Source: an uncultured Gammaproteobacteria bacterium (GTDB taxonomy: Bacteria; Pseudomonadota; Gammaproteobacteria; Enterobacterales; Psychrobiaceae). From it: a stretch of 64,000 bases of DNA. Below are positions 1 through 64,000 of the stretch, one piece after another; position 1 is the stretch's first letter, and every line of letters begins with the position of its first letter. A program made the position numbers and the translations under genes. The notes beneath the pieces are model-generated. The model was not told the origin of the DNA. It saw only the letters and a program-made list of their open reading frames with translations, and made no database searches. The DNA lies in the NCBI GenBank assembly GCA_937139475.1, contig CAKZQF010000222.1, positions 1 through 64,000 on the forward strand, read 5' to 3'.

Positions 1-32
1 GAGGTGTTTTTTTAATTAAACTAAAATAATAT

Positions 33-794
33 TTAGCTTATTTTCTTACGACGAGAAGCCATTAAGCCTAATAAGCCAAGGCCTAATACTGCTAATGTGC
101 TCGGTTCTGGCACAGTATTCCCCTTAGCATCACCGGTACCATTGGCGTATAAACCATCAAAAAGAGCATCAGCTGCATACGCGATATCAGAGCCATTCAC
201 GCTATCGGTATCAAAGTTCGCCATCGCCATACCACCTACAGCAGAGAATTCCACATCAACATGACCCGAGGTATAAAGTCCTCCCACCGGCCCTCCTGAT
301 GAGAAAGAGACGTTATCTACTGCCAGTTCAAGCCATAATGGGCCTGCGCCTTCGGTGTAATCACCATCAATATCTGCGCCGGTTTCAACATAAAACTTAA
401 AGAAACCTCCGGTGTGGAAACCACCCGCGCCATCTGCAAGTAACCCTCCAAATTCGAATGTTAATTCACAGCTTAGACAAAAACCTGTACCGCCAAGCGC
501 CGGATCAAGTAAGCCATTAAACTCAGTAACTCGGCCTGAACCTTGCAATTCGTCGCCATCAGTTACAGAAAATGGATCAATCGCCGCAAATGGGTCATAT
601 GTGCCAGCATCGGCAGCGTCTACAAACCACTGGTCAAAGCTATACTTCATAATTAAATCGGCAGCTGGTGGGGGGGTAGGATCATTGTAATCTGGATCCC
701 ATGTAACACCGCCAACGTTAATTGTACTCGCGGAGGCTGCCATGCTTGCTACGCTTATCAGCGAAGCAACCGCAAGTTTTTTATATACATTCAT
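33..794 (-). CDS. PEP-CTERM sorting domain protein
   Basis: This is a 253-residue exported protein. Residues 1-22 form a signal peptide. The C-terminus carries the complete tripartite PEP-CTERM signal: V-P-E-P at 228-231, a hydrophobic segment at about 233-246, and an R-R-K-K cluster at 248-251. The family is known to be sorted by exosortase, with the tail removed at the outer surface, usually linked to exopolysaccharide. The middle is rich in Gly, Asp and Ala and has a C-x-x-C pair (GFCLSCEL); I recognise no enzymatic domain. A sigma-54-type promoter lies about 50 bases upstream, which fits the usual control of this system. The next gene on the same strand encodes the exosortase-associated acyltransferase. 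Function beyond surface or matrix association is unknown. Confidence 0.9.
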   Translation of the reverse strand: MNVYKKLAVASLISVASMAASASTINVGGVTWDPDYNDPTPPPAADLIMKYSFDQWFVDAADAGTYDPFAAIDPFSVTDGDELQGSGRVTEFNGLLDPALGGTGFCLSCELTFEFGGLLADGAGGFHTGGFFKFYVETGADIDGDYTEGAGPLWLELAVDNVSFSSGGPVGGLYTSGHVDVEFSAVGGMAMANFDTDSVNGSDIAYAADALFDGLYANGTGDAKGNTVPEPSTLAVLGLGLLGLMASRRKKIS

Positions 795-843
795 AATTCA
801 TCCTTATTTTAGAAACATCACAGATTGTATCCACCCTAAGACT

Positions 844-859
844 TGCAGAATTGATGCCA
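844..859 (-). promoter_or_regulatory. candidate sigma-54 promoter of the PEP-CTERM gene
   Basis: Read on the minus strand the site is TGGCATCAATTCTGCA, with the GG of the -24 box and the GC of the -12 box at exactly the required 10-base spacing. It lies 50 bases upstream of the PEP-CTERM start codon at 794. PEP-CTERM genes in many Proteobacteria are controlled by PrsK/PrsR with sigma-54. The match departs from consensus at three less conserved positions. The rest of the gap between 795 and 1347 shows no gene. Confidence 0.5.
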
Positions 860-1347
860 CGGCTGTTAATTGATTGAAAACACGATATATTATAATTGTT
901 TTGTAAGTTAATAAACTCAGGTTTGAGTTAAAAACATGAGTTTGTAAATATATCTGACAAACAGCAATGCCTTAACATGCTACCTGTGGCGTAGATGAGA
1001 GCCTCGGCTCTCCTAAGTTGTGATTTTAGTGCTACTTAACAGAGTAAAGCACTCGTAATGCAGTAACACAACATTTGAATACGACCTGATAAGCCAAGCT
1101 TCGTTATTAATAGTTAAGTTACTGTTTTACTGCGGTGAATAGTTGCTATGCGCATGCAATGTTATAGCAAAATGGTATTAGTCGATCGCAAATAGTACCC
1201 CTTTAAATTAACGCTATGGTTAGACTAAGAAGCGCTGATGCGTATTGTGTAAATTTTATAGACTCACTGGTCAAGTAATAGGGAGAGTATCTATCTAAGG
1301 TATGGGGGCTAATAAATTAATGTGCAATAAGTTCGTATTTAGCTTAA

Positions 1348-2160
1348 TTATCGATCGGTAGGATCACAGTAAGGCAACAAAGTCATTTGCAATCTTAAGC
1401 TTTCTCGTATGTCATCGTATAGTTCCTTCACTTCTAATTTCATCGCTGATGTATAATTGTTGGCACTTAATCTAAACAGTGCTCTTGTTCCGTGGTAACT
1501 AATTAACTCACCCACCTGGTCAAATGGCAAGCCTGCTCTTCTTAGGTGCTTGCACAATCGAGGCTCAACCATTACAAACATGGCTTTATGCTGGCAAATT
1601 TCTGCCATCGCAACGGCAGATAAATATAAGCCTATTGCGATGTTTGGGAAGTGACGGCGCTCTTCTTTGGTGAAAACATGTTTACCTGAGATGCCAGCAG
1701 TAATATAGGGATGATCAGCCTCATTTGGCCGACGCCTAAATGTGCAAGGAACGGCGATGCGGGAAATTTCACCAAAACTCCCTTTGGGGTATTCTTTCAT
1801 GTTTAACTGGCCAGGAATAACACTAAAAAGGCAGTTTTCTTCAAATGGTGTTAGGGCTTGGGGAAGGTGTGGCGGCGGAATAACAATGCGCACGCAACCC
1901 GCAAATATCTTACTTTCAATATGTTCGAGCAGAACATGATATGAGTAGTCATCATATTTATCTGTTTCAACTTCACTCTTTCTAATAGGCTCCCACGCTA
2001 ACTCTTTGCAATAGACGCCATAGCGAATTTTAAATGCACAATTTCTCAACTTTTTAGTGTCTGCTACTCGAATTCTGAAATATTGGTGAAAGCTCTCTGA
2101 TAAGGTTGGTTCGGTAATATTACTCGATGATTGGTTGTGCTGTGAGGCGTTGATTGACAT
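1348..2160 (-). CDS. PEP-CTERM/exosortase system-associated acyltransferase
   Basis: This 270-residue protein resembles the N-acyltransferase family found beside PEP-CTERM/exosortase loci, related to N-acyl amino-acid (homoserine-lactone-synthase-like) GNAT enzymes. Typical features are the N-terminal stretch around FRIRVADTKKLRNCAFKIRY, the following Y-x-V-Y-C-x-E segment, and the central block ending in EISRIAV at about 150, which resembles the acyl-homoserine-lactone synthase fold. It has no signal peptide or membrane segment, so it should be cytosolic. Its position next to a PEP-CTERM protein supports the assignment. Substrate and product are not known. A weaker sigma-54-like match lies at 2200-2215 on the minus strand. 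Confidence 0.82.
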   Translation of the reverse strand: MSINASQHNQSSSNITEPTLSESFHQYFRIRVADTKKLRNCAFKIRYGVYCKELAWEPIRKSEVETDKYDDYSYHVLLEHIESKIFAGCVRIVIPPPHLPQALTPFEENCLFSVIPGQLNMKEYPKGSFGEISRIAVPCTFRRRPNEADHPYITAGISGKHVFTKEERRHFPNIAIGLYLSAVAMAEICQHKAMFVMVEPRLCKHLRRAGLPFDQVGELISYHGTRALFRLSANNYTSAMKLEVKELYDDIRESLRLQMTLLPYCDPTDR

Positions 2161-2199
2161 ATCTTAAATATCCGTTTTGTTCGTCATATAAATTTCACA

Positions 2200-2215
2200 T
2201 GCAGCGTTATTACCA
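2200..2215 (-). promoter_or_regulatory. weak sigma-54-like promoter of the acyltransferase
   Basis: The minus-strand sequence TGGTAATAACGCTGCA has the GG-N10-GC spacing of sigma-54 promoters, but the -24 box is TGGTA rather than TGGCA. It sits 40 bases upstream of the start at 2160, at about the same distance as the better site of the neighbouring PEP-CTERM gene. The remaining bases to 2594 show no gene; this gap must also hold the promoter of the divergent TonB receptor gene. Confidence 0.25.
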
Positions 2216-2594
2216 ATGGCTCTAGCTTACACAGCATTTAATTTATTTAACCTTAGTAGCTAAGAGGAAATTTAACAAATAGATTACTAATTAATAATCC
2301 TGTGTTTTGGATAATAGATGGAGAGTAGTCTATACAAAGTGATAGTGAAAACGAACTTAGCCTAGCCAATAAATAACGAGATCAAAGTCACGAACTTGGT
2401 TGATTTTTCACAATACCTTAGTTATTTTCAGTAAATTGAACAATGTAGTATAGTTATCGTTTACCGCTTTGATTAATTGATACTTAATACAAATAGAAAA
2501 ATAACAGATAAAACCTCGTCCATGCAGGTTAGTTAGTGTCGATGAGTAGTTTTATTATTATAATAAAAACAGAGACTTATGGAGTAACTACACC

Positions 2595-5500
2595 ATGCGT
2601 AAAACTAAACTAGCCCTTGTGGTCGCTGCTGCCTTATTTTCTTGCGCAACAGCATATGCAACAGAAACCTCTTCCGGTGTTCGCGGAAAAATTGTCGACG
2701 CTAATGGAACCCCTCAAGCAAATCTAACGATTGAGCTTGTTCATGTACCTACCAAAACCGTTAAAACCTTAACAACATCCGATGGCGGCGTTTTTCGAGC
2801 CCGTGGTTTAGCCGTTGGTGGCCCATATCGCGTGAGGTTGCAAGATGGCAGCGAATTTATGGTTAAAGATGCCAAAGATTTGTTCTTGAAATTATCTAAT
2901 ACTGCTACGGTTAATCTTGTGATTGAACCTAAAGCTAAAAAAGAAATTGAAACTATTTCTGTTACTGGTAGCGCGCTGGCTGCGGCGATGAAACAAGGCG
3001 CTGGTAGTGAGTTTGGTGCGGACCAAATTGCAAATACGGGTTCAATAGGGCGAGACCTTAAATCAGTACTGGCACGTGACTCAAAAATCGTTGTAGATAA
3101 CACGATTGAAGATGGCCCAGGCTTGTCTGTTGCAGGTGCAAATATTCGTTTTAATAGTCTCACCGTCGATGGCGTAAAACAAAATGATGATTTTGGACTG
3201 AATAAGAATGGCTACCCGTCTCGTCGTAGCCCTATTTCCCTTGATGCGATTGAACAATTATCGGTAAATATCGCACCGTTTGATGTTTCATATGGTTCGT
3301 TTCAAGGGGGCAACATTAATGTTGTAACCAAATCCGGCACCAATGATTTATCGGGCACAGTATTTTATTATAAATCGAATGACTCATTGATCGGCGACAA
3401 GAGTGATGGCCTAGATATTGATATTGGTGAATTTGAAGAAGATACCTATGGCTTTAGCCTCGGCGGGGCACTTGTTGAGGATAAGCTATTTTTCTTCAGC
3501 TCTTATGAAAAGTACGAAACTACCTCTCCTTACGGTAAAGAGCTCAATAATGGTGATGGTAATCTGACATTAACTGAGATCCCTGGGGTAACGGAAGATG
3601 AGTTCGCACGAATTCATCAAATTGCCAATGATGTTTATGGTTACGATACGTTAGGTTTCGATGCTGATAATAAGATGGAGGATGAGAAGTTTTTGCTTAA
3701 GCTAGATTGGTACATTAGTGACGAGCATCGTAGTTCATTTACCTATCAGCGTTCTACTGGCGATACCGTACGTGATTTTTGGCCATCGCTAGGCCAGAAT
3801 AATGTTGCGTCAGTATCTAATCGATACCGTCATGCCGATGAGTTATCAGTTTACTCATTGCAATTTTTCTCGGATTGGAATGATGATTTCTCGACTGAAG
3901 TAAAAATTGGATTAAAACAAGTAACTACGACGCAAGTAGCGTTGGGTGACGATTTTGCTCAGTTGCGGATAACAACGCCAAGTGGTGGTGATGTTTATAT
4001 TGGACCAGACCAATTTCGCCATGCCAATGAGCTTGAAAACGATCGCTTCAATTTTAGTGTCAAAGGTAACTACTATTTAAATGACGAGCACACGCTAAGC
4101 TTTGGCTATGAGCGTGAGATTCTTGATATCTACAACTTGTTTGTTTTCGGTTCTAAAGGCTGGGCGGAGTACGTTAGTATTGATGCGTTTGAAGCTATGG
4201 ATCCATTACTTGCGCTCTACCAAAACGCCCCAACCAATAACCCTGAAGATGCGGCTGATGATTTTGAGTACCATACCGATGTACTGTACTTCCAAGATGA
4301 GTGGGCCGTTAATGATGATCTAACGGTTACGGCGGGTCTGCGTTATACCAAATATACCAATGATGACCTACCAGAGTTGAATCCTAACTTCGTTGCACGT
4401 CACGGTTATGCAAATACAGAAAACTTCGATGGTCTTGATTTACTAAGCCCACGCTTAGGTTTTAACTATCTGCTAAGTGATGAAACAACGATTCGTGGTG
4501 GTATTGGCTTATTTGGTGGCGGCGCACCTAACGTTTGGTTATCAAACTCTTACGGCAATGACGGTGTGCGTAAACATGTAACGTTTGGTTTGGCTGAAAA
4601 CTATGGTGGCTGGGTCGATTTACAAGGGTTTGATGGACGTAATATTCCGCAATATTATTTAGATAACCTAGCACCGGTTGATGCAGATACCAACTCGATT
4701 GATCCAGACTTTGAAATCCCAAGCACATGGAAGTATAACTTAGCGGTTGACCATGTTGCTGATTTATCAGCGATGGGCTTAGGTGAAGATTGGCGCTTAT
4801 CTGCTGAATACATTTATAACAAGGTTAATGACGCGGTAGTCTATCGCGATCTGAACTTAACCCAAATTGATACGGCGCCAGATGGACGTCCAATTTATGA
4901 CAAAGCGACACCGTTTGATTTAAGCCTCACCAATACATCCCGCGGCTTTTCTGAAGTTATTACATTAGGTGCTCAAAAAACCTTCTATACCGATCACGGT
5001 ATGTATGACTTGTCGTTAAATTATACGCACCAAAACAGTAAAGAGGTTAACCCTGGAAATGCCTTTATTGCCTTTGAAGGCTACGCGATGCCAGCATCGT
5101 CAGATTTCCAAAGCGATACGCTTTACAATTCAGAGTATGAAATCCCGCATGCCTTTAGTGCAAACTTAAGTTGGTCTGGCGAAGTGTTTGGCGATAACGT
5201 CACTCGAGTAAACTTATTGTTTACGGCGCGCCAAGGTAGCCATTACAGTTACACGATGGCGACCTCAGGTGCCTTTGGCGGCTTTGGTTCAGACTTTGCT
5301 GATTGGAACGCATTTAACTCACAGCTTTTATACGTACCAACCGGTATTGATGACGCCAAAGTAGAGTTTACAAACGCAGAGCAAGCACAAGCCTTTGATG
5401 ATTTTGTTTCAAACAATGCTTGTTTGTCAGAGCAACGCGGCCAAATTGCAAAACGTCATAGCTGTAGTTCGCCTTGGATCCAGCGTCTTGACTTATCGAT

Positions 5501-5771
5501 TACGCAAGAAATTGATATCACTGAAGACCAGAAAGTTGAACTTTACTTAGATGTACAAAACCTAGGTAACTTAATCAATAGCGATTGGGGACGCGCAGAG
5601 GTTTACCCGCCAGCTTACCTAGTACCGGTTACGAACAGCACAACCATTGTTGATGGTGTTTATAATTATGATGTTAATGTGGTTGATGGTCAGCTTGCTG
5701 TGCCACAACTTAGCATCGTTAAAGTGCCATCGGTGTGGAAAGCACAGGTAGGTATTCGTTACCGTTTCTAA
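2595..5771 (+). CDS. Oar-like TonB-dependent receptor with N-terminal carboxypeptidase-regulatory-like domain
   Basis: This 1058-residue outer-membrane protein starts with a signal peptide (about 1-22). A beta-sandwich carboxypeptidase-regulatory-like domain follows at about 28-115 (VRGKIVDANGTPQANLTIEL). Next come a plug domain at about 120-245 and a long beta-barrel ending in the typical terminal aromatic sequence VGIRYRF. Proteins of this layout are called Oar and are common in marine Gammaproteobacteria. They probably import large nutrients with energy from TonB, but the ligand cannot be read from sequence. The start is supported by a GGAG element 12 bases upstream (TATGGAGTAACTACACCATG). 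A strong terminator follows the stop codon. Confidence 0.88.
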   Translation: MRKTKLALVVAAALFSCATAYATETSSGVRGKIVDANGTPQANLTIELVHVPTKTVKTLTTSDGGVFRARGLAVGGPYRVRLQDGSEFMVKDAKDLFLKLSNTATVNLVIEPKAKKEIETISVTGSALAAAMKQGAGSEFGADQIANTGSIGRDLKSVLARDSKIVVDNTIEDGPGLSVAGANIRFNSLTVDGVKQNDDFGLNKNGYPSRRSPISLDAIEQLSVNIAPFDVSYGSFQGGNINVVTKSGTNDLSGTVFYYKSNDSLIGDKSDGLDIDIGEFEEDTYGFSLGGALVEDKLFFFSSYEKYETTSPYGKELNNGDGNLTLTEIPGVTEDEFARIHQIANDVYGYDTLGFDADNKMEDEKFLLKLDWYISDEHRSSFTYQRSTGDTVRDFWPSLGQNNVASVSNRYRHADELSVYSLQFFSDWNDDFSTEVKIGLKQVTTTQVALGDDFAQLRITTPSGGDVYIGPDQFRHANELENDRFNFSVKGNYYLNDEHTLSFGYEREILDIYNLFVFGSKGWAEYVSIDAFEAMDPLLALYQNAPTNNPEDAADDFEYHTDVLYFQDEWAVNDDLTVTAGLRYTKYTNDDLPELNPNFVARHGYANTENFDGLDLLSPRLGFNYLLSDETTIRGGIGLFGGGAPNVWLSNSYGNDGVRKHVTFGLAENYGGWVDLQGFDGRNIPQYYLDNLAPVDADTNSIDPDFEIPSTWKYNLAVDHVADLSAMGLGEDWRLSAEYIYNKVNDAVVYRDLNLTQIDTAPDGRPIYDKATPFDLSLTNTSRGFSEVITLGAQKTFYTDHGMYDLSLNYTHQNSKEVNPGNAFIAFEGYAMPASSDFQSDTLYNSEYEIPHAFSANLSWSGEVFGDNVTRVNLLFTARQGSHYSYTMATSGAFGGFGSDFADWNAFNSQLLYVPTGIDDAKVEFTNAEQAQAFDDFVSNNACLSEQRGQIAKRHSCSSPWIQRLDLSITQEIDITEDQKVELYLDVQNLGNLINSDWGRAEVYPPAYLVPVTNSTTIVDGVYNYDVNVVDGQLAVPQLSIVKVPSVWKAQVGIRYRF

Positions 5772-5789
5772 TATTTGAAGCTTGATTTT

Positions 5790-5816
5790 AAAGCGCTGCT
5801 TCGGCAGCGCTTTTTA
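5790..5816 (+). terminator. Rho-independent terminator after the Oar-like receptor
   Basis: A perfect 10-base stem (AAAGCGCTGC at 5790-5799 with GCAGCGCTTT at 5804-5813) closes a TTCG tetraloop and runs into a T-tract. It begins 19 bases after the stop codon and also separates the convergent gene that ends at 5826. Confidence 0.92.
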
Positions 5817-5825
5817 TTTGCCTGT

Positions 5826-6701
5826 TTATTCAAGCAGGTGTTTTTTAAAGAACTGATTGACCGCTTTTCTTGATTTAATGGCGATTCCCCTATTTGGAAT
5901 TAAATCAATTTCACTTCCTTGCCCTCCGTTACCGAATATATCAAATACCCGTAGTCGTTTTTCTAGTCGATCCCATGCATGATGTGCCCCGTTATAAGTA
6001 TTTAATTGAACGAGTGACTTCGCCTTGTCGGGTAGTCCATTGACTAAGTTTTTGCAGGAATTTGGCGACGGCTCGTAATCATCTTTAGCGCCAACTTGTA
6101 TTAATACTGGAGAGCCAATTAATTGCGAAAATTCAAAGCCAGGTAAGAGATTATAAGCCCAGCAAACAGGGTAATGAGCAATATGAGCCGCAAATTTATG
6201 TTCGCCAATACGCATTAGTGAGTCATATTGGGGTGTTGCACTAAGGAGCGCTACAACACCTCCCCATGAAAATCCTATAATGCCGATATTACTGGCGTCA
6301 ATTTCAGGTTTTGAGGCAAGAAAATTGAGCGCTGCATAGGCATCTGGCATAGTCTCCTGAACGGTTTGTGGGCGGTCACTTGCGCCACCTATCAACCCAC
6401 GCGGTGACCACATATCAAACTCTAGTGTTGCGATACCTAATCTATTCAAGCCATTAACATACCAGCCCCCAGTGCTATCAACGCCCGCCGAATTGTGAGC
6501 AATAACAACGGCGGGAACTGGTGAACCTTGCTTATTTTTAGGCAGACGATATTGCGCTGAGATTGTGACCGGGCCGTTAGTGCCTTGGGATTGAAAATTT
6601 ACATAGTAAATGTGTGGTAACTCTTGCTTATTGTGGGTTGCTAAAGCGCCTTGGCTAATCAGTAGCAATGTCGCAATGGATAATAGATATATGAACTTCA
6701 T
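5826..6701 (-). CDS. secreted dienelactone hydrolase-family alpha/beta hydrolase
   Basis: This 291-residue protein has a signal peptide (about 1-22) and an alpha/beta-hydrolase fold of the dienelactone hydrolase type. The nucleophile elbow is GFSWGG with Ser145, where classical dienelactone hydrolases carry Cys. The acid is probably in GAKDDYEP and the histidine in GAHHAWD. It should be periplasmic or extracellular and cleave an ester or lactone; the substrate is unknown. It diverges from the acyl-CoA dehydrogenase operon at 6958, with 256 bases between them, so it could belong to the same catabolic regulon, but there is no direct proof. Length is typical for secreted members. Confidence 0.82.
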   Translation of the reverse strand: MKFIYLLSIATLLLISQGALATHNKQELPHIYYVNFQSQGTNGPVTISAQYRLPKNKQGSPVPAVVIAHNSAGVDSTGGWYVNGLNRLGIATLEFDMWSPRGLIGGASDRPQTVQETMPDAYAALNFLASKPEIDASNIGIIGFSWGGVVALLSATPQYDSLMRIGEHKFAAHIAHYPVCWAYNLLPGFEFSQLIGSPVLIQVGAKDDYEPSPNSCKNLVNGLPDKAKSLVQLNTYNGAHHAWDRLEKRLRVFDIFGNGGQGSEIDLIPNRGIAIKSRKAVNQFFKKHLLE

Positions 6702-6957
6702 AAATAACTTCCTTTTAATAAAATTAATTTAGGGGACCCCATGTCCTGAACGAAAACTCGAACCTACCTTTAAAATAACTAGCATCGATTAGAAGTTTCG
6801 AGTCTGTGCATATTACGTTCAATCGGAGTGTAGCAATAAAAAAGATAAACGCCTTGAAATAGAACTCGCATTATTCTCTAGTCCTAATGAATGATGTGAA
6901 TTAATTCGTCATTTTGCATCCTAGTTTTACTAAAAGTTTCGATCTTTAAGGCCTGAT

Positions 6958-8121
6958 ATGGATTTTAGTTTTACCGATGAGCAGCGGATGATCCGCGATA
7001 CCGCTCAGTCTTTTTTCCAACAAGCATCCACTAGTGACGCGGTGCGTAAAGCAATGGAGACCGAGCAAGGGTACAGTGATGAACTTTGGCAAAGCGTTTG
7101 CCAAGAGATGTTCTTTCAAGCAGTCCATATCCCTGAAAGTTACGGTGGTATGGGACTTGGCTATGTCGAACTGTGCTCAGTTGTCGAGCAAATGGGCAGT
7201 AACCTAGTGTGCTCACCATTTTTCAGTACGGTGTGCTTGGGCGCCAATGCGATCTTATTTGCAGCCAATGACGAGCAAAAGGAGCATTACCTGCCACAAA
7301 TTATCGACGGCTCTACCGCGACATTGGCCTACGCAGGTAGACAAGTCGGTACAACAGCCTCTTGGGGGCATGATTGTATTGAGCTTTGTTTTACTGAAAC
7401 TAATGGACAGGTTGTGTTAGATGGCCAGTGTCATTATGTGGCCAATGGACATACTGCCCAGTTAATCGTGGTGGCGGCAAAAGAGGCGCTAACTGGTGAA
7501 CTCGCGCTGTTTATTGTTGAGCCAGCAACTGTCTCTACTACGCTGACACGCACCTATCAAGGCACAATGGATCAAACTCAAAAGCAAGCCATGTTATCTT
7601 TCAATCAGTGTCAACTGGCTAGTGACGCGCTGATGTCTCGCGGCTTTCAAGCACATCAAGCCTTAGAAAAAACCATCGCGCTAGCGCAAATCGCCATTAG
7701 TGCAGATCAACTTGGCGGCGCACAGCGGGTACTCGATGAAACCGTTACCTATGTTAATGAGCGGGTGCAGTTTAATCGACCGGTGGGGAGTTTCCAAGCG
7801 GTAAAACATAAAGCTGCGGATATGATGCTAAAAGCTGAAGCTAGCTGCTCAGCCGTGTATTACGCCGCCTGCGTTGCAGATAATACGCTAGCTGGACAAG
7901 CTAATATTGAGCAACTTCAAGAGGCTGCCAATATCGCCAAAGGCTATTGCTCAGATGCCTATTTCTTTAATGCCGGCTGCGCCATTCAACTGTTTGGTGG
8001 GGTAGGGTTTACCTGGGAATATGACGTGCACCTTTACTTTAAGCGCGCACAATCAAGTGCAGTGATGTTTGGTAATAGCGCTTATCATCATGAACAAATC
8101 GCCTCACGTCTGTTGGATTAG
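6958..8121 (+). CDS. acyl-CoA dehydrogenase family protein (possible non-canonical subunit)
   Basis: This 387-residue protein has the full acyl-CoA dehydrogenase layout: N-terminal helical domain (MDFSFTDEQRMIRDTAQSFF), middle beta-domain and C-terminal helical domain. The C-terminal region reads FGGVGFTWEYDVHLYFKRAQ, the signature of the FadE-type subunits found in steroid and bile-acid side-chain degradation, and lacks the usual Y-x-G-T-x-x-I-Q segment. In actinobacterial steroid catabolism such proteins pair with a second dehydrogenase as alpha2-beta2 enzymes. The gene 15 bases downstream encodes exactly such a second dehydrogenase, so a heteromeric enzyme is plausible. It is the first gene of a run of at least eight same-strand genes. 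Start codon ATG at 6958 is preceded only by a weak AAGG. Confidence 0.87.
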   Translation: MDFSFTDEQRMIRDTAQSFFQQASTSDAVRKAMETEQGYSDELWQSVCQEMFFQAVHIPESYGGMGLGYVELCSVVEQMGSNLVCSPFFSTVCLGANAILFAANDEQKEHYLPQIIDGSTATLAYAGRQVGTTASWGHDCIELCFTETNGQVVLDGQCHYVANGHTAQLIVVAAKEALTGELALFIVEPATVSTTLTRTYQGTMDQTQKQAMLSFNQCQLASDALMSRGFQAHQALEKTIALAQIAISADQLGGAQRVLDETVTYVNERVQFNRPVGSFQAVKHKAADMMLKAEASCSAVYYAACVADNTLAGQANIEQLQEAANIAKGYCSDAYFFNAGCAIQLFGGVGFTWEYDVHLYFKRAQSSAVMFGNSAYHHEQIASRLLD

Positions 8122-8136
8122 CAAGGAATATTAGTA

Positions 8137-9333
8137 ATGAAACTTGAATTTAGCAAAGAAGATGAGTTATTCCGACAAGAAGTTGCTAGTTGGCTAAAAG
8201 ACAATTTATGCGGTGAGTATGAGCAGCTACGCTATCGTGGCGGTCCTGGCGATGAGCACATGTTTACTAGGGAACGCGAAGCATGGGAGCGACAACTTGC
8301 CAGTGGTGGTTGGGTTGGTATTGGTTGGACAGAAAAAGATGGTGGCCGCGGCGCGAGTATTGAGCAACAAGTTATCTTTCATGAAGAATATGCTAAAGCT
8401 GGTGGTCCCGGACGTGTTGGTCATATCGGCGAAGGGCTTGCTGGCCCAACGATTGCTGCTTTTGGCAGCCAGGCGCAAAAAGCGAAATATTTACCGGGTA
8501 TTTTATCGGGTAAGGAACTTTGGTGTCAGGGCTATTCAGAGCCAGGTGCTGGTTCTGATTTAGCAGCGGTGAAAACTAAGGCTGTGTTAGATGAATCGAC
8601 TGGGCAGTGGAAGATTAGCGGGCAAAAAGTATGGACTTCATTAGCCCAAGATGCCCAATGGTGTTTTGTTATCGCGCGCTGTGAGCCAGGCTCTGTTGCC
8701 CATAAAGGACTCGGCTTTTTCTTAGTAGAAATGGCGCAGCCCGGTGTTGATGTACGACCGATTGAGCAGCTCACTGGCACCAGTGAATTTAATGAAGTGT
8801 TTTTTGATGATGCTATCGCCGCAGATATCGTTGGTGAGCCGGGAGATGGTTGGAAAATCGCCATGGCATTGCTTGGCTTTGAGCGCGGCGTTTCAACACT
8901 TGGCCAGCAAACACTGTTTCAAAATGAGCTAAATGAGGTGATTGCCATTGCTAAAGAAAATGGCATGGCCAAGAACCCTGATATTCGCCGCCGCATTGCA
9001 GATGCCCATTCGGGGCTACAGATTATGCGTTATAACTCGATGCGAATGCTATCGGATAGTGAAGATGGTTCCTTGCAAAAGGAAGCGCTTATTTACAAGC
9101 TTTATTGGGCAAGCTGGCATCGCAATCTAGGGAAATTAGCGATGGACGTGTTAGGGCCGCAGAGCGAGCTAATTCAAGACACGCCATATGAGCTCACGCG
9201 CCTGCAGTCATTATTTTTATTTACCCGTTCCGACACGATTTATGGCGGAACCAATCAAATTCAGCGCAATATTATTGCCGAGCGTGGCCTTGGAATGCCC
9301 CGTGAACCGAAAGTTGAAATCAATCCTGTTTAA
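8137..9333 (+). CDS. acyl-CoA dehydrogenase, FadE30-like
   Basis: This 398-residue flavoenzyme should introduce a double bond into an acyl-CoA thioester using FAD. It matches what I remember of mycobacterial FadE30 of the KstR2 regulon over most of its length, with blocks such as ELWCQGYSEPGAGSDLA, QKVWTSLA, EFNEVFFDDA, GFERGVSTLGQQ and DTIYGGTNQIQRNIIAER. FadE30 works in degradation of steroid rings C and D. The next gene encodes an IpdF-like SDR, also a neighbour of fadE30 in Mycobacterium. Cytosolic. The homology call is from memory of the family and not from a search, so the exact substrate is inferred. Confidence 0.88.
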   Translation: MKLEFSKEDELFRQEVASWLKDNLCGEYEQLRYRGGPGDEHMFTREREAWERQLASGGWVGIGWTEKDGGRGASIEQQVIFHEEYAKAGGPGRVGHIGEGLAGPTIAAFGSQAQKAKYLPGILSGKELWCQGYSEPGAGSDLAAVKTKAVLDESTGQWKISGQKVWTSLAQDAQWCFVIARCEPGSVAHKGLGFFLVEMAQPGVDVRPIEQLTGTSEFNEVFFDDAIAADIVGEPGDGWKIAMALLGFERGVSTLGQQTLFQNELNEVIAIAKENGMAKNPDIRRRIADAHSGLQIMRYNSMRMLSDSEDGSLQKEALIYKLYWASWHRNLGKLAMDVLGPQSELIQDTPYELTRLQSLFLFTRSDTIYGGTNQIQRNIIAERGLGMPREPKVEINPV

Positions 9334-9377
9334 TTAAATTATTGTGTGCCGCGTGATGTGGCAATTTAGGAATTATT

Positions 9378-10169
9378 ATGTCAAATGTAAAAGTACCAGA
9401 ATATGTAAAAGGTCATAACTTACTAGAAGGTAAGTCAGTATTAATCACAGCATCGGCTGGCGTGGGCATCGGCTTTGCCACGGCAAAACGCTCCATTGAA
9501 GAAGGCTGTCGCGCGATTATGATCAGCGACATCCACCAAGGGCGCCTTGATGAAGCGGTGCAAAAGCTTAAGGATGAAACGGGCCTGGAACGCGTATATG
9601 GTCAGTTAGCCAATGTGACTGACGAGGAGCAAGTGCAGGCACTAGTTGATGCGGCTGAGCAGCAATTAGGTGGTGTTGATATTTTAATTAATAATGCAGG
9701 TCTTGGTGGCTCTACTAGTGTTGTAGAAATGACCGATGCCGAGTGGAATCGTGTTATCGATGTAACGCTGACCGGTACAATGCGTATGACCCGCGCAATG
9801 CTAAAACCGATGGAAGCACGCAAAGCTGGCGTTATCATCAATAACGCTTCAGTACTTGGCTGGCGCGCGCAAAAAGAGCAATCTCATTATGCCGCTGCCA
9901 AAGCTGGTGTGATGGCATTTACCCGTTGTAGCGCCGTTGAAGCTGCTGAACATGGCATTCGAATTAACGCGGTATCACCATCAATAGCGCTGCATGATTT
10001 CTTGAAAAAATCAGCACCTAAAGAATTGCTAGATCAACTTGCCTCGCAAGAAGCTTTTGGCCGTGCAGCTGAGGTTTGGGAAATTTCAAATGTCATGATG
10101 TTCTTAGCATCAGACTATTCAAGCTACATGACTGGTGAAGTGGTTTCTGTTAGTAGCCAGCGCGCGTAA
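9378..10169 (+). CDS. SDR-family oxidoreductase, IpdF-like
   Basis: This 263-residue classical short-chain dehydrogenase has a nucleotide-binding segment LITASAGVGIG, where the usual first Gly of T-G-x-x-x-G is Ala. It also has the NNAG motif and the catalytic Ser, Tyr and Lys in NNASVLGWRAQKEQSHYAAAK. The C-terminal half (GVMAFTRCSAVEAAEHGIR and FLASDYSSYMTGEVVSVS) closely resembles mycobacterial Rv3559c/IpdF, which acts on 5-hydroxy-propionate side-chain intermediates of steroid rings C/D. In both organisms it sits next to a FadE30-type dehydrogenase. A GGAATT ribosome site lies before the ATG. Cytosolic, probably NAD(P)-dependent. Confidence 0.85.
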   Translation: MSNVKVPEYVKGHNLLEGKSVLITASAGVGIGFATAKRSIEEGCRAIMISDIHQGRLDEAVQKLKDETGLERVYGQLANVTDEEQVQALVDAAEQQLGGVDILINNAGLGGSTSVVEMTDAEWNRVIDVTLTGTMRMTRAMLKPMEARKAGVIINNASVLGWRAQKEQSHYAAAKAGVMAFTRCSAVEAAEHGIRINAVSPSIALHDFLKKSAPKELLDQLASQEAFGRAAEVWEISNVMMFLASDYSSYMTGEVVSVSSQRA

Positions 10170-10178
10170 GGAGCGATT

Positions 10179-10637
10179 ATGACGACGATATTTAAACACC
10201 CAAATGACATGGCTGCGAGTGTTGGTAAAGAACTTGGTGTGAGTGACTGGTTGTTGATCGATCAGGCGCGCATCGATAAGTTTGCTGATGCAACAGGGGA
10301 TCATCAGTGGATCCACGTTGACCCCCAGCGCGCTAAAGATGGTCCGTTTGGCGCTACAATTGCCCATGGTTATTTGACCCTTTCCTTGGTTAATCTTTTT
10401 CTACCTCAAATGGTCGATGTTCAAAACATCTCAATGGGTGTTAACTATGGCTGTGGCAAAGTGCGTTTTCCATCAGCGGTTAAAGTTGATACGCGAGTAC
10501 GTGGGCGCAGTGTGCTAACTCACGTGGAAGAGGTAAAAGGTGGTGTGCAGGCAACCATCGAAGTAACAGTAGAAATTGAAAATAACGATCGTCCAGCCTG
10601 TGTTATCGAGACAATTTCTCGTTATTACCCAGCTTAA
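10179..10637 (+). CDS. MaoC-family enoyl-CoA hydratase
   Basis: This 152-residue single hot-dog-fold protein carries the R-hydratase motif in FADATGDHQWIHVDP. The predicted catalytic pair is Asp41 and His46, followed by the GATIAHGYLTLSL helix. It should add water to a trans-2-enoyl-CoA. It lies 9 bases after the IpdF-like SDR and before the thiolase, so the neighbouring genes supply dehydrogenation, hydration, oxidation and thiolysis steps of a beta-oxidation cycle. Single-domain MaoC proteins of this size act as dimers. A short GC-rich hairpin (10649-10664) lies between this gene and the thiolase. Confidence 0.9.
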   Translation: MTTIFKHPNDMAASVGKELGVSDWLLIDQARIDKFADATGDHQWIHVDPQRAKDGPFGATIAHGYLTLSLVNLFLPQMVDVQNISMGVNYGCGKVRFPSAVKVDTRVRGRSVLTHVEEVKGGVQATIEVTVEIENNDRPACVIETISRYYPA

Positions 10638-10684
10638 ATTTAAATAGTGAGCGCCAGGGCGCTCAAAATATGTAAGGAATAATC

Positions 10685-11890
10685 ATGCGTGAAGCAGTCA
10701 TAGTATCTACCGCCAGAACACCAATGGGTAAAGCATTTCGAGGTGCATTTAATGACACCGAAGCCCCGGCATTATCAGGCCATGTTGTTGAACAGGCCGT
10801 AAAACGTGCTGGCATTGACGGCGGGGAAGTTGATGATGTGATCATCGGTTGTGCTGCCCAGCAGGGCACCCAGGGTTATAATCTTGGTCGTTTAACTGCA
10901 ACCGCTGCTGGCTTACCAAATAGCGTACCGGGCATGACGCTTGATCGTCAATGCTCATCTGGCTTAATGAGCATTGGTTTTGCTGCGCAAAATATTATGG
11001 TTGGCTCAATGGATACCGTTGTTGCTGGTGGTGTTGAGTCCATCTCAATGGTGCAAAACAAGCATAAAAATACCTACCGCAACGTATCTAAGACCGTATT
11101 ATCAAAATCACAGCATGCCTATATGCAAATGATTGAAACAGCCGAGGTTGTTTCTAAACGCTATAATATTTCACGCCTAGCGCAAGATGAATACAGTTTG
11201 CAATCACAGCAGCGTATTGCTGCAGCCCAGGAAAGTGGTTTGTTTGATGATGAAATCGCGCCAATGGCCTCGACTAAATCGGTGTTTAACCGTGAAACTA
11301 AAGAAGTCACTTTTGAAGATGTGTTATTAGGCAAAGATGAAGGCAATCGTCCTTCAACAACGCTTGAAAGCTTACAATCGCTAGAGCCAGTTTGGAAAGA
11401 CGGCCGCGTGGTTAAGCAAGGTGAATTTATCACAGCGGGTAATGCGAGTCAGTTATCTGATGGCGCTTCAGCCTGTGTTGTGATGGACTCACAACTTGCG
11501 GCGCAAAAGGGCCTAAGCCCAATGGGTATCTTCCGCGGTATGACTGTTGCTGGCTGTGAACCTGATGAAATGGGTATTGGCCCAATCTACGCAATCCCTA
11601 AGCTGTTAAAACAGCATGGCCTTTCTATTGACGATATCGGGCTTTGGGAAATTAATGAAGCCTTTGCTTGTCAGTTAATCTATTCACGCGATTACCTGGG
11701 CATAGACAATGACAAACTAAATGTTAATGGTGGTGCTATCTCTATCGGTCACCCATTTGGTATGAGTGGTGCTCGTATGGTAGGTCATGCACTAATCGAA
11801 GGTAAGCGTCGCGGCGTGAAGTATGTTGTTGTCAGCATGTGTGTTGGTGGCGGGATGGGCGCAGCGGGACTGTTTGAGGTTTGTCTATAA
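10685..11890 (+). CDS. acetyl-CoA C-acyltransferase (thiolase)
   Basis: This 401-residue thiolase should cleave a 3-oxoacyl-CoA to release acetyl- or propionyl-CoA. The nucleophile is Cys90 in [11 protein letters not shown]. The other catalytic blocks are present: [21 protein letters not shown] with the active-site His, and [11 protein letters not shown] with the second Cys. Full length for the family and no signal peptide. It closes the first operon segment (dehydrogenases, SDR, MaoC, thiolase), which fits degradation of a CoA-bound polycyclic or branched acid. The start at 10685 is preceded by TAAGGA at good spacing. Confidence 0.92.
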
Positions 11891-11912
11891 CCCGCCCGTT
11901 AAGTTTAATAAG

Positions 11913-11948
11913 GGGCTATGTGGCGTGATTGTGTTCGCTACATAGCCC
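11913..11948 (+). other. stable intergenic hairpin without T-tract
   Basis: A 13-base stem (11913-11925 with 11936-11948, one G-T wobble) closes a 10-base loop in the gap between the thiolase and the ketosteroid isomerase gene. No T-run follows, so it is not a normal intrinsic terminator. It may be an mRNA-end or stabilising hairpin that separates the two halves of the catabolic operon. Confidence 0.5.
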
Positions 11949-12036
11949 AACTGCACTAGGTTAATCATAAAAACGCTCAGCCGTTTTAGCGTCACATAAA
12001 TTTCTTCCCCAAAAAATAATAATAAAGGTCAATATT

Positions 12037-12402
12037 ATGTCCAATGCAAATGTTGTAGAAAAATATTTAACCGCCTTAAATAACCAAGACTTAGATTCAA
12101 TTGCCGCGCTTTACGCGCAAGATGCCACGGTGGAAGATCCCGTTGGCACGCCGCTGCATACAGGCATTGAGGCAATTCGAGAGTTTTATACCAAAGCGAC
12201 AAGTATTAAATTAACTGCCGAGCTGCTAGGCGATGTGCGCTGTGCCGGTGAATTTGTTGCCTTTCCATTTTCTATTACGCTCCCGAGCGAGCACGGACCG
12301 ATGTGTATTGAAGTGATTGATACCTTCAAGCTTAACAGCGAGGGAAAAATCACTGAAATGAAAGCCTATTGGAACGAGCAAAATACTAAGTTAGTAAAAT
12401 AA
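12037..12402 (+). CDS. steroid Delta5-3-ketosteroid isomerase (NTF2-like fold)
   Basis: This 121-residue protein matches the ketosteroid isomerase of Comamonas testosteroni in length and motifs, notably YAQDATVEDPVGTP and IEAIREFY. All three residues used by that enzyme can be placed: Tyr10 (Tyr14 in Comamonas), Asp34 (Asp38, the proton shuttle) and Asp95 (Asp99) in IEVIDTFKLN. The reaction moves the C5-C6 double bond of a 3-oxosteroid to C4-C5. Many NTF2-like proteins are annotated this way without the residues; here they are kept, so the activity is credible. The next gene, 12 bases downstream, is a hydroxysteroid-dehydrogenase-like SDR, which would supply the 3-oxo substrate. Confidence 0.85.
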   Translation: MSNANVVEKYLTALNNQDLDSIAALYAQDATVEDPVGTPLHTGIEAIREFYTKATSIKLTAELLGDVRCAGEFVAFPFSITLPSEHGPMCIEVIDTFKLNSEGKITEMKAYWNEQNTKLVK

Positions 12403-12414
12403 AGGATGGTAACA

Positions 12415-13218
12415 ATGACGCAACGCTTGGAAAATAAAGTCGCTATTATTACTGGTGCTAGTCGCGGAGTAGGGGCAGAAAACGCAAAATTGCTCGCAAA
12501 GCATGGCGCAAAGGTGATTCTCACTGATATAAGTGATGAAGCGCAAAAAGTCGCTGATGAGATTAACCATAAATACGGTCAAGAGACAGCGCTATTTATA
12601 AAGCAAGATGTTAGCTGTGAGCAAAGCTGGACTGATCTGATTGCGCATACCAAAGCTCAATTTGGTCGCTTGGATATCTTAGTTAATAACGCCGCTATTT
12701 TGCATCATGCCAGTATCACTGAAGAAGACTTTGCCGGCTGGCAACGGATCATGAAAATTAATGCCGATAGTGTCTTTTTAGGTACGCATGCAGCGCTGCC
12801 TTTGATTGAAGCGAGTGGCGGTGGCTCAATAATCAACATGTCATCCACCTCTGCAATAATGGGGATGCCGCATTTTGTTGCCTACGGCGCAAGTAAAGCG
12901 GCCGTTCGGGGCCTAACCCAAAGTGTTGCAGTTTATTGTGCTCAAAAAGGCAACAAAGTGCGCTGTAACACTATTCACCCTGATGGCATCGCAACCCCAA
13001 TGGCGATGGAAGTCGGTATGGACTTAGCCAGAAAAGGGAAGGTTGTTGCTGATAGAGAGCGCTCAATGACTTATATTTGTGCGCCACAGGCGATTGCCAA
13101 TACCGTGCTGTTCTTAGCCTCTGACGAATCTAGCCATGTAAATGGCGCTGCGATCACTGTCGATAATGGCGCAACCATTGCTCCGCCATATTTACCTAAT
13201 CCAACGTCTGCTCAATAG
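12415..13218 (+). CDS. SDR-family 3beta/17beta-hydroxysteroid dehydrogenase-like
   Basis: This 267-residue classical SDR has the cofactor motif TGASRGVG, the NNA segment, and the catalytic triad Ser (INMSSTSA), Tyr and Lys in FVAYGASKAAV. The segment NTIHPDGIATPM resembles the NSIHPDGIYTPM segment of Comamonas 3beta/17beta-hydroxysteroid dehydrogenase as I recall it. An in-frame ATG at 12406 exists, but AAAGGATGG is well placed for 12415, so the shorter form is chosen. With the isomerase before it and the flavin dehydrogenase after it, the three genes would convert a 3-hydroxy steroid to a 3-oxo-diene. NAD-dependent, cytosolic. The substrate is inferred. Confidence 0.82.
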   Translation: MTQRLENKVAIITGASRGVGAENAKLLAKHGAKVILTDISDEAQKVADEINHKYGQETALFIKQDVSCEQSWTDLIAHTKAQFGRLDILVNNAAILHHASITEEDFAGWQRIMKINADSVFLGTHAALPLIEASGGGSIINMSSTSAIMGMPHFVAYGASKAAVRGLTQSVAVYCAQKGNKVRCNTIHPDGIATPMAMEVGMDLARKGKVVADRERSMTYICAPQAIANTVLFLASDESSHVNGAAITVDNGATIAPPYLPNPTSAQ

Positions 13219-13227
13219 GGAATCATT

Positions 13228-14799
13228 ATGCAAAAGTCATGTGATGTCATTATTATCGGTAGTGGCGTCGCGGGCTTAAGTGCCGCGATTGAAGCTGCTA
13301 GTTCAGGGTTGAGTGTGGTCATTCTCGACCGTTTTGCTGGCGGTGGCGCCAGCGCCCTTAGCGGTGGCGTAGTGTACGCTGGCGGCGGTACGGTGATTCA
13401 GAAACAAGCTGGTGAAGTTGATAGCGCCGACAATATGTACAACTACCTAAGGCAGGAAGTGGCTGATGTGGTGGATGATACGACATTGCGCTCTTTTTGC
13501 CAGCAAAGTAGCAGCAATCTTGATTGGCTAATTGCCCAAGGTGTTCCTTTTGATGCCACCACCTATGATGAAAAAACATCCTACCCGCCAGATGGGTACT
13601 TTCTGTATTTTTCCGGCAATGAAATTTGCGCACCGTTTACCGATCATGCAACGCCTGTTCGACGTGGACACAGAACGAAAGGTAACTCGTTCACTGGTAA
13701 CGTACTCTATCAAAGCCTGCGCACACGCGCGGCAAGCTTTGATAACGTAACCCAATTGAATTTTGCTAATGTCACCAGCTTTTCGCAAGACGATGATGGC
13801 GCGATTGTTGGTGTTAACTATCAGCAAATCGGTACAAGTGATGGAGATTTATCTAGCCGTCTTTTGTGCTCCTTAGCCAATAAAATGACTATCTTAAAGC
13901 CAAGCATTGGCGCTAAGTTACGCGAGCAAGTTAAACGAAAACAAGCAAGGCAACCCAAGCAAACACTTAGCGCCAATAAAGGCGTTATCCTGGCCAGCGG
14001 CGGTTTTGTGTTTAACCGTCAGATGGTCACCAAACATGCGCCTGTTTATCGCCATTGCCAGCCACTTGGCGAGAATTGTGATGGCAGTGCAATGGAGCTT
14101 GCGATTGGACAGGGCGCAAACACCAAATACATGGATAAGTTTTCAGCGTGGCGCTTTATCTCACCGCCCACTGCGATGTGTAAAGGTGTGTTGGTTGCCA
14201 GTGATGGTCAGCGAATAATTAATGAAGATCTCTACGGTGCAAAAACAGCTGAGCACATGGTGAATAAAAATCAAGGTAAGGGGTTACTCATTGTCGATGA
14301 CAAGCTGCTTAGGGAAATCAAGTTCCAAGCTCGCCCTGGAAAAATAGCCTGGCACCAATGGATGCCAAATCGTATTATGCTCTGGGCCTGCGCTAAAAGG
14401 GGCGAAAGCATTGCCCAATTGGCCAGTGCATGTAAGCTACCAGTACACGTGCTGGAGCAAACTATTGCCAAATACAATGAAGATGCCAAGGCTGGTAAGG
14501 ATCAATACGGTAAAGCCGCTAAGTATGTACAGCCATTAAGCCAAGGCCCGTATTACGCAATTGATATCTCTATTAACAATCCGGTAGTGCCCTGTCCAGC
14601 ACTCAGCCTAGGTGGCTTGGTGGTTAATGAAGAAAACTCGATGGTGTTAAGTGAGCAGGGGGCGGCAATAAATGGTTTATATGCCGTGGGCCGCGCTGCT
14701 GTTGGTATTTGCTCTAACTCTTATGTCAGTGGCCTAAGCCTTGCGGATTGTGTTTTTTCAGCAAGGCGCGCCGCTCAAGCTATCGTTGGTAATGATTAA
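13228..14799 (+). CDS. FAD-dependent 3-ketosteroid dehydrogenase family protein
   Basis: This 523-residue flavoprotein of the fumarate-reductase/KstD superfamily starts with the dinucleotide motif IIIGSGVAGLSAAIEA and ends with the FAD-contact segment GLYAVGRAAVGICSNSYVSG. The Tyr499-x-Ser501 pair in that segment is the arrangement reported for 3-ketosteroid Delta4-(5alpha)-dehydrogenase, whereas Delta1-dehydrogenases use Tyr followed by Gly four residues on. A lysine-rich insert (about 225-250) interrupts the usual layout. It should oxidise a 3-oxosteroid ring A, together with the isomerase and SDR just upstream. Start follows AGGGAATC. Whether Delta1 or Delta4 is made cannot be settled from sequence. 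Confidence 0.82.
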   Translation: MQKSCDVIIIGSGVAGLSAAIEAASSGLSVVILDRFAGGGASALSGGVVYAGGGTVIQKQAGEVDSADNMYNYLRQEVADVVDDTTLRSFCQQSSSNLDWLIAQGVPFDATTYDEKTSYPPDGYFLYFSGNEICAPFTDHATPVRRGHRTKGNSFTGNVLYQSLRTRAASFDNVTQLNFANVTSFSQDDDGAIVGVNYQQIGTSDGDLSSRLLCSLANKMTILKPSIGAKLREQVKRKQARQPKQTLSANKGVILASGGFVFNRQMVTKHAPVYRHCQPLGENCDGSAMELAIGQGANTKYMDKFSAWRFISPPTAMCKGVLVASDGQRIINEDLYGAKTAEHMVNKNQGKGLLIVDDKLLREIKFQARPGKIAWHQWMPNRIMLWACAKRGESIAQLASACKLPVHVLEQTIAKYNEDAKAGKDQYGKAAKYVQPLSQGPYYAIDISINNPVVPCPALSLGGLVVNEENSMVLSEQGAAINGLYAVGRAAVGICSNSYVSGLSLADCVFSARRAAQAIVGND

Positions 14800-14816
14800 T
14801 CATTGCATGCTGGTGG

Positions 14817-15419
14817 CTAATCGACCAGCTCAATGCCTAAGCTTTCGAGTAAACAGGCCGCTTCAAAACGGCAGAATTTAGCGCCTTTTATTTGGTTTTC
14901 TAAGAGGTCGATATCGTAGTTGGTGGCATCACTAAAATCTGCGCCGCTTAAATTGGTGCTGCCAAACATTGCTTGTGAAAAGTCTGAGTGATTAAATTTT
15001 GCGTCGCTAAAGTCGCCATCGCGAAAATCAACGTAATGGGCCCTACATTGCTCCATCACCAGTTCACTTAGTGATAAGCCCAGAAAGATAGAATCGGTCA
15101 AAATACATTGCTTAAAGCCTATTGGCGCACTTAGTGTGTAACTTGGCCAAGTGACATTGCCCCAGTTAATTCCTACCAGTTTACTTTCAATAAATAACAC
15201 ATCGTTAAAGCGGCTAAATCCCAAATTGACCAAGCTTAGATTACAGCGGCTAAATTGGCATTCGATAAACTTACAATTGCGAAAAGTTACGTCACTAAAA
15301 TCACAATCCTCAAAGGTACAATCCTCAAACTCAATGCCGTTAATTTCTTGGCTGGAAAAGTTTAAACCATTAAAGGTTTTAGAGAGGTATTCTGGTTGCG
15401 ATAAATCAAGCGCTGTCAT
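14817..15419 (-). CDS. pentapeptide-repeat protein
   Basis: This 200-residue protein has repeated A(D/N)LXX-type pentapeptides in two blocks, about residues 28-75 (IEFEDCTFEDCDFSDVTFRN) and 128-165 (VDFRDGDFSDAKFNHSDFSQ). These fold as a right-handed quadrilateral beta-helix. The size and the central interruption are like the Qnr/McbG type, which bind DNA gyrase and give quinolone or microcin protection. Sequence alone does not prove that role. It is convergent with the flavin dehydrogenase gene (17 bases apart) and transcribed with no obvious partner. Cytosolic. Confidence 0.85.
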   Translation of the reverse strand: MTALDLSQPEYLSKTFNGLNFSSQEINGIEFEDCTFEDCDFSDVTFRNCKFIECQFSRCNLSLVNLGFSRFNDVLFIESKLVGINWGNVTWPSYTLSAPIGFKQCILTDSIFLGLSLSELVMEQCRAHYVDFRDGDFSDAKFNHSDFSQAMFGSTNLSGADFSDATNYDIDLLENQIKGAKFCRFEAACLLESLGIELVD

Positions 15420-15493
15420 GATAATCCTTTTGGGGGGCGTTGGTGTTTGGCATGCTATTGCAATTAAGGCTGCAATGGATACATCTGTTTAGA

Positions 15494-16084
15494 CTAGCGT
15501 TGCTCGCTGCTATTTAAATCGGCATTGAGACCTTTAATAAAGTAGCTCAGTGAGCAATTGAGCAGGTCAAACTCTTTAATGCTGGCGAATGTACTATTTG
15601 GATCGTTATCTGATTGCGCAATTTGAACATGTTGATTAGCTGCCCCAATGACGCATTGAATAATGCCAAAAAATGCCTGTATGGCTTGGTGCTGGCTAAA
15701 TCCAGCATCAATTAATTTCTCTATGCAAGCCTGTTTAACTTCTAAAGCACCTGGCTTTAAACGTATTTGACCAAAAATAGGCACCCAGCTCGGCTGTTGT
15801 TTTAACGCATCAAACATCTTTCGAGCTAAAAAATCTAGCCACTGTTGCCATGTTAATCCTTGCGGCGGAATAACATGTGAATTGGCAATAAATTGATCGA
15901 GCATTTCCGCTTGTAAGTCAGCCTTATTAGCAAAATGACGATAGATAGCCATCGGGGTCACCCCAATGCTTTTTGCTATTTTGTGGATGCTAACCCCATC
16001 AATGTTTTCACTTTCTGCCAGCACCAGGCCGGTATCAACAATACGCTGGCGTGATAGGTTCTTTTTAACTTTGCCAGAGGCCAT
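15494..16084 (-). CDS. TetR/AcrR-family transcriptional regulator
   Basis: This 196-residue regulator has a TetR helix-turn-helix in residues about 8-58 (RQRIVDTGLVLAESENIDGV, then IHKIAKSIGVTPMAIYRHF). An all-helical ligand domain follows. It diverges from the P450 operon, and the 174-base gap holds two dyads of identical spacing, so it most likely represses its own gene and the P450 operon. The ligand is probably the P450 substrate or a CoA ester derived from it, which is inference. Full length for the family. Confidence 0.9.
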   Translation of the reverse strand: MASGKVKKNLSRQRIVDTGLVLAESENIDGVSIHKIAKSIGVTPMAIYRHFANKADLQAEMLDQFIANSHVIPPQGLTWQQWLDFLARKMFDALKQQPSWVPIFGQIRLKPGALEVKQACIEKLIDAGFSQHQAIQAFFGIIQCVIGAANQHVQIAQSDNDPNSTFASIKEFDLLNCSLSYFIKGLNADLNSSEQR

Positions 16085-16146
16085 AAGTAGTCTTCTGTAT
16101 AGAGTAGAGTGATTTTAGCGGTTGATTATAACCAATCAAGCTTTTT

Positions 16147-16165
16147 TTGTATATAGCGTATACAA
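16147..16165. promoter_or_regulatory. candidate TetR operator 1
   Basis: TTGTATATAGCGTATACAA is a perfect dyad of 7-base arms with a 5-base centre. The core GTATA-N5-TATAC is repeated 50 bases further on, between the divergent TetR and P450 genes. Such paired dyads are typical TetR operators. Confidence 0.6.
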
Positions 16166-16198
16166 GCTGGAAGTTTGTGGTATATACTTTTATCTTAA

Positions 16199-16213
16199 GT
16201 ATATGGTGTATAC
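16199..16213. promoter_or_regulatory. candidate TetR operator 2
   Basis: GTATATGGTGTATAC has the same GTATA-N5-TATAC core as the dyad at 16147-16165, exactly 50 bases away and so on the same face of the helix. A related GTATATAC palindrome lies between them at 16180-16187. It is 46 bases before the P450 start codon. Confidence 0.6.
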
Positions 16214-16258
16214 ATAGTGGTTGTGTATAGCCATAGATTGAAACTTAGGGAGAAAACG

Positions 16259-18106
16259 ATGAATGATTCACTTTTCCACGCTAGGCGTATTGTGTTGTCT
16301 TATTTGTATGAGGCGATGCTGCGGGTCATCAGCTGGAAGCTATCACTGCAAAAACGCTTTGCCCTGGTGCTTTACTTTGCAATTGGCGCGGGACTATGCG
16401 GTTTACTCTTTACCATTTGGCCTGCTCATATGGCCAGTTACTTTGGTTTTAGCTCGTTAAATGAAGTAGCACTTAATGATGTACGCGCTTATTATGGCAC
16501 CATGCTCATTGCACTAGCTGGGGTATTGGCTTGGAGTGCAAAAACAACACAAGGAGCCCGTTATGCCTTGTTGGTGATAACGGCGTTTGCTATCGGCAGT
16601 GCTATTGGACGCTGTATTGGTTTTGCAAACGGCATGCCTGTTGATAATATTCATGGTGCGCTGGCGGTTATTGAGCTGCTAGTTGCTATGAAAGCGGTCT
16701 CCGTTTACCGAAACAGCGATGGCTCAGACTCAGTAGATGAGTTACCTATATTAAATCCCACTCACCCGGAACAATTTAAACCCTTGTCACAACAAAATTT
16801 TAATAAACCTTATGCGTATTACAAGATGTTACGCGATGAATACCCGGTTTATAAAATGCCAACACAGGGCTATTACTGTATTTCACGCTATGACGATGTT
16901 TGCGCGATGGCGAAGAATACTACAGAGGTCTCTTCAAAAATCATGGAAATTTTGGTGACAGGCAAGCCAAAAGATCCAAACTTTAAAGGGAAAACACCAG
17001 TAGAGCGTTTAGGCGAACTGGGGGTTGTTCCTGTTGATGTTTTAGCAATACAGGATGATCCGATTCACATTAAGGAGCGAAAAATTGGCCATGCGGGGTT
17101 TAACGCCAAGTATGTTAAATCGCTAGAGGGGGAGGTAACTCAGCTGTGCGATGAAATGATGGATGAGTGCATGGCTCGCGGTAATATTGAATTTGTCCAG
17201 GATTTTGCTTGGCGCTTGCCAATGCGCTTGATCATTCGCCTATTAGGGTTTCCTGAAAGTGATTATGAGCAAATTAAAACGTGGTGCATGAACGGTATTC
17301 GGGCATTAAGTGGTACCGCACCGCGCGCTGAACTCGTCGGCAATGGCGCTGGTAGTGCTCAATTTATGCGTTATTTATGGCGACAATATTTACTGGCGAA
17401 AGCCAACCCTAAAGAGAATTTTACTGGTATCTTGATTAAAGAAGCAGCTGATCCCGGTAGTATTATGACGGACCAGCGCGCGGTAGCGACGTTATTGCAG
17501 CTGCTTATTGCCGGCAGTGATTCGTCAGCCAGCTCGATGGGCAACGCTATTCGTATGTTGGCCAAGTATCCAGCGTTAGAACAAGAGTTAAGAGATGATC
17601 CCGACAAGGTAAATAATTTTATTGAAGAGGTCTTTCGCACCGAGTCTGCGTTCCAAGGTCACTTTCGCGTAACCAATACGGACATAACACTACACGGCAT
17701 AACTATCCCCAAATCATCACGAGTGTTTTTAATGTGGGCTTCAGCCAACCGGGATGAACGCTTCTGGGATAACCCTGAAGCTTTTGATATGAATCGCGCT
17801 AAAGTAAAGAAGCATTTGACCTTTGGTCATGGCGCACATGCCTGCATTGGCCGAGAGCTTGCGCGTATGGAAATCAAGATAGTGATCAAACAGCTATTAG
17901 CTCGAACCAGCAAAATCGAAATCGTTGGTGACACGCCGTTTGAAGCCAGTATGTTCGCTAGAACGTTGCTGCGTTTGCCGCTTGCATTCTTACCATGTGA
18001 AAAGGATACGCAAACCAATCAAGATAATGTAACCCCTATTACAACGACAATAGATGAGAGCGAGCAACCTGCTTCTGTGTGCCCGTTTACCGGAAAAGGA
18101 GCTTAG
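16259..18106 (+). CDS. membrane-anchored cytochrome P450 with N-terminal DUF4345-like domain
   Basis: This 615-residue protein is a fusion. Residues about 30-160 hold four hydrophobic segments with the DUF4345-like pattern (ALNDVRAYYGTML). Residues about 180-580 are a bacterial P450 with the I-helix LLIAGSDSSAS, the E-x-x-R pair Glu457 and Arg460, and the haem loop FGHGAHACIG with ligand Cys529. The I-helix has Asp-Ser where Glu/Asp-Thr is usual. ATG at 16259 is chosen over an upstream GTG at 16217 because AGGGAGA lies 5 bases before it. Rubredoxin, ferredoxin and reductase genes follow with minimal spacing, so the operon supplies its own electrons. The substrate is probably hydrophobic; steroid is inferred from context. 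Confidence 0.88.
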   Translation: MNDSLFHARRIVLSYLYEAMLRVISWKLSLQKRFALVLYFAIGAGLCGLLFTIWPAHMASYFGFSSLNEVALNDVRAYYGTMLIALAGVLAWSAKTTQGARYALLVITAFAIGSAIGRCIGFANGMPVDNIHGALAVIELLVAMKAVSVYRNSDGSDSVDELPILNPTHPEQFKPLSQQNFNKPYAYYKMLRDEYPVYKMPTQGYYCISRYDDVCAMAKNTTEVSSKIMEILVTGKPKDPNFKGKTPVERLGELGVVPVDVLAIQDDPIHIKERKIGHAGFNAKYVKSLEGEVTQLCDEMMDECMARGNIEFVQDFAWRLPMRLIIRLLGFPESDYEQIKTWCMNGIRALSGTAPRAELVGNGAGSAQFMRYLWRQYLLAKANPKENFTGILIKEAADPGSIMTDQRAVATLLQLLIAGSDSSASSMGNAIRMLAKYPALEQELRDDPDKVNNFIEEVFRTESAFQGHFRVTNTDITLHGITIPKSSRVFLMWASANRDERFWDNPEAFDMNRAKVKKHLTFGHGAHACIGRELARMEIKIVIKQLLARTSKIEIVGDTPFEASMFARTLLRLPLAFLPCEKDTQTNQDNVTPITTTIDESEQPASVCPFTGKGA

Positions 18107-18108
18107 TG

Positions 18109-18288
18109 ATGAGTGACGAATTTAAACGATGGCGCTGTATTACTTGCGATTTTGAATATAACGAAGCATTGGGACTACCAGAAGAAGGTATAGCTGCAGG
18201 TACACGCTGGCAGGATATTCCAGATGACTGGGAGTGCCCTGATTGTGGTATCGGCAAAAGCGACTTTGAGATGGAGCAAATATTATGA
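18109..18288 (+). CDS. rubredoxin
   Basis: This 59-residue electron carrier has the two C-x-x-C pairs of rubredoxin, C-I-T-C and C-P-D-C, separated by the usual W-x-D-I-P-D-D-W segment, binding one iron. The ATG at 18109 is used, with AAAAGGA just upstream; an in-frame earlier start lies inside the P450 gene and is unlikely. The gene starts 2 bases after the P450 stop and overlaps the ferredoxin start by 4 bases, so it is translationally coupled. Rubredoxins usually serve alkane hydroxylases; here it may serve the P450. Confidence 0.92.
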
Positions 18289-18608
18289 CTTTTGTTGTAA
18301 CCCAAGACTGTATCGGTTGTAAACACACTGACTGTGTTGAGGTTTGCCCTGTGGATTGCTTTTATGAAGGTGAAAACTTTTTGGTTATAAATCCCGACGA
18401 ATGTATAGATTGCGCACTGTGTGAGCCTGAGTGCCCCATTGATGCAATTGTTGCCGATAATATGCTTTCTGTTGAGCAAATGCCGCTGTTAGCCATTAAC
18501 GCCGAACTATCAAAGGTTTGGCCTAACCTTGATGAGGCAAAAGAGCCATTACCCGATGCTGCGTCATGGCAAGCCAAACCAAATAAACTTTCTCATTTAA
18601 TACGCTAG
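18285..18608 (+). CDS. seven-iron ferredoxin (FdxA-like)
   Basis: This 107-residue ferredoxin has the N-terminal pattern [17 protein letters not shown] and then [12 protein letters not shown], as in FdxA-type proteins holding one 3Fe-4S and one 4Fe-4S cluster. The C-terminal helical tail (about 65-107) is also typical. It overlaps the rubredoxin gene by 4 bases and is followed by a ferredoxin reductase gene. It is a likely electron donor for the P450, although proteobacterial P450s more often use 2Fe-2S or single-cluster ferredoxins. Cytosolic. Confidence 0.92.
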
Positions 18609-18617
18609 GAGGCTGTG

Positions 18618-19391
18618 ATGGCAAAACTGGTTAAACAACGAGTGACCAGTGTTAAACATTGGAATGACACCTTATTTAGCTTCACTACAACACGTAACGG
18701 TAGTTTTCGATTTGAAAATGGGCACTTTGTTATGGTGGGGCTTGAAGTTGATAATAAACCGTTGATGCGCGCGTACTCAATCGTTAGTTCCAATTATGAA
18801 GATCATCTAGAGTTTTTTTCAATTAAGGTGGCCAATGGCCCCTTGACCTCACGCTTAGCAAAAATTAGCGTAGATGATGAAATCATGCTTAGTGAAAAAC
18901 CTACAGGAACACTGATTCAGGAGCATTTGTCAGCGGGGCGGAATTTGTACTTAATCAGTACTGGCACTGGTCTAGCGCCATTTTTGAGTATCATTAAAAA
19001 TCCTCAGCTGTATGATCGATTTGACAAAATAATTCTAACCCATGGTACGAGACTGGTTTCAGAACTGGCCTATCGTGATGTTATCACCAATGAGCTACCG
19101 AACAATGAATTTTTCGGTGAGCAGGTCCAAAAACAATTGTTATATTATCCAACGGTAACCCGTGAGGATTTTCGCAATCAAGGACGGGTCACCGACTTGT
19201 TAGCCAGCGGTAAACTGGCTGATGATTTAGGGTTAGCGCCAATCGACCCAGTATATGATCGCTTCATGGTATGCGGCAGTCCCGCGATGCTAAGCGATGT
19301 TTGCGACATCCTTAAAGCAAAAGGTTTTAGTGAAAGTCGCAATGGTTATCTGGGGGAGTATGTCATTGAAAGAGCCTTTGTGACGCAGTAA
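18618..19391 (+). CDS. ferredoxin--NADP reductase (Fpr-like)
   Basis: This 257-residue flavoprotein has the FAD motif RAYSIVSS and the NADP-binding segment LISTGTGLAPFLSI, and ends in the short C-terminal tail of the bacterial subclass I reductases (YVIERAFV). It transfers electrons between NADPH and ferredoxin. ATG at 18618 is preferred over a GTG immediately before it because AGGAGG ends 5 bases upstream. Being the last gene of the P450 operon, it probably feeds ferredoxin and rubredoxin for P450 turnover. Confidence 0.92.
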   Translation: MAKLVKQRVTSVKHWNDTLFSFTTTRNGSFRFENGHFVMVGLEVDNKPLMRAYSIVSSNYEDHLEFFSIKVANGPLTSRLAKISVDDEIMLSEKPTGTLIQEHLSAGRNLYLISTGTGLAPFLSIIKNPQLYDRFDKIILTHGTRLVSELAYRDVITNELPNNEFFGEQVQKQLLYYPTVTREDFRNQGRVTDLLASGKLADDLGLAPIDPVYDRFMVCGSPAMLSDVCDILKAKGFSESRNGYLGEYVIERAFVTQ

Positions 19392-19392
19392 G

Positions 19393-19420
19393 ATAACTCC
19401 CTTAAGTCTAAGGGAGTTAT
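19393..19420 (+). promoter_or_regulatory. 12-bp hairpin sequestering the ribosome site of the CSD-DUF1294 gene
   Basis: ATAACTCCCTTA (19393-19404) pairs perfectly with TAAGGGAGTTAT (19409-19420) around a 4-base AGTC loop. The right arm contains AAGGGAG, the Shine-Dalgarno of the gene starting at 19425, so the structure buries the ribosome site. It starts right after the reductase stop. It could instead end transcription, but no T-tract follows. The placement before a cold-shock-domain gene suggests thermometer-like control, which is inference. Confidence 0.6.
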
Positions 19421-19424
19421 ATTC

Positions 19425-20072
19425 ATGCGATTACAGGGACGGTTAGCTAATTGGAATGATGACAAAGGCTTTGGTTTTGTTCAGCCCAACGGTGGAGGAG
19501 AACGCGCCTTTGTCCATATCAAAGCATTTAAACGTAAATCGCGCCGCCCGGTGGATGGCGATGTGATCGTTTATCAACAAGTTGCAGGAAGGAAGGGGCC
19601 TGAAGCAAAAAATGTCCAGTTAGTATCAGACCGAAAAGCGCATATTAAAGCAAAAAACAAACATCAGGCAACGCAGGCTGGCAGCGCTATACACGTACGG
19701 TTGGCTAGGCTACTCTCGCCAGTATTTGCGCTCACTTTAGTGGGGGCTTATTTTCTTTCTAGACTGAGCATGGATATTATAGTGGCGTATTTAGCGCTTA
19801 GTTTGCTCACCTTTACTGTTTATGCTTGGGATAAATCAGCGGCTCAAGCCAACCGTTGGCGTACCAAAGAAAGTACCCTACATTTATTGGCATTATGTGG
19901 CGGCTGGCCTGGGGCTTTTTATGCGCAGCAACTGTTACGACATAAATCTAGCAAGCTATCCTTTTTGCGTATTTACTCACTATGCGTGTTAGCTAATATC
20001 AGTGCCTTTCTATGGTTTTTCGTTACCGGCGGCTGGCAACTGACGACTGATTTTTTGCCTTTACTTAAGTAA
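19425..20072 (+). CDS. cold-shock domain plus DUF1294 membrane protein
   Basis: This 215-residue fusion has an N-terminal cold-shock (nucleic-acid-binding) domain at about 1-65, with the RNP-like motif KGFGFVQPNG and FVHIKAF. A linker and a DUF1294 domain with three to four membrane segments follow at about 90-215, including the conserved DKSAAQANRWRTKE and GGWPGAFYAQ blocks. It is probably an inner-membrane protein with a cytosolic RNA/DNA-binding head. Fusions of this kind are common in Proteobacteria and of unknown role. The ribosome site is inside a perfect hairpin. Its 3' end overlaps the convergent hydrolase gene by 12 bases. Confidence 0.9.
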   Translation: MRLQGRLANWNDDKGFGFVQPNGGGERAFVHIKAFKRKSRRPVDGDVIVYQQVAGRKGPEAKNVQLVSDRKAHIKAKNKHQATQAGSAIHVRLARLLSPVFALTLVGAYFLSRLSMDIIVAYLALSLLTFTVYAWDKSAAQANRWRTKESTLHLLALCGGWPGAFYAQQLLRHKSSKLSFLRIYSLCVLANISAFLWFFVTGGWQLTTDFLPLLK

Positions 20073-20867
20073 CTTGACAATTTCTTGAGCAATGGGGTTA
20101 ATCACGCTATTGCTTACCCAGTACTGGCTGTGACTTAATGGATTCCAACGCTTTAGCCAACCACTAACCCGGATATTTTTATCTTCTATCCAGCTACTTT
20201 CATCCTTGTCATACATATCCCTTAATGGGTAACCGAGTACATCATGGACATCGAAAAAATTGAGCCATTTGAATTCACCATTTGGGCGCTTAAATAGCCT
20301 GGGCTCATCAATGCCGGCGCGAAATATCGGGATATTGCAGCCGGTGCCAATAAATAGTTTACAGCTGCTTAGTCTTCGAAACTCTCGTTGCGCCGGTGTT
20401 TGCCAATCATCATTGGCAAAAAATCGTAAATCACGGCCTGCATCCCAAATATAATTTGAAACCTGCTCACAGCCTAAAGAATGGCCGATAATAATAACCG
20501 GTTTATCGCTACTGCCAAGCGCGGCAAGTGAGTTATCAAATGCCGTCGCAATGGCACCATGCACCGCAAGGTATAACGATATATCAGAGTGAAGACTATG
20601 CTCAATTGATGCGCCATCAGAGAATTTATATAGCATAAAGCGTCTAAGGAAGTCCCAGCGCAACGGATACTTCTCGTTAATGGTGTGCCAGTATTGTTCT
20701 TGATTATATTGTAATAGATCTTGGTAGAACACACTCTCGACGTGAACTTGCTTGTCCCACAATTGCCCACCAATTTTTTGTCGAAGTTGCTCCACTAGAC
20801 GCTGATTATAATTGCGATCAGTATCTCCCATACCATGTATTGTAATAATTGCTAACTGCTTGCTCAT
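20061..20867 (-). CDS. alpha/beta-hydrolase fold protein
   Basis: This 268-residue protein starts with the lipase-like oxyanion segment IITIHGMGDTDRNY and has the nucleophile elbow IIGHSLGCEQV. Such proteins are serine esterases or lipases acting in the cytosol, since no signal peptide is seen. The acid and His residues are probably in the C-terminal third (FDVHDVLGY). It converges on the CSD-DUF1294 gene and sits downstream of the LuxR-type gene on the same strand, from which a terminator separates it. Substrate unknown. Confidence 0.8.
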   Translation of the reverse strand: MSKQLAIITIHGMGDTDRNYNQRLVEQLRQKIGGQLWDKQVHVESVFYQDLLQYNQEQYWHTINEKYPLRWDFLRRFMLYKFSDGASIEHSLHSDISLYLAVHGAIATAFDNSLAALGSSDKPVIIIGHSLGCEQVSNYIWDAGRDLRFFANDDWQTPAQREFRRLSSCKLFIGTGCNIPIFRAGIDEPRLFKRPNGEFKWLNFFDVHDVLGYPLRDMYDKDESSWIEDKNIRVSGWLKRWNPLSHSQYWVSNSVINPIAQEIVKLLK

Positions 20868-20900
20868 CGTTAACTACCTATAACCAATATGAAGTTTATA

Positions 20901-20934
20901 AAAAAAATGGGTCACAAACTTAATTTGTGACCCA
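20901..20934 (-). terminator. Rho-independent terminator after the LuxR-type gene
   Basis: An 11-base stem (20908-20918 with 20924-20934) around a 5-base loop is followed, on the minus strand, by a run of seven T. It ends transcription of the LuxR-type gene whose stop is at 20983. Confidence 0.9.
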
Positions 20935-20982
20935 CTTATTCTAGTCGCTGATAATTAATTAGTTGGATTGATAGTTCACTAA

Positions 20983-22125
20983 TTAGCCAATTGACGCAAT
21001 GCTTTTTGAAATGAGGCTAACTAACATTGACTGTTTTGATACACCAACTTTGGAAAATATTGAGCGCAGATGGGCTCTTGCGGTATTTTTGGCAATGGCT
21101 TGAATCATCGACGCTTCATCAAGGGTTTTACCTTCGGTAAGTAAAATTGTAAGCATCGCCTCAGATACGGTGAGGTTATACAGCGATACCAGCAAATGCA
21201 CAGAAATCTCAATATTGAGTTCAGGATCGTGAATAAAAACCATTAGGTGTGGACTGCCCTTGGTATCTATATAGGGGTTAATCGGCATAGGTTTTAAGAC
21301 CAGTTCATAATCAAGTTTGTTAGATTTTCGTGGCACGCCTAATGCTCTGGCGGGGATTAACTGTCTTGTTTTTTGTGCATTAATAATATCGCTAAAGCGC
21401 TCTTTAAACTCTTCATTTGCTTGACTGTCACTTAACTGAAGATGATTGTGACGCTCGCGCAGACCGTCTTTTTCTTGCAAGTATTTTGCAGCGACTTTAT
21501 TTGATGAAATGATATAACCATTTTCATCCAGGGTCACAATGCCCACAGACCGGCCTGTCATTGACTCGCTATAAACCTGCCTTTCAGAATGCAGGTGATG
21601 TTCGCGAATACCGTAAGTAATTGCCCGCTTAATATGTGATACCAGCAAGGTGAATACTTCCAGTTCAGCAACGGTGAATGGTCCCTGTGACTCATTACGA
21701 GAGAGCCGAATACTAAAATTGTTTTTATTTTCTCCAGGATAATCAATCCCCGCAACATAACGAATACCCAGTGGCTTGAGACAATTTTGGCAATATTCAC
21801 TGGTTTGGTATTCACTGTCGCTCACAAATTCCTCTAATGTGATTACTCGTTCAAAGGGGAGGTTATTTAGGGGATCTAATTGATAGTACTGTTCGGTATA
21901 GCTGTTGCCATAAGTCTTGGCGATTGTCTTAGGAATATCGCCGCCACTAGTAAAAAATATCCCTAAATCGTTTTCGGAAGGGGGACGGATAACAATAACC
22001 GCGTGATGTAAGTTAAAGGTCTTTTTCATCTGTGACAAAAAAGTTTGCCAAGGCTTTGTTTCTGAGGCGCCTTGATAGAGAAAACCCAACAATCTACTAA
22101 ATTCGGGAAGCTGCATATTTTCCAT
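20983..22125 (-). CDS. LuxR-type transcriptional regulator (TeiR/TesR-like layout)
   Basis: This 380-residue protein has a GAF/PAS-like sensory region in the first 300 residues (PAS-like block GRSVGIVTLDENGYIISSN at about 190) and a C-terminal LuxR-type helix-turn-helix at about 315-375. The latter reads YNLTVSEAMLTILLTEGKTL and ARAHLRSIFSKVGVSKQS. The steroid-responsive activators of Comamonas (TeiR/TesR) have the same size and layout, so a role in controlling the steroid-like cluster is reasonable but not proven. The gene lies between the P450 operon and a divergent TonB receptor operon. The C-terminal HTH is rather degenerate. Upstream, 744 bases to 22870 show no gene. Confidence 0.8.
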   Translation of the reverse strand: MENMQLPEFSRLLGFLYQGASETKPWQTFLSQMKKTFNLHHAVIVIRPPSENDLGIFFTSGGDIPKTIAKTYGNSYTEQYYQLDPLNNLPFERVITLEEFVSDSEYQTSEYCQNCLKPLGIRYVAGIDYPGENKNNFSIRLSRNESQGPFTVAELEVFTLLVSHIKRAITYGIREHHLHSERQVYSESMTGRSVGIVTLDENGYIISSNKVAAKYLQEKDGLRERHNHLQLSDSQANEEFKERFSDIINAQKTRQLIPARALGVPRKSNKLDYELVLKPMPINPYIDTKGSPHLMVFIHDPELNIEISVHLLVSLYNLTVSEAMLTILLTEGKTLDEASMIQAIAKNTARAHLRSIFSKVGVSKQSMLVSLISKSIASIG

Positions 22126-22678
22126 GATAATTTTAATCTTACTCCAATCAATAAAACTTCATTATTTTCCAATACCGTAATGTCTTTCTTGACGTTCTAG
22201 TCAATGCAATCAAATTTATTCCTTTCCTTATGTAAAATTAGCTCCTTTTAAAGTTATTGATTTTTATGGCTTTTAATTTGGTTGCAGTGTGTTTTCTTAT
22301 GACCTTAACACTAACTCGCAATTTGACACTACCGCGCTTTGACATATGAAATCAAGCGCTATACTTGGTGAATTTTATAATCGAGCCTAACGGAAAGTGG
22401 CTAATAGAGCTAAATATTGAGCACTTTATCTCATGGAAACGGGTCTTGTCGGCGGCACCAAGTAAGTTGTGATGAAGACTGTTAATTTGGTTGTTTTGCT
22501 CTGGTATCTTCAATGAACTGCTATTTTTGCGGGCGTTGTTAGCGCGGACGATTAGCTATATCTGAGCCAATTTTTGTGGGTATTTCACTATATCGGGCAA
22601 GGCTGTCAAAAATTAAAATGGGGGATTTTACTTTTAAAACAGTTGGTTATTTGATTGTTTGAAATCTATTCCTATGCA

Positions 22679-22697
22679 TAGTCCAAATGTGTGATGT
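22679..22697 (+). promoter_or_regulatory. shared upstream motif, copy 1
   Basis: TAGTCCAAATGTGTGATGT occurs 172 bases before the TonB receptor gene and recurs with one change at 25320-25338, before the propeller-like gene. A 19-base repeat in two upstream regions of one transport unit suggests a regulator site; the local LuxR-type protein is a candidate. The rest of the 22126-22869 gap is AT-rich and shows no gene. Confidence 0.45.
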
Positions 22698-22869
22698 CCA
22701 TCGTTTCCCTTATCGCTAATTTAAAATTGGAATTTAAAAAAAGTACAAAGGCAATATTTTTTGCGCACCTAGCTCACAATGCATTATCTCGCGGGGAAAG
22801 GTGATTGTAATTGATATATGTCTATTGTCGTAATAATAAAATTAGATAAAACCCAACCGAGGCACTGGA

Positions 22870-25242
22870 ATGTATACCGATAATAACAACACAAATTTCA
22901 ATTTCAGCATTAAACCACTAGCGTTCGCAGTTACATGCGCTTTGTCAGGTCAAGCGTTTGCGGCCGATGACCAACCAGCAGTTAAGGAAGAAAAGGGAAC
23001 GGGAATTGAACGTATCTCCGTAACGGCTCAAAAACGTGTCAGTACACTGCAAGAAACGCCAATTGCAATTACAGCGTTTGATGATGATGCATTAGAGAAT
23101 TTAGGTATTGATGACATCAGTGATGTCAGCAGTATGGCGCCCAATGTGAAAATTATTCCGACCTTAGGCAGTACCTTTAACGTGGGTATGAATATCCGTG
23201 GACTAGGCACAGCAGAACCTTCATTGGCAGTAGACCCTAAAGTCGGTATATATTTAGACGGTGTTTATTTAGCCCGTAGTGCCGGCGCAATTTTTAATGT
23301 GGTTGATTTGGAACGCATGGAAGTTTTACGTGGACCACAAGGGACCCTATGGGGTAAAAATACAACCGGTGGTGCGCTGAGCCTGGTAACGGTTAAACCA
23401 TCGACAGATTTTGAATTTAAACAAAAATTCACCGTCGGTTCTAATAATCAATTTAACTCAACAACCTCTATTGATAGTGGTGAGTTAGGTAACTTGACTG
23501 CCAAACTCACTTTCATGACTGGTGAGCACGATGGCTGGGCAACCAATACTTACGAAGGTGCTACAGAGAAAAATTTGGGCGCCGAAGATGTTGATGCCGC
23601 GCGCCTAGCACTGCGTTACACTGGCGAAGACTTTACTGTTGATTACGGCTACGATCGTACCGATGGCAGCTCTGTATCTATCCCTGGGCAAGTGAGTAAT
23701 GTTCGCGCTCCGTTCCCTGATCCAAGCGGTGGCATCTATTCTCATGCCGTGCCTACAATGCAAATGGGTACTGGAAAACTCTATGGCGGCAACGTGTTTG
23801 CAATGATGGCTGCTAATGAGCACGACGCTTCTCGCCAAACTGAATTTGAATTAGATAATCACGGTCGTGAGTATGTTGATATTGAAGGTCATAACCTAAC
23901 TGTTGAGTGGGACTTTTCTGACAATCATACCTTTAAATCAATTAGCTCAACACGTACATACGAGTCTGATTTAAGTGGCGGTCTTGATTTAGATGGTGGC
24001 GCGTATATGGCGGCAGCACTGGATTTTTCAACGATGCCTCCAGGTGTTGATTACACCGATGTAATCCCAAATCCAGCATTCCATTCGGTGAATGAAAAAT
24101 CACAAGAGCAAAAGTCACAAGAGTTTCAAGTCTTAGGTGAGTTCTTAGAGGGCGATTTGAAATACGTTGCCGGTTATTATTATTTCTCTGAGGAAGGGGA
24201 AGAGAATAACCCGTGGGCGCTTAATGTTTACACCGGCCAAGGTGCGAACCTTCTATTTGATAAAGAGCTTCCATACGGCGCCTTTTACCGTGTGAGCGCT
24301 AAATCTAGCGCGTTATTCGCTAATGTTGACTATAAAATCAGTGATTCTGTAAATGTGGTGGCAGGTATCCGTCATACCAGTGATGAAAAATCACTCACCA
24401 ACGTTGCACAAAACGATAAGATGCTGCGCAATGACCTAAAAGCTGAAGATGACTGGACTAAAACCGTCGGCTCATTTTTAGTGAACTATGTGATGGATGA
24501 AGACTTAACTATCTACGGTAAGGTGGCGCAAGGTTACGCCTCGGGTGTTTACAATCCTGGCTCAATTGATCGCTTTGCGTATTTGAACCCTGCGAACATG
24601 GGACAAGCAAACTATGAAGGCACGCTAACGCCTGCTGATCCAGAGGATACTACCTCGTACGAAATTGGTGCTAAGTCGATGCTGATGGATGACCGTTTGA
24701 TGATAAATACCGCGGTCTTCTTTAACGACAATACCAACCTTCAAATCACCGAATTAGACGGCAGTATTCGACGTTCATTGAATTCTGGTGAGTCAGAAAC
24801 ACTTGGCTTTGAATTGGATGCGAAATTTGCTGCCACTGAGGATTTATTCTTTACCGCAAGCTATGGCTACCGTGATACTGAATATACCGATGAAGAGTTT
24901 ACTGATTTAAACCGTTTCTCAGCATCTGTTGCGATGAGCTGGACAATAGCTGAACTAGAGTTTGGTAACCTTTCATTCCACTCTAGTTACGTGATGAATG
25001 ATGATTACCAGTTTACAGCAAGAGACCCAAGCCTGGTTGTAGATGGTTATGAATTGCTTAATGCACGATTGACGTTATCAGATATTAAAGTGGGCGAGCG
25101 CTCAAACCTTAAAGTCTCACTTTGGGGTAAAAACGTTACCGATGAAGATTATGTCATTCATGGAGCAAACTTTAGTTACTTCGACTCTAAAACTTACGGT
25201 GCTCCAGCGACTTATGGCTTAGATGTTACGTTTAATTTCTAA
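22870..25242 (+). CDS. TonB-dependent receptor
   Basis: This 790-residue outer-membrane transporter has a signal peptide up to about residue 32 and a TonB-box-like ERISVTAQKR. The plug domain at about 55-170 has the typical MNIRGLGT and MEVLRGPQGTLWGKNTTGGA motifs, and the barrel ends in DVTFNF. This subgroup, often without iron-uptake genes nearby, is used by many Proteobacteria to import steroids, terpenoids and other organic substrates. Its neighbours (propeller-like protein and penicillin-acylase family hydrolase) suggest uptake of an amide- or ester-conjugated compound. The ATG at 22870 follows GAGGCAC. A terminator follows the gene. Confidence 0.9.
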   Translation: MYTDNNNTNFNFSIKPLAFAVTCALSGQAFAADDQPAVKEEKGTGIERISVTAQKRVSTLQETPIAITAFDDDALENLGIDDISDVSSMAPNVKIIPTLGSTFNVGMNIRGLGTAEPSLAVDPKVGIYLDGVYLARSAGAIFNVVDLERMEVLRGPQGTLWGKNTTGGALSLVTVKPSTDFEFKQKFTVGSNNQFNSTTSIDSGELGNLTAKLTFMTGEHDGWATNTYEGATEKNLGAEDVDAARLALRYTGEDFTVDYGYDRTDGSSVSIPGQVSNVRAPFPDPSGGIYSHAVPTMQMGTGKLYGGNVFAMMAANEHDASRQTEFELDNHGREYVDIEGHNLTVEWDFSDNHTFKSISSTRTYESDLSGGLDLDGGAYMAAALDFSTMPPGVDYTDVIPNPAFHSVNEKSQEQKSQEFQVLGEFLEGDLKYVAGYYYFSEEGEENNPWALNVYTGQGANLLFDKELPYGAFYRVSAKSSALFANVDYKISDSVNVVAGIRHTSDEKSLTNVAQNDKMLRNDLKAEDDWTKTVGSFLVNYVMDEDLTIYGKVAQGYASGVYNPGSIDRFAYLNPANMGQANYEGTLTPADPEDTTSYEIGAKSMLMDDRLMINTAVFFNDNTNLQITELDGSIRRSLNSGESETLGFELDAKFAATEDLFFTASYGYRDTEYTDEEFTDLNRFSASVAMSWTIAELEFGNLSFHSSYVMNDDYQFTARDPSLVVDGYELLNARLTLSDIKVGERSNLKVSLWGKNVTDEDYVIHGANFSYFDSKTYGAPATYGLDVTFNF

Positions 25243-25266
25243 ATTCGTAACAGCCTAACGCAAATG

Positions 25267-25297
25267 AAAAACCGATGCTTTGTCATCGGTTTTTTTA
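25267..25297 (+). terminator. Rho-independent terminator after the TonB receptor
   Basis: An 11-base stem (25267-25277 with 25284-25294) around a 6-base loop runs into a T-tract. It begins 25 bases after the stop codon, so the next gene needs its own promoter. Confidence 0.9.
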
Positions 25298-25319
25298 TGG
25301 CTGGCACGCTGCTATTTGT

Positions 25320-25338
25320 TAGTCCAAACGTGTGATGT
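25320..25338 (+). promoter_or_regulatory. shared upstream motif, copy 2
   Basis: TAGTCCAAACGTGTGATGT differs by one base from the copy at 22679-22697. It lies after the terminator and 65 bases before the start of the propeller-like gene, where a promoter is expected. Confidence 0.45.
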
Positions 25339-25402
25339 TACGGATTTATCAACTAGCTAAGGTCAATTATCGCCAAAATAACAATAACTAGTTGGATGGA
25401 TA

Positions 25403-26995
25403 ATGCTTAAATTACTAAAAATTTTACTCACCCTAGTGGTATTTTTTTCCATTGCTGTTTGGTACCAGTTAGGGCGTATGGAGCCTGCTGCGCCAACCCC
25501 TATTGAAGGGGAAAAGGACCAAGTTGTGGTCACCGGTGAACCAGCAATAGCGTCTGCTTTACCATTTGATATGCCGCCACATCCCTTTATGGCTAGTCAG
25601 GGGGTTAATGGCATGCATGGTGATAGCTATAGCTCAGATGTTCATCCGGGGAGCGGTCCGCTAGGTAATTCCCCTCAAATGACGACTCGTGATGGCAGCC
25701 TAAAACCGGGCGGCCAATGTGCGACCATTACCTTTGATAGCAAAGGGCGATTAGTCGCCCTATGTACTGGCCTTACTGGTTTTAACTTACATTTACTTGC
25801 GCCACGTACCCTCGAACTACTGGCGCAATTTCCATTGCCTATTCGCCCATCAACATTCGCTTCAATAAAATATCGTGATAAAAGCCACATCATGGATGAT
25901 AGCTCAGGCGCGTATTTTTACTTAGATAATCAAGACCGCGTTGTGTTTGCTGATTCAGAGCAGAAAATCCGCCGTATTGGTCATCGCCAAAACGCCGAAG
26001 GTCAATGGGAGTTTTATGATGTTGATAGCTGGGATCTATCAAGTGTTGTTCCCCATGACTGTATTACGCCGCTAAATTGGTCGCCAGAGGGGGAATGTGA
26101 CCCAATTACCGCAGTGATGCCTGATCATCATGGGGCCATATGGTTTGTTACCCGCCGTGGTCGCTATGGGGTGTTAGATGTCACAAAAAATGATCCAAGC
26201 CAGGCAATCAAAATGGCTCAGTTTGAAAATGAAGAAATTCAAAATGGCTTTTCAGTTGCCCGAGATGGCGTGTATATCGTCTCAGATCACGCACTATACC
26301 GCATGGCGACAAATGCACAGGGCGAGCCTTCGATTATTTGGAAAGAGTCTTACGATCGCGGTACAACACGTAAAGTTGGCAGTATTAATCAGGGTAGTGG
26401 TAGTACGCCGACACTACTTGGCGAGCGCTATGTAACCATTACAGATAATGCCGATGGAAGAATCAACTTGCTGGTTTATTTACGTGACAAGGATGTAGGT
26501 AAGCACCAATCAAGGCTAATCTGTAAACTGCCTTTATTCAATCGAGGTAGCTCAGCCACCGACAACTCCATGATTGGTTTTAATCGCTCAATCATTGTTG
26601 AAAATAATGCAGGCTACACCCATGCCATGGGACAAACGGACTGGGGAGCTGTTGCTGGTGGCATAACGCGTGTTGATATTCGTGAGGATGAAACCGGTTG
26701 TGATGTGGTATGGCAATCAAATGAAAAAATCCCATCGGTCGTCGCAAAACTGTCGGCGCAAACTGGACTGGCTTATTATTACGGCTTTGAACCTCGCGCT
26801 GATGGTGAAAATGAGTGGCTAATCAAAGCCATCGATTTTCGCAGCGGTAAGACCCAATTCACTATGAGTTTAGGCTCAACTCAATCCTTTGATAATAACT
26901 GGTCGCCAATAACGATTGCTCCCGATGGCACTATCTATGTCGGTGTGTTAAAGGGATTGGTTGCCATTTGGGACAACCCAGCTACAGCCCTATAA
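25403..26995 (+). CDS. membrane-anchored beta-propeller-like protein of unknown function
   Basis: This 530-residue protein has a single N-terminal hydrophobic segment (about 5-23), so it is probably anchored in the inner membrane facing the periplasm, followed by a proline-rich linker. The rest is made of recurring beta-strand blocks with G-x-I/W-F/Y and D-x-x-G patterns (DHHGAIWFVTRRGRYGVLD, APDGTIYVGVLKGLVAIW), as in PQQ-like or SMP-30-like propellers. I cannot name a family. It lies between the TonB receptor and the penicillin-acylase-type gene (18 bases from the latter). Cys pairs at about 105-118, 221-232, 366 and 430 may form disulfides. Confidence 0.75.
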   Translation: MLKLLKILLTLVVFFSIAVWYQLGRMEPAAPTPIEGEKDQVVVTGEPAIASALPFDMPPHPFMASQGVNGMHGDSYSSDVHPGSGPLGNSPQMTTRDGSLKPGGQCATITFDSKGRLVALCTGLTGFNLHLLAPRTLELLAQFPLPIRPSTFASIKYRDKSHIMDDSSGAYFYLDNQDRVVFADSEQKIRRIGHRQNAEGQWEFYDVDSWDLSSVVPHDCITPLNWSPEGECDPITAVMPDHHGAIWFVTRRGRYGVLDVTKNDPSQAIKMAQFENEEIQNGFSVARDGVYIVSDHALYRMATNAQGEPSIIWKESYDRGTTRKVGSINQGSGSTPTLLGERYVTITDNADGRINLLVYLRDKDVGKHQSRLICKLPLFNRGSSATDNSMIGFNRSIIVENNAGYTHAMGQTDWGAVAGGITRVDIREDETGCDVVWQSNEKIPSVVAKLSAQTGLAYYYGFEPRADGENEWLIKAIDFRSGKTQFTMSLGSTQSFDNNWSPITIAPDGTIYVGVLKGLVAIWDNPATAL

Positions 26996-27013
26996 CGTGT
27001 TGATGGACAAATC

Positions 27014-29398
27014 ATGATAAAAAAAATACTAATAGCACTAATTGCTTTAATTATCGCCGGGGGAGTGTACCTCGTTAATTTTGCTAATGGATTTCAGTCC
27101 GAAGGAAAAATAACTCTTTCGATTCTACAAGAGCCCGTAGTGGTGGAGCGCGATGAGCGTATGGTCCCTTATGTTTTTGCGCAAAGTTTAAGTGATGCGC
27201 TAAAAGCACAGGGATATTTAACTGCCCAAGACAGACTCTATCAACTCGAACTCTTTAAGCACCTAGGGCGTGGTCAATTGTCCATGTTCATTGGCGAGCG
27301 AGGCATTAAGGTTGATACGTTAATCCATAACCTTAATATAGCTGATTTAGCAAAGCGTCAAATCGCCGTACTTAATCCGCAGGCGCGGAAATTTTACCTT
27401 GACTATATTGCAGGGATTAACGCCTATATCACTCAAGGGCAGCATGAATTTCCACTGAGTATGAGCTTATTGTCACACACTCCCGATGCATGGACTTTGC
27501 AAGATATTGTGGCGCTGCAATTTTTTCAAATTTGGAGTTCAAGTGCCAATTGGAAAACTGAACTGCTAACTCAGCAAGCGATTGACAAATTAGGTAGTAA
27601 GCAGGCCTATGAAATAGCCATGCTCAGTGTTAATCCAGATGATGAATCAATCGGTATTCGGCAACGGGAGCAAAGTGTTAATCATATGCCGCTGAATTTA
27701 ACCATCGAGCAAGCGTGGTTAGATGCATTTCCTGATGTTGAGGCCGCGGCCAGCAATGCATGGGCAACGACAAAGTCTCGCTCAAAAAATGCTTTACCCA
27801 TCTTAGTGAATAGCCCGCACCTTGACGCGACAACGCTTCCTGGATTTTGGTATCCGATGGGAATCTTTACCCCGGACTTTAAGGCGGTTGGGGTTGCACC
27901 GCCGGGTACGCCTGGGTTTGGTATCGCCCGTACCAATCATATTGCTTTTGGGGCAACTAATGGTTATAGCGATGGTATTGACTTATATATAGAAACTTTA
28001 GATCCAAACAATCCTGGCTATTATCTAGAAGGCGACATTAGCAAGCCGTTAATCGTGCGCGAGGAAACTATTTGGGTTAAAGATAGCGAGGCTGAAGGTG
28101 GCTATCGAGAGCAAAAATTGACGATTAGAAATACCTCACGAGGTCCGCTGATTTCAGATCATGGCATGGCGTTAAGTGATAACCGAGCCATCTCACTTCG
28201 CTGGGCAACCATTGAAGCACCGCTAACCTCCAGCATGGGGACTGACAAACTATTGGTGGCAAAGACGGTAGAACAAGCCAAACTCGCGATGGCAGAGACG
28301 GCAGCTCCATTAAGCCAGATAGTGGTAGATAGCCGCGGTAGTATTGCGCGAATATCCTCTGGTCATGTACCAATTCGAGTTAAAGGGGATGGCGCTAGGC
28401 CATACGTTATTACTGATTCACAGGATAATTGGCAAGGCATTATTCCAGCTAATGAAATGCCAATGAACATTAATCCTGCCCGTGACTGGGTTGGCACAGC
28501 CAATCACCGTATTGTTAAAGCAGATTATCCTTATCAATACTCAACCTACTTTTCACCGTCATGGCGCTATCGTCGCATTGGTGAGTTTATTGAAAATCGA
28601 GAGCCGCTTAGCAGTGACGATCACCGGGAGCTGGTGAACGATGTTAAAAACCCAATGGCCCAAATATTACAACCTATTATTGTTAAAGCGTTGGCCAAAG
28701 AACCGCAACTCGCTAACATGACAACAGAGCTTAAAAACTGGGATTTTTTTGATAAGAAAGAGGCGGTCGCACCGACCATTTTTCAAGTGTTTATATGGCA
28801 ATTAGCCACACTGACGTTTGAACATAAATTAGGTGAACAGTTAAGCGAGCAATGGCTAGATACCAGCTATTTGTGGCAAGAGCGACTCGTTGCTATGCTG
28901 AGTCAGCCAGCCCACGCTTGGTTTGATAATCCGAACACGCCAGACATTGAAACAACCAACCAAATAATTGTTAAAGCAATGACCCAAACTCAGCAATATT
29001 TGTCAGATAAATTTGGTGACGATATGAGTCGCTGGCAATGGGGGGATCTGCACACGGTTACCTTGAAAAGTCCGGTGATCCCAGGTGAAGCGATGGCAAG
29101 GTTGTTTGGCGGTGGCGTGCACCCTTTTGATGGCTCAGGTGAAACATTAAACCGCGGACTTTATAAATATAGCCAGGGGTTTGATAGTCGTTTCGTTGAC
29201 TCCGTGCGTTTTATTGCGGACATGTCTGATCCTGACAAAATAACAGCGGTTATACCCGGTGGCAGCAGTGGCCGCTATGTCAATGAGCATTTAAGCGATC
29301 AGTCACAAGCGTGGCTTGATGGCGGGGCTTACCCTATTTGGTTTAACCCACAAAAAGTTAAACAGCACAGTACTAAGCAACTTGTGTTTAAGCCCTAG
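27014..29398 (+). CDS. penicillin acylase family Ntn-hydrolase
   Basis: This 794-residue protein has an N-terminal hydrophobic segment (about 4-22) and the penicillin-acylase layout: alpha chain, spacer and beta chain. The predicted self-processing site is before Ser247 in AAASNAWATTKS, giving the nucleophile Ser at the new N-terminus. The conserved NSPHL and substrate-pocket blocks follow, and the C-terminal PGGSSGRYVNEHLSDQ is typical. These enzymes hydrolyse amide bonds (penicillins, acyl-homoserine lactones, aculeacin) in the periplasm. Following a TonB receptor and close to steroid genes, it may release an amino acid or other group from a conjugated substrate, which is inference. Confidence 0.9.
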   Translation: MIKKILIALIALIIAGGVYLVNFANGFQSEGKITLSILQEPVVVERDERMVPYVFAQSLSDALKAQGYLTAQDRLYQLELFKHLGRGQLSMFIGERGIKVDTLIHNLNIADLAKRQIAVLNPQARKFYLDYIAGINAYITQGQHEFPLSMSLLSHTPDAWTLQDIVALQFFQIWSSSANWKTELLTQQAIDKLGSKQAYEIAMLSVNPDDESIGIRQREQSVNHMPLNLTIEQAWLDAFPDVEAAASNAWATTKSRSKNALPILVNSPHLDATTLPGFWYPMGIFTPDFKAVGVAPPGTPGFGIARTNHIAFGATNGYSDGIDLYIETLDPNNPGYYLEGDISKPLIVREETIWVKDSEAEGGYREQKLTIRNTSRGPLISDHGMALSDNRAISLRWATIEAPLTSSMGTDKLLVAKTVEQAKLAMAETAAPLSQIVVDSRGSIARISSGHVPIRVKGDGARPYVITDSQDNWQGIIPANEMPMNINPARDWVGTANHRIVKADYPYQYSTYFSPSWRYRRIGEFIENREPLSSDDHRELVNDVKNPMAQILQPIIVKALAKEPQLANMTTELKNWDFFDKKEAVAPTIFQVFIWQLATLTFEHKLGEQLSEQWLDTSYLWQERLVAMLSQPAHAWFDNPNTPDIETTNQIIVKAMTQTQQYLSDKFGDDMSRWQWGDLHTVTLKSPVIPGEAMARLFGGGVHPFDGSGETLNRGLYKYSQGFDSRFVDSVRFIADMSDPDKITAVIPGGSSGRYVNEHLSDQSQAWLDGGAYPIWFNPQKVKQHSTKQLVFKP

Positions 29399-29417
29399 TT
29401 CACTTGAATCGCGCTAG

Positions 29418-29481
29418 ACAAGCCTGCCTAGTGGTTTACTCTCCAACAATAAATGGAGAGTAAGTTACTGGGCTTTTTTAT
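29418..29481 (+). terminator. terminator-like hairpin after the acylase gene
   Basis: TTACTCTCC (29436-29444) pairs with GGAGAGTAA (29455-29463). An imperfect outer extension pairs A-G-C-C with G-G-C-T before a run of six T. It lies about 20-80 bases after the acylase stop. The remaining bases to 29707 show no convincing gene. Confidence 0.65.
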
Positions 29482-29707
29482 TGAATCTATCCTAACACTT
29501 GTTAAAACCGCGACTGCAATTCCTCAGACAAATCGTTCGGATATGGGCTTAAATAGCGCTATACCGTTATGCTTTGCCAGCGTAGGATATTGCGTAAAAT
29601 CAAAGATGTTGTATGTTTTTTTGCATGGTTTGGCATAACCTTTAGTGCTATGTTAACTTTGTTTCTTGTTCCCTGTTACTTTCGAGTATTAGTTTAGTGA
29701 GATTGCC

Positions 29708-30283
29708 ATGACAACAAAAACTTACCTTGATCCACAAAACTTGCTAGATGATTCATTTCGTCTTGGCGCAAAAATTTTAAATGATGGCTTTAAACCGACC
29801 TATATTATTGCTATCTGGCGCGGTGGTACACCCGTTGGTGTCGCTGTTCAAGAATTCTTAGCCTATTACGGGATTAAGACAGATCATATCGCAATACGCA
29901 CATCATCCTACAGTGCCGGAATTGATGGACGTAATAAAGAAGTACTTATTCATGGGGTTGACTATCTGATAAAGAACATCACTCACCAAGATAAACTACT
30001 TATCGTTGATGATGTTTATGATACTGGCCATACGATCCAAGCGGTTATTAGTGAATTAAAGAAAAAGTGTCGTCAAAACACGCCTGAAGATATTCGTGTC
30101 GCCGTGCCTTACTTTAAGCCTACTCGCAATCAAACGGGTATAGCTCCTGAGTATTATTTACACGAGACAGCCGAATGGCTGAAGTATCCCCATTCGCTAG
30201 AAGGGCTGAGTGTCGAAGAGATCGCGACCCATCGTCCAGAACTTTTTGACATCATTAAACATTTAATTCCAGCGCAAGGATAA
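29708..30283 (+). CDS. phosphoribosyltransferase family protein, copy 1
   Basis: This 191-residue type I phosphoribosyltransferase has the PRPP-binding motif DKLLIVDDVYDTGHTIQ and the early segment YIIAIWRGGTPVG. The family links a purine or similar base to PRPP, and proteins of this length in Alteromonadales are usually annotated as hypoxanthine-type enzymes. Here the substrate cannot be fixed. A paralogue of exactly the same length follows 5 bases downstream, so the two are a tandem duplication in one operon. Start is ATG at 29708 after GTGAGATTGCC. Cytosolic. Confidence 0.85.
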   Translation: MTTKTYLDPQNLLDDSFRLGAKILNDGFKPTYIIAIWRGGTPVGVAVQEFLAYYGIKTDHIAIRTSSYSAGIDGRNKEVLIHGVDYLIKNITHQDKLLIVDDVYDTGHTIQAVISELKKKCRQNTPEDIRVAVPYFKPTRNQTGIAPEYYLHETAEWLKYPHSLEGLSVEEIATHRPELFDIIKHLIPAQG

Positions 30284-30288
30284 AACCC

Positions 30289-30864
30289 ATGGAAAAATTA
30301 TTCATTAATGAAAGTGATTTGATCCAAGACTCCTTTCGTCTTGGCGCAAAAATTTATGAAAGCGGTTTTCGACCTGACTTCATTGTGGGGATCTGGCGTG
30401 GTGGCAGCACTGTGGGTATTTACGTCCAGGAGTGTTTGCAATATTTAGGAATCGAAACTGATCATATTGCTATTCGTACATCATACCAAGGCTTGCCAAG
30501 CTATCAGGAAATGATTGAAGAGCAAACGATTAAGGTACACGGCTTAAAGTATTTGCTAGAAAACCTAAATCATGATGACAAGTTACTTATCGTTGATGAT
30601 GTTTATAGCTCAGGTAAAAGCATCGAGGCGGTTATCACGCAGCTATCAAAGCGGGCGAAGCGTAACCTGCCAAAGGATATTAGAATCGCCGTACCTTGGT
30701 ATAAGCCGTCACAAAACCGTTCGATTCGCCAGCCAGATTACTTTGTCAACACCAGCGACAAATGGTTGGTGCAGCCTTATGAAATCGTTGGGCTGAGTGA
30801 GGAAGAAATTGCTCAAAACAAGCCTAACCTCATACCAATTATGCAAAGCGTTAACGCAAAGTAA
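30289..30864 (+). CDS. phosphoribosyltransferase family protein, copy 2
   Basis: This 191-residue paralogue of the preceding gene keeps the PRPP motif as DKLLIVDDVYSSGKSIEA and the FIVGIWRGGSTVG segment. The two differ mainly in the flexible loop around residues 65-85 (SSYSAGIDGRNKE in copy 1, SYQGLPSYQEMIEEQ here), the region that often contacts substrate or closes over PRPP. They may therefore use different bases or form a heteromer. It is coupled to copy 1 with 5 bases between. Confidence 0.85.
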   Translation: MEKLFINESDLIQDSFRLGAKIYESGFRPDFIVGIWRGGSTVGIYVQECLQYLGIETDHIAIRTSYQGLPSYQEMIEEQTIKVHGLKYLLENLNHDDKLLIVDDVYSSGKSIEAVITQLSKRAKRNLPKDIRIAVPWYKPSQNRSIRQPDYFVNTSDKWLVQPYEIVGLSEEEIAQNKPNLIPIMQSVNAK

Positions 30865-31131
30865 ACACTCAGTTGCCGCGCTATTATGCGCGGCTATTTT
30901 ATTTTCACTCAACTATCCTAGTCGCATTCCAAGTGGATTACATAACTGCCCATTTGGGCTAGCTAAAATCAACAACAATGCTAGCGCCTCATGCGAGTCT
31001 TCCTTAGTGGCGTCCTGTTGGTCAGTGCGTTACTCTCATTTTCAATCGCCAGCAGGTTTTAACACTTAGCGTATGAAATAACGTATGATGCCTTTCGATG
31101 TGCCAACTACCCAGTCAAAAGATTACTTTTT

Positions 31132-31467
31132 ATGCGAAAAACAGACAAAAAACTAGATAACCAAATTAGAATTGGATTAACCGAGGTGTGCGATAACGCC
31201 TTAAAAGAGATTGATGGCTTTTTGTGGCTCACTCACATGGTTAATTACAAGGAGTTTCCTAAAAGTTTGAAAATTGTCTGCGTTTTTGAATCTAATGATG
31301 ATGTCGCGAACCTTAAAATAAACGGCGAGGCGAGGTTGGTCGAGCTAATTAACAATAAGTTGACTGCCATAAAAATAAAGTTAACCAATCCGAGCCTGCA
31401 TATTCATTATGATAGCGATGAAGCATGTGCAAAAAGCCACCAGGGACACTGGGCAAAACGGCTGTGA
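31132..31467 (+). CDS. small conserved protein of unknown function
   Basis: This 111-residue protein is charged and soluble, with alternating helix and strand (LTEVCDNALKEIDGFLWLTH, LKIVCVFESNDD). It resembles small proteins I remember from Shewanella and relatives that are sometimes labelled Fis family without a visible helix-turn-helix. No known domain is recognised here. It is followed after 119 bases by a small membrane protein gene. The 267 bases before it show no gene. Confidence 0.7.
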   Translation: MRKTDKKLDNQIRIGLTEVCDNALKEIDGFLWLTHMVNYKEFPKSLKIVCVFESNDDVANLKINGEARLVELINNKLTAIKIKLTNPSLHIHYDSDEACAKSHQGHWAKRL

Positions 31468-31586
31468 TAAAAATAAGCTTAATTTACCTACCATAATAGG
31501 ATAAAGATTGATTAAGATCGTCTCCGCGGTGCTCAGTTAAGGCATACTGATTACATTTTTTAATTCACATTTATAGGGTTGAATAC

Positions 31587-31895
31587 ATGGCGCAGGAGCC
31601 CCTTCAGAAAATTTTACGGATATTAAGTTTCGCCCCGCTAGTGGCTAGTGTAATCGTTGGCTTGATTATTTATATGGCCTTTAAGTATGAGCCTGAAGAT
31701 ATTCCCGGTATGGCTTATGTCGTTAGCTTTACGCTAGCAGAGGGAATGATGTTAGTGGCGGCTATAGGCATTTTAAGCACTGTAAAAATAAAGGTTAAAA
31801 CAAATTTAATCTTCGCTTTACGTTATGCCAATATTGGTGTGTTAACAGCTGCTGGTGTTGTTGGTTTTGTTACCTTTATGCAGATGGCTCCTTAG
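31587..31895 (+). CDS. small inner-membrane protein of unknown function
   Basis: This 102-residue protein has three hydrophobic segments at about 13-31, 42-61 and 77-97, with short charged loops (KYEPEDIPGM). It looks like a small integral membrane protein. I recognise no family. The ATG at 31587 is preceded by the sequence ATAGGGTTGAATAC, a fair ribosome site. Confidence 0.7.
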   Translation: MAQEPLQKILRILSFAPLVASVIVGLIIYMAFKYEPEDIPGMAYVVSFTLAEGMMLVAAIGILSTVKIKVKTNLIFALRYANIGVLTAAGVVGFVTFMQMAP

Positions 31896-31904
31896 ATACT
31901 TCAT

Positions 31905-31939
31905 GCGCTTGCTCCTAAAACAACTTAACTGGCAAGCGC
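31905..31939. terminator. possible bidirectional hairpin between convergent genes
   Basis: GCGCTTGC (31905-31912) pairs with GCAAGCGC (31932-31939) across a 19-base loop, between convergent genes ending at 31895 and 31949. The long loop and weak T-tract make it only a possible terminator. Confidence 0.3.
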
Positions 31940-31948
31940 TACGATAGA

Positions 31949-33448
31949 TTACATCCAACTTCGCTTTGTCGACTCCACGATAAACAATGTCTTATCAATA
32001 ATTTGTTGGGCAGTTTGTTGCGGCATAAATGGCACTTTCTGTACGCCTGAAGCGAGCACAAGTGAAATAGAAGCCAACTTTCGATGGGCCATTAAGAGAC
32101 TTTGGTGGTATTTGGTTTGCTGCACCTTATGGATTGGGAACACGTAGTAATTAACTCCAAATAATCCTTTGCGCACATACATAAAATTATTGTCTATTGC
32201 ATACCCCCAGCGATACCAGCGTATTACAATCAGTAGGGATAGCAACGTCATGCTGACAACAACAATTAGCGCTAATTGCCACTGTTGATGGTAAAGCGAT
32301 GCCCCAATCAGTGCTGTTGCAATTGGCGTTAATAATAAGATGTGCCTTAAAATAAAGCGTTTACTAATTGGCAAGAATTCGATAGTTGCAAGTGCGTTTT
32401 TCGGCCACACATCGAGAATTAGGCTATTAAATTGTTGCTGAGTAACCGATGGCACCATTATCTTGTTGCGTACTTCATGACCCGGTTTGCTTCGCTGTTG
32501 GCTCTTTGTTTGTTCAAAACGCAGGTTTATCCGTTTAACTAAAATGTCCAGCCAATCTTGCTGGCTAATGACTAGTTGCAGGCGTGGTAGCTTCATGACC
32601 ACTTCATGATGAGTAAATAACCCGCTTCGCCTAATATAATTCTTTCCTTGCTTGCTCAGTGTATAACCGTAAAACGCAATGATTGATCCGAAAACCGAAA
32701 ACAATACCACAATAAGGTAGCTAACCATTAACACCCCTAGGGCGTATAAACCAAGCTGCCACCAAGCATGTGTGGCAGGCGAAAAGACTTCGCTAAAATT
32801 AAATCCAAATGATGTTAACAGCTCGTTGGTTTTTTTGGCTGCCGCATCCATAAAGGGGGCGAGCAGAGCAAAGAATATCCATATTCTGTTGTTGGTGATG
32901 CCATGAATGATTAAGTCTTTTAAAGAACGTTGATTTAAAACGATCTCGTCGATATTACTTGGTGCTGCGTCGTTAGGGGTCGCCCGTTGGCGTGGCGAAA
33001 CTTGGCTCAGGATTTTACTTTTCAGTTTCTGCGCTAACATATCATTTAATGCCACGATTTTTGCTTCGCTTTTAGCTGAGCCCGCTGTATCTAATTCTAC
33101 TGTGGTATAACGAAATGGTCGAAAATAGAAAGGGGCGATAAGCTTAACATTTTGAATACGGGTAAAAGGCAGGTTAAGGTGCAATTTTTTAAATACGCCG
33201 GATTTAATCTCTATAGTGTGCTCAGTTAAACGAAACTTGAAAAAATAATATTGTAGAAATGCACTAAACCCAAGTAATCCGATAAATCCACCGATGCAAA
33301 GAATTAACCATACAGGGTTGTCCAAGACGACATTATAGCTGGTGATCACAAGTGGGATGGTATAAATAAGATTGTTGACTAATACGGAAATATCATTGGC
33401 GACAAAATAGAACAAGGCAATAGGGGAAACGCGTTGCCAGTTATTCAT
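31949..33448 (-). CDS. bacterial PH (bPH2) domain membrane protein, YdbT-like
   Basis: This is a protein of about 499 residues with several membrane segments and repeated bacterial PH domains, as in YdbT. Each repeat starts with a short strand after a membrane pair (FRLTEHTIEIKSGVFKKLHL; YTLSKQGKNYIRRSGLFTHH; YAIDNNFMYVRKGLF) and includes an R/K-hQ block (LPFTRIQNVK, FPIHKVQQTKYHQ). The family is membrane-associated; exact role unclear. I place the start at ATG 33448, overlapping the upstream stop by 8 bases and 11 bases after AAGGA; ATG 33460 or TTG 33472 are alternatives. Confidence 0.85.
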   Translation of the reverse strand: MNNWQRVSPIALFYFVANDISVLVNNLIYTIPLVITSYNVVLDNPVWLILCIGGFIGLLGFSAFLQYYFFKFRLTEHTIEIKSGVFKKLHLNLPFTRIQNVKLIAPFYFRPFRYTTVELDTAGSAKSEAKIVALNDMLAQKLKSKILSQVSPRQRATPNDAAPSNIDEIVLNQRSLKDLIIHGITNNRIWIFFALLAPFMDAAAKKTNELLTSFGFNFSEVFSPATHAWWQLGLYALGVLMVSYLIVVLFSVFGSIIAFYGYTLSKQGKNYIRRSGLFTHHEVVMKLPRLQLVISQQDWLDILVKRINLRFEQTKSQQRSKPGHEVRNKIMVPSVTQQQFNSLILDVWPKNALATIEFLPISKRFILRHILLLTPIATALIGASLYHQQWQLALIVVVSMTLLSLLIVIRWYRWGYAIDNNFMYVRKGLFGVNYYVFPIHKVQQTKYHQSLLMAHRKLASISLVLASGVQKVPFMPQQTAQQIIDKTLFIVESTKRSWM

Positions 33449-33983
33449 GATAAGCGACATCCTTATGCTCAAGAATGTATTGGCGCAGGGATGTTGCTTG
33501 CTTTAGCGTGAGCCCGGGGAGTGAAAAAGTATGTTGAGAGCCTCCGGCACTGAAAACTTGAATAGTGGCAAGGCCGAATTTACGTTCAATAGGCCCACGC
33601 TTTAATTCAATATGTTGCAGTCTTAAAAATGGTTGGGTAACTACTTTTTTAAAGAACACACCGCTATACATCGTGATATCTAACTCCCGAACTTGGTAAG
33701 CAATGGCGCGATCGTATAAATAGCCATATAGCATGCTAAAAGTTCCAAACGCAGCGACTACCACAATCGCCCAATGAATGGCGTTGTGGTAGTTTGGCTT
33801 TAGTACAAAAAACACCTCATATTTGAGCACCAGCAATACAATGAATAATAAAAAAGTAAGGCTCGCCCGTATTGCTAGGTTGACTTGATAGTAGAGCGGC
33901 ATGAGGTCTTTTTTGGGTACTTGTTGTACTCTCGGGATTTCATCAAGGTTGATTACATTATTGTCAAACGCGCTATCAGGCAT
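33441..33983 (-). CDS. bacterial PH domain membrane protein, YdbS-like
   Basis: This 180-residue protein has two membrane segments (about 35-52 and 62-80) and one bPH2 domain (YQVRELDITMYSGVFFKKVV, PFLRLQHIELKRGP, FGLATIQVFSAGG). It is the YdbS partner of the larger YdbT-like protein, whose gene overlaps its end, so the two are translationally coupled. The pair is widespread; the function is probably membrane-lipid or envelope related but unproven. Confidence 0.88.
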   Translation of the reverse strand: MPDSAFDNNVINLDEIPRVQQVPKKDLMPLYYQVNLAIRASLTFLLFIVLLVLKYEVFFVLKPNYHNAIHWAIVVVAAFGTFSMLYGYLYDRAIAYQVRELDITMYSGVFFKKVVTQPFLRLQHIELKRGPIERKFGLATIQVFSAGGSQHTFSLPGLTLKQATSLRQYILEHKDVAYHE

Positions 33984-34064
33984 AAATTGATTCTTAAAAA
34001 GGTTGATTTACTCTTTAAATTAAAGACAGTATTAGGGCAAATAGCAATAGGAGAGCGTTGAACA

Positions 34065-34631
34065 GTGGACAAATTGATGACTGGGACGAATAAAAGAATT
34101 ATTGAAGTATTACCCTATAAGCCACAATGGTCTGAGAAGTTTGATTGCGAGAGCAAGTTAATCACCAGCGAACTAGGGAATATCGTGTTGAACATTCACC
34201 ACATTGGCAGTACAGCGGTTAAAGGCCTACCTGCCAAACCGGTTATTGATATGTTGCTTGAGGTCTCCAGCCTTGAAGCGTTGGATCGCAATAATAGTGC
34301 TATGCAGGCACTAGGCTATCTAGCCAAAGGTGAAAACGGATTAGCTGGGCGGCGTTATTTTCAAAAAGGCGGAGAAAATCGCTCTCACCACCTCCATGCC
34401 TTCGCTAAAGATGATGAAAGTCTATTGCGTCACCTTGCCTTTAGGGACTATTTGCGCGCCCACCCAGATGTCGCTGCCCAATACGCGGATATTAAGTTGG
34501 ACGCGGTGAAGCATTGCAATAATCAAATTACCAATTATATGCGTTATAAAAATGCATTTATCCAGCATCATGAAGCGCTAGCAATAATCTGGTTTAAAGG
34601 AACAACAAGCTCACCGGGTAAAGCGCAATGA
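34065..34631 (+). CDS. GrpB family protein
   Basis: This 188-residue protein has the GrpB signature: VLPYKPQWSEKF at the start, the nucleotidyltransferase-like HHIGSTAVKGLPAKPVIDML, and HHLHAFAKDD. The family belongs to the nucleotidyltransferase superfamily and is found alone or fused to CoaE (dephospho-CoA kinase). The function is not settled. The start is a GTG at 34065 after GGAGAG; an in-frame ATG at 34077 is an alternative that still keeps the domain. Cytosolic. Confidence 0.88.
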   Translation: MDKLMTGTNKRIIEVLPYKPQWSEKFDCESKLITSELGNIVLNIHHIGSTAVKGLPAKPVIDMLLEVSSLEALDRNNSAMQALGYLAKGENGLAGRRYFQKGGENRSHHLHAFAKDDESLLRHLAFRDYLRAHPDVAAQYADIKLDAVKHCNNQITNYMRYKNAFIQHHEALAIIWFKGTTSSPGKAQ

Positions 34632-34793
34632 TATTAGCCATGATGCTAACATCTGTTTTTATACTATAAAAGCAATGGGTTACGACGCTTTTGCGGGCGC
34701 GTGTCATATCGATTTTTCTGTTTGTCACATCAATGACGTAGTTAGAAAGGGCATTTCCCCGTAATAGTAATAGTGATTAAGGGGAGATTAGTA

Positions 34794-35120
34794 ATGTATA
34801 TGCAATTAAATGTAGAAAAACTTAAACAACAACGAGAGCGACGAGCTTGGACGCAGAGTCACTTGGCTGAAATCGCAGATGTTAGCTTAAGAACAATCCA
34901 GCGAATTGAAAAATCAGGGTTTGCTTCTCCAGAGTCAACTCAGGCTATCTGCGCGGCCTTTGAGCTTAGTGTCAGTGATCTCTTGGCCAACGCAAATGAG
35001 GCGAGAGAGCAATCAACTGCACAACCTTTAGTCGAGCACAAAGCAAATAAATCCGCCGTATTGATAGCGACGGCACTGGCGTTCATCGTCGCGTTTGTGC
35101 TTAGCTATTTACTCGCTTAA
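34794..35120 (+). CDS. XRE-family HTH protein with C-terminal membrane segment
   Basis: This 108-residue protein has an XRE helix-turn-helix in about 5-60 (LKQQRERRAWTQSHLAEIAD, VSLRTIQRIEKSGFASPEST). A short linker and one C-terminal membrane helix (about 88-107) follow. The ATG at 34794 follows GGGGAG at good spacing; an earlier GTG at 34773 is less likely. Membrane-tethered XRE proteins of this kind are common near lipoproteins, and the next two genes are lipoproteins, but a regulatory link is inference. Confidence 0.85.
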   Translation: MYMQLNVEKLKQQRERRAWTQSHLAEIADVSLRTIQRIEKSGFASPESTQAICAAFELSVSDLLANANEAREQSTAQPLVEHKANKSAVLIATALAFIVAFVLSYLLA

Positions 35121-35262
35121 TTTAGCGGTTAAGTCTGTATTTGCCTGAGTTCAAAGCGTTAATTTGCAAAAAGAATTTACAAAACTATGTTTTCCAACTA
35201 AAGTTATGGCGGCGTCAGGATCGGCGCTGTTTTTGTATCAATTGGATAAATAAGGATATTCG

Positions 35263-35772
35263 ATGAGATTGATAACCGTATTATTGGTTGCACTATTATC
35301 AGGTTGTACCACCACATACCAACCAGTTCCAGAAAACTATCAGGGTGACATAGCAACCTTTGAAAGTACCGAAGAACAACATTCCACTAGCAAGTCAGAC
35401 CTTTTCTATCTAGCAAAAGTTGACGGTAAGCAAATTTATAGCACCCTAAGTGCTACTAGGAATGCTACTTATGGCAAAGGGTTTTACTTAAAGACTCAGC
35501 TAATCCAAACACAAGTTCCTGCCAAACAGGCGACGTTTAGCATCATTGGTAGAACAGAACACGCTGCACCAATACAAGCTTTTACCGATGAAGTATATGA
35601 AGTAAAAGGGAATGTATCATTTATACCGATGCCAAATAAAGAATACGTGGTTAAAGGAAAACTAGGACCAAAATATTCTGCGGTGTGGATTGAACACAAA
35701 GATACTGGTGAAATTGTCGATAAAAAAATTGAAATCAGCGGCAGTGCAGAGCTAGGTTTCTTCGAAAAATAA
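35263..35772 (+). CDS. lipoprotein of unknown function
   Basis: This 169-residue exported protein has a lipobox at LLSGC, so Cys15 is the likely acylated residue. The mature part is a beta-rich domain with no family I recognise (YQPVPENYQGDIATFESTEE, KEYVVKGKLGPKYSAVWIEH). It is followed 22 bases later by a second lipoprotein gene with a DUF2846-like domain, so they may act together. Probably in the inner leaflet of the outer membrane, since the residue after Cys is not Asp. Confidence 0.8.
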   Translation: MRLITVLLVALLSGCTTTYQPVPENYQGDIATFESTEEQHSTSKSDLFYLAKVDGKQIYSTLSATRNATYGKGFYLKTQLIQTQVPAKQATFSIIGRTEHAAPIQAFTDEVYEVKGNVSFIPMPNKEYVVKGKLGPKYSAVWIEHKDTGEIVDKKIEISGSAELGFFEK

Positions 35773-35794
35773 TAAAAAGACTTTGGGAGTCATT

Positions 35795-36253
35795 ATGTAT
35801 AAAAAAATAGCGTTAGTTGTTATCGCTTCCTCTTTATTTGCCGGCTGTGCGTCGGTACCTATGGAAAGCAAAGAAGCCTCGAACAAAGCTAAAACTTTTG
35901 AGGCTCCAGCGGCTGACACAGCAGGGCTTTATATCTATCGCGATAGTAGCTTTGGTGGCGCACTTAAAAAAGATGTTTGGGTAAATGGAGAGTGTGTTGG
36001 TGAAACGGCGCCAAATATGTTTTTTTACAAATTAGTGCAAGCAGGGAAGCAGCATAAAGTATCGACTGAATCAGAGTTTTCACCAAATGACTTGTTGGTG
36101 AAGGCAGAGAGCGGTAAGAATTATTACATCAACCAGTATATTAAAATGGGCGTATTTGTTGGCGGCGCTAATCTGGAATTAGTCGATGAAGTGAAGGCAA
36201 AGAAAGCCATTGGTGGCTTAGACTTAGCTAAAATGGGTAAATGCAGTAAATAG
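35795..36253 (+). CDS. DUF2846-type lipoprotein
   Basis: This 152-residue lipoprotein has its lipobox at LFAGC with acylated Cys18. The mature domain has the DUF2846-like blocks AGLYIYRDSSFGGALKKDVW, GETAPNMFFYKLVQAGKH-like and YINQYIKMGVFVGGANLELV. The ATG at 35795 follows GGGAGTC; the in-frame TTG at 35783 is unlikely. DUF2846 proteins are of unknown function, often small outer-membrane lipoproteins. It follows another lipoprotein gene on the same strand. Confidence 0.83.
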   Translation: MYKKIALVVIASSLFAGCASVPMESKEASNKAKTFEAPAADTAGLYIYRDSSFGGALKKDVWVNGECVGETAPNMFFYKLVQAGKQHKVSTESEFSPNDLLVKAESGKNYYINQYIKMGVFVGGANLELVDEVKAKKAIGGLDLAKMGKCSK

Positions 36254-36547
36254 CCTTAAACGCGAACTAAAAATAAGCCGTTAGCCCCTTATGCCTGTTG
36301 AGGTTTAATAATTTCGGGGCTGACGTGTGTAACACAATCCCATATATTTACTCAATAAAACGACCTAGGTGCTGATGTTACCGCAGTGCTTTGATCGGTC
36401 TAAATCAAATTTTACTGCGCCAAAGTCTATATTTTTTACTTGGTTAGGCTATAGTAAAAAGGTTAAATAATCAGTCATTCAAATTTCAATACAACACCGA
36501 TGATGAATGTAGTCATTCAAATAAGTGTATATTTCAAGGGGAATTAA

Positions 36548-36781
36548 ATGGATACAAGTGATCATTACAACATGTGTAGTTTGTTTGCACAAATGGGCCT
36601 ACCAAGTGAACCTGAGCAAGTAAATAGCTTTTTAAGAGAGCATCGATTGGTTGATGGGCAGGTTATTGCTGCAGCGGATTTTTGGACCCCAGCGCAGGCT
36701 GCATTTTTAATGCAAGCCATTGCTGATGATTCTGATTGGAGTGAATTAGTCGATCATTTAGATGCTGCACTACGACACTAG
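36548..36781 (+). CDS. DUF2789 family protein
   Basis: This 77-residue protein matches the small DUF2789 family of Gammaproteobacteria: MCSLFAQMGLPSE, FWTPAQAAFLMQAIADDSDW and a helical end. It is soluble and of unknown function. AAGGGG precedes the ATG at 36548. Its 3' end overlaps the convergent DUF1501 gene by 12 bases. Confidence 0.88.
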   Translation: MDTSDHYNMCSLFAQMGLPSEPEQVNSFLREHRLVDGQVIAAADFWTPAQAAFLMQAIADDSDWSELVDHLDAALRH

Positions 36782-37909
36782 TTGTTCATTGTATAGCGAG
36801 ACCCCGTCAAATAGGTTTGAAGCCGCACCAGGGGCTATCTGCCAATGCTGATTCAATAAGGTTGCTAGCCATGAAAAAGTATTGCTGGTGGCTTGCAGGT
36901 CTCGCTGTTCAAATAGCTGGTGCTGTGCTAATCCGGGCCATTGCCCTAATACGCGACCCCCGGCAACCGCGCCGCCAGCTAATAATAATGCGCTGCCAGT
37001 TCCATGGTCTGTTCCTTTAGTGCCGTTTTCCTTGGCTGTTCTGCCAAATTCAGTTGCGATGACAACTGCTGTATTGCTCCAATAGTCTCCTAGGCTAAGC
37101 TTTAAAGCGGCCAAGCCATCATCTAGTGTTGTTAATTGCCTTTTAAGACGATTGTTCTGATTGTTATGTGTATCCCAGCCGCCAAGCTCTAACATGGCGC
37201 AATCCGGACCATCAGGTGTCGACATTAGTTGGCCACAGCCAGTCGCCAGGGTTTTAAATTTACCATTACTTTTTGTTAGCTTTTGGCCACCGGTTAAGTT
37301 GCGAAGCGCCAGTCCGTCATTAAGCTTTTTAAGCAACCGCGGGTCACTTTGATACATTTTTTGTAGTGACTGGTATAAATCATCACTGCTGTGTTTAAGT
37401 TTGGACGGATACCATGTATTTACACTATCGCTCCCGCGCAAGCTAATTGGCGTTGATTGGGCAATGGCAATTGCCGAACGTTGTTTGAGGGTAATGGCAC
37501 GTGAGAGCCAACCATTTTCATGTGCTATTATATTTAATCCGCTTTCCAGGTAATCTTGTCCATCAAAATGCGAACGTTTGTTAAATCCGCTGCCGACCGC
37601 AACTATCGGTAGCAATTGTTTGTTCTGATACCAACTGTATAAGTGTTTTAGCGAAGGATGCAATGCAAACCCTTTGTGCATTGGCTGCTGTAACTGATTT
37701 TTTGCTAACCCTATGGTTGGGCGTAGTGGTAATAGGCCTGAGTCAAATGTAGGGATAACGACCTCAAGCGAATCGAGTGCGCCGCGTAACACGATCCAAA
37801 TTAATTTAGGCGGTGTTTTATTACTGGCTGTAACAGCCCCTGCCAAGGACTGCGTATGCCATAAAGCTAATGAGGCGGCGGTGCCGCTGATAAACTGCCG
37901 ACGATCCAT
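36770..37909 (-). CDS. DUF1501 domain protein (Tat-exported, sulfatase-like)
   Basis: This 379-residue protein begins with a twin-arginine-type leader (MDRRQFISG with a hydrophobic stretch). It contains the DUF1501 alkaline-phosphatase/sulfatase-like fold with TEFGRTAKENGTKGTDHGTG near 290-310, a likely metal-binding segment. It is almost always encoded next to a DUF1800 protein, as here, with only 2 bases between. Such pairs are widespread in marine bacteria; their function is not established. Confidence 0.9.
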   Translation of the reverse strand: MDRRQFISGTAASLALWHTQSLAGAVTASNKTPPKLIWIVLRGALDSLEVVIPTFDSGLLPLRPTIGLAKNQLQQPMHKGFALHPSLKHLYSWYQNKQLLPIVAVGSGFNKRSHFDGQDYLESGLNIIAHENGWLSRAITLKQRSAIAIAQSTPISLRGSDSVNTWYPSKLKHSSDDLYQSLQKMYQSDPRLLKKLNDGLALRNLTGGQKLTKSNGKFKTLATGCGQLMSTPDGPDCAMLELGGWDTHNNQNNRLKRQLTTLDDGLAALKLSLGDYWSNTAVVIATEFGRTAKENGTKGTDHGTGSALLLAGGAVAGGRVLGQWPGLAQHQLFEQRDLQATSNTFSWLATLLNQHWQIAPGAASNLFDGVSLYNEQLVS

Positions 37910-37911
37910 AA

Positions 37912-39234
37912 TTATCTCCGTTGAAACTCTGGGCTCATCAGTGCCAGTGTGAGTGATTGTTGACGGCTTTCTGCGCGCATCACCGTTTTGTAGTTCTGTG
38001 GTGTTAGCAGAGCTGTGAGCTGTTGTTCAATGTTGGTTAGCCCTCGAGTATAGCGAGAGCCTGCCAGCTGCGCTGCCCAATCGATCCGGGCCATTAATGC
38101 ATTGGCACCATCCCAATGAGATGCGCTATCGCCATAACCTGCCGGGCTACCAGCTTTAAATGGTTGTTGTCCTAAAGTCGATAGTGTGCGAATAAGTGCT
38201 CTATGTTTCTTAGGGGTTGCATTGAGTAAGCGAAAGCTGGAAATGACAAAATCGCGCGGTGTCTTCAACTTGTTGTCTGCTACTGCCCATGATTCTTGCG
38301 AGTCGATAAGCGTTAGCATGATTTGCTTTAGGTTGCCGTTGGTTTGTTGCCAGCGCTTGACTAATTTATTCACTAAAACCGGATCTGGCATATCACTAAT
38401 AAAGTGCCGGACAAGTTTAGTGCTAACGTATCGTGCAGTACCTGGGTGGCTGGCTAAGGCTTGCAGCATTGCTTCACCTTGTTTTATTCCTTGTTGGCGG
38501 TAGCTCTTGCCAAGTAATGTCTGGCTGCCTGGCTCATGGGCACGGCGACGAAAGGTAAAACCTGCTGGTTTGCCGTTATTTGGGCGTCGAAAGCTCCAAC
38601 CTGAAATGCCGTTTGCCAGTGCAATCACGTCTTGCTGACTATAACCACCGTTAACCCCAACCGTATGCAGCTCAAGTATTTCACGAGCCAAATTCTCGTT
38701 TAACCCTCTGCCTTTACGCGCTAGCTTAGAGTTATTCCCTGCTGACTTTTCATTATTTAAATAAAGTAACATCGCAGGGTGCTTAATGACGCTTATTAGT
38801 AAATCGTTGAACGAACCTAACAAATTTGGGCCAATGGCTTCACGTTCTAACGTCGGCGCAATGGCTGACATTTGTGGGCCTTGTGCGCTAACACTAAAAT
38901 GATTGGAGAAAAAGTCAAGCAGCCGCCAACTGATTGAATTATCCATGGCGATAGCTTGTATGGTCGAGTCGGCCATTAAACGGCGCGCTGCATCAATATG
39001 TGCTTTGGGGCGTTTGTATGACTTGCCCAGTTTCTTTTGCTCTTTCTTCTTTTTTTGATAATCGACCAAATAGCCAGCCATGTCATTAAGAGAGGGTAGG
39101 GTAGGATCAAATTCGACGGCGGTTAGCTGCTCCTTTAGCCACTGCTTAGGGTCTTTACTAGCCACCAATAGTTGTTGATGGCTAGCGCCGTAACCAAAGC
39201 GGTTGGCTGCAATAAGCGCTTGTTTTGTTATCAT
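37912..39234 (-). CDS. DUF1800 domain protein
   Basis: This 440-residue protein has the DUF1800 blocks: NRFGYG near the N-terminus, FFSNHFSVS, LNENLAREILELHTVGVNGG, FRRRAHEPGSQTLLGKSY, FISDMPDPVLV and RDFVISSFRLL. It is the partner of the DUF1501 gene 2 bases downstream. No signal peptide is clear. Function unknown; the pair is common in marine heterotrophs. Confidence 0.9.
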   Translation of the reverse strand: MITKQALIAANRFGYGASHQQLLVASKDPKQWLKEQLTAVEFDPTLPSLNDMAGYLVDYQKKKKEQKKLGKSYKRPKAHIDAARRLMADSTIQAIAMDNSISWRLLDFFSNHFSVSAQGPQMSAIAPTLEREAIGPNLLGSFNDLLISVIKHPAMLLYLNNEKSAGNNSKLARKGRGLNENLAREILELHTVGVNGGYSQQDVIALANGISGWSFRRPNNGKPAGFTFRRRAHEPGSQTLLGKSYRQQGIKQGEAMLQALASHPGTARYVSTKLVRHFISDMPDPVLVNKLVKRWQQTNGNLKQIMLTLIDSQESWAVADNKLKTPRDFVISSFRLLNATPKKHRALIRTLSTLGQQPFKAGSPAGYGDSASHWDGANALMARIDWAAQLAGSRYTRGLTNIEQQLTALLTPQNYKTVMRAESRQQSLTLALMSPEFQRR

Positions 39235-39362
39235 TTTTAATCGCTCGCTGTTTGTCTATCTTTTGAGCATAGCGATTTGGTAATGAAAAACGAGGGAATT
39301 TACAAAAGTTTACATGCTTTACACAATGATCGGGAATGGGGGAATGTCTGTACAGTCGATAC

Positions 39363-39390
39363 AAAAAAGGCGGTCGATTGACCGCCTTAT
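39363..39390 (-). terminator. Rho-independent terminator after fadE
   Basis: AAGGCGGTC (39367-39375) pairs with GACCGCCTT (39380-39388) around GATT. On the minus strand the stem is followed by a run of T. It lies just after the fadE stop at 39411. Confidence 0.9.
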
Positions 39391-39410
39391 CTTATGTGAC
39401 TTAACTTGGG

Positions 39411-41831
39411 CTATTGGTTAGAAACTAGCTCGCTGTGGTCAAAATCATCAACGTTAATGGACTTTAAGCGGCCTTCTTCTGTTTTACGAAGGTGTGCAGC
39501 TTCTTCTTCATTAATACAGCCAATCTCAAGTGCTTTATCGGCTAGTTTATCAAGAAAGATTAGTTGCTCTTTACTTCCTGTTGCTTGACTTATTTTGCGA
39601 ATTATTTTTTCCGCGGCAATAACATCTAGGAATGTTTGTTCTTGAATACCAACGACATTATGCTCAGTTGGTTCCCAGTATTGACCTGCGCCAAGACGGT
39701 CGCGAGCCATATTAGGTGTTTGCAAGATTGTAGCAACTTCTTGATCAAGTTCATCATAGGGAGCAACAAGAGTAATTCCCGTTGGATACATGACATAGCG
39801 TAAGATCTTACCAACCCATTTTAGTGGGAAGTTGCGCAGTAACTCATCGAGTGCGGTTTGCGCTTTAAAGAGTGAATCACGCGCTGCCCAATGAACTAAT
39901 GGTAAATCAGACTGTTGACGCCCTTCATCATCAAAGCGTTTTAACACGGCGCTTGTTAGGTATAACTGACTTAAGATATCACCTAAGCGTCCAGAAATAC
40001 GTTCTTTACGCTTAAGGTCACCTCCTAAACTAGCCATTGCGATATCCGACAAAAAGGCAAGGTTAGCAGAGAAGCGATTCATATGCTGATAGTATCGTTT
40101 GGTATCATCGCTAAATGGTGTGGCTGAAAAGCGACTATTTGTTAGCCCCAGCCAAAAACTACGGAAAAAGTTACTAATAGCAAAACCGACATGGCCAAAG
40201 ACCGCACTATCAAACAATTCAAGTGCTAGTTTTTCGTCTTCGTTTGCAGCGGCATCTAACTCCGCTAACACGTACGGATGACAGCGAATTGCACCTTGTC
40301 CATAGATAATTAATGAGCGAGTTAAGATATTTGCCCCTTCAACCGTGATGGCAATTGGCGCACCTTGATAACCACGGCCAACGTAATTATTAGGGCCTAA
40401 ACATATCCCTTTGCCGCCGTGAATATCCATCGCGTCAATGACACATTCCTGCATTCGGTCGGTTAAGTGATATTTGACAATAGCAGAGACAACCGAAGGT
40501 TTTTCACCGAGGTCAATAGCCCCTGTTGTCATGGTGGTCACTGCGTCCATTAGATAGGCATTACCACCAATGCGCGCCAAATGCTCTTCAACGCCTTCCA
40601 TCTTACCAATTGGTACTTTAAATTGACGACGAATTCGACTGTATGCACCAGAGGCTAAGGCAAGTGTTTTCACACCGCCCGCAGAATTTGACGGTAGCGT
40701 GATACCACGGCCAACAGATAAACACTCAACCAGCATCTGCCAGCCACGGCCTGCCATGCTTGGTCCACCGATAATAAAGTCGAGCGGGAAGAATACATCT
40801 TCACCTTTGGTTGGACCATTTTGAAACATGACATTTAGTGGGAAATGACGACGCCCAATTTCAACCCCTTCAACGTCTGTTGGGATCAATGCACACGTAA
40901 TGCCTAAATCTTCTTCCTCACCTAATAAACCATCTGGATCATAAAGCTTAAAGGCTAAACCAAGCACAGTAGCCACAGGAGCTAGGGTGATATAACGCTT
41001 ATTCCAAGTGATACGCATACCTAGTACTTCTTCACCGTCCCACATGCCTTTGCATACCACACCAGCATCTGGAATTGCACCTGCGTCTGAGCCCGCTTCA
41101 GGGCTGGTTAAAGCAAAACAGGGGATCTCTCGACCATCGGCCAAACGTGGCAGGTAATGATCTTTTTGCTCAGTTGTTCCATAGTGTTGCAATAATTCAC
41201 CAGGACCTAATGAATTTGGTACACCAACGGTAGAGGCTAGGACAGTGCTAACACCCGAAAGTTTTTGTAGTACACGGGACTGGGCATAGGCAGAGAATTC
41301 CAAACCACCATATTTCTTTTTAATAATCATGGCGAAAAAGCCATTTTCTTTTAGAAATTGCCATAACGGCGCCGGTAAGTCTGCTTGATTGTGACAAATC
41401 TCGTGTTCACTTGCCATTTTACAGGCTTCAACAACGGGGCCATCTAGAAAAGCTTGCTCTTGTGCACTTAGGCGTGGCGATGGGTAGTTATGAAGCTTGC
41501 TCCAGTTTGGCGCACCTTTAAAAAGATCGGCTTCCCACCAGGTCGTTCCTGCATCTATCGCTTCCTTTTCTGTGCGTGACATGTCGGGCATAATTGAACG
41601 ATAAAGTTTGAGCAAATGGCTACTTATATATTGTTGCCTAAATGATGGAAGGTTCAACGCAGCAGCAATAACAAAAAATATAATCCAAGTAAGATTAGAC
41701 ACCCCACCAAGGATTGTACAAAACACTAAGAGTAGAGCGAATGCCCCGGTAAATGTAATCAATGACGCTCGTTTGTAAGCCAGGGCACCAAACCCGACCA
41801 CAACCGCCAGAATAAATAGTAATGTCGACAC
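39411..41831 (-). CDS. fadE: acyl-CoA dehydrogenase FadE
   Basis: This 806-residue long-chain acyl-CoA dehydrogenase is of the gammaproteobacterial FadE type, close to the E. coli length. It has two N-terminal hydrophobic segments (about 1-60), then the catalytic core with [39 protein letters not shown] and [20 protein letters not shown]. The FAD contacts are near [19 protein letters not shown], and the DUF1974 C-terminal domain is present. It performs the first step of fatty-acid beta-oxidation at the inner membrane. It stands alone with its own terminator. It is clearly different from the two acyl-CoA dehydrogenases at 7-9 kb. Confidence 0.96.
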
Positions 41832-42134
41832 GTAAATTCTCCTTTAAACACGACAATGTGACTCATCGTACCAGTGTAGCGTATTTCTAATATTAATTCC
41901 TATATAAAACTATCTTATAGCGAAGTAAATGAAATTACTTCATTTAAAGCAACAATTTTGAATGCAAAGAATAGGATAACCCTTAGTTTTGTTTAGGTTG
42001 TGCAGTTGTGCGCAAAAACCAACCAAAAAAACACCCAGATTACGTTATCGATTGTGTCTTAACTATAAGTCCGTATGATGCCCCTTCTTTTTATTATTGT
42101 AAGCCCCCCACAGCCTGTTGGAGTCGTAGTTCTT

Positions 42135-43298
42135 GTGAAAAAGTTGTTAACCTCACCGTCAAAAATGGCCTTGTCTGCCCATGAAATGGTCATCTATCAA
42201 AATGTCCTAAAACACATCACGCCATTAAGCTTAAATTTATTGGCCATTAAGGTGACAAACCGTCCGGAGGATTTTAATGGCTGGTGTAAAGAACTCGTGG
42301 ATGCCTGCACCAATCGAATTAATTTTGATTTGTTAGAGCCCGCACAACTCAAACCGTTGAAAAAACTTAATGATATTCTCGCTAATGGGATCAGCGTAAG
42401 CCAATTACGTATGGCAACGATTTCCCCCTGGTCGTTTTATGTTCAGTTCCTTAAGGAGCAAAGTCAAGTACATGCATTTGAAGAGCGCCAACGTCTACTG
42501 CAATATATTGCTCAGTTAAAAGAGCAAGCATTAGCCGAAATGTCATTAGAGGACAGGTTAACAATTGCCGGTAAGCATACCAATGCACATGACACCATGG
42601 TGTATACATTCGACGTGCAGTGGTTTGGCAGCACCAAGGGGGCAAAAGCTTTTCATCAAGTACTCGTCGATTGTCCTGCGCAATTGGATAAAGCGCTTGC
42701 TCACATCCCATTATCAGGTGAAATTACCCTTACTGAGTACCAAGCCTTTGTTAGTGATTTTAAAGCCGCCTTTGCGATGATTGATGAAAGTGCAACGCTT
42801 GCGCCTGCAACAAGATTGCTCGCAATGCGCCGCCCTGATCAGTTCGTGTGCTTAAGTAGCAGTAATATCGCCCATTATAGTCAAGGCTTAGAGCTAAACC
42901 TGTCAGGAAATAGTGATTTTGTCGGGTACTGGACTTGGCTGGTGCAAGCTGTAGGTCAAGCCCATTGGTGGCGTAGCAGTGAACCAGAGTGCCAAGAGGA
43001 GTTATTCTATTGGCAACACCGCGCTATTATGCTTGATTTATTGCTTTATGCTGATCAGCAAACCGCAAAAAAATCAAATTACTTGAGGCTACTCAATAAG
43101 CCTGCAAAGAGCACCAGTACAGGTACTAAGCGAGTAAAAAGAACTAAGGAAACGGCCGAGGAACTGGTTGATCGTGCCTTAAATGATGAAAGCATTGAAG
43201 ATTTCATTAGAGCACAACGTGACTCGATAATTTCACAGGTTCAAGCAGGTAAACCTATCGCTGAAGTCATCGGACTGATACGCAAAATTTTTGGTTGA
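42135..43298 (+). CDS. conserved protein of unknown function
   Basis: This protein is about 387 residues when read from GTG 42135, which follows GGAGTCG at 11 bases. ATG 42165 or ATG 42075 are other possible starts; the latter adds a hydrophobic, poorly supported N-terminus. The core is soluble with a region LLAMRRPDQFVCLSSSNI and LDLLLYADQ. The C-terminus is Lys/Arg-rich (TGTKRVKRTKETAEE) followed by helices. I do not recognise a domain. It stands alone between fadE (divergent) and the next unknown gene. Confidence 0.7.
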   Translation: MKKLLTSPSKMALSAHEMVIYQNVLKHITPLSLNLLAIKVTNRPEDFNGWCKELVDACTNRINFDLLEPAQLKPLKKLNDILANGISVSQLRMATISPWSFYVQFLKEQSQVHAFEERQRLLQYIAQLKEQALAEMSLEDRLTIAGKHTNAHDTMVYTFDVQWFGSTKGAKAFHQVLVDCPAQLDKALAHIPLSGEITLTEYQAFVSDFKAAFAMIDESATLAPATRLLAMRRPDQFVCLSSSNIAHYSQGLELNLSGNSDFVGYWTWLVQAVGQAHWWRSSEPECQEELFYWQHRAIMLDLLLYADQQTAKKSNYLRLLNKPAKSTSTGTKRVKRTKETAEELVDRALNDESIEDFIRAQRDSIISQVQAGKPIAEVIGLIRKIFG

Positions 43299-43452
43299 TT
43301 TGACTGCTTGCAATCGTGCGAAATCGAAATAAAAATTGAGCTGGGATAAGAACTGTCATATTTGCCTGATATAATATCGCCACATAAAAAATAAGGTTAC
43401 AAGAAAGCCTTATTATGCGCGAAATAATCTCCAGACACAGAGGACAGTTTTT

Positions 43453-44574
43453 ATGTCAACTCGACACTCTAGTACAAGAAAACACAGTGCGGCGCACAAG
43501 GTTTATATTTCAAATCATGCCCGTGATAACCAATACCTATTAGCTAACTTTGAGTTAACTGATGAATTAATCAAGCACGTTGATTCGGACTTTACCGCCA
43601 GCAAATCACTAGCTTATAAAAATGTTTACAAAAGCATTCGCAATACTATTTTTGCGCTGTGCGAGCAGCACCAAATAACCACTGCCCATTTTGTTGCCAA
43701 TGACAAGCTACCACTGGTTCGCTTTAGTGGTGAGTCTGATGCGATTGAAACCAATGATAAAGTTATTTTCTTTTATAACCCTAAGTATCATCAGGGGCAC
43801 AAGTATTTTTATGACTTTAATACGCGTGCCAAGCGCTTATCTATCCTATTTCTAGCCAATGGTGATGATATTCGCGTTAATGCGGCTTCGTTCCATCAAA
43901 AAGTTGCTGCGCTAACAAAAGAGCTTACAGGCATACTGGGCTTAGCAGAAGGAGATGTTCGCCTGCGCGATCATCAGCACATCACTTATGATCTGTTTTG
44001 TCAGCAAAAAGAAAAAGTTGATAGCCAATCTCATAAATTTAGGCCGATTCCAGTTCGTTATATGGCAAATGATATTGAATTGCCGCAACATCGTGCGCTG
44101 ACCTATGTGATTGGCGACTTGTACATTAACGCCAAGATTCGCCAGCAGGCAAAAGTGGATTATGATGCGCCATCGCCTTACAAACCGCTTTACACTATGA
44201 TTAACGATATGTTTGTTGCTGGTATGGAAAAGGCAGGCTTGAAAAATGGTGCCATGATTGCCAATGGTTTAACACCGCTAGTTCGCTTTGGCTCATCGGA
44301 CCAAACTCGCGTAGGCAAGGGGTTCCAAATGATTGCATTTAACCCTGAGCAACCGGACGATCAAATAATGAGTGAATGGCATGGCGATATCTTTACCGAT
44401 AAAATACGCTTAGTATTTTTAGCCTCACAAGAAGATTGCACTGACCGTGGCTACGGAAAATATGTTAACCAAGTAACCAAAGTGCTCGAATCAGTTGCCG
44501 CAAGCCTTGATATTGATCCAACGAACGAACAGTTGATGGTCCGAGTGCATCAGCACATTGCCTACGATAACTAA
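43453..44574 (+). CDS. conserved protein with internal duplication (possibly DUF3083)
   Basis: This 373-residue cytosolic protein consists of two similar halves. Matching blocks are VANDKLPLVRFSGESD at about 80 and IANGLTPLVRFGSSD at about 268, and LRDHQHITYD and VRVHQHIAYD at the end of each half. Shared helix blocks lie between. The layout suggests an ancient duplication and fusion. Proteins of this kind occur in Shewanella and Colwellia; I recall them as DUF3083, without certainty. No enzymatic motif is seen. Expressed alone, with a good terminator 22 bases downstream. Confidence 0.78.
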   Translation: MSTRHSSTRKHSAAHKVYISNHARDNQYLLANFELTDELIKHVDSDFTASKSLAYKNVYKSIRNTIFALCEQHQITTAHFVANDKLPLVRFSGESDAIETNDKVIFFYNPKYHQGHKYFYDFNTRAKRLSILFLANGDDIRVNAASFHQKVAALTKELTGILGLAEGDVRLRDHQHITYDLFCQQKEKVDSQSHKFRPIPVRYMANDIELPQHRALTYVIGDLYINAKIRQQAKVDYDAPSPYKPLYTMINDMFVAGMEKAGLKNGAMIANGLTPLVRFGSSDQTRVGKGFQMIAFNPEQPDDQIMSEWHGDIFTDKIRLVFLASQEDCTDRGYGKYVNQVTKVLESVAASLDIDPTNEQLMVRVHQHIAYDN

Positions 44575-44596
44575 AATTTCTTAGTGAAATTTATGC

Positions 44597-44624
44597 AAGC
44601 CGCGATTAAAACCGCGGCTTTTTT
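44597..44624 (+). terminator. Rho-independent terminator
   Basis: AAGCCGCG (44597-44604) pairs with CGCGGCTT (44613-44620) and is followed by six T. It ends transcription of the gene with the internal duplication. Confidence 0.9.
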
Positions 44625-44760
44625 GTGCCAATTCTATTAAGTTATTTCAACCCCTTTCGACGGAAGGCGCAAATTTAATCGAATTGGTATTATTCTTGAT
44701 TGCGTAAATCAAGTGAGCCGTTTATCCTTGGCAAAATTTACCGTTTTGAAGGTTTAAAAC

Positions 44761-45705
44761 ATGACAAACTTATTAGATTATCCCATTGGTAGCCCAGGCA
44801 CTCCTTGGCAGGCACCAGAAAAAGAACAATGGCTAAACGCCCAGAAAACGAAACGTTCTTTTTTCACGCTAGTCATTCCAAAGATTGAAAAAATCACCAC
44901 ACAGCCATGCTTGGAATTAGTTCAATACGGTAGCTTAGATTACAGTGATGTTGGAGAGACTGGTAATACTTATCCACTATTAGCTTTTAAATCAGCGAAA
45001 TGGCAGGCGGACAAACCAACTATTTTAGTCACTGGTGGTGTACACGGATATGAAACTAGCGGTGTGTTTGGCGCATTGGCTTTTGCCCACAAGCACGCTG
45101 AAGCATACAGCGGTGATTTTAACTTGGTGGTTGCACCTTGTGTCAGCCCTTGGGGTTTTGAAACAATTAACCGTTGGAACCCATTAGCAATCGATCCTAA
45201 CCGTTCGTTTGTAAAAGACAGTCCAGCGCCAGAATCCGCTGCACTGATGGCGTTTATTGCCCAACTTGAAACACCTGTCTATGCACATATTGATTTGCAT
45301 GAAACAACGGATAGCGACAATGGTGAATTTCGCCCGGCGCTCGCCGCGCGCGATGGCGTAATTAATACCAATTGGAATATCCCCGATGGTTTCTATCTCG
45401 TTGGGGATACGATTGCACCACAAGCTGATTTTCAGCGCGCGGTTATCGAGTCTGTAGAAAAGGTCACTCACATAGCGCCTGCCGATGACAATGGTATGTT
45501 AATTGGAGTTGCTCTTGAACAATTTGGTGTTATCAATTACGCCACCAAAGCGTTGGGGCTATGCGCTGGTATGACTGACAGTAATTATTGCACCACTACC
45601 GAAGTGTACCCTGATTCGCCAAGAGCCGATGATGAAAACTGTATCAATGCGCAAGTTGCAGCAATTACTGGTGCACTCGACTATTTGAAAAAACAGTTTA
45701 CCTAA
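44761..45705 (+). CDS. M14-family metallocarboxypeptidase
   Basis: This 314-residue protein has the zinc-ligand motif TGGVHGYETSG (His and Glu) and the third ligand in AHIDLHETTD, as in M14 carboxypeptidases and succinylglutamate-desuccinylase-like enzymes. NPLAIDPNRSF is the typical substrate-binding Asn-Arg segment. No signal peptide, so it probably acts in the cytosol on small peptides or amidated amino acids. The AlkB-type gene starts 2 bases after its stop. Confidence 0.88.
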   Translation: MTNLLDYPIGSPGTPWQAPEKEQWLNAQKTKRSFFTLVIPKIEKITTQPCLELVQYGSLDYSDVGETGNTYPLLAFKSAKWQADKPTILVTGGVHGYETSGVFGALAFAHKHAEAYSGDFNLVVAPCVSPWGFETINRWNPLAIDPNRSFVKDSPAPESAALMAFIAQLETPVYAHIDLHETTDSDNGEFRPALAARDGVINTNWNIPDGFYLVGDTIAPQADFQRAVIESVEKVTHIAPADDNGMLIGVALEQFGVINYATKALGLCAGMTDSNYCTTTEVYPDSPRADDENCINAQVAAITGALDYLKKQFT

Positions 45706-45707
45706 TA

Positions 45708-46343
45708 ATGGATTTGTTTGCGCCAGCAGGGCAGCCACATAATTTATTGCATCGTGATGGTAGTGTGCATTATTACGGCCCAGTGATGGATATGATGGCG
45801 GCAAATCACTACTTTGAGCAACTGTTTAATTCCATTGACTGGCAACACGATCAAGCGCTTATTAATGGTCAAGTGGTTGAAACCGCGCGAAAGATAGCAT
45901 GGTATGGTAGTCAGCCTTATCACTATACCTACTCTGGTATAACTAAGGTTGCGCTGCCATGGAACTCATTGTTATTGGAGCTAAAATCGTTAGTCGAGCG
46001 AGAAAGCGGTGAAACCTATAATGCTTGTTTGATTAACCTTTATCATAATGGCAGTGAGGGTATGGCCTGGCACAGCGACGCTGAAAAAGATCTCAAGAAA
46101 AATGGAGCCATCGCTTCATTAACACTAGGCGGTGAGCGAAAATTTTCGTTTAAACATAAAGTCAGTCAAGAAAATATTTCGCTGTATTTACAAAATGGCA
46201 GTCTGCTTGTTATGAAAGGCACCACACAAAGTCACTGGCTCCACCGTCTGCCGCCAACACAAGAATCTGTGGCTGCTAGGATCAATTTGACCTTTAGAAC
46301 GATTGATCACCAATTTGCATCAAACCATCAGTGGCGCCAATAA
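45708..46343 (+). CDS. AlkB-type 2-oxoglutarate/Fe(II) dioxygenase (ALKBH2-like)
   Basis: This 211-residue dioxygenase repairs alkylated bases by oxidative demethylation. Iron ligands are in MAWHSDAEKDL (His and Asp) and THSHW-like QSHWLHRLPP (His). The 2-oxoglutarate-binding Arg lies in ARINLTFRTI, and the nucleotide-recognition lid includes SLTLGGERKFSFKHK. It has the ALKBH2 layout used in many Gammaproteobacteria. It is 2 bases downstream of the M14 peptidase gene, probably cotranscribed without functional link. Confidence 0.92.
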   Translation: MDLFAPAGQPHNLLHRDGSVHYYGPVMDMMAANHYFEQLFNSIDWQHDQALINGQVVETARKIAWYGSQPYHYTYSGITKVALPWNSLLLELKSLVERESGETYNACLINLYHNGSEGMAWHSDAEKDLKKNGAIASLTLGGERKFSFKHKVSQENISLYLQNGSLLVMKGTTQSHWLHRLPPTQESVAARINLTFRTIDHQFASNHQWRQ

Positions 46344-46347
46344 CAGG

Positions 46348-46515
46348 TTAGGCTTGATAGACCCAAGCTAAAAAGCATTTGGAGTCGTTAACCGTCGTGA
46401 ACTTGATTAACTTGGCACCATTTTGATCAGTAACAACTACGTTACTTTTGTTAACTGAAATGGATTTTATTGGTGATTCAATCGAATACACCTTTCCTTT
46501 ATATTTATAAGACAT
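46348..46515 (-). CDS. small protein of unknown function (55 aa)
   Basis: A complete ORF of 55 codons starts with MSYKYKGKVYSIESPIKS and ends CFLAWVYQA. AAGAG sits 7 bases before the ATG at 46515. Codon use is similar to neighbours. It has no membrane segment and one Cys. It is convergent with the AlkB gene (4 bases apart). The bases between 46516 and 47022 show no other gene. Confidence 0.55.
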   Translation of the reverse strand: MSYKYKGKVYSIESPIKSISVNKSNVVVTDQNGAKLIKFTTVNDSKCFLAWVYQA

Positions 46516-47022
46516 AATAAAACTCTTTTAATTCGCGCCTAAGCGCATGAAAAACTAAAGCCATCTTATTGTGTGAAACTCTCAGATATTTTGAATATAT
46601 CAACGTATACCAATCCAATTAACGATAGGATCAACCTTGCCACGAGAATAATCGAATTAGTCTGTGATAAATGATCAGTTAATTATTGAAATTGATATTA
46701 AAACGAGACCATCGCTCGATAATGCAAACAACAATTAAGGCTTAAAAAATTTGAGTGTTGACTGACTGTGAAAGGGAAAGACAAAACACGGATTATCATT
46801 AAAGATAATCTGCTAATTAAACGAGAGGAGATTAAATAACAGGGCGACTATACCGGAAAGTGTTTAATAAGTGAACTGCTATTGAGCTGTTTCGTTAAAT
46901 TTTCATGCATAAATACACAATCTGTGATCTCGATAACTATTGTTCAGCGCCAACCAGTAGCATTAATTGGGGGGCAATTTTGAAACGAAACAATCCACTC
47001 ATTTGTAGAATGAATAAAATAG

Positions 47023-47325
47023 TTAAAGTATTTCAAAGTCATTCAAATTTACACCAGCAACATCCGCCGCATTAGATAAGTCACTTATCGAATCTATTTG
47101 CACCGAATCCACGCGAGCCTGTTCTGGACCATGGTGTAAGTAATCTTTTAGGGTGGAAAGGTCGGCCGCCTGTCCCACCGCAAATACTTCGACACTGCCA
47201 TCAGGCAGGTTTTTAGCATAGCCAGTAATGGCATGGGCCAGTGCAAAGTCTTTGGTTGACTGGCGAAACCAAACGCCTTGCACTTTGCCGATAATATGTA
47301 ATTTAATCAGTCGTTTGTTATCCAT
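47023..47325 (-). CDS. acylphosphatase
   Basis: This 100-residue enzyme hydrolyses acyl phosphates. It has the family signature GKVQGVWFRQSTKDFA with the phosphate-binding Arg and GYAKNLPDGSVEVFA with the catalytic Asn. Length and start (MDNKRLIKLHIIG) are normal; the C-terminus is slightly extended past the usual end. Cytosolic, stands alone. Confidence 0.95.
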   Translation of the reverse strand: MDNKRLIKLHIIGKVQGVWFRQSTKDFALAHAITGYAKNLPDGSVEVFAVGQAADLSTLKDYLHHGPEQARVDSVQIDSISDLSNAADVAGVNLNDFEIL

Positions 47326-47430
47326 TGCTTTAGCCCTCTAATGGGGGCAACGCTGCGATGAGAAATAGTAGCGTTTGCACCGCAATAGGTTGGATTAATG
47401 ATACCTGTAAGCGTTATTCTAACGCTAAAT

Positions 47431-48093
47431 TTACCAAGGTAATAGGTCACCATTTGAATGTTTAAATAGTCCGGTCTGAGTCATGTCTTGCGCAAGGATC
47501 AGCTGCGTTAGACGTGTTGCTGCCTCAGTCGCGCTAATATCTCCGGTCCCGGAAACCATTTCGGTTTGAACCCAGCCAGGATGATATAGGCCAACTGAAA
47601 TATTATCTGGTGCGAGATCTTTTGATAAAGACATCCCCGCAGCGTTTAGTGCCGCCTTGGACATGCGATATCCATAGCGACCACCAGAGCCATTATCTGC
47701 AATAGAACCCATCCGTGAAGTGATTAACGCCACTTTACTGCCAGCACTTAGCTGTCCACGTAATATGTCTACAACTTGTAGCGGCGCCAGCGCATTTACC
47801 ATAAATTGCTCTACTATTGTTTTGTCATTAATATCACCTAACGATTCATCACGAAGAATACCGGCGTTATTAATCAATATATCGATTTTTGTATTAGCTA
47901 ATTCGCTGGCCAGTTTGGCTAATCCAGCAGGGGCTGCCACGTCGATATTTTCAATCACCTGTACATTGAGCTGATTTAAATCGGAAGATGACTGACGGCA
48001 TAGGGCAACTACATGATATCCCTTATCCCTAAATTGCTTCGCCATTGCTAAGCCGATGCCGCGGTTTGCACCTGTTATTACCACAGTGTTCAT
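47431..48093 (-). CDS. SDR-family oxidoreductase
   Basis: This short-chain dehydrogenase of about 220 residues has the cofactor motif TGANRGIGLAMAKQF, the NNAG motif and the catalytic segment LITSRMGSIADNGSGG with Tyr-Lys in YGYRMSKAALN. ATG 48093 (MNTVVITG) is chosen as the normal family start; ATG 48105 adds four residues and has no ribosome site. The subgroup (YciK/CsgA-like carbonyl reductases) has varied substrates; none can be assigned. It is unrelated to the steroid-type SDRs earlier in the window. Confidence 0.88.
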   Translation of the reverse strand: MNTVVITGANRGIGLAMAKQFRDKGYHVVALCRQSSSDLNQLNVQVIENIDVAAPAGLAKLASELANTKIDILINNAGILRDESLGDINDKTIVEQFMVNALAPLQVVDILRGQLSAGSKVALITSRMGSIADNGSGGRYGYRMSKAALNAAGMSLSKDLAPDNISVGLYHPGWVQTEMVSGTGDISATEAATRLTQLILAQDMTQTGLFKHSNGDLLPW

Positions 48094-48290
48094 TTGTTCG
48101 TCCATTTTTGTTAGTGATCATTTGGTTATAGCAAAATTTGCCAGCGCAGGGAACCTAAACAGCTAATTCCCCAGCGCAATAGCGGCAGGGAGAGTGGCGC
48201 GCAGCTTTTCTAACAACAAGGCCATAGGCGTAGTATGCCAATCCTTAGCGATTAGCATTTTGTGCTTTACGGTAGCGCCCTGACTAATGG

Positions 48291-48740
48291 TTAGTGCTTG
48301 TCTTCTGGTACGAGTACGACAGGGATATTTGCCATATGTGCAATCTTATTGGCTGCACTGCCTAACAGCATATCGGCAAAGCTTGATCTGCCATGACGCC
48401 CAACAAAGATCACATTCGCATCAAGCCTTTCGGCTTCATCGTGTAGCACTTCAGCGGGGTTTCCCCACGCAAAGCCGCTATCGATCTCCACATCACTATC
48501 TGCATACTTATCTAGTAGTGGCGCAAGTACTTCCTCTTTAGCTCGTCGTTCTTCAGCTTCTCTTTCTGGTGGCGTGTTAATGATTTCTTCTATGCTAATA
48601 GGCCGCATTCCGGTGTAATCAATGGCGTGTACAAATTTAATTTTGGCGCCCGAGGTTTTAGCGAAATTCACTGCGCAAGTTGCCGCGCGCTCCCCCCATT
48701 CACCACCGTCACAGCCCACAATGTATAATTGATTAGCCAT
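48291..48740 (-). CDS. universal stress protein (UspA family)
   Basis: This 149-residue single-domain Usp protein has the ATP-binding signature near the C-terminus: FVGRHGRSSFADMLLGSAAN (G-x-x-G then nine residues and G-S), then IAHMANIPVVLVPED. The N-terminal YIVGCDGGEWGERAATCAV replaces the usual V-x-x-D-G-S. It probably binds ATP and helps stress survival. It lies upstream of the SDR gene on the same strand, 185 bases apart. Confidence 0.92.
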   Translation of the reverse strand: MANQLYIVGCDGGEWGERAATCAVNFAKTSGAKIKFVHAIDYTGMRPISIEEIINTPPEREAEERRAKEEVLAPLLDKYADSDVEIDSGFAWGNPAEVLHDEAERLDANVIFVGRHGRSSFADMLLGSAANKIAHMANIPVVLVPEDKH

Positions 48741-48896
48741 GTGATCTCTCCTAAGTAATGATCCTAGTACCTATTAAACATAGGACCTAATTCAGGTGAT
48801 AGCAAGATAAGGCGAAAGTGTTATTTTAAAAGTCTTAAAAAGGCAAATGGATAGTCTTGGCCAGCAAATTCAACAAGCTTAAATATCTTAAGTTAA

Positions 48897-49976
48897 TTAG
48901 AGTCTTATGGGAATACGTCGACAACCGAAGTCACCTTTAGGTCCTAAAAACCGTCCAGCGATCAAGTAGCCACAATGTTGGCAATAGCCATTAGTATCGA
49001 GATCGTACTGGCCTAGCTCATACCAATCCCGTTCAATCACTCGATTGCTACACTTGGGACAGTAGGTAGAATCTGATGCACTATCGTGAACATTGCCACA
49101 ATAGACATATTTCATGCCATACCCTAAGGCGATAGCCCTTGCTTTAAGTAATGTGGCAAGTGGTGTTTTCTCTTTATCGAGCATTTTGAAATCCGGATGA
49201 AAAGCTGAAAAATGCAAAGGAATCTCGGTACCCAAGTTCTCGACAATCCAATGGCACATTGCATTTAGTTCCCCTTCATCATCATTTTCACCGGGGATGA
49301 GTAGGTTAGTTATTTCAAACCACACGTTGGTTTCATTTTTTAGGTAGACCAGGGTTTCCAGCACAGGGCTAAGATGAGCATGGCATATCTTATGGTAGAA
49401 CTGCTCACTAAAACCTTTCAGGTCGATATTAGCAGCGTTCATGTGACGGAAAAACTCTTCTCGCGGTTGCTCGCAAATATACCCTGCGCTCACCGCGACA
49501 CTGTTAATACCATGCGCTTTTGCCGCGATTGCCGAGTCGATAGCGTACTCTAGAAAGATAACCGGATCATTATAGGTAAAGGCGATGCTCTTACAGCCAT
49601 AATGTAATGCTGCTTTAGCAAGCTGTTCGGGCAGGGCGCTATCACATAGGCTGTCTATTTGTCGCGATTTACTAATATCCCAGTTTTGGCAAAATTTGCA
49701 GCTTAGATTGCAGCCAGCAGTGCCAAATGACAACACGCTTGTGCCAGGGTAAAAATGGTTAAGGGGTTTCTTTTCAATCGGGTCAATGCAAAAGCCTGAC
49801 GAGCGACCATAGCTGGTCAAAACTATCTCCCCCTGATGATGTTTTCTGACGAAACAGCTACCACGCTTTCCTTCTCGAAGCGTGCAGTGCTGCGGGCAAA
49901 CATCGCATTGCACACGACCATCTTCAAGCCTGTGCCAATATTTAGTGGGAAAGTTTTCAATAATGTCAGTTTTCAT
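48897..49976 (-). CDS. amrS: AmmeMemoRadiSam system radical SAM enzyme
   Basis: This 359-residue radical SAM protein has the cluster motif GTAGCNLSCKFCQNWDISKS (C-x3-C-x2-C) at about 88-108. An N-terminal Cys-rich segment (CDVCPQHCTLREGKRGSCF) precedes it, and Cys pairs C-P-K-C and C-Q-H-C near the C-terminus may bind Zn. It forms the AmmeMemoRadiSam trio with the AMMECR1-like and Memo-like genes, which are divergent at 50113. The chemistry is not established; the name comes from the conserved gene trio. Cytosolic. Confidence 0.93.
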   Translation of the reverse strand: MKTDIIENFPTKYWHRLEDGRVQCDVCPQHCTLREGKRGSCFVRKHHQGEIVLTSYGRSSGFCIDPIEKKPLNHFYPGTSVLSFGTAGCNLSCKFCQNWDISKSRQIDSLCDSALPEQLAKAALHYGCKSIAFTYNDPVIFLEYAIDSAIAAKAHGINSVAVSAGYICEQPREEFFRHMNAANIDLKGFSEQFYHKICHAHLSPVLETLVYLKNETNVWFEITNLLIPGENDDEGELNAMCHWIVENLGTEIPLHFSAFHPDFKMLDKEKTPLATLLKARAIALGYGMKYVYCGNVHDSASDSTYCPKCSNRVIERDWYELGQYDLDTNGYCQHCGYLIAGRFLGPKGDFGCRRIPIRL

Positions 49977-50112
49977 GGGAATAAATGCCGACTTACAACT
50001 ATTATTTAAGTGTAGCTAAAATAGTCGCAAGTCACATGAAAGGCCCCGAGATAATGCAGTTTTGATGGCTTGGCAAAAAATGCTGTGTGAGCAGCTAGAG
50101 GCATGAGTTGAC

Positions 50113-50901
50113 ATGAACAATCGTATTCCCGCCGTTGCTGGTAGCTTTTATCCAGATGATCCATTACAAATACAAACAGCCATGGACTCGCTGCTAGCTA
50201 GTCCGCCAGAGAAAAACATTCAACCTAAGGCACTAATTGTCCCGCATGCTGGTTATTGTTACTCTGCGGCTGTTGCAGCGAAGGCTTATTGCTATCTAAA
50301 TCAATTAAAGGATATTAAGAAAGTTATCTTGCTAGGGCCGAGTCACCGGGTGGCCTTGCAGGGCTGTGCTGTGCCTAGTCATCAAAATTTCATCACGCCC
50401 TGTGGGTTAGTGAAGGTTGATAACGATACTTGTCAGCGGTTAGTTACCCGTGGCTTGGCTACGCTGTCAGATCAAGCCCATCAATGGGAACACTCACTAG
50501 AAGTGCAGCTGCCATTTTTACAGTATTGTTTAACTGATTTTGAATTGATTCCCATCGTGGTTGGCGAATGCGAGCCGGTAAAGGTGAGCGAACTACTGGC
50601 AGAGTTAATCGTTGATTCCTCATCATTGATTATTATAAGCACAGATCTTAGTCATTTTCATCCATATGAAACCGCAAAGCGCTTAGATCAAGAAACGATT
50701 AATAGAATTATTAACTTAGACCTTACCATTGGCCCATACGATGCGTGTGGCTGCAATGCCCTTAATGGCTTGCTCGATTTTTGTATTCTTAAACAATGGC
50801 AAGTGAAGCTAATCAACAAAGCAAATTCCGCAGATATCACAGACACTAGACTAATAAACAAAGATCGGGTGGTGGGTTATGCCAGCTTTATCGTGTATTA
50901 A
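50113..50901 (+). CDS. amrB: AmmeMemoRadiSam system protein B (Memo-like)
   Basis: This 262-residue protein is a Memo homologue, related to extradiol-type class III dioxygenases. It shows the family blocks AVAGSFYPDDP, VPHAGYCYSAAVAAKAY, LLGPSHRV, HSLEVQLPFLQY, IISTDLSHFHPYE and NALNGLLDF. His residues in the PHAGY, GPSHR and HSLEVQLP blocks likely hold metal. It starts a two-gene operon overlapping the protein A gene by 23 bases and diverges from the radical SAM gene. Function not established. Confidence 0.93.
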   Translation: MNNRIPAVAGSFYPDDPLQIQTAMDSLLASPPEKNIQPKALIVPHAGYCYSAAVAAKAYCYLNQLKDIKKVILLGPSHRVALQGCAVPSHQNFITPCGLVKVDNDTCQRLVTRGLATLSDQAHQWEHSLEVQLPFLQYCLTDFELIPIVVGECEPVKVSELLAELIVDSSSLIIISTDLSHFHPYETAKRLDQETINRIINLDLTIGPYDACGCNALNGLLDFCILKQWQVKLINKANSADITDTRLINKDRVVGYASFIVY

Positions 50902-51448
50902 GTTAACTGCGCCAGCACAGGAAGAATTAAGAGCATTAGTTGAATACGTTATAAAACAGGGGATTGAGCAGCGTAAATTTGTGTTGCCACCCCCGCCAAA
51001 ATCGAATGAGCTGTTTGAAGTCGCAGCAAGTTTTGTCACACTATATTCTCAGCAACAGCTGCGCGGATGTGTTGGCACCTTTAGCGCTAGAAACCCGCTT
51101 TGGAGCGATGTATGCAGGCTCAGTTATTGTAGTGCGTTTGAAGATGGTCGTTTTATGCCGCTGCAGCAAGAGGAACTAGCCGATTTGACCTTTGAGATAT
51201 CAATTTTATCCCCCCTAGTGAAGATAGATAATGACGGCGAAGGAGCGCTGCTTACACAGTTAGTGCCTGGTGTGGACGGATTATTGCTTCAAGATGGAAA
51301 CCGCTCAGCGCTATTTTTACCTTCGGTTTGGGAGGCATTAAAAACGCCAGAAGACTTTGTTCAAGCGCTAAAAACCAAAGGCGGCTGGCCAGCTAATTAC
51401 TGGAGCGAGGATATTGAGGTATTTCGCTTTCATACCACTGTATATTAG
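50879..51448 (+). CDS. amrA: AmmeMemoRadiSam system protein A (AMMECR1-like)
   Basis: This 189-residue protein is an AMMECR1-domain protein, with the family motif QQLRGCVGTFSARNPLW near 62 and TFEISILSPLV near 112. It overlaps the Memo-like gene by 23 bases, so the two are translationally coupled. AMMECR1 proteins are conserved from bacteria to humans and have no settled function. With the radical SAM gene divergent, the full three-gene system is present. Confidence 0.93.
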   Translation: MPALSCIKLTAPAQEELRALVEYVIKQGIEQRKFVLPPPPKSNELFEVAASFVTLYSQQQLRGCVGTFSARNPLWSDVCRLSYCSAFEDGRFMPLQQEELADLTFEISILSPLVKIDNDGEGALLTQLVPGVDGLLLQDGNRSALFLPSVWEALKTPEDFVQALKTKGGWPANYWSEDIEVFRFHTTVY

Positions 51449-51485
51449 CTAGGTCAGTTAACCGATTTTAAGGGCACTGCAGCGC

Positions 51486-51947
51486 TTATCTTTGCCAGCT
51501 GCTTTGCACTTCCTGCCATTGTTGCTCTGTTAACCATTTATCTGCCATGGGAAAAAAGATAGCTTCTTCACCTTGCATATGGTCGAAATATTTATCGAGG
51601 TAATCTTCAATAAACACAGAAATTTCTCTAGCTGAAGTATCTGATGTTTCAAGATTTATCAATTGTCCGGTGATACGAGAAAGGCCTTGATGGTCATGAG
51701 CTATTTCTTCCACTCGTTGGTGAATAGGTGCCTCTGTATCCATTAATTTTTTACGGATAATCTCTTCATTACGATGGTGTTTTTGTTCCTCTGGACTACG
51801 CAAAGATTTGAGCAGCGTAAAAATTTCACTACAATCGGTTTGCTGAGCATCATATTGCTTTACTTGATCTAACAAAGTCTGTAACTGATGAATCGTGACA
51901 GATATATCGCTGTGGTATTGATGAAGCTCTTCTAACAAAGGGTGCAT
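51486..51947 (-). CDS. hemerythrin domain protein
   Basis: This 153-residue four-helix protein has the hemerythrin His/Glu set: LHQYHSDI near the N-terminus, EEQKHHRNEE in the second helix, IAHDHQGL in the third and MQGEEAIFFPMAD in the fourth. It is the DUF542-less, hemerythrin HHE type that binds a di-iron site, often for oxygen or nitric-oxide sensing or iron handling. Cytosolic. It lies just before the mobile element and its 5' end faces the element; the next 500 bases (51948-52447) contain no gene or tRNA. Confidence 0.9.
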   Translation of the reverse strand: MHPLLEELHQYHSDISVTIHQLQTLLDQVKQYDAQQTDCSEIFTLLKSLRSPEEQKHHRNEEIIRKKLMDTEAPIHQRVEEIAHDHQGLSRITGQLINLETSDTSAREISVFIEDYLDKYFDHMQGEEAIFFPMADKWLTEQQWQEVQSSWQR

Positions 51948-52413
51948 AACTCTTCCTTAATTGTTGCTAGTCTCTAATAGGAGGCCGTTGCCACACGTAG
52001 CTACAAGCTATGTGCCTAATTATATTATCGCGGTGCTGTCGCTATGCCTATGATCAGGATCAAGTGCTCTAAAAGTAACCAACTCTACACTGTTGCCGTA
52101 AGACTAAGTGAGTCTATTCATCGGTATAAAACCTAAGTTGAGCTAAATTATCGCTATCTGCTAGAATCTCTCTATAAATAACGTAATAATGACCAGTAAG
52201 GTTGATATTTCTGTATGGGGCGGTCGTTATCGCCACATAATAGAGTTGTAAGAAAAGGAAGAGTGAAATTGTGTGAGCTACTGGGCATGACTCATCGCAA
52301 TGTTTTACGCTAGTTCGGAAAACATCAATTAGTATCAAATCTGTTTAAAATCAACGTTTAACTATCTTTTGTTATATCCTCCCGTCTCATGTATTATCGC
52401 TAAGCCTTGGTGC

Positions 52414-52437
52414 TTACTGACACTGTTACTGACACTG
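52414..52437 (+). repeat. tandem 12-bp direct repeat before the integrase gene
   Basis: TTACTGACACTG occurs twice without a gap, ending 11 bases before the integrase start codon. It marks the left end of the mobile element and could be an Int or excisionase arm site. No matching copy was seen on the right side within the window. The rest of the 51948-52447 gap has no gene or tRNA. Confidence 0.5.
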
Positions 52438-52447
52438 TGAAAACGAT

Positions 52448-53698
52448 ATGAGATTTACTGATAAGATGATTAAGGGGCTAGCCCCTAAAGAAAAAGACTA
52501 TGTGATTACCGAAAAAAGTGATGAGCGCGGAGCAGGGCGCTTACAAATAAAGGTGTATCCATCGGGCATTATCTCATTTCAATTTCAATACTACATCGAC
52601 AAAAAACGTCGGCGTATTGAGATCGGAAAATACCCATTATTCTCATTAGCCGATGCACGTAAAAGGTTTTATCAGTTAAGTGAATCTGTTGCACTTGGCC
52701 ATGACCCAATGGTTGAGAAAGGCGTAAGCCAAGCAGAACAAAAGCTGCTTAATTCACTAGCGACCATGCACGAATTAATCACTGAATTTATTGAATACGG
52801 TGAAACCGAGTTTGCGGCTAGTACGATGAAGCGCTTAGTTAATTGTTTTAACCATGACCTTACACCATTTATAACCGATGAATTATCAATAAACGATTTC
52901 ATTGAGCAAGATCTTGCTCGAGAGCTGATTTATAAGGTGTATAACCGTGGTGCAATTCACCAAGCCGATATATTCCGTTCTAATCTAATGAGCATGTTTA
53001 AATTCGCTATCGACTACGACAACTCACCAGCACGCTACAAACTACCTAATCGATACGGCCAGAAGATAAACCCAATACGTGATATCAATATTCAGGTGCC
53101 AACCAACGCTAACAAGCGCTGGCTTAATGAAGAAGAGATTAAAAAAATCTGGCATGCCGATGATCTCCCCTTTATTGCCCAGCAATATTTCAGGCTAGCA
53201 TTAGCGTTAGGCGGTCAACGCATCGAAGAAGTCTATAAATCTTATGCTCATGAGTACAATTTCGAAGACAACACGCTGACCATTCCACGCGAACGCATCA
53301 AAGTTAGAGACCGTGGTGATCATGTTGTGCCAATCTCACCATTAGCAGTTGAAATACTCCAAGAAATACTACCGCATCGTGGCAGCACTGGCGCATTGTT
53401 CCCACATCGTGACGACCCAACAAAACCAGCTCATCACAACACAATCAGCATTGCTTATGCTCGCTGGTGCAAAAAACATAGCATGCCTAGCTTCTCACCA
53501 AAGGTCTTGCGCTCAACTTGCAAAACGCTTATGACAAAAGCTGGTGTACCAATTCATATTCGCGACATCTTGCAGCAACATAACAAGCGTGATGTTGCGA
53601 CTGTTCATTATGATAGATATGACTATTTAAGTGAAAAGATTGATGGTATCGGTGTTTGGGATAAGTACTTGATGAAGATCATTCATGAGACGGGTTGA
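52448..53698 (+). CDS. tyrosine-type site-specific integrase (P4-like)
   Basis: This 416-residue integrase has an N-terminal DUF4102-like arm-binding region (MRFTDKMIKGLAPKEKDYVI; FQYYIDKKRRRIEIGKYPLF) and a central SAM-like region. The catalytic domain has Arg in LGGQRIEEVY, Lys-Arg in SPKVLRSTCKTLM and the nucleophile Tyr in ATVHYDRYD. It should integrate and excise the element on its right. No tRNA is seen next to it, so the usual tRNA target is absent on this side. AAAACGATATG is a weak start context. Confidence 0.93.
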   Translation: MRFTDKMIKGLAPKEKDYVITEKSDERGAGRLQIKVYPSGIISFQFQYYIDKKRRRIEIGKYPLFSLADARKRFYQLSESVALGHDPMVEKGVSQAEQKLLNSLATMHELITEFIEYGETEFAASTMKRLVNCFNHDLTPFITDELSINDFIEQDLARELIYKVYNRGAIHQADIFRSNLMSMFKFAIDYDNSPARYKLPNRYGQKINPIRDINIQVPTNANKRWLNEEEIKKIWHADDLPFIAQQYFRLALALGGQRIEEVYKSYAHEYNFEDNTLTIPRERIKVRDRGDHVVPISPLAVEILQEILPHRGSTGALFPHRDDPTKPAHHNTISIAYARWCKKHSMPSFSPKVLRSTCKTLMTKAGVPIHIRDILQQHNKRDVATVHYDRYDYLSEKIDGIGVWDKYLMKIIHETG

Positions 53699-53792
53699 GA
53701 CTAAATATTCTTTTACATTATAAACTAATGGATTAAACTCTTATTAACTTAACCGTAGATTAGCTATAAAAACTTATACATGGACGTATTTT

Positions 53793-54380
53793 ATGACATC
53801 TAAAGGGATAATTGAAAAATTTGAACTGTACATCTTATCTCTTTGGCTATTATTTTTTTTAATTATCTTAGTGACCGCAGATATCCCTTTTTGCTTTGGG
53901 GAACGTTGTTCATTTATTGGATGGGATGAGCTATTCAGCAGAAATGTATTATCCTTTATAGCGCTGTTTTTTTTGTTAGCGGGCTTTATTTTTTATATGA
54001 AATTCAACTTTAGAGTTTCAGGTAGCAAGCGACTACCAGCTCGCATTATTGCAATTGAGGATGTTAATTATGAACACCTCACATTCCTAACAACATACAT
54101 TATCCCCTTGATATGTTTCAATTTAGCTAGCACTCGATATATTTTTGCTCTAGTGTTTTTGTTAGTGATCATTGGCATTATTTACGTTCGAACAGATAAG
54201 TTTTATGCCAACCCAACACTCGCCGTTTTGGGTTTTAGGCTATATAAAGTGACAATTAAGACCAGAAGTTCAACAAAAGAAAATATAGTACTTATAGTGA
54301 AAGAAAGGCTATCGATAAAGGACCAAGTTCTAACTAAAGAACTCGATGAAAAAGTGTGTTTTGCAAGGAAAGTTAAATGA
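53793..54380 (+). CDS. kwaA: anti-phage Kiwa system membrane protein KwaA
   Basis: This 195-residue membrane protein has four hydrophobic segments at about 11-29, 51-68, 95-112 and 116-132, with a Cys pair (FCFGERC) in the first loop. The block EHLTFLTTYIIPLICF and the following YANPTLAVLGF match the KwaA family as I recall it. It overlaps kwaB by 4 bases. Kiwa is a two-gene anti-phage system in which a membrane sensor complex works with the KwaB effector. The call relies mainly on its partner and the shared topology. It lies between the integrase and repressor genes, the usual place for cargo. Confidence 0.85.
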   Translation: MTSKGIIEKFELYILSLWLLFFLIILVTADIPFCFGERCSFIGWDELFSRNVLSFIALFFLLAGFIFYMKFNFRVSGSKRLPARIIAIEDVNYEHLTFLTTYIIPLICFNLASTRYIFALVFLLVIIGIIYVRTDKFYANPTLAVLGFRLYKVTIKTRSSTKENIVLIVKERLSIKDQVLTKELDEKVCFARKVK

Positions 54381-55348
54381 CTATTGAAGATCTTAAAAAT
54401 GATATAAGTTCGGTTCTAGAAGCCGATGGTTGCTCAGCGGAGTTTTATTTTTTATTAGATACTGACGGAGGAATGAGCGTAAAGTTAGTAGATATTAACG
54501 AACAAGACCATATCGAATTAGGGAGGATGTTTATTGACGGTGCGAGTGAAAAGATTGTCAATAACGAAGACCTATCTTTGCTGTCACTGTCGGGTGCCGA
54601 TGAACGACAAAATGCCATTTACCATTATGACCTAGATGAAGTCCCTGTAGGTATCCAATTCTTAAAAACTATTATTGAAAGTGAAGATATCGAATCCGTC
54701 AATTTAGATGATGATTGCTTATCCAATCTTGAAGGAATATTGATTCTCGTAGGAAATGAAGAACATCAATTAGCTATTTATAAGCACCAATACCCCATTA
54801 CGCTATTACAAAAGGGCTCTGGTTTTAATTTGGTTAAACCCCGTAATGGAAATAGGTTCAGTAAATTAGAAACCGATATTTTGAAAATCAATTCTAAGTT
54901 CGAGTTTATTAAAATTAATGGTGAATATTATATTTTAGATATTAAGGCATTAGAGAAATTTTTTGGTTTTCATGATGCTATTAAAAATGTCGCCGAGATA
55001 GGCGTGGAAAACATTTCAAGCTCTGATTTGGTAATGAATTGTGAGGTTTTTACGCGAAGGCTCGACGATATTAGCTTTTCTCGCAAACTTGTAAGGTCCG
55101 CAAGTAATTCTCCTGTATTGGGAGAAGTATCAAACGATGAAATAATCTCTTTCACACAAGAGCACCCTTCGTTGAAAGGAAGGTTCAAATATAGTGATGA
55201 TGGAACACAACTAAATTTGACGACAAAAGTCTCGCAAGACTTATTTTTGAAGCTTCTCAATGATGATTATTTGCAATCTGAATTAACCAACCGTTTGTAC
55301 GATAGCATTGCTAAAGATAACGTAACTGCAGAGGTTGAGACTGCGTAA
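54377..55348 (+). CDS. kwaB: anti-phage Kiwa system protein KwaB (DUF4868)
   Basis: This 323-residue soluble protein matches the KwaB/DUF4868 family in length and blocks: NDISSVLEADGCSAEFYFLL near the start, NEDLSLLSLSGADERQNAIY and HYDLDEVPVGIQFLKTI in the first half, and YILDIKALEKFFGFHDAI in the second. KwaB binds DNA and inhibits phage replication and late transcription after KwaA senses infection at the membrane. It overlaps kwaA by 4 bases, so the two are translationally coupled. The gene is AT-rich compared with the chromosomal part of the window, consistent with transfer. Confidence 0.9.
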   Translation: MTIEDLKNDISSVLEADGCSAEFYFLLDTDGGMSVKLVDINEQDHIELGRMFIDGASEKIVNNEDLSLLSLSGADERQNAIYHYDLDEVPVGIQFLKTIIESEDIESVNLDDDCLSNLEGILILVGNEEHQLAIYKHQYPITLLQKGSGFNLVKPRNGNRFSKLETDILKINSKFEFIKINGEYYILDIKALEKFFGFHDAIKNVAEIGVENISSSDLVMNCEVFTRRLDDISFSRKLVRSASNSPVLGEVSNDEIISFTQEHPSLKGRFKYSDDGTQLNLTTKVSQDLFLKLLNDDYLQSELTNRLYDSIAKDNVTAEVETA

Positions 55349-55432
55349 AAATAGGCTGCTAGCAACCAAGAAACACTAATAATTAATTTGGTACGGTTAA
55401 GAACCTACTATTTGATAGACTATGGATGGAAA

Positions 55433-56491
55433 ATGGAAAATTTATATTATCAAAACTTCTCTGAATTAAACTTTGAGGACGCTTTTTTCGATTCACTAAA
55501 AGCTGACTATAGCGAGTTTAATGATTGGCTATATAAAAAAGCGGAATCTGGTGAAAAGGCATACGTTTTATATGATAACAGAGGACAAATAGAAGGTTTC
55601 TTATATTTAAAAATCGAGCACGATGTAGTGACTGATGTTAATCCAAACTTGTCATATGGTAGACATCTCAAAGTTGGAACCTTCAAATTCAACTCTACGG
55701 GTACACGACGTGGTGAACGATTTATAAAAAAAATATTCGACCATGCAATTCAAGAAAAGGCTGATGATATTTATGTAACAGTATTTGATAAGCATAACTA
55801 TTTAATGAACTTATTTTGCAAGTATGGCTTTGAAATTCATGGAAGGAAAGAGACTCAAAATGGAGTTGAAAATGTTCTGCTAAGAGACTTTTCAGTTAAT
55901 AAAGGTGATCTTTTAAAGAATTATCCGCGTATTCAAACTAATGGGGTAAATAAATATATTTTATCTATCTATCCAGCGTTTCATAGTCGTATGCTACCTG
56001 ATTCAATATTGAACAATGAGTCTCATGACCTAATTCAAGACATTTCACATGCCAATAGCATTCATAAAATCTATCTATCGGCAATGGATGGCATATCATA
56101 TTTTAATCCTGGCGATATTATAATTACTTATAGAACATCAGATAAAAAGGGGCCAGCTGATTATAGATCAGTAGCTACGTCTGTTTGTGTTGTTGAAGAG
56201 AGTAGGAATATTGGTGATTTTCCAACATTAGAAGCATTTTTAAAGTACGCTCAATCTTATTCGATCTTTACTCAAGAAGAACTAATAGGTTTTTATAATT
56301 CAAAAAAATACCCATATATTGTTAGATTCACCTATAATGCGGCGCTAAGTAATAGAATTATTAGAAAGCGACTGATTGAAGAAGTTGGAATGCTTCGAGG
56401 TGCTTATTGGGGAGTACTTGGTATTTCCGATAGCCAGTTTGCTCAGATATTGGAGCTAGGTGCAGTAGATGAAAGTATTATTATCAATTAA
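55433..56491 (+). CDS. GNAT acetyltransferase with C-terminal PUA-like domain
   Basis: This 352-residue protein combines two domains. Residues about 20-160 look like a GNAT fold, with a probable acetyl-CoA loop in NSTGTRRGERFI and the helix-strand VFDKHNYLMNLFCKYGFEIHG. Residues about 175-350 look like a PUA/ASCH-type domain (YFNPGDIIITYRTSDKKGPA, VATSVCVVEES). ATG 55433 follows GGATGGA; a TTG at 55388 is an alternative start. Its end overlaps the ASCH gene by 23 bases. It sits beside Kiwa in the cargo region, so a defence or toxin role is plausible but unproven. Such a fusion could acetylate or bind RNA or protein. Confidence 0.78.
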   Translation: MENLYYQNFSELNFEDAFFDSLKADYSEFNDWLYKKAESGEKAYVLYDNRGQIEGFLYLKIEHDVVTDVNPNLSYGRHLKVGTFKFNSTGTRRGERFIKKIFDHAIQEKADDIYVTVFDKHNYLMNLFCKYGFEIHGRKETQNGVENVLLRDFSVNKGDLLKNYPRIQTNGVNKYILSIYPAFHSRMLPDSILNNESHDLIQDISHANSIHKIYLSAMDGISYFNPGDIIITYRTSDKKGPADYRSVATSVCVVEESRNIGDFPTLEAFLKYAQSYSIFTQEELIGFYNSKKYPYIVRFTYNAALSNRIIRKRLIEEVGMLRGAYWGVLGISDSQFAQILELGAVDESIIIN

Positions 56492-56840
56492 GCCAGAATT
56501 CGTTGAGAGAATTTTCTCTGGTGAGAAAAAATTTGAATACCGTAAAGCGATATTTAAAAAACAAGGTATTAAAAATATAGTTATTTACTCAACTATGCCT
56601 GAAGGAAAAGTTGTAGGTGAATTTTCTGTAGGAAAAATACATAAAAGTTCACCTTCAGAATTGTGGGATAAAACTAAAAAATACTCCGGCGTTAATAAGA
56701 GTTTTTATGATAGCTATTTTGAAGACCGTGAAAACGGTTATGCGATTGAAATATCAGATGTTATAAAGTATGACACACCGATGACTCTTAGCGCATTAGG
56801 TGAAAATATTTTTGCCCCACAATCTTTTCGCTATTTATAG
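56469..56840 (+). CDS. ASCH domain protein
   Basis: This 123-residue protein has the ASCH (PUA-superfamily) pattern: LLSIKPEFVERIFSGEKKFE at the start (the usual L-S-I-K-P then G-x-K-x-x-E-x-R), VIYSTMPEGKVVGEFSVG in the middle, and ENGYAIEISDVIKYDTPM at the end. ASCH proteins bind RNA or nucleosides and some are ribonucleases or amidohydrolases. It overlaps the GNAT-PUA gene by 23 bases, so the two are coupled and likely work together. A strong bidirectional terminator follows. Confidence 0.87.
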   Translation: MKVLLSIKPEFVERIFSGEKKFEYRKAIFKKQGIKNIVIYSTMPEGKVVGEFSVGKIHKSSPSELWDKTKKYSGVNKSFYDSYFEDRENGYAIEISDVIKYDTPMTLSALGENIFAPQSFRYL

Positions 56841-56845
56841 TGCTT

Positions 56846-56876
56846 AATATGGCTAAGGCATTGCCTTAGCCATATT
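56846..56876. terminator. bidirectional terminator between ASCH and repressor genes
   Basis: A perfect 14-base stem (56846-56859 with 56863-56876) around a 3-base loop ends 3 bases before the end of the convergent repressor gene. It has T-rich sequence after the plus-strand stem and can end both transcripts. Confidence 0.88.
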
Positions 56877-56878
56877 TT

Positions 56879-57559
56879 CTACATTCTCTGACCAGACCAA
56901 ACAACCCGACCGATTAACTCTAAATCGGTGCCGTTAAAGTCTTCTCTTTTTATTTCCCACGGCTCATACATCGTGTTGTCAGATTTAACTTTGACGATGC
57001 CGTTAGGGAGTGACTGCAAGCGTTTTACTAGCAAGCTGTTGTCGTGACGCATTACATAAATACCATCTGATAAGCCAGATAGATTCTTGTCTACCATGAT
57101 CATTGAGCCGTTCTTAAGGGTTGGGTACATGCTGTCACCGTCAACCAACATCAAAAACACATCATTAGGGTTCACACCCACTTCTTTACGTAACCATTCC
57201 GGCTCAAAGCTTATTGTCTTTGCTTGATCTTCTATTTCAACCAACACACCAATTCCAGCAGATGCAGTTATTTCATAGAAAGGTAATTGAATATGTTCTG
57301 TATTCGGAATTATCACTTGGTCGCAATCAGGTGATATTTGACCTGATTCTGGCGCTGTTTTGTCTGTCATTAACCACAATGAGTAACATTCTAGCTCTGC
57401 TTGTGAAATTATTTTTTCTATCGCTGTAAGTCCTACCGAGGCATGCCCTGTTTCAAGTTTTCTTAATGAACTCAGTGGGATAGTAGTTTTTTCTGCGAAC
57501 TCGCTTTGATTTAAACCAAGTGAATTCCTTACTGCTTTTATTTTTTCTGCGTAATTCAT
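56879..57559 (-). CDS. CI/LexA-like phage repressor (XRE HTH + S24 peptidase)
   Basis: This 226-residue repressor has an N-terminal XRE helix-turn-helix (RNSLGLNQSEFAEKTTIPLS, then LRKLETGHASVG) and a C-terminal S24 self-cleaving peptidase domain. The nucleophile Ser is in LVDGDSMYPTL and the general base Lys in NSLLVKRLQS. The predicted cleavage pair is probably Ala-Gly in ITASAGIGVLV. It is divergent from the AlpA-like gene and likely holds the mobile element silent until RecA* triggers cleavage. The gap holds palindromes that look like its operators. Confidence 0.92.
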   Translation of the reverse strand: MNYAEKIKAVRNSLGLNQSEFAEKTTIPLSSLRKLETGHASVGLTAIEKIISQAELECYSLWLMTDKTAPESGQISPDCDQVIIPNTEHIQLPFYEITASAGIGVLVEIEDQAKTISFEPEWLRKEVGVNPNDVFLMLVDGDSMYPTLKNGSMIMVDKNLSGLSDGIYVMRHDNSLLVKRLQSLPNGIVKVKSDNTMYEPWEIKREDFNGTDLELIGRVVWSGQRM

Positions 57560-57569
57560 ATTGACAATG

Positions 57570-57617
57570 TTCCGTATTTGGAATTGTTATTCCGTCAAGT
57601 GTTCTGCATCGAGAACA
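57570..57617. promoter_or_regulatory. candidate repressor operators
   Basis: Three dyads lie between the repressor and the AlpA-like gene: TTCCGTATTTGGAA (57570-57583), overlapping GGAATTGTTATTCC (57580-57593), and TGTTCTGCATCGAGAACA (57600-57617, 6-base arms). Such clustered dyads fit a CI-type operator region controlling both genes. Confidence 0.5.
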
Positions 57618-57676
57618 TTTGGGCGCGTATCGTCTCACCGAAGCGCAACTGTTAATAGTGCCACGAGGGAACCGTT

Positions 57677-58006
57677 ATGTCGATAGCTCATGGAACGAAT
57701 ATAGAGGCTAAACCTATGAATATGAACGAAAACGAAACACCAATAAATCAAACGCTTATTAACCCATTAGGCATTGAACGTAACTTGCGTATGAAAGAAG
57801 TGATTGAGGCTGTTGGTCTATCTCGCGCCACAATTTACCGAATGATGGGAGTCTTTAAATTTCCGCTAGCAGTAAAGGTGTCTTTGTCGCTAGTTGGTTG
57901 GAAAGCTGCTGAGCTCAGAGAGTATATGCAATTGGGCCCAGATGGTTGGTACGAAAAATACGGCAAGCAGCAAGAAGCCGAAAAACTTAAACGCCAGCAA
58001 GCATAA
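57677..58006 (+). CDS. AlpA-family transcriptional regulator / excisionase
   Basis: This 109-residue protein has the AlpA/MerR-like winged HTH: LRMKEVIEAVGLSRATIYRM, MMGVFKFPLAVKVSLSLVGW and KAAELREYM, followed by a charged C-terminal tail. AlpA proteins activate integrase expression or act as excisionase in P4-like satellites. GAGGGA precedes the ATG at 57677. It is the first gene of the rightward lytic-type operon (small ORFs then Rep) and divergent from the CI-like repressor. Confidence 0.9.
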   Translation: MSIAHGTNIEAKPMNMNENETPINQTLINPLGIERNLRMKEVIEAVGLSRATIYRMMGVFKFPLAVKVSLSLVGWKAAELREYMQLGPDGWYEKYGKQQEAEKLKRQQA

Positions 58007-58094
58007 GCCTTGGCAAGATATAACCAATAATTCGCAATTTACTGAGTTGTAGAAAAATTACCAAAATGAACATTAATAGCAAGGAAGTAGCAGC

Positions 58095-58322
58095 ATGTTA
58101 AACCCTATTCATCAGATAAATTTGGAAGTCGCAAGCCATGACGATGCTTGTCATATGCTTTTTGCATTGGTCGAAGAGTGTAAGCGCTCGATAGCGGTCG
58201 CTAAATATAACAGAAATGATAAACCCACCCATGCACGCTACTTAAACCGAGCCAGTACATTGAGAAAGGCATGCAATAAAATAAGAAGTGAAATGCACCT
58301 TTTAATCAGTGTGGGGGGCTAG
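58095..58322 (+). CDS. small helical protein of unknown function
   Basis: This 75-residue protein is predicted to be helical, with a Cys-containing stretch (DDACHMLFALVEECKRSIAV) and basic C-terminal half (YLNRASTLRKACNKI). AAGGAAG precedes the ATG. It lies between the AlpA-like gene and the next gene, 2 bases away, inside the element's rightward operon. No family recognised. Confidence 0.7.
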   Translation: MLNPIHQINLEVASHDDACHMLFALVEECKRSIAVAKYNRNDKPTHARYLNRASTLRKACNKIRSEMHLLISVGG

Positions 58323-58324
58323 TC

Positions 58325-58783
58325 ATGATTAACCATACTTATGCTGTTACACACGAAGGGCTTTTGGATGTTGCTAGTGGTAGCTGCAAGTTATCGTTGG
58401 CCGCTGCTCAAATGCTCAACTTAAATTTCAAGTACGAACTCTTTAAGGGGGAGCTTTTTCATGGCGCGTGGGTGCTTGTGGAATTAGTGAAAGACGATAG
58501 TTCAGAGAATTGTGAGCTAGCTGGTTTTAGGCACAAAGTGATTAAAGAGCATACACAAGCCATGAATAGCCAGTTGATAGCGTGTAATGCTTGTGAAAAA
58601 AATACAATACAAAAAGTCACGTGCTGGTTTGACGAAGAGCAAACAAAACCGTCTATCTCACATTGTACTGATTGCGGTAGTGAAGTAGCCCATAAGTCAC
58701 GCTGGTTTAGTAATGGAGTAGCTAGTTTCGGGAGATTTTTAACCGCCTGTGTTTATGGTGTCATGGGGAGGGTGGCGCAATGA
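58325..58783 (+). CDS. unknown protein with a C-x-x-C zinc-ribbon-like segment
   Basis: This 152-residue protein has two Cys pairs (C-N-A-C at about 84-87 and C-T-D-C at about 112-115), spaced like a zinc ribbon. A mildly hydrophobic C-terminal segment (SFGRFLTACVYGVMGRV) follows. It could bind DNA or another protein during element replication. It follows a GGGGGG ribosome site, 2 bases after the preceding gene. I recognise no family. Confidence 0.72.
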   Translation: MINHTYAVTHEGLLDVASGSCKLSLAAAQMLNLNFKYELFKGELFHGAWVLVELVKDDSSENCELAGFRHKVIKEHTQAMNSQLIACNACEKNTIQKVTCWFDEEQTKPSISHCTDCGSEVAHKSRWFSNGVASFGRFLTACVYGVMGRVAQ

Positions 58784-58849
58784 TAAATTCAGCCAAGATA
58801 AAGTTAAATACTTATAATAATGTAACTAATTCAAACGAAAGGATTAGTT

Positions 58850-59206
58850 ATGGACAAGAAGTTACTCAAAATAAGAGCAAAAGAATACCTAGCAACAATG
58901 GGCGCTACGCTCTCAGTTTCCAAAGAGCATCTGCCGAGAGACTATCGCGCAATGGCGTTGGGTTTCAGCAAAGGGGCGGTTTCAGGCGTTATAGTGCCAA
59001 AGGATTGGCGGAAACTATCAAATCCGTTAGAGATAAATTCATTGCCGGAACACTTACCTGCGGGGCTGATAGTCAGCTTCGAGCACCTGCAATTAAACGA
59101 GTTCATGATAATTCAGAGGTACATAAACGTAATTCAGTTCGAATCCTTAGAGAGGGTATCTGAAAATGATTGGTCTGTCCTTGATACCGAGATGCGCAAC
59201 ATCTAA
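58850..59206 (+). CDS. unknown element protein, 118 aa
   Basis: This 118-residue reading frame starts at an ATG 7 bases after AAAGGA (58836-58841). It encodes a normal-looking soluble protein (KRAKEYL-like start, LPRDYRAMALGFSKGAVSGV, VPKDWRKLSNPLEINSLPEH). An overlapping frame at 58780-59163 is longer but very basic with little hydrophobic content and looks like a shadow, so this one is preferred. It lies just before the Rep gene. No family recognised. Confidence 0.62.
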   Translation: MDKKLLKIRAKEYLATMGATLSVSKEHLPRDYRAMALGFSKGAVSGVIVPKDWRKLSNPLEINSLPEHLPAGLIVSFEHLQLNEFMIIQRYINVIQFESLERVSENDWSVLDTEMRNI

Positions 59207-59226
59207 AAATACAAAGGGCATGCATC

Positions 59227-61062
59227 ATGTCCTTTAACGCCTTAAATTTAAACAACAACGCCGACCTTGAGTCGGCTTTTTTGGGTTTCGAAGAAAATAA
59301 TACTGACTTAATTCCACAAAAATTACATAACTCTCATGTGAAATTGTATGCAGGTGGTAAATATTTACGTTGGGGATATGACCGTTTACCTTTTGATGGC
59401 GAACACGAATTACAAAAGTTAAAAACGGCAGAGCAACTTCACCAGGCGCGCCATCTTTTAAGCCTCGCAGAGGGGAGTGAAACGAGCAAAGACTATAGGC
59501 TAGTCAAGAAGTGCAAAAGTCCGACACGGTTAGAAAAGGCCTTTGAAACGCTAGTAGAATCAAAGCGTATGCAGTCAAAAAGCGAGTTTTTCGCAAGGGC
59601 TGATACATTGGATGCCAATCACGCAGAATGGCTTAAATTGCCTCTCAGGGATCAGAGATACACCGTTAAAAATGAAACTCACTCTATTGATTTGTTAAAT
59701 GGCTTTAGAAGTCCTGCCGAAGTCGACTCAACAGTTAATGAGGAAACGGGTGAAATTACATTTAATGCCGGTGTGCGCGGTGCGGTTGCTCGAATTTATG
59801 AGCGAGAGTGGGCAAATAGCTATCGCATTCGTGTTATGGCGCAAGGCTCAGCAAGTGAACCGCCCCCTCAACAATCAGGCGATAGAGAAACAAGCCAATT
59901 GTCTCAAAAAGGCGCATCTAAAATCTTAGACTCAGGTGCTTACGTTGCTGCGGTTCGCGGTGGTTTTACTACGTTCTTAACATTGACCTTCGACAGTGAG
60001 GCGCGCCAGCGCATCGTTAACCAAGAAAATACGATAGGTAAAGAAGTTAGCCGCTTTTTTGATGCCATCAGTAAGACTTATTTGCGCGGTTGGCAGTGTG
60101 CCGGTGAAGTGCTCAAGCATAAAAACGGTTTCGATTGTATTGGTGCCAGCGAAAAAGTAGCCCCCGTTGGCGAAGCGCTTGATTATCTTTGGGTGGCTGA
60201 AATGCCAGAAAACAAAGATGGTGAGCCAAATCCGCATTGTCATGTATTACTACGCTGGGCTGTTGAGCCGCATTTATTCCATGACTGGGCCGCAAAAATT
60301 GAAAGCCTTTGGGGTTTAGGTTTTGCCAAGCTTGAACGTATCCGCAATGCCGATGCAGCCAGTGGTTATTTGCTTAAAGCGCTTGGCTACGTAGTAAAAG
60401 GCGAATCAAAAGAGCAAGGGCAATTCAAAGGTAATCGCTACAACATCAGCAAAGCCGCACGCGCCCCAGCATGGGAGTGTTTAGCCGAATTTGAAGCACA
60501 AAATATGTGCGCCATCATCAATGAAATACGTGAGAAATGGATCCGTAAAGATAAGCCTATTCGCTCGGCAATTAACTTTACCAAGAAAAAATTAGCAAAG
60601 TATAAAGAGGCTTACAACATACAAAAAACCAAGAAAGGTCGCACCCAAGCACAACGAAACCATACCTTAAGCAAGATGCAAAAACGCATTGCCGAATTTG
60701 AAGAATCCATCAAAGCCAATTACAAAAAATTAACTGAGCGTGGTGCGCGAGCTAACGAATACCAGGTGACCTTTAACAGTCCTGAATTACTTGCCAAGTT
60801 TATCGGTTGGGCAAACACAAATCGTTATTGGGGAGCTGAGGTGCTTGGTGGTTGTCTGCGCGATTACTCGTTTGAACGTCAAGCCGTCGGGGAGCTGGTA
60901 AAGCAAGCGCGTGATTACTGGAAAAGCTTTGGCGATAACCAAGAATACCAAGAAATGTTGTGGCCTCAGCGCCTTAACCAAGAATTTAATGATGAATTTG
61001 AGGGGATCTCTACAGATGAATTTTATAACGAGTATTACAACTGGCAGGAGTTGGCAGCATAG
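59227..61062 (+). CDS. rolling-circle replication initiator (HUH endonuclease)
   Basis: This 611-residue protein has a replication-initiator layout. The N-terminal region precedes an HUH nuclease domain with a TFLTLTFD strand at about 255, the H-x-H metal site His337-Cys-His339 in NPHCHVLLRW, and candidate nucleophile tyrosines Tyr381 and Tyr388 in GYLLKALGYVVKGE. A long basic helical C-terminal part follows. Such proteins nick a double-strand origin and start rolling-circle replication of plasmids, phages and satellites. An intrinsic-terminator structure lies within codons 12-19. The start follows AAAGGG; no other Met is near. Confidence 0.87.
   Translation: MSFNALNLNNNADLESAFLGFEENNTDLIPQKLHNSHVKLYAGGKYLRWGYDRLPFDGEHELQKLKTAEQLHQARHLLSLAEGSETSKDYRLVKKCKSPTRLEKAFETLVESKRMQSKSEFFARADTLDANHAEWLKLPLRDQRYTVKNETHSIDLLNGFRSPAEVDSTVNEETGEITFNAGVRGAVARIYEREWANSYRIRVMAQGSASEPPPQQSGDRETSQLSQKGASKILDSGAYVAAVRGGFTTFLTLTFDSEARQRIVNQENTIGKEVSRFFDAISKTYLRGWQCAGEVLKHKNGFDCIGASEKVAPVGEALDYLWVAEMPENKDGEPNPHCHVLLRWAVEPHLFHDWAAKIESLWGLGFAKLERIRNADAASGYLLKALGYVVKGESKEQGQFKGNRYNISKAARAPAWECLAEFEAQNMCAIINEIREKWIRKDKPIRSAINFTKKKLAKYKEAYNIQKTKKGRTQAQRNHTLSKMQKRIAEFEESIKANYKKLTERGARANEYQVTFNSPELLAKFIGWANTNRYWGAEVLGGCLRDYSFERQAVGELVKQARDYWKSFGDNQEYQEMLWPQRLNQEFNDEFEGISTDEFYNEYYNWQELAA
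59260..59282 (+). terminator. intrinsic terminator inside the rep coding sequence
   Basis: GCCGAC (59260-59265) pairs with GTCGGC (59271-59276) around CTTGA and is followed by six T, all within codons 12-19 of rep. It could attenuate rep transcription, or end the upstream operon if rep begins elsewhere. Confidence 0.7.
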
Positions 61063-61291
61063 TTAAACCAAAGGATTTTGATGTCAGTACGAAGTTTTAG
61101 ATAACGCCTTACTGATAATTTTGAAAAGAGTGAAGGCAGGCGTGGAAAGTAGCGTGATTAAGCCCTCTTCAATTTTGGAACTGTTTCCAAAAACTGATTT
61201 GAAAAATTCCAAAAATAAAAACAGCGCAAAGTGAAGCCCAGCACCAAACCGTTTCAAATTTGAGTCGGGTTCGATGGTTTAACGATAATTG

Positions 61292-61602
61292 GTTTCAGAA
61301 ACGCCCACTGCCCATAATGGTTTGAGCGATAAAAGCAGGTTTCAGAAACTCCGGTAAAAAGTTTCAGAAACTACCGATAAAGCTTTGAAAAACTGGCAAA
61401 GTGCCAATTTCAGAAAGAACCACTGCCCATAGTGGTTTGAAGAATTTAAAGGGCAATAACGGAATCTCTGAAAGAAGGATTTTGAAAACATCGGTAAAGT
61501 TCTGAAAAAATAATGTGCCAGTTTCAGGAAACCACACTGCCCATAGTGGTTTGAGCGACAAAATAAAATTTCAGAAACTCCAGTATAATAAGTTTCTGAA
61601 CC
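61292..61602. repeat. repeat-rich region after rep, about 115-bp imperfect tandem repeats
   Basis: CACTGCCCATARTGGTTTGA begins at 61306, 61421 and 61535, so the unit is 114-115 bases with about three copies that diverge between the anchors. GTTTCAGAAAC, itself a dyad, recurs at 61292, 61339 and 61361, with variants at 61407, 61521, 61568 and 61591. It lies just after rep and may be an origin, iteron or recombination region. No ORF over 60 codons fits it convincingly. Confidence 0.75.
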
Positions 61603-62017
61603 AACCGATAAAGTTCTGGTTTTTTGTTAAGTCACTAGCTGAATTAACCTAAAGAACAATTAAGCCTTTTGCTCTAAGAGATGGTCAATATAAGGCTTTA
61701 GCTCTAATTCACTAGCTACTACTCATCAATCACATTTCAATTAAGGCTAAAGCCTTAAACAAGCCTTTAGCCCCAAATACAAGCCAACCCACTCGGTTCT
61801 TGGCAGAAAACAAGCATTGCTATGGAAGTTATCAAAATTGATAAAAAGCTTGAACGCATGGGGAGCACTTAAGGTCAACGGGATTAGAGCAAGTACGAAT
61901 CTTTGCCGCTAACTAACTGGCTATCTTTATTCGATATCAAAGACTTGTAATACCTTCCAAGGAAGCGTACCTTGCAAGAATAGTATAATAATCTGTTGTG
62001 TTTAAAGGGAAATTACT
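61603..62017. other. AT-rich intergenic stretch with AAGGCTTTAGC-type motifs
   Basis: The motif AAGGCTTTAGC or its complement occurs four times between about 61660 and 61775, once as the palindrome AAGGCTAAAGCCTT. Beyond that no gene is seen up to 62017. This may be the right edge of the Rep-type element. Confidence 0.4.
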
Positions 62018-62185
62018 ATGTGGATATTAGTACACAAAGATCAGGCGGTAATAGGGAATTCTATAATGAATAAGCGAGTTGTTGCCATCGCAAAAAAAGA
62101 CGTGATTAAATCAAGAGATTGGACTTGTGATAAAACAACCCGATTTTTGCGTAAAGGTACCTATAGAGGGGTAAAGCTCGAGTGA
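62018..62185 (+). CDS. small cassette-like protein, 55 aa
   Basis: This 55-residue ORF (MWILVHKDQAVIGNSIMNKR and so on) starts 8 bases after AAGGGA and ends 16 bases before an attC-like site. It is basic and has one Cys. Short ORFs just before attC are typical integron cassette genes. No family recognised. Confidence 0.5.
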   Translation: MWILVHKDQAVIGNSIMNKRVVAIAKKDVIKSRDWTCDKTTRFLRKGTYRGVKLE

Positions 62186-62200
62186 CTACCAAATTTAAAC

Positions 62201-62295
62201 ATAACAAGTTGCTTAAACGGATGTCTTGCAGTTGGCTGTCGTTCGTTCCTCACTAATTTTAACCAACTATTATACGCCGCTTAGCAAGGCGTTAT
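62201..62295 (+). other. integron attC-like recombination site
   Basis: A 95-base imperfect palindrome begins ATAACAAGTTGCTTAAACGG and ends CCGCTTAGCAAGGCGTTAT. The ends pair (ATAAC with GTTAT; TTGCTTAA with the TTAGCAA arm), and the inner AGTTGG pairs with CCAACT. Length and end sequences are like Vibrio-type attC sites. No integrase of the IntI type is in the window. Confidence 0.6.
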
Positions 62296-62317
62296 ATTCT
62301 CTCGGAGTTTACCGTAC

Positions 62318-62707
62318 ATGGATGCATCTGTATTTACATTAATTGGTGCTTTAGGTGGCGTATTAGTTACCCAAATAGCTAATTACTTTCTTGAAACTAA
62401 GAAAGGTGAAAATGCCAAAGTAGCAAAAAAGCTAGAATTAGACGAAACCCGAAAGCACGATCTATTCAAAGAAAGACGTTTGGCCTATACAAAGTATCTA
62501 GAAGAGTTCGATCGCTACGTTAATACACCTGACAAAGGTACTGAATCTGTAATTAGTTCTTATTACTCGGCTTTAATTTTGGCTTCAAAAGAAACATCTG
62601 TGATTTTAATCGCATCATTAAACTTTGTATTAGACAATGAATTAGAGCCAATAATGGATTGTAAAAAAGAACTATACAATGCTATGCAAAGAGATTTGGA
62701 AATATAA
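62318..62707 (+). CDS. small membrane-anchored protein, cassette-like
   Basis: This 129-residue protein has one N-terminal membrane segment (about 5-24). A basic, helical coiled-coil-like region follows (ETKKGENAKVAKKLELDETR), then a helical domain (KYLEEFDRYVNTPDKG, YYSALILASKETSVIL). It starts 23 bases after the attC-like site, and its TAA stop forms the beginning of a second, partial attC-like sequence, as in integron cassettes. The next gene, 24 bases on, encodes a protein with a HEPN-type motif, so the two may be a functional pair. No family recognised. Confidence 0.7.
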   Translation: MDASVFTLIGALGGVLVTQIANYFLETKKGENAKVAKKLELDETRKHDLFKERRLAYTKYLEEFDRYVNTPDKGTESVISSYYSALILASKETSVILIASLNFVLDNELEPIMDCKKELYNAMQRDLEI

Positions 62708-62724
62708 CAAGGCGCTTAAGCAAG
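62704..62724 (+). other. partial or collapsed attC-like sequence
   Basis: TAACAAGGCGCTTAAGCAAGG joins a left-end-like TAACAAGG to a right-end-like CGCTTAAGCAAGG without the usual middle. It overlaps the stop codon of the small membrane protein gene and supplies AAGGAG for the next gene. Confidence 0.4.
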
Positions 62725-62731
62725 GAGTCTA

Positions 62732-63523
62732 ATGAAGAACGACTATTATTGGTGGGATTTTGAAGAATCAACATTTAAAGGAGTCCTTTACGACTCTATA
62801 AATATGTATTTTCTTCATGACCACCCGTATAAGGATTGGAATGAATTTGCTGAAGCAGATCCTCATATGGCATACGCACACCTCACTTATGTTAGGTTTA
62901 ACGCACTAGAGCAACAGTTTGTTGATTTAAGAGTCATTCCCCAAATGCTTGGAGTGGAAACTATCCCTGTAAAATCCACTGTGCAAGATATAAACAGATA
63001 TGATTGGCTAAAATCAATTGTTGATTTGTCTCTGTTTAGGTTTTCAAGCCTAAGGGATATTGCGTTTCATTTTGTAAATGAAGTTTTGGAACTTGAACTT
63101 CCTGATCACAAGTTAAATATAAAGCAACTGAGCAAAGTTTTAAGAAAAGATCATTCAGAGGTTCTTGAACACTTAAAAGTATTAGATAAAACAGGAGTTC
63201 CACTCCGGCAAGACCGTAATGAACGTGCGCATAAAGGTTTTTGTAATCTTTACACTGATGATGATCAAATGTTTAAAAACATGGCGTGGGCAGAATCAGA
63301 TGGCTCACAAATAAGCGGTTATGATTTGATTGCAACCTATGAAAATTCTAGAGAAAAAATATATAGTATTGTGGTCACAGAGGTGCAGAAAGCTCTTAAC
63401 GCTAGCGTTGCTTTAGTTGATGAACTCTATAGCAATTATCGTGACAAGCATGATGCTTTGTCGTTAAATTCTAGGAGTGGTGTTTCGCGTCATTTTCATA
63501 ACTACCATAGAGAAGGTAGCTAA
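62732..63523 (+). CDS. protein with HEPN-type RNase motif
   Basis: This 263-residue, mainly helical protein carries the HEPN-type motif R-x4-H at Arg162-Asn-Glu-Arg-Ala-His167 (RQDRNERAHKGF). This is the sequence found in many RNase HEPN domains of toxin-antitoxin and anti-phage systems. The surrounding helices (FSSLRDIAFHFVNEVLELEL; LNASVALVDELYSNYRDK) fit a four-helix bundle. It follows AAGGAG. It lies 24 bases after a small membrane protein gene, so the pair may act together. A toxin or defence role is an inference; no search was possible. Confidence 0.72.
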   Translation: MKNDYYWWDFEESTFKGVLYDSINMYFLHDHPYKDWNEFAEADPHMAYAHLTYVRFNALEQQFVDLRVIPQMLGVETIPVKSTVQDINRYDWLKSIVDLSLFRFSSLRDIAFHFVNEVLELELPDHKLNIKQLSKVLRKDHSEVLEHLKVLDKTGVPLRQDRNERAHKGFCNLYTDDDQMFKNMAWAESDGSQISGYDLIATYENSREKIYSIVVTEVQKALNASVALVDELYSNYRDKHDALSLNSRSGVSRHFHNYHREGS

Positions 63524-63699
63524 TAAGCCCGTTAAGGCAGATTTTCAACGTAGTCACACTGGTTTCAAAAACAAAAGGCGCTACAAGTAGTGCTAGCGCA
63601 GCTCACAGCTTACGGGAGCATTAGTGTCGATACCAGAGGATGTTGGAATCTTCAAGAACGGAGCTCAGGCATAGAATTCGTGGAGAGATGCCAATCCTA

Positions 63700-63742
63700 A
63701 ATAAGACCTTATATCGCAAATTGTTTGCGGTATTAGGCTTCT
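63700..63742 (+). terminator. possible imperfect hairpin after the HEPN-type gene
   Basis: A long imperfect stem pairs the region around AAGACCTTATATCGCAAA with TTTGCGGTATTAGGCTT. The T-tract is weak. It could mark the end of the cassette region. The bases between 63524 and 63778 show no gene. Confidence 0.35.
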
Positions 63743-63778
63743 AAAAGTTAATTCATAGTTTGGAGATTTAATTACATT

Positions 63779-64000
63779 ATGGAAAATGACGAACAAAGTC
63801 GAGTGCTTAAGTTTTCACATTGGCTAGCTCGCACCCGCTTCGCCCAATTTGCCTTTTCATCTGAATTTCGAATTAGAATGTCAATTTTAACTTTTATTCT
63901 TTTCACTCATTTGTTTTATTGGGCTACAGCGTGGTATTCACCTTGGCCGTATATAATATTTATGCTTTTTGGCTTCTGGTTTTCACAAGGTGTTTATAAG
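63779..64000 (+). CDS. membrane protein, partial (runs off the window end)
   Basis: This open reading frame is at least 74 codons (MENDEQSRVLKFSHWLARTR and so on) and continues past the window. After a basic N-terminal region there are two hydrophobic segments in the visible part (ILTFILFTHLFYWATAWY and YIIFMLFGFWF), so it is a membrane protein. GGAG lies 13 bases upstream of the ATG. No family can be assigned from the fragment. Confidence 0.6.
   Translation, partial: MENDEQSRVLKFSHWLARTRFAQFAFSSEFRIRMSILTFILFTHLFYWATAWYSPWPYIIFMLFGFWFSQGVYK

Follow-up and report, generated by a model that had tools for sequence, protein, structure and literature searches.

What does a hairpin followed by a run of Ts do when it lies just inside the coding sequence of a replication initiator gene? 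Such a site occurs in the window (the whole stretch of 64,000 nucleotides that was analysed), where a first-pass annotation had described a 6-base GC-rich stem with T6 within codons 12-19 of a rolling-circle rep gene. That description is exact. A GC-rich hairpin stands directly 5' of a sense-strand T-run at 59260-59282, and together they fill codons 12-19 counted from the rep ATG at 59227 (Table 1).

Considered on its own, the window hairpin is only mildly unusual. The 56 nt from 59227 to 59282 have a folding energy of −10.6 kcal/mol (z = −2.2, with 5 of 200 shuffled sequences equally stable), and the terminator hairpin folded alone has −9.0 kcal/mol. A consensus pattern scan of 4.5 kb returned seven terminator-like sites, against 5.0 ± 2.1 expected from shuffled sequence, and the window site taken singly is therefore unremarkable and proves little. 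No Rfam family matched at the hairpin, and a minus-strand terminator-like match to the same hairpin was rejected as it has no T-run and is not conserved. It is the conservation of the hairpin in relatives that goes far beyond chance. A second predicted hairpin, which covers the rep start codon and the Shine-Dalgarno-like AAAGGG at 59213-59218, has −11.4 kcal/mol (z = −3.1), appears in a longer fold as well and was seen at this locus only.

Table 1. Positions of the features discussed, in window coordinates
Feature	Coordinates	Strand	Basis
Left 38-bp direct repeat, attachment-like	52253..52290	.	right copy at contig 65629-65666, beyond the window
Tyrosine integrase of the island	52448..53698	+	PF13356, PF00589
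CI-type repressor (HTH and peptidase S24), divergent from the early row	56879..57559	-	PF00717, PF01381, phrog_4
AlpA-type regulator, head of the early gene row	57677..58006	+	PF05930, E 5e-14
ORF upstream of rep, 118 aa, with its end 20 nt 5' of the rep start	58850..59206	+	ORF list
10-bp RNA hairpin AAAGGGCATG-CAT-CATGTCCTTT, spanning the Shine-Dalgarno-like stretch and rep start codon	59213..59235	+	fold
rep, predicted 611-aa HUH-type rolling-circle initiator	59227..61062	+	PF23343, phrog_38601, invariant residues, HUH-like fold with moderate scores
Intrinsic-terminator-like hairpin and T6: 5' arm GCCGAC (59260-59265), loop CTTGA (59266-59270), 3' arm GTCGGC (59271-59276), T6 (59277-59282)	59260..59282	+	sequence, fold, kept in 54/62 relatives, covarying
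Small hairpin CCTCGCAGAGG, 5' of the nick-like motif, where relatives have two GC hairpins	59463..59473	+	sequence
Origin/nick-site-like motif TAGGCTAGTCAAGAAGTGCAAAAGTCCGACA inside rep	59496..59526	+	single site in genome; kept in relatives; resemblance to P2 nick site

The rep product and its genomic setting

Judged by its sequence, the rep product is a phage-type HUH initiator. It carries an HUH motif and catalytic tyrosines, with H337/H339 and Y381/Y388 invariant across 16 relatives, and it matches PF23343 above the cut-off (E 9e-8) as well as the PHROG family listed in Table 1. The predicted structural model is of modest quality (mean pLDDT 58); residues 1-183 are nearly all below 50 and the folded part extends from about residue 187 to 535. 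At this model quality, residues 230-414 align with middling scores to the HUH Reps AAV Rep (Z 6.6) and SIRV1 ORF119 (Z 7.6). Foldseek returned no match to the model at E 0.001, and a profile search of the PDB gave nothing useful. Membership of the P2 gpA family was considered and rejected, since PF05840 (Phage_GPA) is matched by P2 gpA and PM2 P12, while the window Rep and its relatives have no match other than PF23343. P2 gpA and PM2 P12 were likewise rejected as homologues of the window Rep, BLASTP finding no similarity although PF23343 is common to all of them.

The gene lies in a 13.4-kb island integrated at contig positions 52253-65666 (52253-64000 within the window) and flanked by 38-bp direct repeats. 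The island carries KwaA/KwaB of Kiwa and PDC-M11A/B as candidate defence genes; none of the ORFs examined could be recognised as a capsid gene, in a search that was not exhaustive, and the ORF upstream of rep has no Pfam or PHROG match. A HEPN-domain protein (Cthe_2314-like) is encoded at 62732-63523, near the right end of the island. Iteron-like direct repeats of about 68 and 33 nt (TTTCAGAAACT... and CACTGCCCATAGTGGTTTGA), some 115 nt apart, lie just 3' of rep at 61292-61618. The element is an integrated phage-derived island, not a plasmid.

The four nearest relatives of Rep (about 42-52% identity) come from Alteromonadales-type genomes. Relatives were also found in 63 of 247 searched Vibrionaceae-type genomes (a family inferred from named Vibrio phage relatives), in tailless corticovirus-like phages such as NO16 and in P2-like tailed Vibrio phages.

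Conservation of the hairpin and T-run

The annotation had staked its reading on the stem being kept in related rep genes, and that expectation was borne out strongly. In a first look, 17 of 17 relatives read by eye had a hairpin and T-run just inside rep, with differing stems, and in a set of 81 loci nearly all intact rep genes had them. We then used a fixed criterion (a stem of at least 5 bp with at least 4 GC pairs, a loop of 3-8 nt and T5 or more, within the first 240 nt of rep) to score 62 non-redundant rep genes, with the same proteins recoded by synonymous codons as a control. Matching sites were present in 54 of the 62 genes, compared with 2.5 expected from recoding. The same criterion matched once on the antisense strand, never in the 240 nt upstream of rep, in 0 of 418 later rep windows and in 0 of 230 other ORFs (≥150 aa) from the same loci. 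P2-type A genes, which came from querying viral contigs with P2 gpA and belong to close P2 relatives only, served as a negative control and had the hairpin with T-run in 0 of 60 cases.

Six of the eight rep genes that missed the criterion have an imperfect hairpin or T-run: L103 and L104 have T7 and just three GC pairs, L085, L133 and L135 have long stems followed by T4, and L132 has a strong hairpin and then a gap ahead of T4. The other two (L142 and L143) have no clear hairpin.

Because the criterion was set after the first look, an independent set matters. We scanned IMG/VR solely for the origin-like motif that lies further downstream in rep (see below) and obtained 21 non-redundant contigs with enough sequence. 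A hairpin and T-run was found 135-216 nt upstream of the motif in 20 of them, and none of the 21 had one downstream or in antisense. Most of these contigs overlap the first set in sequence; the four that barely overlap all have the hairpin and T-run.

Early hairpins of another kind were seen in P2 gene A (L144, near 3585-3610) and PM2 gene XII (L145, 1851-1882), where a long hairpin lies in the first 30 codons without an adjacent T-run. Hairpins early in the gene are perhaps a wider habit of such initiators.

Constraint on structure rather than on protein

What is conserved is the structure and not its letters. The 60 rep genes with a hairpin contain 32 distinct stems, some of them with G-U pairs, and the T-run is 6 or 7 nt long in 55 of the 60. 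Over 41 distinct sequences, 94% of the core base pairs (five per stem) can form, a share that drops to 19-42% when the alignment is slid, and double changes number 52 where shuffles give 16.5. The reading frame is also free. The T-run begins at codon position 3 in 51 genes, position 2 in six and position 1 in three, and the peptides encoded over the element differ accordingly (AFLGF in the window, GFFSA in NO16 and PLFLVP in L003). Within the T-run Phe is always encoded by TTT and Gly, where present, always by GGT, while elsewhere rep freely uses TTC and other Gly codons. Upstream of the hairpin within rep the peptide is conserved and most variation is at codon position 3. The varied frames and peptides, together with the exclusive use of TTT and GGT, indicate that protein sequence does not account for the conservation. 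A signal kept by dozens of distant relatives in other letters and other frames is likelier to be a real control switch than a product of chance.

The T-run is confined to the sense-strand 3' side of the hairpin, which points to transcription termination, as far as sequence can tell. Hairpin-stimulated transcriptional slippage, with the polymerase slipping on the T-run to give frame-shifted products, would also use these ingredients, since slippage signals and intrinsic terminators have features in common. Nevertheless, every intact member encodes Rep in one uninterrupted frame and so has no need of slippage, and the shifted frames reach a stop after a median of 10-15 codons; we consider this explanation extremely improbable.

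The placement of the putative terminator in coding sequence, and not in a leader, proved to hold for the whole family: in every one of the 60 hairpin-bearing genes it lies within rep, and the rep frame is open from the start codon through the hairpin. This placement bears on the annotation's comparison with pT181-type plasmids, in which rep is attenuated by antisense RNA as a means of copy control. The terminator is indeed near the start of a rolling-circle-type initiator gene. However, in pT181 the terminator precedes the repC start and depends on a pre-emptor (PMC5703833), while here it is intragenic and a conserved antiterminator or pre-emptor, sought by eye in the folds, was not found. A consensus scan, which is a weak test, found no promoter-like site on the minus strand in 59150-59500. 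The plasmid analogy also gives way to the setting, an integrated island whose genes include those for a CI-type repressor, an AlpA-type regulator and a phage HUH Rep. Antisense attenuation of the pT181 kind is highly unlikely here, and copy control as such is unproven, because limiting Rep or shielding an adjacent origin would explain the element equally well.

An origin-like element downstream of the hairpin

A second element within rep (59463-59526 in the window) is highly conserved and independent of frame. It consists of GC hairpins followed by TAGGCTNGTC...CAAAAGTCCGACA, and motifs of the type TAGGCTTGTCCAAGGGCGCAAAAGTCCGACA were found 112-250 nt after the T-run in 60 of 60 rep genes, usually with GC hairpins on the 5' side and read in at least two frames. 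The motif occurs once in the genome of the window. We infer from this sequence pattern that the element is an origin; in two phages GC skew increases over the full genome length and is uninformative on this point.

The proximity of the two elements raises the possibility that the hairpin works as DNA, either as a hairpin recognised by Rep or as a single-strand origin on the displaced strand, upstream of the nick site. HUH enzymes bind hairpins, and double-strand origins often have single-strand origins nearby. The invariable presence of the nick-like motif downstream is consistent with such a role, although the spacing from hairpin to motif is variable, the constant, one-sided T6-7 would be unexplained and the G-U pairs of some stems are better tolerated in RNA. 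It is therefore unlikely that the hairpin acts as part of the origin. The origin-like element itself resembles the region of the P2 nick site, P2 being nicked inside gene A at CGG/AGTCC, 3' of a hairpin (PMC8537503).

Proposed attenuation within rep

Our preferred reading is that an intrinsic terminator in the first rep codons acts as an attenuator, with readthrough probably raised by initiation of rep translation; taken as a whole we regard this as probable. The identification of the site as a putative attenuator inside rep is well supported by the sequence comparisons, whereas that rep initiation raises readthrough is a more tentative proposal, with close to an even chance of being correct. 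Termination in vivo and its efficiency are presumed from the sequence.

Transcription of the early row (the AlpA-type regulator, small ORFs and rep) would meet the hairpin and T-run just past the rep start codon. Some of it would end at the T-run, and readthrough alone would yield Rep and enter the origin-like element; the attenuator would thus likely limit both Rep and transcription into the origin. In 51 of the 62 rep genes the upstream ORF ends between −30 and +40 nt from the rep start, adjacent to or overlapping it, and its ribosomes would therefore leave shortly before the terminator, usually not more than a few tens of nt from where rep begins. This would leave the hairpin free to form unless a ribosome started on rep and trailed the polymerase closely. 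A transcript ending at the T-run would have a start codon and no stop codon, and so might be a substrate for ribosome rescue.

The same gene arrangement allows a simpler account, in which a terminator with a fixed leak does no more than hold Rep low compared with the early genes and protect the origin from transcription, and translation has no regulatory role. With abutting genes, any intergenic terminator would fall in coding sequence anyway, and the terminator would then lie within rep merely because there is no intergenic space. The distance from the rep start to the hairpin varies among relatives from 24 to 210 nt, so that no fixed ribosome geometry is preserved, and a fixed leak makes extra assumptions unnecessary. 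Against it, the terminator always lies in the translated part of rep, where it is open to interference by ribosomes. In addition, the window has its Shine-Dalgarno-like stretch and start codon in a hairpin and an additional hairpin separates the rep start from the terminator in 37 of 60 relatives (5.2 expected), both of which hint at more than a fixed leak. We regard a fixed leak as a serious possibility that falls somewhat short of an even chance. An intragenic attenuator whose outcome early translation could decide, as the first-pass annotation suggested, is the best-supported reading of the sequence, with a role for translation that is presumed.

It is conceivable, if less than probable, that this arrangement is branch-wide among the rolling-circle initiators of phages and satellites: the early coding sequence of rep would also be a control-and-origin cassette with a terminator opened only by rep-starting ribosomes, and translation would gate both Rep and transcription into the embedded origin. 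If the mechanism is true, it would explain low initiator expression in a polycistronic early row without intergenic room. Signals in the nucleic acid, and not the function of the protein, would shape the start of this Rep. With frame and letters free and structure constrained, the family offers a clean case of a terminator selected within coding sequence.

Comparison with known systems

In the open-access literature we found no earlier description of a phage rep family that keeps a terminator inside the gene. The putative rep-internal terminator is related to several known systems.

In the E. coli pyrBI operon (pyrL), ribosomes trailing the polymerase block the terminator hairpin (PMC5021804). 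Both there and here ribosomes translate through the stretch that holds the terminator, as the open frame of all 60 rep genes indicates, and a close ribosome could stop the hairpin from forming. The pyrBI terminator, however, follows a separate leader peptide, whereas the putative one of the window is built into the opening codons of the gene under control; pyrBI also has UTP-sensitive pausing.

The attenuators of pT181 repC and pIP501 repR share with the window an intrinsic terminator near a rep start; theirs lowers Rep, lies upstream of that start, on plasmids, and is responsive to antisense RNA (PMC5703833). The one described here is internal to rep and belongs to integrated phage-like elements, with no sign of an antisense RNA.

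Phage P2 gene A likewise encodes a two-tyrosine HUH initiator and has its nick site within the gene, after a hairpin and containing AGTCC (PMC8537503). It differs in that the window Rep lacks the Phage_GPA domain, the origin of P2 is located towards the 3' end of A, and the hairpin with T-run is missing from P2-type A genes.

Finally, transcripts ending within coding sequence are widespread in E. coli (PMC7815308). Those 3' ends belong to individual genes, whereas here the element holds one position in one gene family that is common to diverse mobile elements, from tailless and tailed phages to integrated islands.
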